The notes below the pieces were generated by a model, which was given only the letters and a program-made list of their open reading frames with translations, made no database searches and had not been told where the DNA came from. From contig CP070758.1 of assembly GCA_020348925.1 (NCBI GenBank), positions 4,903,583 through 4,923,155 on the forward strand: a DNA stretch of 19,573 nucleotides, read 5' to 3'. Made by a program: the position numbers and the translations under genes. Source of the stretch: Gemmatimonadota bacterium (GTDB lineage: Bacteria; JBHIER01; G020348925). Below, one piece after another: positions 1 through 19,573 of the stretch (positions within the stretch are counted from its first letter, which is position 1; every line of letters begins with the position of its first letter).

Positions 1-314
1 CGGTTCTTCAGAGCCAGTTCAGCCACTAACTGTTTGAGCTGTTCGTTCTCCTTGCGATAGGCTCCCACTTCACTGCTAGTCGCCTCACGCTCAATATCAC
101 CCAACAGCCGTTTCTTCCCAGCTTCCAGAAACTCTTTACTCCAACGATAATAAAGATTGGGGTTGATTCCTTCACTGCGGCAGAGTGATTTGATACTCTC
201 CTCTCCTCGCAGCCCTTCTCAAACGATCCGTATCTTCTCTTCAGCACTAAACTTTCTTCTCGTTTTTCGTTTGATCTCTCGTACGACAGTGTCTGGTGTC
301 GTCGTCTGGTCCAT
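1..314 (-). pseudogene. IS3-family transposase orfA, interrupted by an in-frame TGA and partial at the window edge
   Basis: Starting at the ATG at 314-312, preceded by an AAGGAG ribosome-binding site, the frame begins MDQTTTPDTV and runs into the typical OrfA helix-turn-helix opening RKFSAEEKIRIV. A TGA at 221-219 (codon 32) then stops it. The same frame continues without further stops as EGLRGEESIKSLCRSEG, INPNLYYRWSKEFL and a helical segment rich in Glu, Leu and Lys (ENEQLKQLVAEL) up to the edge. This is the normal N-terminal HTH plus leucine-zipper layout of IS3-group OrfA, the DNA-binding half of the OrfAB transposase. A single C-to-T change (CGA to TGA) would explain the stop, but the original codon is unknown. 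The element is probably not self-mobile unless another copy supplies transposase. Confidence 0.85.
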
Positions 315-400
315 TTCTGACTCCTTTCGGGAGAGGCAAGGTAACAAAATCCAGCTCTTAATTCAAACACCAAATCTGTCCGAAATGTTCTGACGGCTCA
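1..400 (-). mobile_element. End of an IS3-family insertion sequence, cut by the window edge
   Basis: This block holds a broken IS3-type orfA reading leftward and, outside it, a candidate element terminus. Read on the minus strand from 400, the sequence starts TGAGCCGTCAGAACATTTCG, which has the TG-start expected of an IS3-family terminal inverted repeat. The boundary at 400 is supported by what lies on the other side: from about 401 the plus strand reads straight into a NifX-like coding frame that has no start of its own, as if the element had landed inside that gene. The second terminus, orfB and the target duplication lie beyond position 1 and cannot be checked. The exact terminus is inferred; the orfA identity is firm. 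Confidence 0.65.
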
Positions 401-578
401 CAGGCCTTTTTGCTGAAAAGAACATACAATTGGTTTTAGGTGAATCAGGACAAATTGATGAGACCGTCGACAAACTTATCCGGGGTGAACTGAAGGGTGG
501 TGAGAGCTTGTGCAAACCTGCGCTGGAAAAGGGTACGGCTTCGATAAAACAGAGTGCGACCACTCGCAACACAGTTAG
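401..578 (+). pseudogene. 3' remnant of a NifX/NifB-type dinitrogenase Fe-Mo cofactor family gene, frameshifted
   Basis: From 403 the plus strand encodes GLFAEKNIQLVLGESGQIDE followed by TVDKLIRGELKGGESLCKP. This resembles the second half of the small NifX-like (dinitrogenase iron-molybdenum cofactor biosynthesis) proteins, where an alpha/beta domain ends in a 'G..G..D..i..f..G.L..g' segment. After the Pro codon at 517-519 the frame loses sense. One base out of step, it continues as AGKGYGFDKTECDHSQHS and stops at TAG 576-578, which looks like the Gly-Lys-Gly-Tyr-Gly ... Cys-Asp-His tail of some members. A one-base deletion near 520-521 explains this. The 5' half is missing, apparently because the IS element sits at 400. 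The family assignment rests on recalled similarity and is moderately sure; the frameshift is seen directly. Confidence 0.55.
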
Positions 579-619
579 ATTTCGTATGAGCGATGCTCTC
601 TTGGCTGAAGTAAGATTGT

Positions 620-1033
620 ATGGATCAAAGAGCAACAAATTTAGAACATAGATATTGCTTCGCCTGTGGAACCGAGAATCCCGACGGCTTAGCTCTCGAA
701 TTTGTCTTGTCAAAAGACGAAGAGATATCGGCCGTTTTCACTCCGAAGAGAATTCACCAGGGGTACGATGACATGCTTCATGGCGGTATCGTGTGTACCC
801 TTCTCGATGCAGCCATGACCCGACTCCTCATGAGCAAAGGGATAACGGCCGTCACCGCAAATCTTAATGTTCGTTTCAAAAAACCCGTCCCAATTACAGA
901 AAGACTGGTAGTACACGCCCGAATTGTGAAACGGCGCGAACGCTATTTTCAGTGCTCCGCTGACCTTGCAGTAACCGGATCTGTCGCAGCAACAGCTACA
1001 GGAAAATTTTTGAGGAGAAGAAAGACGAAGTGA
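620..1033 (+). CDS. PaaI-type hotdog thioesterase (4HBT superfamily)
   Basis: This 137-residue protein has the usual size of single-domain hotdog thioesterases, which hydrolyse acyl- or aryl-CoA thioesters in the cytoplasm. It shows the N-terminal CFACGTENPDGLALEF signature (residues 13-28), common in one PaaI-like subgroup, and the hotdog active-site stretch LHGGIVCTLLDAAMT (53-67), where the HGG turn and the Asp at 63 are the expected catalytic neighbourhood. An in-frame TAA at 611-613 excludes an earlier start; a weak GAAGTAAG lies upstream of the ATG. The stop overlaps the start of the next gene by 4 bp (GTGA), so the two are probably co-translated. The substrate is unknown. An acyl-CoA thioesterase beside a Fe-S scaffold gives no clear pathway. 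Confidence 0.85.
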   Translation: MDQRATNLEHRYCFACGTENPDGLALEFVLSKDEEISAVFTPKRIHQGYDDMLHGGIVCTLLDAAMTRLLMSKGITAVTANLNVRFKKPVPITERLVVHARIVKRRERYFQCSADLAVTGSVAATATGKFLRRRKTK

Positions 1034-1515
1034 AAAGGAATGATATTAAATCCGATTTCGAAAAGATGGCTGACAGCTTAGAGTCAGGTATCATGGAGCA
1101 GATGCAGCGCAATTACTCACACACTGTCATCGATCACGCTATGAATCCGAGAAACATCGGTAAAATCGAAGGTGCGGAAGGTCATGCACGATTCACTGGC
1201 CCTTGCGGAGACATAATGGAGATCTTCCTCAGAATTCAAAATAATGTGATTACAGAAGTCTCATTTATGACTGACGGCTGTGGTACATCTCTAGCAAGTG
1301 GCAGTATGGTTACGGAATTGGTAAAAAGAAAACACATCCAGGCAGCGTATCGTATCAATCAGAAAAACGTCCTTGAAGCTCTGGGAGGGCTTCCTGAAGA
1401 AGACGAACACTGTGCACTTTTGGCAGCCAGTACCATGAAACTGGCCGTCCAAGATTATCTGAGCACAAGAAATCACCTGTGGAAGAGAATGTACAAACCT
1501 GGAGAACGTTCCTAA
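1030..1515 (+). CDS. IscU/NifU N-domain Fe-S cluster assembly scaffold
   Basis: This 161-residue protein is predicted to be a scaffold on which [2Fe-2S] or [4Fe-4S] clusters are built before delivery to apoproteins. All three ligand cysteines of the IscU fold are present in standard contexts: C59 in GPCGD with the regulatory Asp at 61, C84 in DGCGTSLASGS, and C128 in EHCALLAAS. The opening YSHTVIDHAMNPRNIG (29-44) is the usual IscU N-terminus. It is preceded by about 28 extra charged residues if the GTG at 1030 is used; ATGs at 1066 and 1093 would remove part of these. GTG is favoured by the 4-bp overlap with the thioesterase stop and by a GAGGAGAAG upstream. The C-terminal extension after 143 is short and basic. 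No cysteine desulfurase is in the window. Confidence 0.88.
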   Translation: MKRNDIKSDFEKMADSLESGIMEQMQRNYSHTVIDHAMNPRNIGKIEGAEGHARFTGPCGDIMEIFLRIQNNVITEVSFMTDGCGTSLASGSMVTELVKRKHIQAAYRINQKNVLEALGGLPEEDEHCALLAASTMKLAVQDYLSTRNHLWKRMYKPGERS

Positions 1516-1881
1516 GCTGCCATATGAGAAGTCCATGGCATCAAGGACCACAGCCTCCCTGAAGAGAAGCACTCCAGTAACATATTCAATAGGGAGAGGA
1601 AGTGTCAGAGAAAGAGATTGTGCCTCGGGAATCCTCTCTTAGAAAGCTGTGATAGAAAGAGAGACTCAGCAACCTCGATACTCTGTTGATGGCCACACGG
1701 ATCAGGAATACTTCCAACCACAGTTCTTTGACAGTGCCACTCCCCTTAAATCTCTGCTATGGTTAGGACTCTAGACTGGCCCTCAACTCGGAAAAATGCG
1801 GAATGACCTAACGGTCAAATCATATCGGAGCTACAATGCGTCACACGTCTCGACTGTGTGCAACCTCTCGAGGATGTCCAC
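1516..1881. other. Intergenic stretch between convergent genes, no supported gene
   Basis: The stretch lies between the 3' ends of the scaffold gene and rubrerythrin. It contains a tiny GTG-started frame with a good GGGAGAGGAA site (1602-1652, starting MSEKEIVPRESS), and directly after it, two bases out of frame, a 40-codon open frame (1652-1774, containing YSVDGHTDQEYFQPQFF). Together these could be the remains of a small broken gene, but neither matches anything recognised. Near the rubrerythrin end are two short inverted repeats: TGACC/GGTCA at 1804-1817, and CACAC/GTGTG around 1843-1861. Neither has a T-tract that would mark a clear intrinsic terminator. Confidence 0.5.
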
Positions 1882-2472
1882 CTACCAATTCTCCGCCAGA
1901 AGCTCGAAGTGGGCCTGGGGGTGGGCGCAGGCGGGACATTGATCAGGGGCTCTAGTCCCTTTGTGCAGGTAGCCACAGTTGCGGCACCGCCACACGACCG
2001 GCTTATCCTTTTTGAACACCGTCCCCGCTTCAATGTTTGACAGAAGACCCAGGTATCGCTTCTCGTGCTGTTTCTCGGCCACGGCGATGGACTCGAATAT
2101 CGCGGCGATCTCATCGAAACCCTCGTCGCGGGCGCCCTTGGCAAAGGATGGATACATCTCCGTCCATTCGTAGCGTTCCCCTCCGGCTGCCTCCTTCAGA
2201 TTCTCCGTCGTGGTTCCGATAACACCGGCCGGAAAGGCGGCCTGAATCTCGACCTCGCCGCCCTGGAGAAGCTTGAAAAATCTCTTAGCGTGTTCCTTCT
2301 CCTGATTTGCTGTCTCCTCAAAAATGTCTGCAATCTGGACATAACCCTCTTTTCTCGCCTGACTGGAGAAATAGGTATAGCGGTTGCGCGCCTGCGACTC
2401 GCCGGCGAAAGCCGTCAACAGGTTCTTCTCCGTCTGCGTACCTTTCAGGTTACTGCCTTTCGGGTTATTCAT
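1882..2472 (-). CDS. rbr: Rubrerythrin
   Basis: Rubrerythrin is a cytoplasmic diiron peroxidase of anaerobes that reduces H2O2 with electrons passed through its rubredoxin-like domain. The N-terminal ferritin-like four-helix domain has the expected ligands: E25 in [13 protein letters not shown]58 and H61 in [10 protein letters not shown]99 and E102 in [13 protein letters not shown]133 and H136 in AEKQHEKRY. The C-terminal rubredoxin-like site is CRNC (163-166) and CPAC (179-182). The chosen start is the ATG at 2472, giving 196 residues and the usual beginning [18 protein letters not shown] lies just upstream. An in-frame ATG seven codons earlier (2493) would put that ribosome-binding site inside the coding region. 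It follows the FAD/Fe-S fusion gene by 30 bp, so it is probably in the same transcript. Confidence 0.96.
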
Positions 2473-2502
2473 CTTTCCTTCCTCCTTCTTCATATAGAGG
2501 GT

Positions 2503-5500
2503 TTAATTGTTATTCTTTCCTCTCAGAAAATCGATCATCGGCTGTGTGACAAGGGGGACCACATCGCCGATCATGTGCGGCATGAGGTTGTCCATCACCT
2601 TGGGCATGAGATCGGGCATCTGTTCTTTCATATAATCGGGCATAGGAATCCGCTCGGCCACACGTTCTAGCATGGTGGGCATAACTTTGGGCATCATCAT
2701 GGGCAGCAGCCGCGGAAAGAGAACCGGAAACATCGGTTTCATCATCTCAAGGGCCAGCGGTACCTTTCCCATAAAGCGCATCATCGAACCCATACCAAAG
2801 GGCATGGCATCAATGAGTTCCGACCACATCGTGCCCATGAGATCGGCAAAACCCTGGGGTGTCATGAGGGCAATCATCTTTTCGAACACAGCCCACTGGG
2901 CCTGGACTTCCGGGTTCGGATCAGGGAAATCGTAGCCCAGGGCCGAGGCGGCAAACCTGGCCAGATCCACAGTTTCTACGGGAACATCCCTCTTCTCGGC
3001 GCTGACCCGAAGCTGGAACTCACAGCAGGGACAGAGGGCCAAAACCTTATCGGCACCGGCCTCCACCGCCTCTTCAAGACGGGATTTGCCGATGTCGTGG
3101 GCCACAGGCGGATCTTTGATCAAGGTCAGAACAGATCCGCAGCAGTGGGCCTCTTCGTGATGGTGGCTCATCTCCACAAATTCCACATTCGGAATGGCCT
3201 TGATGACATCCCGCGGTGGCTCATACACACCGGAGGCGCGACCGATGTGGCACGAATCGTGCCAGGTGACTCTCATTTTCGAACCTTCCGAAGATGTTGA
3301 AACTTCGGAAGTCTTGGGGAAGTTGAATTCACCTGCCTTGATTTTCTCTGAAAGCACCTCACTGTAATGCCTGGCTGTAATGTCGTAATCGATACCCACT
3401 TTCTCGGCCCAGTCAGGATACACTTGTCGCCACATCATATCGCAGGCCGGACAGGAACTGATGACCGTATCGGCACCCGTGTCCCTGACGGCTTCGATGT
3501 TCTTCTTCATGGTTTCGACAAAGAGGTCCCACTTGCCGGCCACCAGCATCGGTGTCGCACAACAGTTCTCATTCTTTCCCACAATTGTAAAATCAACATT
3601 GGCGGCGCTCAGCAGCCGTACGCTGGCCTGGGCAATATCATGTTCAACATAGCTGGCCGTGCAGCCGGCAAAATAGACATTCTTCGATGTTCGTCCGGGT
3701 CCGTGCTTGTCCATCAGGTCTTCCGGGAACCATTCGATTCGATCCTTTCGATATCCGGCCCAAATATCTCCTTCGGCTTCCAATGCCGCTGCCATCATCT
3801 CAAAGGGCGGAAACGTCATTCTCTTCTCTTCCTGGATAAGTTGGCCGCGCAGCTTCATCCATGACGGTTCAATGGGCAAGGCCGCTGAACACCGAAGATT
3901 GCACATCTCGCACGTTGTGCAGACAAGCATGGTATCGATCATAAACTGGTTCCATTTTTCTCGACCTTCAATATACTCCCGCAACCAGTACCACTTGCCC
4001 CGGGGACTCTGGCTCTCCCAGCCGCGGCCATAAAACTGGTCGCATTCATCAATGCAATATCCGCACTGGGAACAGCTGTAGGCGTACCAAACCACATCGG
4101 CGGGAATGTTCCGAACCGGCTGGGTGTGACGCTCGCCCAGCTTGGGGAAGAAGCGGTTGCCCAGTGGTCGCATCAGTGGCTCGAAAGCGGTGGCCATTTT
4201 GACGACGGTACTGACCAATCCGCCGGAAATGACCTTACCCGGGTTCATAATCCCCTTGGGATCGATCTGGGCTTTGAATGCACGCAGTTTCTCAACTCTC
4301 TCTTTTCCCAAAATGGCATCTGCCTTCTTTGCGAAGTACAACCCGGTGGCGTATGGCCGGCCGCCGTGCTCCTCTGCGATTTTCATCAATGACAGTGACA
4401 GCCCAAAGACAAAGTTGTAGCCGAACTCGCGCTCGTCACTGGGAATGAATCCCAAAACGACCACCTCAGGCTGACCATCTTTCCCCTCGCGTATAACAAC
4501 ACCCTCCTTGACCAGCGGTTGTTGAATCTTGTTCTCAATTTCATCCATCACAACCCCGAGGTTGGACAGAGGAACGACGACTTCCGCTGGCACGAGGGAC
4601 GGTCCGAGACGCTTGACAATCATCAGTTTGAACCGATTCTCCCACTCGTGTTCGGCAATACGCTCGCTGAGCTCCTTGGCTTTGCACAATTGGAGCATTC
4701 TCTGGATATGTGGCCGAACGGATCCGCTGTCCTTGCTGCGAAAGGCCAGTGTCATAATATACATAACCGGGAGGAGAACACGCTCCTCGGCAGGGTGCCC
4801 GTGGTGCTCCATGAGCGGCGCCTGATTCTTGAGCTCGGCCATCTTCGGGTTGATAAAAGAGAGTGACCAGATAGGTATATCGGCGCTGATCAGGGATTCG
4901 ATCAACCACTGCAAGCCGCGCGATTCCGGACAACCGATGGAAATCACGTCAAGATCCTCAAGAGGTTGGACCTTCAGAGTGACCTCAGTGATGAGGCCCG
5001 TAATGCCTTCCGCGTCGGCGATGAGATCCAACTCGTTATCGGTGAACTCATTCACATCGCCTGTGGGCAGCACGACCCGTGCACTGAGAACATTGTCTTT
5101 GTACCAACCCGCCTCGTACGAACCGAATCCGGTCCCTCCCTGCGCCAGCCAGCCCCCGGCTGTGGATGAAGGATAACTGCTCGGATAGAGCCGCAAGGTG
5201 AGGTCATATTTTGCCAGTTCTCTGTCGAGTGATTCCCAAACCATCCCAGCCTCGACTGTGGCGGTTTGCCCTTCAGGATCGATGTTAATGGCTCGTTTCA
5301 TCCGGTAGAAATCGACCACGATACCTTTTTGGGTGGGAATAACCCCTCCGTAACCGGAGGACGCTTTGGCCCGAGGTGTCAGAGGGATGTTTTGCTCCCC
5401 CGCCCAGCGAACGAGCTCCACGACTTCCCCCTCATTGATCGGTTGAACAACAGCGTCGGGAGTTGTGTCGCCGATCAAAGGCTTGAACAGGCTTGGCATG

Positions 5501-5607
5501 GCTGCAATGTCGTGCCCATAGAGCTTCCGTTCAATCCTTTGAAAAGCGACTCGATCACCGAATGTTTCTCTGAGATATTCTTTTTGCTTTCGTGTCAATT
5601 TTCCCAT
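2503..5607 (-). CDS. FAD-linked oxidase / 4Fe-4S / CCG-domain fusion with a Met/Pro-rich C-terminal tail
   Basis: This 1034-residue protein combines a GlcD/D-lactate-dehydrogenase-type flavoprotein with an HdrD/GlpC-type Fe-S module. Residues about 45-215 form the FAD-binding domain (PRAKASSGYGG, GGWLAQGGTGFGSYEAG) and about 230-465 the FAD-oxidase C domain, ending in the typical IDPKGIMNPGK. Two 4Fe-4S motifs follow: C512/C515/C518/C522 and C563/C566/C569/C573. Then come two CCG (cysteine-rich) domains, with C649, CC682-683 and CPAC 719-722, and with C786, CC822-823 and CPCC 859-862. Members oxidise a 2-hydroxyacid or similar substrate and pass electrons to quinone, ferredoxin or a disulfide; the substrate is not visible here. 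Residues about 905-1034 are an unusual Met/Pro-rich tail. The start is preceded by only a weak ribosome-binding site. The gene lies 71 bp after the permease gene and 30 bp before rubrerythrin. Confidence 0.9.
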   Translation of the reverse strand: MGKLTRKQKEYLRETFGDRVAFQRIERKLYGHDIAAMPSLFKPLIGDTTPDAVVQPINEGEVVELVRWAGEQNIPLTPRAKASSGYGGVIPTQKGIVVDFYRMKRAINIDPEGQTATVEAGMVWESLDRELAKYDLTLRLYPSSYPSSTAGGWLAQGGTGFGSYEAGWYKDNVLSARVVLPTGDVNEFTDNELDLIADAEGITGLITEVTLKVQPLEDLDVISIGCPESRGLQWLIESLISADIPIWSLSFINPKMAELKNQAPLMEHHGHPAEERVLLPVMYIMTLAFRSKDSGSVRPHIQRMLQLCKAKELSERIAEHEWENRFKLMIVKRLGPSLVPAEVVVPLSNLGVVMDEIENKIQQPLVKEGVVIREGKDGQPEVVVLGFIPSDEREFGYNFVFGLSLSLMKIAEEHGGRPYATGLYFAKKADAILGKERVEKLRAFKAQIDPKGIMNPGKVISGGLVSTVVKMATAFEPLMRPLGNRFFPKLGERHTQPVRNIPADVVWYAYSCSQCGYCIDECDQFYGRGWESQSPRGKWYWLREYIEGREKWNQFMIDTMLVCTTCEMCNLRCSAALPIEPSWMKLRGQLIQEEKRMTFPPFEMMAAALEAEGDIWAGYRKDRIEWFPEDLMDKHGPGRTSKNVYFAGCTASYVEHDIAQASVRLLSAANVDFTIVGKNENCCATPMLVAGKWDLFVETMKKNIEAVRDTGADTVISSCPACDMMWRQVYPDWAEKVGIDYDITARHYSEVLSEKIKAGEFNFPKTSEVSTSSEGSKMRVTWHDSCHIGRASGVYEPPRDVIKAIPNVEFVEMSHHHEEAHCCGSVLTLIKDPPVAHDIGKSRLEEAVEAGADKVLALCPCCEFQLRVSAEKRDVPVETVDLARFAASALGYDFPDPNPEVQAQWAVFEKMIALMTPQGFADLMGTMWSELIDAMPFGMGSMMRFMGKVPLALEMMKPMFPVLFPRLLPMMMPKVMPTMLERVAERIPMPDYMKEQMPDLMPKVMDNLMPHMIGDVVPLVTQPMIDFLRGKNNN

Positions 5608-5678
5608 ATCACCATTGTCCTATGATAACAGAGCAATGTGTCCTTCGAAATGCATTCATTTCTTCTTATCGAATATTC

Positions 5679-6905
5679 TTATGTTTTCTTTTCCGTGACA
5701 GTATATCCCGCCTCTTGTATACCCTGTTTTATGGTATCAAGATTGAGCTCTCCATTTACGCCGACCGTTTTTGTCTCCAAATCTATATGAATCTTTTCAA
5801 CGCCAGGTATCTTCTTCACCGCCTGCTCGATCGTCATCTTGCAATGATTGCACGTCATTTCCGGAACATGGAGTTCAAATTTCATGTCCTCCGTCTTCAC
5901 CTTATCGCCCCGCTTGGCCGGGAGAAATCCTCGACCGATAAGAAACAGAAGAATAATTCCAGCAATTGCAGTCAGAGCTGGAGGTATGGCCTGTCCGTGA
6001 GGCATGACCAGATCGACATCACCACCCAGACTCTGCCACACAAGATTGAATATCCAGCCCATGCATAGAGATACAAGAACAATGAATATAAGATATACCA
6101 TAAATGCCCGTCGGCCCAACTTCGAATAAACAAAAGAAAGAGTTACCGTGTTCGTAGCAGGGCCAGCGATTAAAAAAACAAGAGCGGCGCCAGGAGTGAA
6201 ACCCTTACCGATCAAGGCGGCAGCGATCGGAATCGAACCTGTGGCACACACATACAGAGGTACGGCAAAGGCCAACATGATAATAAAGTGGAGCGCCGGT
6301 TGCGTGATGTGCTGTGTTAAGAGGCTTTCCGGAATAGCTACGGTTAAAACACCTCCCAAAAGGACACCAATGACCAGCCATTTCCCGATATCTTCGGCCA
6401 GCTCCAAGAAACCGTAACGGATTGCCTCCTTCACTTTGAATTGCGTTTTTCTATGATGAGGAGAACGAGGTGTCGGTACCGTTTCACCCTCTGGATTGAA
6501 GAACCGGTTAAAGACACCCACAACAACACCGTTGAAAAAGGCGGCTATCGGCCTGAATACGGCAAATAACGGCCCAAGCAAGGCATAGGTTGCCAGGATC
6601 GAATCCACCCCGGTGGTGGGTGTGGACACCAAAAAGGACAGAACCGAGCTCTTGCTGGCACCCTCTTTTTGAAGCGAAGCCGCCACGGGTATGACTCCGC
6701 AGGAGCAAATGGGTAGAGGTATCCCGAACAGTGTTGCTTTGAGGATGGACGTAATGCTTTTATCCCCCAAGTGCCGTGCAATAAATCCCTCACCCAAAAA
6801 AGCATGGAGAATCCCGGCAAAGAACATTCCTAAAAGTATGTATGGGGCCATAGCCAGCCACAAATTCATCGATTCATGGAAAATACTATAAAGTATATCT
6901 AACAT
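5679..6905 (-). CDS. SO_0444/ArsP-type metal efflux permease fused to a C-terminal HMA domain
   Basis: This 408-residue inner-membrane permease belongs to the DUF318/ArsP_1 group, whose members are annotated as Cu/Zn or organoarsenical efflux proteins. Several hydrophobic segments surround the family's cysteine motif in IPLPICSCGVIPVA (C67, C69), and a second half-repeat carries LYVCATGSIPIA (C220). A hydrophilic loop rich in basic and Pro residues (about 138-160) joins the two halves. After the last membrane helix (about 306-326), residues 341-405 form a heavy-metal-associated domain with MTCNHC (C352, C355), as in copper chaperones. A metal, most likely Cu(I) or Zn(II), may be taken by the HMA domain and exported; the metal is inferred from the family. 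AGGATGG precedes the ATG. It lies between the DUF438 gene and the FAD/Fe-S fusion gene. Confidence 0.88.
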   Translation of the reverse strand: MLDILYSIFHESMNLWLAMAPYILLGMFFAGILHAFLGEGFIARHLGDKSITSILKATLFGIPLPICSCGVIPVAASLQKEGASKSSVLSFLVSTPTTGVDSILATYALLGPLFAVFRPIAAFFNGVVVGVFNRFFNPEGETVPTPRSPHHRKTQFKVKEAIRYGFLELAEDIGKWLVIGVLLGGVLTVAIPESLLTQHITQPALHFIIMLAFAVPLYVCATGSIPIAAALIGKGFTPGAALVFLIAGPATNTVTLSFVYSKLGRRAFMVYLIFIVLVSLCMGWIFNLVWQSLGGDVDLVMPHGQAIPPALTAIAGIILLFLIGRGFLPAKRGDKVKTEDMKFELHVPEMTCNHCKMTIEQAVKKIPGVEKIHIDLETKTVGVNGELNLDTIKQGIQEAGYTVTEKKT

Positions 6906-7024
6906 GATCCATCCTATTCAAGCGCTTTATCATCTTGTTGACAATACAAACAGACACTTCAAACGCACAAGGACCATAATCGTTCCTTTTTTTACCGTAA
7001 AGGAAGATATATGATTGTTATCCC

Positions 7025-8254
7025 TCAGGAATAATTGAGCAACCTCTGCTCTCCTTTGAGTTTTCTTTTCTCCGTAAGATCCTGACTCACTTCCAATGTT
7101 CCGAGGTATCCATCATCCTCATCTCGAAGAGCAAAATATTCTATGTGTATAAACCGACCATCCAAATTGATCCAGAAAGCAGCTCTATCCTGTTTTCCAC
7201 ATCGAAAATCATCGAGAATCTGGTGGACAACGTGAACACTCGATGGCGGGTGACACAGTTGCACTTTTCGGCCAAGAATAGCCCGAGTCCGTGCGAAGAT
7301 GCGATCTTTCCCTTGAGTAAAATATCGAACCGTATCCTCTTTGTCGACAAAAGTCACGTCAAAGGGGATCGTGTTGAGCATGGCTATCAATTCAATCACA
7401 TTGAAGCTTCCGCTGGGGAGTTGAATTTTCTCTTCTTCGACAGTCAACTCTCTTTTTGCGACAACTCCCTCGGGCTGCCACACATCCGTCGGATCGTACA
7501 AGCAATAACCAATCTCAATACTCTGGATGGAGATCTCATACCACTCTTCGTCTGTCAATGTATCGAGGCACATTGGAAAGAGGATTTCTTCCTCCTTGTG
7601 TATCATCTCTTCCACTGCCGTAGAAGCGGGCTTGAAAGTACGCTCTACTGCTTTTTGAGCTTCTCCCACCTCCATCCCATCTGAACCTGCCAAAGTATCG
7701 AGTGCCCTTTTCAGCATGCCTCGAACCTCATCATGTTTACCCCACATGACCTTCGGTGGACCCGTGACACCATGTTTCTCGAGAAATGGAAAGAGAAGGT
7801 TCTCTTTCCTCATGTAATGTTTATCCACATCCATCAATGCGTTGAAATGTGCACGAATTTTGGCAAAGGGTTCCCGTGCATTATCCCGATCTTTCAATTT
7901 CTCCACTTCTGAATACAATTTCTCCAAAGAAGAAATTTCCCTAGCCAGAGCCCTATTCTCTTGAATGAACGTATGGACAGGATGTCCGGAGGGTGCCGTC
8001 TTGGCACCTGCCTGATCGAGAATACCCTTCAAAGCCGCAGTATGGACATCGCAGAGTCTCAGAACCTCCTCCTGGGGCAACCCCTCAGAGATAAGCTCCT
8101 GCTCAACCTCAACCACATCGCCATAGGGAATCTGTCCCAGTATTCTGACGAGTTGCTTCTTCACCTCTTCAGGTGCTTCCCCCTTATGAAGCTGAAGAAT
8201 CATGTGCTTCAGCATTTCCTTTCTTTTTTCTGCATTCTCAATAAGTTCACTCAT
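7025..8254 (-). CDS. DUF438 / hemerythrin-like / PAS domain protein
   Basis: This 409-residue cytoplasmic protein has three recognisable parts. Residues about 1-85 match DUF438 (MLKHMILQLHKGEAPEEVKK, then VLRLCDVHTAALKGIL). Residues about 90-230 form a hemerythrin-like helical bundle with candidate iron ligands H94, H136, H146, E150, H174, H219 and E223, including KHYMRKENLLFP and EEMIHKEEEILFP. Residues about 285-395 form a PAS domain (FDVTFVDKEDTVRYF, IHIEYFALRDEDDGYLGTLE). The diiron site could bind O2 or NO and the PAS domain a cofactor or small ligand, so a gas or redox sensor or a Fe-S repair function is plausible. There is no kinase or DNA-binding domain. The ATG at 8254 has a strong GGAGGGTG site. 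A 22-bp near-palindrome lies immediately upstream. Confidence 0.9.
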   Translation of the reverse strand: MSELIENAEKRKEMLKHMILQLHKGEAPEEVKKQLVRILGQIPYGDVVEVEQELISEGLPQEEVLRLCDVHTAALKGILDQAGAKTAPSGHPVHTFIQENRALAREISSLEKLYSEVEKLKDRDNAREPFAKIRAHFNALMDVDKHYMRKENLLFPFLEKHGVTGPPKVMWGKHDEVRGMLKRALDTLAGSDGMEVGEAQKAVERTFKPASTAVEEMIHKEEEILFPMCLDTLTDEEWYEISIQSIEIGYCLYDPTDVWQPEGVVAKRELTVEEEKIQLPSGSFNVIELIAMLNTIPFDVTFVDKEDTVRYFTQGKDRIFARTRAILGRKVQLCHPPSSVHVVHQILDDFRCGKQDRAAFWINLDGRFIHIEYFALRDEDDGYLGTLEVSQDLTEKRKLKGEQRLLNYS

Positions 8255-8266
8255 ACTGACACCCTC

Positions 8267-8288
8267 CGTTCGAAATCGATTTCAAACG
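8267..8288. promoter_or_regulatory. 22-bp near-perfect palindrome upstream of the DUF438 gene
   Basis: CGTT-C-GAAATC followed by GATTTC-A-AACG is symmetric except for one C/A pair. It lies 13-34 bp before the DUF438 start codon and overlaps the ribosome-binding region of the minus-strand transcript. It could be an operator for a dimeric regulator, or an RNA hairpin limiting translation of that gene within the longer transcript. It has no T-tract, so it is not a standard terminator for the octaheme gene that ends at 8360. The symmetry is seen directly; the function is inference. Confidence 0.5.
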
Positions 8289-8359
8289 AGGAAATTCAAG
8301 TCTGTCTTCAATTGAATCTGCTCGAAGTGGACTGCGTAACAATGAAGTCTTCACATACT

Positions 8360-9955
8360 CTATTTAAAGGAAGTCAACTCCACCTTCTGTCGCTTATACA
8401 ACTCTTTCAGATCGTAATTCAGCGTGTCCATCAGCTCCTGGTGGAGCTCAGGGAGGTCGAACTGACGGCCAATCTCTGCCTCTCGATTCTCGTAAAGCTT
8501 GGTGTACAAATCCCACTGTTTTTCGGTCAACAGATCATTCTCGTGTGCGGCTTTCACATTGCTGTAGATCGTCTCCCAGTAATCGGGAATCCTGTCCATG
8601 GCCATGTCACCCCGGAGCGCCATGGCCGATGGTCCCCATGATCCGCCTGGGATATCATATAATGGGTAGAGCTTCATGAACTTATTAGGATCCTTGCTCT
8701 CTCGCCACATTCTGGCCTCAGGAACACCGTGTTCAGCGCCGTACTGGATAAGTTTCGCAAGATTTTCTTGAAGTTCCCAGATGCCGTGCCACTGGGTGTA
8801 GTCGGCTCCCATCATCTCCGCCCCATGGCGGAAACGGCGACCCTCGTGATGCCAGTTCTTGTAAGCAATGTGTTCCTGTTCTTCATCGTAGCCCACCACC
8901 GGCCACCCTGTGATCGCCTTGCCTTCGAACTCAAATTTGTCCGTCTTCACAACATCGTGCTGCCGGAGTAATCTCATCCACTTGATTGTGGCCTCCCAGA
9001 TTTCATTGTAGAGCAGATTACACAGGTCCGCAGTCAACAGGTAGCGATCGACGAAGGATCGAGCATGGCACTGATAGCAGACGCCCTCCATTCTCCGGCG
9101 TTTCTCCTGCCAGGAAAAACCGCCCCAGTATTCCTGCGTGCGCACGGAGAACGGCGCCTGACTCTCCCAGGTCAATCGATCACTCACATTGTGCGTAAAA
9201 TGATCGTTTGTCAACGTGCCACTCATGTGACATGTGGCACAGGTCGGTCCGGTAAATGTCACAGGCTCACCCGGCTCGTAATCCCAGTCATAATCCGAAG
9301 CAAAGGTGCTGTAAATATTTCCGTGCTTTGATTCGAGGAAAATCTCGATATGGGGATGATCCGGTCCGATGTGACATTCCCCGCAGGTCTCCGAATGCCG
9401 GGCCTGGGCGATATCGAAGCGATGCTTCGAATGGCAGGCGTCGCACTCGCCGATGCTCTGATCGGGCCAGTAATTTCCGATGTGATGGCATTGCTCGCAG
9501 CCGTGCTTGGTAGCCACTGTTGGCTCAAAGACATTTCGATCGGTCCCCTTGAGGGCCATAAAAGACTGACTGAGAACATGTTTGCTGTTGGCAAACTCTT
9601 TCACCTGAGTCTCATGGCACCCTTGACAATCCTTCGGTGTCGGATGTTTCCCGATAACGACCCTACTCTCGGGGCACCTCATCGCATCCCATTCACCCTC
9701 CTGGGCTTCATGGCATTCGATACACCCGATGCCCATTTCCGCGTGTTCGCTCAGTTTCCACTCTTCGACCAGTTTTGGCGCCACACCCTGCTTCTCGTGA
9801 CAATGGATGCAATCTCTTGTCGAACTGCTGATCTCGATCTCCGGTCGACGAAGGCGGGTTTTTTCCATTTCCACACCGGCAACAATCATCAAAACGACAA
9901 TAATAAGTGTCGAAAATATCCCGATCAGCCACTTCTGTCCCGTCACAGTATCCAT
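8360..9955 (-). CDS. Membrane-anchored octaheme c-type cytochrome, hydroxylamine-oxidoreductase (HAO) family
   Basis: The 531-residue protein starts with one uncleaved-looking signal anchor (residues about 8-28) and places the rest in the periplasm. It has eight CxxCH heme c sites, at C49, C78, C110, C153, C171, C191, C239 and C293, followed by a long heme-free helical C-terminus, as in HAO. This family oxidises hydroxylamine or hydrazine, or reduces nitrite or hydroxylamine, depending on whether a C-terminal Tyr crosslinks to the active heme. Y386, in GADYTQWHGIWEL, is a candidate but cannot be assigned by eye. A GAGGAGG site lies about 7 bases before the ATG. The gene follows the cytochrome b gene by 197 bp. 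With Rieske and cytochrome b it would complete a quinol-oxidising complex. Confidence 0.88.
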   Translation of the reverse strand: MDTVTGQKWLIGIFSTLIIVVLMIVAGVEMEKTRLRRPEIEISSSTRDCIHCHEKQGVAPKLVEEWKLSEHAEMGIGCIECHEAQEGEWDAMRCPESRVVIGKHPTPKDCQGCHETQVKEFANSKHVLSQSFMALKGTDRNVFEPTVATKHGCEQCHHIGNYWPDQSIGECDACHSKHRFDIAQARHSETCGECHIGPDHPHIEIFLESKHGNIYSTFASDYDWDYEPGEPVTFTGPTCATCHMSGTLTNDHFTHNVSDRLTWESQAPFSVRTQEYWGGFSWQEKRRRMEGVCYQCHARSFVDRYLLTADLCNLLYNEIWEATIKWMRLLRQHDVVKTDKFEFEGKAITGWPVVGYDEEQEHIAYKNWHHEGRRFRHGAEMMGADYTQWHGIWELQENLAKLIQYGAEHGVPEARMWRESKDPNKFMKLYPLYDIPGGSWGPSAMALRGDMAMDRIPDYWETIYSNVKAAHENDLLTEKQWDLYTKLYENREAEIGRQFDLPELHQELMDTLNYDLKELYKRQKVELTSFK

Positions 9956-10152
9956 AATCTCGCCTCCTCATTTTGTTTCACTTAAGCATTTCACCTTTTC
10001 ATTCATCAATTATCAGTCCAGCCCCTGGAATCGAAGACGGGGTGCACTCCGGGCCCGAATCCCCTAACGTAACCTAACATACTCTCTATTCAAGAGATTC
10101 CGGGAGAAACCCGGAATGACAGAGTAGAGAACGGTCAATTTTCGAACACGGT
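9956..10152. other. Spacer between cytochrome b and octaheme genes with a perfect hairpin
   Basis: This 197-bp spacer is longer than most gaps in the run. It holds the hairpin listed separately (10083-10130), a GC-rich patch (about 10020-10065) with short complementary G and C runs, and the strong ribosome-binding site of the octaheme gene at its lower end. No open frame of note is present. It may separate two transcripts or carry an RNA processing signal that adjusts the ratio of cytochrome b to octaheme subunit. Confidence 0.5.
10083..10130. repeat. Palindromic hairpin element (ATTCCGGG ... CCCGGAAT)
   Basis: ATTCCGGG at 10097-10104 and CCCGGAAT at 10110-10117 form a perfect 8-bp stem around AGAAA. 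The flanks TCTCTA (10083-10088) and TAGAGA (10125-10130) are also complementary, so an imperfect longer stem is possible. The form 'ATTCCGGG...CCCGGAATGAC' resembles the dispersed intergenic palindromes (REP-like or small non-autonomous elements) found in many bacterial genomes. No second copy was noticed in this window. No poly-T follows on the minus strand, so a standard terminator is less likely than an mRNA-stabilising hairpin. Confidence 0.6.
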
Positions 10153-11211
10153 TCAATGCGGCGTCAATAGGATCTCTTTTGCAATGACCAGCAGAAAAAT
10201 GAGAATTGCCGCTGCTCCTACAACATAGTGAATCTTCAGATTGGGAACGCGTTTCCCAATAAATTCATCGATAAAAGGCCAGAAGACGAAGAACAGGCCA
10301 AGGATCATCAATACGGACATGCCGACCTGCATGGGCATCACTTTCAGAGCAAAATAGACAAAGATAAAATACCATTCCGGCTTGATATGGGCGGGTGTTA
10401 CAGCGGGATCAGCGGGTTCTCCCATACCGGGCGGGGACATCACGGACAGCGTGCTGAGAACCGCCACGAAGAACAAGGTCAAAATAACAACCTTGAAAAA
10501 ATGTTCCGGGTAGAAGGCGTAGAAGCCCTCCCCCTCTCTCCCCTCAAGCTCCGCCATACCGTGTAAACGCAGGATAAAAATATGGACGAACATCAAGAAA
10601 AGGAGCAGCGGTGGCAGGAGGGTCACATGGAACGTGAAAAATCGTGTCAGTGTGTTCGCACTGACCTCCTCTCCCCCCCGGAAAAATTGCAGCAAGGCGT
10701 TTCCAATAATCGGTACCGACTTGACCGAGTTTGTGCCGACCGTCGTCGCCCAATAGGACACCTGATTCTGAATGAGCGAATAGCCTGTTAAAGATAATCC
10801 CAGGCAGATTCCCAACAAACCGACACCAATCATCCAGTTCAGCTCGCGGGGACGGCGATAGGCTCGTGTGAAGAAGACTCGAATGATATGGAGAATGAGG
10901 GCCATAATAAGCAGATTCGAGCCCCAGCGGTGAAGGCCCCGGATCCAGAAACCAAAACGGACCTCCTCCGTAATATACCGCACACTTTCATAGGCCATCT
11001 CAGGTGAAGGTATGTAATAAAACATCAGCAGGATGCCCGTAACAATCTGAAACATAATGAGAAGAAGAGGTGCGGCACCCGTAGCAAACCACCATTTCTT
11101 ATAGTGTAGGGGAATTGGCTCTTTGGCGAAGACCTTTTCACTAATTTCCACAAAACGGCCGTAGTCGATAGGAAATCGCTCAACGATCCACTCTTTGATC
11201 TTCATCGTCAA
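10153..11211 (-). CDS. Cytochrome b (fused b6/subunit IV type) of a Rieske/cytochrome b complex
   Basis: This 352-residue integral membrane protein is long enough to carry both the b6-like four-helix heme domain and a subunit IV-like part. Heme b ligand pairs are H94/H108 (LHRWGSNLLIMALILH) and H195/H210 (TFHVTLLP to VHIFIL). The second pair is spaced by 14 residues, as in b6 rather than mitochondrial-type cytochrome b. The quinol-site motif PEWY is at 278-281, within HIKPEWYFIFVYFALK. The only cysteine is C136, so there is no N-terminal Cys of the kind that binds heme cn in b6f complexes. It oxidises quinol and passes electrons to the Rieske protein. Its start overlaps the Rieske stop by 4 bp (ATGA), showing translational coupling. 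Confidence 0.95.
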   Translation of the reverse strand: MTMKIKEWIVERFPIDYGRFVEISEKVFAKEPIPLHYKKWWFATGAAPLLLIMFQIVTGILLMFYYIPSPEMAYESVRYITEEVRFGFWIRGLHRWGSNLLIMALILHIIRVFFTRAYRRPRELNWMIGVGLLGICLGLSLTGYSLIQNQVSYWATTVGTNSVKSVPIIGNALLQFFRGGEEVSANTLTRFFTFHVTLLPPLLLFLMFVHIFILRLHGMAELEGREGEGFYAFYPEHFFKVVILTLFFVAVLSTLSVMSPPGMGEPADPAVTPAHIKPEWYFIFVYFALKVMPMQVGMSVLMILGLFFVFWPFIDEFIGKRVPNLKIHYVVGAAAILIFLLVIAKEILLTPH

Positions 11212-11678
11212 ATGACAGGCTCCCTTTTCCTGATGTGCACAAAAACGAGGGAACCCTCCACCAGGACTTCGAATTCATCCAACGGACGAGGAGAAGGACC
11301 CGCCAGGACCGTGCCGTCATTGTCAAACACCGCCTTATGACAGGGACAGTAGAATTGATTTTCCCTCTCTTTCCACTTTACAATACATCCAAGATGGGGA
11401 CATACGCCGGAAAAAACTCTGAATCCTTCAGGCAGATGAGTGACAAAAACAGGCTTGTTTCCAATTGATATTTCCTTGGCTTTTCCGACAGGAATATCTT
11501 TCGCCTTCCCGACCAAGTATTTTGTATACTCTCTTTCCCGGGATTTTGGGAAAAGAAAAAGAAATCCACTCCGCAACACGAATAACCCTGTCAGAAGAAT
11601 TCCCCCGACGGCCACGAATCCCGAAGCCAGAAAATATCTCCGGGACGTCCGGGTCGCTTTCTCTTCGTGATCGCTCAT
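11208..11678 (-). CDS. Rieske [2Fe-2S] protein of the cytochrome b complex
   Basis: The 156-residue protein has a Tat-type N-terminus (TSRRYFLASGFVAVGG, residues 11-26) running into one membrane anchor (about 17-43), with the cluster domain outside. Cluster ligands are C93 and H95 in CPHLGC and C111 and H114 in CPCHKAVF; C98 and C113 would form the disulfide typical of high-potential Rieske proteins of bc1 and b6f complexes. A short internal duplication (GKAKDIPVGKAKEISIG, 57-73) precedes the cluster domain. The protein takes electrons from quinol at the cytochrome b Qo site and hands them on, here presumably to the octaheme cytochrome, as no cytochrome c1 or f gene is present. CAGGAGAC precedes the ATG. 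It heads the Rieske-cytochrome b-octaheme gene set. Confidence 0.96.
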   Translation of the reverse strand: MSDHEEKATRTSRRYFLASGFVAVGGILLTGLFVLRSGFLFLFPKSREREYTKYLVGKAKDIPVGKAKEISIGNKPVFVTHLPEGFRVFSGVCPHLGCIVKWKERENQFYCPCHKAVFDNDGTVLAGPSPRPLDEFEVLVEGSLVFVHIRKREPVI

Positions 11679-11830
11679 AAAGTCTCCTGAAATTACTCGC
11701 CGCTCTATCTATTTTATTACTTCACAGAACGTTACTAAGGATTCCCAACAAACAAGATGTATAATTCTGACTGACGTGCGAAGATAAAATATAACATCAG
11801 CGCCCGCCATGTGCCACCGTTTTTTATGCG

Positions 11831-12667
11831 TCAGAACATGTAGCGTGTTCCAATCAAAAACCCAACTTCTCTCTCCATTTGGGTACCGATCTGGTCTTGC
11901 CAGAGAGGGACCCAAAGCAACCCTTCAAGAATTATTGAGGACAGGGTACACTTCAAACCGGGAGCGAGAAAAAAGATCGATTCCCCGGTATTGGGCACAT
12001 CGGAACCATGCGCGTCATCCGATGCATAATTCTTATATGACAACTCCAGCACAGGTGCCAGTGCCGCCCTGGCATGATCTCCCATACTGATTTGATGAGC
12101 AATTGCCCAATCGAAAGACAGCTCATCGCCTGGATCTCTGGTATCGTTATGCTTTCTCATCAATCCATTCCAAACATAAGCGACATTTGCATCCAGGGCC
12201 CATGCCCCCCTCCGATAGGAGGTGTAGAACCCCCCGGTTGCATCCCACGTACTCGACGTAAAAGGATCATTCCCCGTTGGAAACTCCAATCCAAGGGTTG
12301 CCGACATGCCGAAGGTGTATGATTCGGTGTTTCGTCTGTAAAGTTTGTATTTGCCCAGAATGAAAAGATCGCCAAAACCCCAATCACTGAATTCCGAAAG
12401 GGCCATTGTCATTTTCTGTTGAACAAGAGCCTGCCGTATCATCAACGTCGTGTTCGACCTCAGTCCGTATGCCAGAATAACCGGATAGTGATACATCTTC
12501 ATCTTTTGATTCATATGATCTTTCCGTTGCATAAAACGCATTTGTGTTCTGAGAATCCAGCGATCCTCTGGGGGCGTAAGACCCGCATCAACGCTGATGC
12601 CGGCAGCATCAACGTGCGACGAGAGGAAAAGCTGGGCAATACATATTCCCAAAATCAATTTTTTCAC
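11831..12667 (-). CDS. Outer-membrane beta-barrel candidate, phenol-degradation MetA-like (transporter-type)
   Basis: The 278-residue product has a Sec signal peptide (MKKLILGICIAQLFLSSHVDA, probably cut near residue 21), alternating hydrophobic/polar strands, many aromatic residues at strand ends, and a C-terminal Phe (GTRYMF), all typical of outer-membrane barrels. The opening after the signal (AGLTPPEDRWILRTQMRF) and GLEFPTGNDPFTSSTWDATGGF recall the family named after MetA of phenol degradation, often annotated as a transporter. It follows the small HMA protein by 21 bp and precedes the Rieske gene by 152 bp. Its position suggests export or uptake of a small molecule or metal linked to its neighbours. 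Substrate unknown; a porin-like or structural outer-membrane protein is the alternative. Confidence 0.7.
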   Translation of the reverse strand: MKKLILGICIAQLFLSSHVDAAGISVDAGLTPPEDRWILRTQMRFMQRKDHMNQKMKMYHYPVILAYGLRSNTTLMIRQALVQQKMTMALSEFSDWGFGDLFILGKYKLYRRNTESYTFGMSATLGLEFPTGNDPFTSSTWDATGGFYTSYRRGAWALDANVAYVWNGLMRKHNDTRDPGDELSFDWAIAHQISMGDHARAALAPVLELSYKNYASDDAHGSDVPNTGESIFFLAPGLKCTLSSIILEGLLWVPLWQDQIGTQMEREVGFLIGTRYMF

Positions 12668-12688
12668 TTTTCTGCCCCTTTTTCAAGA

Positions 12689-13018
12689 CTATTGGATACG
12701 GTTTCCAGGTGTGAAATTCGCCCGCACAATAGCATCGTAAATATCTTCATCGCTCAATTGAGCCCCGGGTCGTACATGAACAACAAGTTGCTTCTTCTCC
12801 CAGTTCGCCTCGGCTTTCAGAACACTTTGATTCTTTTCTACAAGTTTCTCCAAGCCACCGTGGCATCCCGGGCAATCCATTCCAAAAACCTCGTAGACTC
12901 GTCTTTCAATAGTACCTTCATCCCCTGCGGTGACAATCTTTTGTTTCGGCCCACAAGAAAAACCATGAGCGCAGAATATGATAAGAGTCAACAACAGGAC
13001 AAGGATCTTTCGTTTCAT
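12689..13018 (-). CDS. Small exported heavy-metal-associated (HMA) domain protein
   Basis: The ATG at 13018, with GGAGGT 6 bases upstream, gives 109 residues; the upstream in-frame extension lacks a comparable site. Residues 1-20 are a hydrophobic signal (MKRKILVLLLTLIIFCAHGF) followed by SC-GPK. The Cys at 22 could be a lipoprotein anchor, although the lipobox is imperfect. Residues about 40-105 form an HMA fold with GMDCPGC (C49, C52), as in MerP and copper chaperones. It is likely a periplasmic or membrane-tethered metal carrier, probably for copper or mercury; the metal is not shown by the sequence. Its motif parallels the HMA tail of the permease at 5679-6905. It lies 50 bp after the YwiC-like gene and 21 bp before the beta-barrel gene. 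Confidence 0.85.
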   Translation of the reverse strand: MKRKILVLLLTLIIFCAHGFSCGPKQKIVTAGDEGTIERRVYEVFGMDCPGCHGGLEKLVEKNQSVLKAEANWEKKQLVVHVRPGAQLSDEDIYDAIVRANFTPGNRIQ

Positions 13019-13068
13019 AGTGTACCTCCAGTAAGTGACAATCCTTTTCTTGGTAACCCGAGCCTTGT

Positions 13069-13935
13069 CTACAAAACTTTGTATGACATGATGATCAAGA
13101 CTGCAAAAACCAAAGACAGCCCTACTTGGACAAAACCTTGTCTGGTGATGTTTAACCTCTGAGGCATAAACATAAGAGACCACAGAGTATGAGCCATCAT
13201 TGGTACAAATGCTAAAACGACCGATATGGGTGCTAATTTGCCCAGGCTAAGAATAACCAAGACGAATAAGAGTATCGAGAGATAAATTAAGATGTTTCTC
13301 TCATGGGTAAAGCGGCGCGATGGCCGATCATTATGTGCCGACAATATCAACCTCATTTTTACGTAGAAAACGCTTGCTCCGAAATAGAGTGCATTGAGAA
13401 ACCAAAGGACGACAGCACTCGCTGTTAACACATGTTGGTAAAGATAGTATGCCAGGGGAGCAGACACTGTGAGTACAAGAATACCAAGGAATTCGCCGAT
13501 GATGGTCCGTTCCTGCCGCTGCAAAGTCAATAAAGTGTGGGCAAAGAATACGAGGACACTGATGAATCCAAAAAGGAAAAGGTACCACAGATTATATTGA
13601 AACAGCAGCCATATAAATATGCTCAATCCTGAAAGCGCAGGTACGACGAAATTCATCCACAGGAGGGGACCAGTGTCCTCTCTGGATTTCCTTGACTTCA
13701 GTAAGATTATGAGCGGCCTCCTGCAAATAAAAAGCAGCAGACAGCCGACCAGACCCAAAATCGATGGCGGTGAAAATCCACCGGCTATTATCGCTCCGAG
13801 GCAGTATGGTATCAGCAATATGGCCCAGGAGCCATGTTCCCTGGGCAACAACTTTTTCAAGATCAGCGTGTTCAATTGCGGTTCCCAGCGTCTGTGTTGC
13901 GGGAGGTTCCGAATTCCCGCGATCGAATCTTTCAC
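13069..13935 (-). CDS. YwiC-like integral membrane protein
   Basis: The 288-residue product is almost wholly hydrophobic, with about eight membrane segments. The signature is LLPREHGSWAILLIPYCLGA (residues 29-48), matching the N-terminal '(P)(K/R)(Q/E)HG(A/S)WA' motif of the YwiC family. The biochemical role is unknown; ywiC of Bacillus subtilis lies near nitrate-respiration genes, which makes its position above a respiratory cluster notable. No ATG lies before residue 93, so the start must be the GTG at 13935 or a TTG nearer the motif. The first 25 residues look soluble and may not be translated. It follows the methyltransferase by 34 bp. Confidence 0.75.
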   Translation of the reverse strand: MKDSIAGIRNLPQHRRWEPQLNTLILKKLLPREHGSWAILLIPYCLGAIIAGGFSPPSILGLVGCLLLFICRRPLIILLKSRKSREDTGPLLWMNFVVPALSGLSIFIWLLFQYNLWYLFLFGFISVLVFFAHTLLTLQRQERTIIGEFLGILVLTVSAPLAYYLYQHVLTASAVVLWFLNALYFGASVFYVKMRLILSAHNDRPSRRFTHERNILIYLSILLFVLVILSLGKLAPISVVLAFVPMMAHTLWSLMFMPQRLNITRQGFVQVGLSLVFAVLIIMSYKVL

Positions 13936-13969
13936 TCTCTTTTTTCAGACGTTAAGGATTTAGCGTTGA

Positions 13970-14722
13970 TCATGTTGTGGCCGCTTTGGCACCCACAACG
14001 ATCAAATCCCTCGATGTCTCTTTCGAAAACTTCTCTCCTGCCATGTTCCCCAGGGACTTCAAATTCTGGAAACCTGCCTGACCGAACCATGCCAGTAACT
14101 CGTCCTGATAGATGGGTCTCAAAACCGTGGAAAGAAGTTTGTGTGTAAATTCTTTTGCCTGTTCCTTCAACACCAGGATATGAAATACAATGTTCGTCTC
14201 ACCAAAATCGTAAAACCGAACGAAGAGAGTCCCATCACTCTTCTTAACACTGACAATCCTCTCCCTGGTTCGCATAATCCTGTCGTAATTGAGATTTTGA
14301 ATTACGACTATTCCTTTGTCGTTCAAAACGTTGTAGAAGTTTTTCAGACTCAGAACAATCTCCCTTTCCGTGTGGAGATGAGGCAGCGAGTTGCCCATAC
14401 AAACAACGGCGTCGAACTTCTCGTCCCGGCGTAAGCCCATATCCTGGAACGTGGCTCGTTGAAAACGAACATCAACATTATGCGCGCGAATATGTTCTCC
14501 GGCTTTTTTCAACATGTCGGTTGAACTGTCGATCCCTGTCACCTCTAGGCCGAGTTTCGCCAGAAGAACAGAATGAAATCCTGTCCCGCAGCCTGCGTCC
14601 AAGACCTTACGCAACCCATATTCCTGTTTGAGACCCTCAAAGAACCCTCTTTCCTTCTCAAAGCGGGCCTCGAATTGGGTCATGGCATCGTATTCAGCGG
14701 CAAGCTCTTCATAGAATTGCAT
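13970..14722 (-). CDS. Class I SAM-dependent methyltransferase
   Basis: The 250-residue cytoplasmic protein has the Rossmann methyltransferase core. Motif I is VLDAGCGTGFHSVLLAK (about 40-56), the acidic end of strand 2 is VTGIDSSTDML, and the post-motif region is FDAVVCMGNSLPHLHTEREI. The opening FYEELAAEYDAMTQFE is common in ubiquinone/UbiE-like and other small-molecule methyltransferases. The acceptor cannot be told from the sequence; given its place near quinol-oxidising genes, quinone or heme-related modification is possible but unproven. The ATG has only a weak AGAGAGA site. A TACAAT at 14774-14769 could be a -10 element, but no good -35 is seen. Confidence 0.85.
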   Translation of the reverse strand: MQFYEELAAEYDAMTQFEARFEKERGFFEGLKQEYGLRKVLDAGCGTGFHSVLLAKLGLEVTGIDSSTDMLKKAGEHIRAHNVDVRFQRATFQDMGLRRDEKFDAVVCMGNSLPHLHTEREIVLSLKNFYNVLNDKGIVVIQNLNYDRIMRTRERIVSVKKSDGTLFVRFYDFGETNIVFHILVLKEQAKEFTHKLLSTVLRPIYQDELLAWFGQAGFQNLKSLGNMAGEKFSKETSRDLIVVGAKAATT

Positions 14723-14819
14723 AACACATCTCTCTCTATGTGGATACTGCCTGCATGCGTTGTAAATAATTGTATCTCATGAGCATATATCGACCTAAAC
14801 ATCATGCGTACTTACTGTG

Positions 14820-15563
14820 CTAAGATGTCGTCACTGCTTCCGGTTTTCGGTTTCCCTTAATCCCTATAACCACCGTTTCCATGGGAATATCCTTGCCCGA
14901 TTCAGCCATGGCCTGCTGGACTGCGTATCCCAATCCGGCACAACAGGGGACTTCCATGATAACGGTGGTGACGCTCTTGATATTGTTCATACTAAAAATT
15001 TGTGCCAGTTTCTGTTGATAGAAACCGAGGTCATCGAGCTTCGGACAACCGACGACGAGGGATTTATCCTTCAGAAGATCCTGGTGAAAATTGGCGTAGG
15101 CAAATGGGACGCAGTCTGCGACTATGGCGAGATCCGCGTTCTGAAAATACTGTGCTTGCGGATTGACCAGCACCAACTGGACCGGCCACTGTCGTAACTC
15201 CGACTGAGCCGGACGAGCATCTTCAGGAGGCTGCACAACCTCACGCTCATTTCTCCACTCCATCACTCTCGAACCAGGGCAACCACTGAAATTCTGGTCT
15301 GGACGCTGCTGCTCCTCTTCCATTTTTTTCAAATGAGCCTTCATTGCTTCTTCGTCAAACTCTTCGGCTTCGCGTTCCACTATCTTAAGGGCATCTTCAG
15401 GACACTCTCCCAGACAAGCGCCCAACCCATCGCAATACATATCGCTGATCAAACGGGCCTTTCCATCAATGATCTGAATGGCCCCTTCCGGACAGGCAGG
15501 CATACACAGTCCGCAACCGCTGCATTTTTCTTCGTCAATTTCGATAATCTTTCTTTTCGACAC
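14820..15563 (-). CDS. Two-cluster ferredoxin-type 4Fe-4S protein with a conserved C-terminal domain
   Basis: The 247-residue cytoplasmic protein begins with a ferredoxin domain: C14, C17, C20, C24P (CSGCGLCMPACP), then C44, C50 and C54P in CDGLGACLGECP, a form with a wider first gap. A charged linker (about 62-90) leads to a domain with scattered cysteines, including SGCPGS (C95), ADCVPFAYANFH, VVGCPKLDD and VPCCAGLGYA. These could bind another cluster or serve as redox thiols. Proteins of this layout occur in many strict anaerobes and sulfate reducers, usually annotated only as 4Fe-4S binding proteins. The start is GTG, with AAGGAG eight bases upstream. A CRP/FNR-type dyad and a -10-like TATACC lie in the leader, so this gene may head a redox-controlled transcript. 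Confidence 0.88.
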   Translation of the reverse strand: MSKRKIIEIDEEKCSGCGLCMPACPEGAIQIIDGKARLISDMYCDGLGACLGECPEDALKIVEREAEEFDEEAMKAHLKKMEEEQQRPDQNFSGCPGSRVMEWRNEREVVQPPEDARPAQSELRQWPVQLVLVNPQAQYFQNADLAIVADCVPFAYANFHQDLLKDKSLVVGCPKLDDLGFYQQKLAQIFSMNNIKSVTTVIMEVPCCAGLGYAVQQAMAESGKDIPMETVVIGIKGNRKPEAVTTS

Positions 15564-15982
15564 CTCTTAACTCCTTCAATACGTTGTTAGCAAATGACTA
15601 AAACAGCCTCATCTTTCACTGTCTCACTATGAAAGGTATACCCGAATAGACTGAAATTCTTTGACCTTGGTCAAAAAATGAGAGATTTTAAAACCGAGGG
15701 TACAAGAGGGTATCCTGACTTCAAAATGTTCGGTGCGTTTCGAAGAAAGAGAGGAGGATAGGCAGGTGGACACTTCCTCCCCTGAACCCAGGAATTTTCC
15801 TTCATCCTGATGAGGAGGTGAAAGAAGGGTAAGTATATAAATATTGTCTTTCACAGATTTTTCGGGATTACGTTTTTTCTTCTTGATCTCCTCATCTTTC
15901 AACGTGAGAGGCGACAAAATCTCTCAGACGGTGTGTTCTGAACCTCTGTTTCACTGCATCGCGTTCGATGTTACGAATCTCT
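15564..15982. other. Intergenic region with the probable promoter of the ferredoxin-led run
   Basis: This 419-bp stretch separates the secreted-protein block from the main minus-strand run. It contains the dyad and -10-like box given separately, a purine-rich segment (about 15740-15780), and a loose inverted repeat around CCTTCATCCTGATGAGGAGG (15799-15818). A 96-codon open frame on the minus strand (15627-15917) has no convincing ribosome-binding site, reads through the dyad and has a composition unlike a folded protein, so it is not called. No terminator for the secreted-protein block was recognised. Confidence 0.5.
15635..15675 (-). promoter_or_regulatory. CRP/FNR-family dyad with a -10-like element upstream of the ferredoxin gene
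   Basis: TTTGACC (15660-15666) and GGTCAAA (15669-15675) are perfect inverted 7-mers around TT. This is the layout of CRP/FNR-superfamily sites, and the TTGACC-NN-GGTCAA form resembles motifs proposed for HcpR-type nitrosative-stress regulators (from memory). On the minus strand TATACC (15640-15635) could be a -10 box; that places a start near 15628 and the dyad centre near -40, close to the class II activator position. The ferredoxin GTG would be about 65 bases downstream. The symmetry and spacing are seen directly; the regulator is inference. Confidence 0.6.
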
Positions 15983-16237
15983 TTAATCTCTCAGGATGAC
16001 ATCACCGAGCGGTGTCTTGACAGTCATAGCCTTGTTGGAGATTCCGACAGCGGGATATGTTCCAGGCTGAACCCATAGTGCACCATCAGTAGGGACATCT
16101 GCCGCACCACTGGTGAAGTCTCTGAAGGGATAGTGAAAAACGCCCGTCTCCAAACGGCCACCGGAGTCCCTCTCAACGAAACGCCAATTCGCTTGGGGAT
16201 AGAGAAATGACATGAGAAGCTTGTCATAGTCACTCAT
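15983..16237 (-). CDS. Small translationally coupled ORF with a beta-helix-type module
   Basis: The 84-residue frame starts with ATG at 16237, which overlaps the TGA of the metalloprotease (ATGA), so it is probably translated by reinitiation. It has no signal peptide. Residues about 35-84 (YPFRDFTSG to ALWVQPGTYPAVG to GDVILRD) match in pattern the last 55 residues of the metalloprotease (FPYASVQTA, VFFFAPGTYNETG, GKAVIR). This is the 'PGTY' opening coil of right-handed beta-helix repeats. It therefore looks like a second copy of that module in its own frame. It may be a free small protein, or the detached tail of a once longer protease, lost by a frameshift or stop. A leaderless secreted-type module is odd and favours the second view. 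Confidence 0.6.
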   Translation of the reverse strand: MSDYDKLLMSFLYPQANWRFVERDSGGRLETGVFHYPFRDFTSGAADVPTDGALWVQPGTYPAVGISNKAMTVKTPLGDVILRD

Positions 16238-17562
16238 CGGATGACGGCCTTTCCGGACCCATCCTTCCGTTCGCAGAAGTACTTTCCCGGCTTGCTGAGA
16301 ATGACCGTTCCTGTTTCATTGTATGTCCCCGGTGCAAAAAAGAAAACACTTCCTGATGGACTGAAATCATGGGCGGTCTGGACACTGGCATACGGAAATG
16401 TGCACGTACCCATTTGTAGCCGGCTGAAAGTACTTATGTATACATTCTCACCATTGATGCATGGTTCCACAGTCAATACCGGGTCGGAGCAATCTCCGTG
16501 ATGGGCACTCTCTTTGGTCACAACTTTCCATTCCTCGGCGGAAATGCAGGGTTCGAGATCGAGCATCCTTTGGCGGTAGGCCAAAATTTCCCTGCTTTTT
16601 TCTGTGTTCTGGGCCAATAATTGAGAACCGTCCTCCAGGTTCGACCATTCATCGTAATCGTATAGAAACGTTTTATTCCCCAGGGATGTGCACCAGCCGG
16701 ACCCATCACCATTGATGTCCTGCACCACGCCGGTTTGCAGCGTTCCGTCACAATTCCAGTCGGTCCATACCATGCCCGTTCCTACGAGCTCATCGAGGTT
16801 GTTCTCATTCAGAGGACACATACGACCATGAGAAAAGTCGATATCCTTGAACAAGGCATCCTCGATGGTCAGTCCAAACGTGGAGCAGATCATCGTGGTT
16901 CTCAAACCCTTTAACTGGTATCGATAAGACATGATACTGGGCATGTTGGGCGGATACGGCCCTACGTATACCGAACTGTCTTCAATCGAACCGCAATATT
17001 GGGAGCCGCAATGGGACAGTCCGAGGTTGTGTCCCAGCTCGTGGGCGAAGGTAGCGGCCTGCTGGTACTCCGTCCCCGTTTGACCGTCGAAGTTCCCCAG
17101 GGTTACGATGAACAGATTGCCTCCGTTGGCTCTCCCGGAGCTACCGGTTATGGAACAGTCTATGCAGTCCCCTGCTTTATTCGTGGCATTACATTTCCTA
17201 TACTGATGGGCAAAAATGCAGTAGTGCCACCCCGATACACCGGCATGATCAAAATACGCATCCCTCATTGAGGCAACGGTGCTGTCAACTCCTGTGTAAC
17301 TCCAGAAACTCCCACACGTCACAGGTTCCGGTACCAGTTCTTCATAGTGGGGGACCTGATCATCCAGGTCAATGACCAACGTGTGCCCCTGACAGGCAAA
17401 CATCTGGATGACCGCATCGAGGACCAACTGGGAAGGTTTATGACTGTGGCTGGGAGAACCACCCACCATGTAGTCAATCTCAACCTGGAAGGTATCTGCC
17501 AATAGAGAACCGGTGATGAGAACACTGCTGATCAGCGCTGCGAGTCGCATAATGTTTCGCAT
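16234..17562 (-). CDS. Secreted metzincin-type zinc metalloprotease
   Basis: The ATG at 17562 (six codons into the longest frame) has AAGGAGGG at ideal distance and begins a Sec signal peptide (MRNIMRLAALISSVLITGSL, cut near LLA-D). The 442-residue protein carries the zinc site HELGHNLGLSH (174-184, with H174, H178, H184 as ligands and E175 as base), and SIMSY (209-213) supplies the Met-turn, so it is a metzincin. The exact peptidase family is not certain. Many Cys residues (about 18) suggest disulfides after export. DINGDG (283-288) is a calcium-loop-like motif. Residues about 388-442 form a 'PGTY' beta-helix-type module. The gene follows the fibre-like protein by 31 bp and overlaps the next small frame by 4 bp. 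Confidence 0.88.
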   Translation of the reverse strand: MRNIMRLAALISSVLITGSLLADTFQVEIDYMVGGSPSHSHKPSQLVLDAVIQMFACQGHTLVIDLDDQVPHYEELVPEPVTCGSFWSYTGVDSTVASMRDAYFDHAGVSGWHYCIFAHQYRKCNATNKAGDCIDCSITGSSGRANGGNLFIVTLGNFDGQTGTEYQQAATFAHELGHNLGLSHCGSQYCGSIEDSSVYVGPYPPNMPSIMSYRYQLKGLRTTMICSTFGLTIEDALFKDIDFSHGRMCPLNENNLDELVGTGMVWTDWNCDGTLQTGVVQDINGDGSGWCTSLGNKTFLYDYDEWSNLEDGSQLLAQNTEKSREILAYRQRMLDLEPCISAEEWKVVTKESAHHGDCSDPVLTVEPCINGENVYISTFSRLQMGTCTFPYASVQTAHDFSPSGSVFFFAPGTYNETGTVILSKPGKYFCERKDGSGKAVIR

Positions 17563-17593
17563 GAGGATCCCTCCTTTCACGGATGTGAAAACG

Positions 17594-19471
17594 TTACTGA
17601 AGACTGATCAGCACCAGCACGAGACCGGTTCCATGCCGGAGAGCACTCATCGCTTTACCGATTATGGCGCCTTGAGCCTGATTGTAATGAGTTACCTTCA
17701 TGGCGTGACCTGGCGTGGTTGACGTGGTCATGAGATCACCGGGTTCAATGGAGCCGTGTGACGCATCCGCCAGACAGTAAACCCGCCCCGTGAGTGCCAC
17801 AGGATATTCCCCGTCCACTGGCGAATCCAGTTGACCCATCAGCATGCCTGGTTTCACGCCGCCGGCACCACTGATGACACCCGCAACCGTCCGGTCGTAT
17901 GCTTTGCTGCTGACGACCAATTCGCCCGGATGCTCTGAGTCTATGCAAACGACCATACCTGGAGCTGGAGAAACATCGGCCAAAGCTCCTTGAACGTCGA
18001 ATTGCTCGGACAGATCGGAGCCGCCGGTGATCTGTAAAACTTGCGTGGAAACCCGACCTTCACCACTCCCTTCCCAATCTGCGTCGATCTGGATCGTCAG
18101 ATCCCCGTCGCCGTTATAAAGATTTATGTCCGAACCACCACCGGATCCTTCTTCTGCATCCATGACGATCGTTGCCGTACCATCGGCTTTTTTCAGTGTG
18201 ATCTGGGAGCCCGTACTTCCTTCAGCGGCCAGGATCTCCACCGCCTCTTCTCCACCCGCATCAAAAAGACGTATAGTCGCGGCGTCATCTTCATCTGCGT
18301 CAAATTCCATGGTCCTCGTGCCGGAACTGTTGTAGAACAGTGCGCCCCCCCCTCCTCCCGCACCCCTGGCATCCATCCAGATTGTCGTCTGTGTACCGTC
18401 CGAAAGGCGAAACGTAGCACCTCCATCCGTCTGCTCGGCATCTATCTCTACAGTTTGGGTACCGTCTGCTCTGGCCAGGACCAATTTCCCTCCCGTACTT
18501 CCATCCTCGGCATCCAGAAAGATGGTAGGTGAACCATTATCGGTCCTCATGGTCAGAAATCCACCCGTACCATCAGAGTTCTGGGTTCCGATGAGTTCAA
18601 CCGTCTCAAAATCGCCATCCCCGTTATAGAGAGATATTTCCGGCCTGTCACTCCGATCACCGTCGATCTCGATGGTCGTTGTGCCATCGGTCTTGCGTAA
18701 CACTATCTGGCCGCCAGTTGAACCTTCGTGAGGATCGATAGCTATCGTCTCAGTGCCGCTGGCATCGAGGACCGAAATACTGCCTCCCTTGAACTGCGCC
18801 ACATCGGGGGCAGCAGCATCCTGGGGGATCTCGACATAGAGAGCCGGATCCATATTACTGGCGGCGAAATTCTTGAAATACCCGGCGATGCCGTTGCTGC
18901 TGGCGCCGTAAACACCCCAGCCGTCAGCACTGGAGCCGTACACCCCCGTTCCGCCGCTATCATGGGAACCCCACACACCATATCCCTGGTCAGTAGCGTT
19001 ATCATTTTCTCCCCGAACAGCGGCAGAAGAACCGTCCGTTTGAACGACAATACTGCTTTGAATCGTTCCTCCCAGGGCACCATCCACAGAATTGACTCGA
19101 TACGAATACCCGACCGCGGCAAGCCTTATCCGGGGTGATAGTTCCGGATCGTTCTCCACCTGGATACTCAACCATCGGTCCGTACCATCGAAGATCAGAT
19201 CCGGAATGGGTGTCATCAGACCCAGGAGAACACTGAACACACCATTTGCATCCGGTATGATCGTCAGCGTTTCACTCCACATATTGAAACCCGCAACTTC
19301 GGAGCCCCAAAGACCAAAAGTGACTTCAACGGGCCCGGTCACGGGGTCGTCGTTCCCATCAAGAAGGACCCCCTGGTAATTCATCAGCTGAGGCACATCG
19401 GCGGTCAGACCCAATACTGCGCCAATTAAAAGCACCACGCTGAGAGCAAACGTCAAAACGAGCCTTTTCAT
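17594..19471 (-). CDS. Secreted fibre-like repeat protein with a conserved C-terminal domain
   Basis: The ATG at 19471, with GAGGAGGTG at good distance, begins a signal peptide (MKRLVLTFALSVVLLIGAVLG) and gives 625 residues. Residues about 25-125 form a head domain (VPQLMNYQGVLLDGNDDP, WLSIQVENDPELSPR) seen in large surface proteins of uncultured bacteria. Residues 165-200 carry YGVWG/GVYGSSADG repeats. Residues about 230-473 hold about ten units of 20-27 residues with the pattern 'G..i.L...DGt.TieIDaeeGs.gG', a likely beta-strand shaft rich in Asp, Gly and Thr that may bind calcium. The C-terminal 130 residues (PGMVVCIDSEHPGELVVSS to LMTTSTTPGHAMKVT to GAIIGKAMSAL) form a domain found at the end of many such proteins. 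It is probably a surface fibre or adhesin; function unproven. Confidence 0.75.
   Translation of the reverse strand: MKRLVLTFALSVVLLIGAVLGLTADVPQLMNYQGVLLDGNDDPVTGPVEVTFGLWGSEVAGFNMWSETLTIIPDANGVFSVLLGLMTPIPDLIFDGTDRWLSIQVENDPELSPRIRLAAVGYSYRVNSVDGALGGTIQSSIVVQTDGSSAAVRGENDNATDQGYGVWGSHDSGGTGVYGSSADGWGVYGASSNGIAGYFKNFAASNMDPALYVEIPQDAAAPDVAQFKGGSISVLDASGTETIAIDPHEGSTGGQIVLRKTDGTTTIEIDGDRSDRPEISLYNGDGDFETVELIGTQNSDGTGGFLTMRTDNGSPTIFLDAEDGSTGGKLVLARADGTQTVEIDAEQTDGGATFRLSDGTQTTIWMDARGAGGGGGALFYNSSGTRTMEFDADEDDAATIRLFDAGGEEAVEILAAEGSTGSQITLKKADGTATIVMDAEEGSGGGSDINLYNGDGDLTIQIDADWEGSGEGRVSTQVLQITGGSDLSEQFDVQGALADVSPAPGMVVCIDSEHPGELVVSSKAYDRTVAGVISGAGGVKPGMLMGQLDSPVDGEYPVALTGRVYCLADASHGSIEPGDLMTTSTTPGHAMKVTHYNQAQGAIIGKAMSALRHGTGLVLVLISLQ
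17767..18790 (-). repeat. Degenerate tandem repeats in the fibre-like gene
   Basis: Within about 18050-18790 the minus strand encodes roughly ten copies of a 20-27-residue unit. Related units include STGGQIVLRKTDGTTTIEID, STGGKLVLARADGTQTVEID, STGSQITLKKADGTATIVMD, and the paired LYNGDGDFETVEL and LYNGDGDLTIQID. The copies differ enough that they are old, and unit lengths vary. The lower part of the stated span belongs to the unrelated C-terminal domain, so the repeat core is 18050-18790. Confidence 0.6.
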
Positions 19472-19533
19472 TTTACACCTCCTCTCAAACACTCAGTCCT
19501 TTCTCTTTCAATGAAACAGTGCTCAACGCATCA

Positions 19534-19570
19534 AAACCATTCTTTTGGTTTCTGACCATGTCCCATGGTC
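19534..19570. repeat. Two adjacent inverted repeats upstream of the fibre-like gene
   Basis: AAACCA/TGGTTT (19534-19539 and 19546-19551) and GACCATG/CATGGTC (19554-19560 and 19564-19570, spacer TCC) lie side by side, 60-100 bp before the fibre-like start codon. They may be an operator pair, a leader hairpin, or the end of a terminator for an unseen upstream gene. The symmetry is plain; the role is unknown. Confidence 0.45.
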
Positions 19571-19573
19571 GAC

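Follow-up and report, generated by a model that had tools for sequence, protein, structure and literature searches.

A conserved Rieske-cytochrome b-octaheme gene set in a Gemmatimonadota genome, predicted to encode a quinol:N-oxide oxidoreductase

RESULTS

Gene organization at the locus

We analyzed a 19,573-nucleotide stretch of DNA from a Gemmatimonadota bacterium, referred to below as the window. Genes for an octaheme cytochrome, a cytochrome b, and a Rieske protein lie adjacent to one another at positions 8360 to 11678, all on the minus strand (Table 1). The original prediction had described them as consecutive genes for a Tat-type Rieske protein, a fused b6/subunit IV cytochrome b, and a signal-anchored octaheme cytochrome of the HAO family, and the domain content, motifs, and modeled fold reported below agree with each of these assignments. 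It had also described the Rieske and cytochrome b genes as ATGA coupled, which is not what the window contains. The junction reads TGA-CG-ATG, with the cytochrome b ATG at 11205, 2 bases past the Rieske stop, and the two genes overlap only if cytochrome b starts at TTG 11211; a true ATGA-type overlap is found in the nearest relative, L007.

The gap between the cytochrome b and octaheme genes is 197 bp, compared with 16 to 55 bp in those relatives in which it was measured, because a copy of a genomic repeat is inserted there. The position of this repeat between the two genes counts against reading the products as a single complex. Terminator and promoter scans between the module genes returned no more than was obtained with shuffled sequence. 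The surrounding genes of the window are stress and metal genes, including those for rubrerythrin and a hemerythrin-PAS protein, and the L007 module has desulfoferrodoxin and ferritin as neighbors. The DUF438-hemerythrin-PAS protein is possibly a further member of the module, as a candidate associated sensor or detoxification protein; its homologue in L128 (55% identity) likewise adjoins another HAO-family octaheme.

Table 1. Features of the Rieske-cytochrome b-octaheme locus (positions are those of the window)
Feature	Position	Strand	Basis or remark
Rieske [2Fe-2S] protein, Tat-type, 156 aa	11208..11678	-	PF00355, motifs; sole Rieske of the genome
Cytochrome b, b6f type, b6 and subunit IV fused	10153..11205	-	PF00033 and PF00032; sole PF00033 cytochrome b of the genome
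Dispersed genomic repeat copy between cytochrome b and octaheme genes	10013..10126	.	
Octaheme c-type cytochrome, HAO fold, 531 aa, probable terminal reductase subunit	8360..9955	-	8 CxxCH, PF13447
Octaheme N-terminal transmembrane helix, residues 7-31, probable anchor	9863..9937	-	Conservation; no AxA signal-peptidase motif
Octaheme 4th heme motif CEQCH, residues 153-157	9485..9499	-	Catalytic heme by homology to HAO heme 4
Octaheme Asp199-His200	9356..9361	-	Aligns with Asp-His pair of true HAO
Octaheme C-terminal extension, residues 405-531	8363..8743	-	Feature of the Rieske/cytochrome b clade; helical in model
DUF438-hemerythrin-PAS protein, directly downstream of octaheme gene	7025..8254	-	

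Rieske protein and cytochrome b

The Rieske protein carries a twin-arginine motif (SRRYFL), one transmembrane helix, and a CPHLGC...CPCH cluster motif (PF00355, 2.5e-14). The cluster motifs CxHxGC and CPCH are invariant, or nearly so, among 11 aligned sequences, and Ala116 and Phe118 (CPCHKAVFD) stand in place of the Ser and Tyr of the second sphere. Cytochrome b, of 350 to 352 aa, unites both domains in one chain (PF00033, 2.9e-48; PF00032, 8.8e-10) and has seven hydrophobic segments by hydropathy. Its heme b His pairs (H89/H103 and H190/H205) are invariant and spaced by 14 and 15 residues, as in b6f, and the K-PEWY motif is invariant in the alignment. The window and L007 proteins have Ala at the heme c_n position, where 6 of the 15 aligned members have Cys. 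The structure model of cytochrome b had a pLDDT of 53 and was left out of the argument; a plasmid search with this protein gave only generic bc-type matches (~30%).

The octaheme cytochrome

Exactly eight CxxCH motifs are present in the octaheme, which matches PF13447 (3.4e-22); it also scores 5e-23 against the NCBIfam hydrazine dehydrogenase model, yet falls far under the cut-off of that model. When its structure model was aligned with solved structures, the best match was the membrane-associated octaheme of Ignicoccus hospitalis (PDB 4QO5; Z, 23.5), which is also the best sequence match among solved structures (27% identity). The second was the reducing HAO-like protein of Kuenenia (PDB 6H5L; Z, 21.4), which is Kustc0457/Kustc0458 and not kuste4574. 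All HAO-type structures listed gave Z scores of 18 to 23.5, compared with 7.6 to 9.5 for NrfA, ONR, and OcwA; as modeled, the octaheme has the HAO fold. Residues 435 to 531, aligned as part of the model rather than folded alone, had no convincing structural match (best Z, ~4). The genome encodes a second octaheme (L003), which is nearer to Ignicoccus 4QO5 than the window protein is by its active-site-proximal motifs.

In four MAFFT modes, the cross-link position of HAO, Tyr467, corresponds to Gln388 of the octaheme, and Tyr is missing at this position in 38 of 38 family members, with no exceptions. Tyr386 lies two residues away and is Phe in two clade members. The Asp199-His200 pair is retained in nearly all relatives. 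Without the cross-linking Tyr the octaheme falls outside HAO/HDH proper; it agrees with the eHao type in the missing Tyr and the retained Asp-His pair but not in having a NapC/CycX partner. The NapC/CycX-paired eHao octahemes of Desulfobacterota and Campylobacterota are homologous to it, with the same catalytic motifs and likewise no cross-linking Tyr. They differ in being paired with a NapC/NrfH-type tetraheme quinol dehydrogenase, in having an ordinary signal peptide and an extra loop after heme 4 (this loop is ~20 residues shorter in the window protein), and in having no long C-terminal extension, a feature of the Rieske/cytochrome b clade that most NapC-paired octahemes either lack or have in a short form.

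No part of the octaheme is more conserved than residues 7 to 31, whose mean pairwise identity within the clade is 76%, versus 68% in the heme domain; in NapC-paired homologues the N terminus is an ordinary signal peptide (18%). An AxA signal-peptidase motif was not found at this N-terminal helix, which looks uncleaved from its sequence. An apparently uncleaved helix that is also the most conserved segment suggests that the octaheme is an integral subunit replacing cytochrome c1 or f.

Conservation of the module and genomic context

Our phylum-level search for relatives returned the window genome only, and relatives were drawn from genome contigs and a Calditrichota set. The order Rieske-cytochrome b-octaheme was present in 16 of 16 genomes with complete upstream DNA, the window included; beyond these, two cut contigs were consistent with the module and one was uninformative. 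Octahemes paired with Rieske/cytochrome b form one clade (100/100), which spans at least four phyla, with members in Calditrichota, Zixibacteria, Neomarinimicrobiota, and Ignavibacteria. In the next relatives, mostly Desulfobacterota, NapC/NrfH occupies the equivalent position in 67 of 69 cases, and the remaining two are cut. Since NapC/NrfH stands in the place of Rieske/cytochrome b beside the sister octahemes, each clade has its own quinol-dehydrogenase partner. Many separate genomes keep the heme motifs, the active-site residues, and the order of the genes, and chance is therefore excluded. In Calditrichota, napA-napG-napH lie directly upstream of the module, and in Ignavibacteria nrfH-nrfA lie upstream of it; in the window and in L007 the module stands alone.

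The window genome (5.04 Mb, one contig) was searched by family. It holds exactly one Rieske protein and one cytochrome b, and the search of this single contig found no cytochrome c1 or cytochrome f, and hence none near the module. NrfA and heme-copper oxidase (COX1)/NOR were likewise not found in the genome by family search, and none of its molybdopterin enzymes is a recognizable nitrate reductase (no Nap, no Nar). The Rieske electrons are therefore left without a conventional acceptor. The original prediction of a quinol-oxidizing Rieske/cytochrome b complex coupled to an HAO-type cytochrome had pointed to the missing c1/f gene and had named loss of synteny in relatives, or a c1/f partner encoded elsewhere, as evidence that would speak against it. 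The absence of c1/f extends from the locus to the whole genome, and the gene order recurs in every relative with complete upstream DNA, both of which support that prediction.

Comparison with Caldithrix abyssi and anammox bacteria

The nearest precedent is Caldithrix abyssi, not anammox. Its gene set, Cabys_2558 and Cabys_2557 for Rieske/cytochrome b and Cabys_2556 for eHao, was reported in 2017, when direct transfer from Rieske/cytochrome b to the octaheme was proposed (PMC5317091). The order Rieske-cytochrome b-octaheme is the same, no c1 lies nearby, the octahemes are ~52% identical, and the probable C. abyssi locus (L110/L132) falls in the octaheme clade of the window. At the sequence level, the conserved N-terminal anchor helix also places the window with the Caldithrix-type module. 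The C. abyssi module ends a napM-napA-napG-napH cluster, whereas the modules of the window and L007 stand alone and the window genome has no Nap.

The likeness to anammox bacteria drawn in the original prediction stands in part. Kuste4569-4574 is analogous, sharing a b6f-type cytochrome b, a Rieske protein, and an HAO-like octaheme, but it is larger. Kuenenia has separate cytochrome b and subunit IV, an extra multiheme cytochrome, and an NAD(P) oxidoreductase, none of which occurs in the window gene set, and comigration of its subunits has been reported (PMC12954380).

DISCUSSION

We infer, as the reading that is somewhat favored by sequence and gene order, that the products of the three genes assemble into one membrane complex and act as a quinol:N-oxide oxidoreductase, with direct Rieske-to-octaheme transfer and nitrite as the likely substrate. 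Quinol would be oxidized at the cytochrome b/Rieske site, and the Rieske cluster would hand one electron on to the octaheme, which would take the place of cytochrome c1 or f and be anchored in the membrane through its N-terminal helix. The substrate of the octaheme would be a small N-oxide in the periplasm; nitrite, reduced to ammonium, is the most likely one, and hydroxylamine and NO are possible. Provided that cytochrome b operates a normal Q cycle, nitrite reduction would be proton translocating, unlike the NapC/NrfH route of the sister octahemes. Electron flow is best read as reductive because the cross-link Tyr is absent and nap or nrf genes lie beside the module in relatives. HAO is a homotrimer. 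Rieske/cytochrome b complexes are dimers (PMC12954380), and this mismatch in symmetry counts against the proposed complex. So does the combination of a genome without Nap, Nar, or NrfA and stress and metal neighbors, given which a respiratory nitrite role would be assigned by analogy from relatives. Campylobacterota HAO-family proteins convert nitrite to ammonium in vitro (PMC9213671).

The same genomic features bear on whether the complex, assembled as proposed, serves another substrate here, either hydroxylamine or NO in detoxification or a sulfur oxyanion. The lack of nitrate reductase and NrfA points that way, as do rubrerythrin and hemerythrin-PAS in the window and desulfoferrodoxin and ferritin in L007. 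Reduction of sulfur species has been hypothesized for Desulfobacterota HAO-family octahemes, although its authors themselves treat the proposal as speculative (PMC9213671). Relatives of the same clade, however, adjoin nap or nrf genes, and on balance we regard another substrate as rather unlikely. The main route proposed for C. abyssi uses a soluble carrier (PMC5317091), so that Rieske/cytochrome b and the octaheme might be two separate modules in one operon, bridged, for example, by a NapM-type tetraheme. Small tetraheme cytochromes are encoded near the module in L132, L133, L015, and L017, and the small tetraheme NapM of C. abyssi, as the possible real carrier, counts against direct transfer. 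No such gene is present in the window or beside the L007 module, however, and the anchor helix specific to the Rieske/cytochrome b clade would be needless for a soluble hand-over; we consider a soluble intermediate unlikely.

A fold shared with HAO and HDH and the retained Asp-His pair of HAO would also suit oxidation of hydroxylamine or a different N compound by the octaheme, with the electrons delivered to Rieske/cytochrome b and the quinone pool. High-potential electrons at the Rieske protein would nevertheless need an uphill drive to reach quinone, and the HAO heme cross-linking Tyr is not conserved; together with the nap/nrf gene context in relatives and the absence of ammonia-oxidation or hydrazine genes from the stretches read, this makes the oxidative direction very improbable. 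Resemblance of the subunit theme to Kuste4569-4574 (PMC12954380) raises the idea of an anammox-like bifurcation, in which octaheme-driven nitrite reduction would push a second electron to NAD(P)+. Bifurcation requires a high potential, but the Rieske protein of the window lacks the residues equivalent to Ser127 and Tyr129, which support +303 mV in Kuste4569 (PMC12954380), and neither an NAD(P) oxidoreductase subunit nor a linking hexaheme is encoded in the gene set. We give this scheme hardly any credence.

A more specific form of the proposed direct-transfer complex can be put forward tentatively: the octaheme may be an obligate membrane-integral terminal subunit, so that one enzyme would join Q-cycle quinol oxidation to nitrite ammonification, and this enzyme may have originated when one quinol-dehydrogenase partner was exchanged for another, independently of the larger complex of anammox bacteria. 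The set of three genes is much simpler than that anammox complex, whose assembly could not be modeled with the octaheme (PMC12954380). Because the gene set is so simple and its relative C. abyssi is cultivated, the question is directly testable. NapC/NrfH-type nitrite ammonification is generally held to be non-proton-translocating at that step. If our reading is true, a Rieske/cytochrome b complex ending directly in a reductase would make nitrite ammonification proton translocating, and a catalytic multiheme enzyme would be able to replace cytochrome c1 or f.

Conservation of the gene order

As originally predicted, the window encodes a Tat-type Rieske protein, a fused cytochrome b, and an octaheme c-type cytochrome; all three genes lie on the minus strand. 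The proposed ATGA coupling of the first two genes was inexact, as CG separates the Rieske stop from the cytochrome b ATG. The cytochrome b and octaheme genes are separated by an inserted repeat that is dispersed through the genome in at least 40 copies, many of which share a 44-bp core at 91 to 95% identity; the corresponding gap in relatives is much shorter.

Coordinates of the module and of other features, in the window or at other loci (L numbers)
Feature	Location	Strand	Remarks
Tat-type Rieske protein	11208-11678	minus	
Cytochrome b	10153-11205	minus	b6 and subunit-IV parts fused in one chain; ATG start, TTG at 11211 possible
Dispersed repeat	9990-10152		
Octaheme c-type cytochrome	8360-9955	minus	
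DUF438-hemerythrin-PAS	7025-8254	minus	
GlcD/GlcF-type fusion	2503-5607		1034 aa
Second octaheme, window genome	L003 (G000:C1:1931512-1931841) / L096:9009-10550		HAO fold
ArrA-like arsenate reductase, window genome	L098:4410-6947		Respiratory type
Molybdopterin enzyme fusion, window genome	L095:6256-9660		1134-aa open frame
Hemerythrin-PAS	L128:2708-3595		Calditrichota
Rieske-cytochrome b-octaheme	L133:2002-5201		Calditrichota
Octaheme-Rieske-cytochrome b-nonaheme	L134:4043-8574		Calditrichota

In the 84,980 species genomes scanned, 11 full-length octaheme relatives were identified at 49 to 80% identity; the next ones dropped to 39% and below. Rieske and cytochrome b genes occur in the same order at all first-group loci with enough upstream DNA (L007 to L010, L012 to L015, and L017). 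In L016, the end of cytochrome b is visible at the contig edge, and the L011 contig begins inside the octaheme gene. Searching 40 Calditrichota genomes brought in further loci: L104 and L108 to L112 have both genes, and L107 has cytochrome b, with Rieske cut off. Including the window, the order was conserved in 16 of 16 complete cases, with 2 partial loci, 1 uninformative locus, and no exceptions; synteny is therefore not lacking in relatives.

Among 69 more distant octaheme loci, none carried Rieske/cytochrome b genes, and 67 had a NapC/NrfH-type gene directly upstream (the remaining 2 are cut by contig ends). The Rieske/cytochrome b octahemes, from Calditrichota, Zixibacteria, Fidelibacterota (Neomarinimicrobiota), and Ignavibacteriota, form one clade (IQ-TREE support of 100/100), whose branch is long enough to draw the tool's long-branch warning and whose exact sister is uncertain. 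In L133, the three genes occur with a different octaheme lineage (~30% identity), also with a hydrophobic N terminus; the L134 cluster lies beside napGH.

Octaheme anatomy and fold

Residues 7 to 31 of the octaheme form a hydrophobic helix. Across 18 clade members, this stretch is the most conserved (76% mean pairwise identity versus 68% for the heme domain) and lacks an AxA motif; the same region in NapC-paired homologues is an ordinary signal peptide (18% identity). Since a helix that was simply cut off would not stay so conserved, we read it as a probable anchor contacting other subunits. Clade members further differ by the absence of a ~20-residue loop after heme 4 and by a C-terminal extension of >100 residues.

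An AlphaFold2 model (pLDDT 79.5, pTM 0.77) best matched the Ignicoccus octaheme 4QO5 (Z 23.5, 358 residues, 3.0 Å), followed by the Kuenenia reducing HAO-like protein 6H5L (Z 21.4), HAO and HDH (Z 18 to 20), and NrfA, ONR, and OcwA (Z 7.6 to 9.5). The second octaheme of this genome is 25% identical, has an active-site region nearer 4QO5, and adjoins no Rieske, cytochrome b, or NapC gene.

Direction of electron flow

The tyrosine cross-link of the HAO catalytic heme has an established role in oxidation. Tyr467 of Nitrosomonas HAO (located by GGWTYTEGW, numbered from the 1FGJ alignment) fell opposite Gln388 of the window octaheme in all four MAFFT modes when aligned via Ruegeria HAO; an ungapped reading puts Asp385 there, and the register of the alignment may be off by a few residues. 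In 38 family members, this column holds Q, W, H, L, or S and never Y; Tyr386, close by, is Phe in 2 clade members. The Asp-His pair is retained in 38 of 39 aligned sequences (Ruegeria HAO counted). As judged from these alignments, and despite their uncertainty, no conserved tyrosine is available at the cross-link site in the family.

Gene context in relatives agrees with a reductive direction: ahead of the module lie napA and/or napG-napH in L010, L012, L014, and L132 (the probable Caldithrix abyssi locus), and nrfH and nrfA in L015; L017 shows the same heme pattern as L015 at that place. Campylobacterota HAO-family proteins convert nitrite to ammonium in vitro (PMC9213671).

Rieske/cytochrome b features and electron acceptors

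Among solved structures, the closest Rieske proteins belong to the b6f type, with anammox Kuste4569 (9RK4) ranking second. Kuste4569 has Ser and Tyr residues known to raise the potential (PMC12954380). Because these are replaced by Ala116 and Phe118, the window Rieske is predicted to be a low-potential, menaquinol-type protein, unlike its anammox counterpart, although such predictions can fail, as for Kustd1480 (PMC12954380). The Ser is missing in 11 of 11 aligned members; the Tyr occurs only in L013. Cytochrome b retains four histidines at b6f spacing and the PEWY motif; the heme c_n cysteine occurs in 6 of 15 members but in neither the window protein nor that of L007.

The window genome (single 5.04-Mb contig, estimated 96.3% complete) alone represents its phylum among the genomes searched. 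Genome-wide searches found one Rieske protein and one PF00033 cytochrome b, and family searches detected no cytochrome c1 or f, COX1-family heme-copper oxidase/NO reductase, or NrfA. The six PF00384 matches include an ArrA-like arsenate reductase (scoring 1296 bits against a cutoff of 1600), a PhsA-like enzyme, a formate-dehydrogenase-like fusion, one in the complex I cluster (NuoG, judged from neighbours), and one containing an in-frame TGA; NapA/NarG was the best model for none of those examined. The ArrA-like gene has FeS and NrfD-like neighbours, and in the L095 frame a formate-dehydrogenase-like molybdopterin enzyme is fused with a NifS-like cysteine desulfurase. Given a single Rieske/cytochrome b pair and no c1, f, COX1-family, NrfA, or NapA/NarG protein, a conventional acceptor for Rieske electrons was not found in this genome, bd-type oxidases being outside the search. 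With no separate c1/f partner found and synteny conserved, we judge the central idea of the original prediction, a Rieske/cytochrome b complex coupled to an HAO-type octaheme, to be supported.

Precedents and role in the organism

In C. abyssi, the genes for Rieske and cytochrome b sit between napH and eHao, c1 is not encoded nearby, and a 2017 description proposed that Rieske/cytochrome b passes electrons to eHao either directly or via NapM (PMC5317091). In anammox Kuste4569-4574, b6f-like parts occur together with an HAO-like octaheme, an NAD(P) oxidoreductase, and a further multiheme cytochrome (PMC12954380). Given these precedents, the idea of Rieske/cytochrome b feeding an octaheme is not new. 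The literature searched (most subscription papers lay outside it) did not yield a report of the module's conservation throughout the clade in four phyla, of its clean alternation with NapC, or of the conserved anchor helix, which does not prove that these are novel. Modules of this kind are known but have been little described.

In the window and L007, the module is without Nap or Nrf neighbours and lies near rubrerythrin, hemerythrin-PAS, desulfoferrodoxin, and ferritin-like genes. Next to rubrerythrin in the window is the GlcD/GlcF-type gene, which fuses an FAD-linked oxidase with an iron-sulfur CCG-domain reductase. The DUF438-hemerythrin-PAS gene follows the octaheme gene, and a 55% identical gene (L128) follows a different HAO-family octaheme; this recurrent adjacency may point to a common theme, N-oxide sensing or repair. 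In the window organism, nitrite would need an outside source, or the enzyme may remove NO, hydroxylamine, or nitrite.
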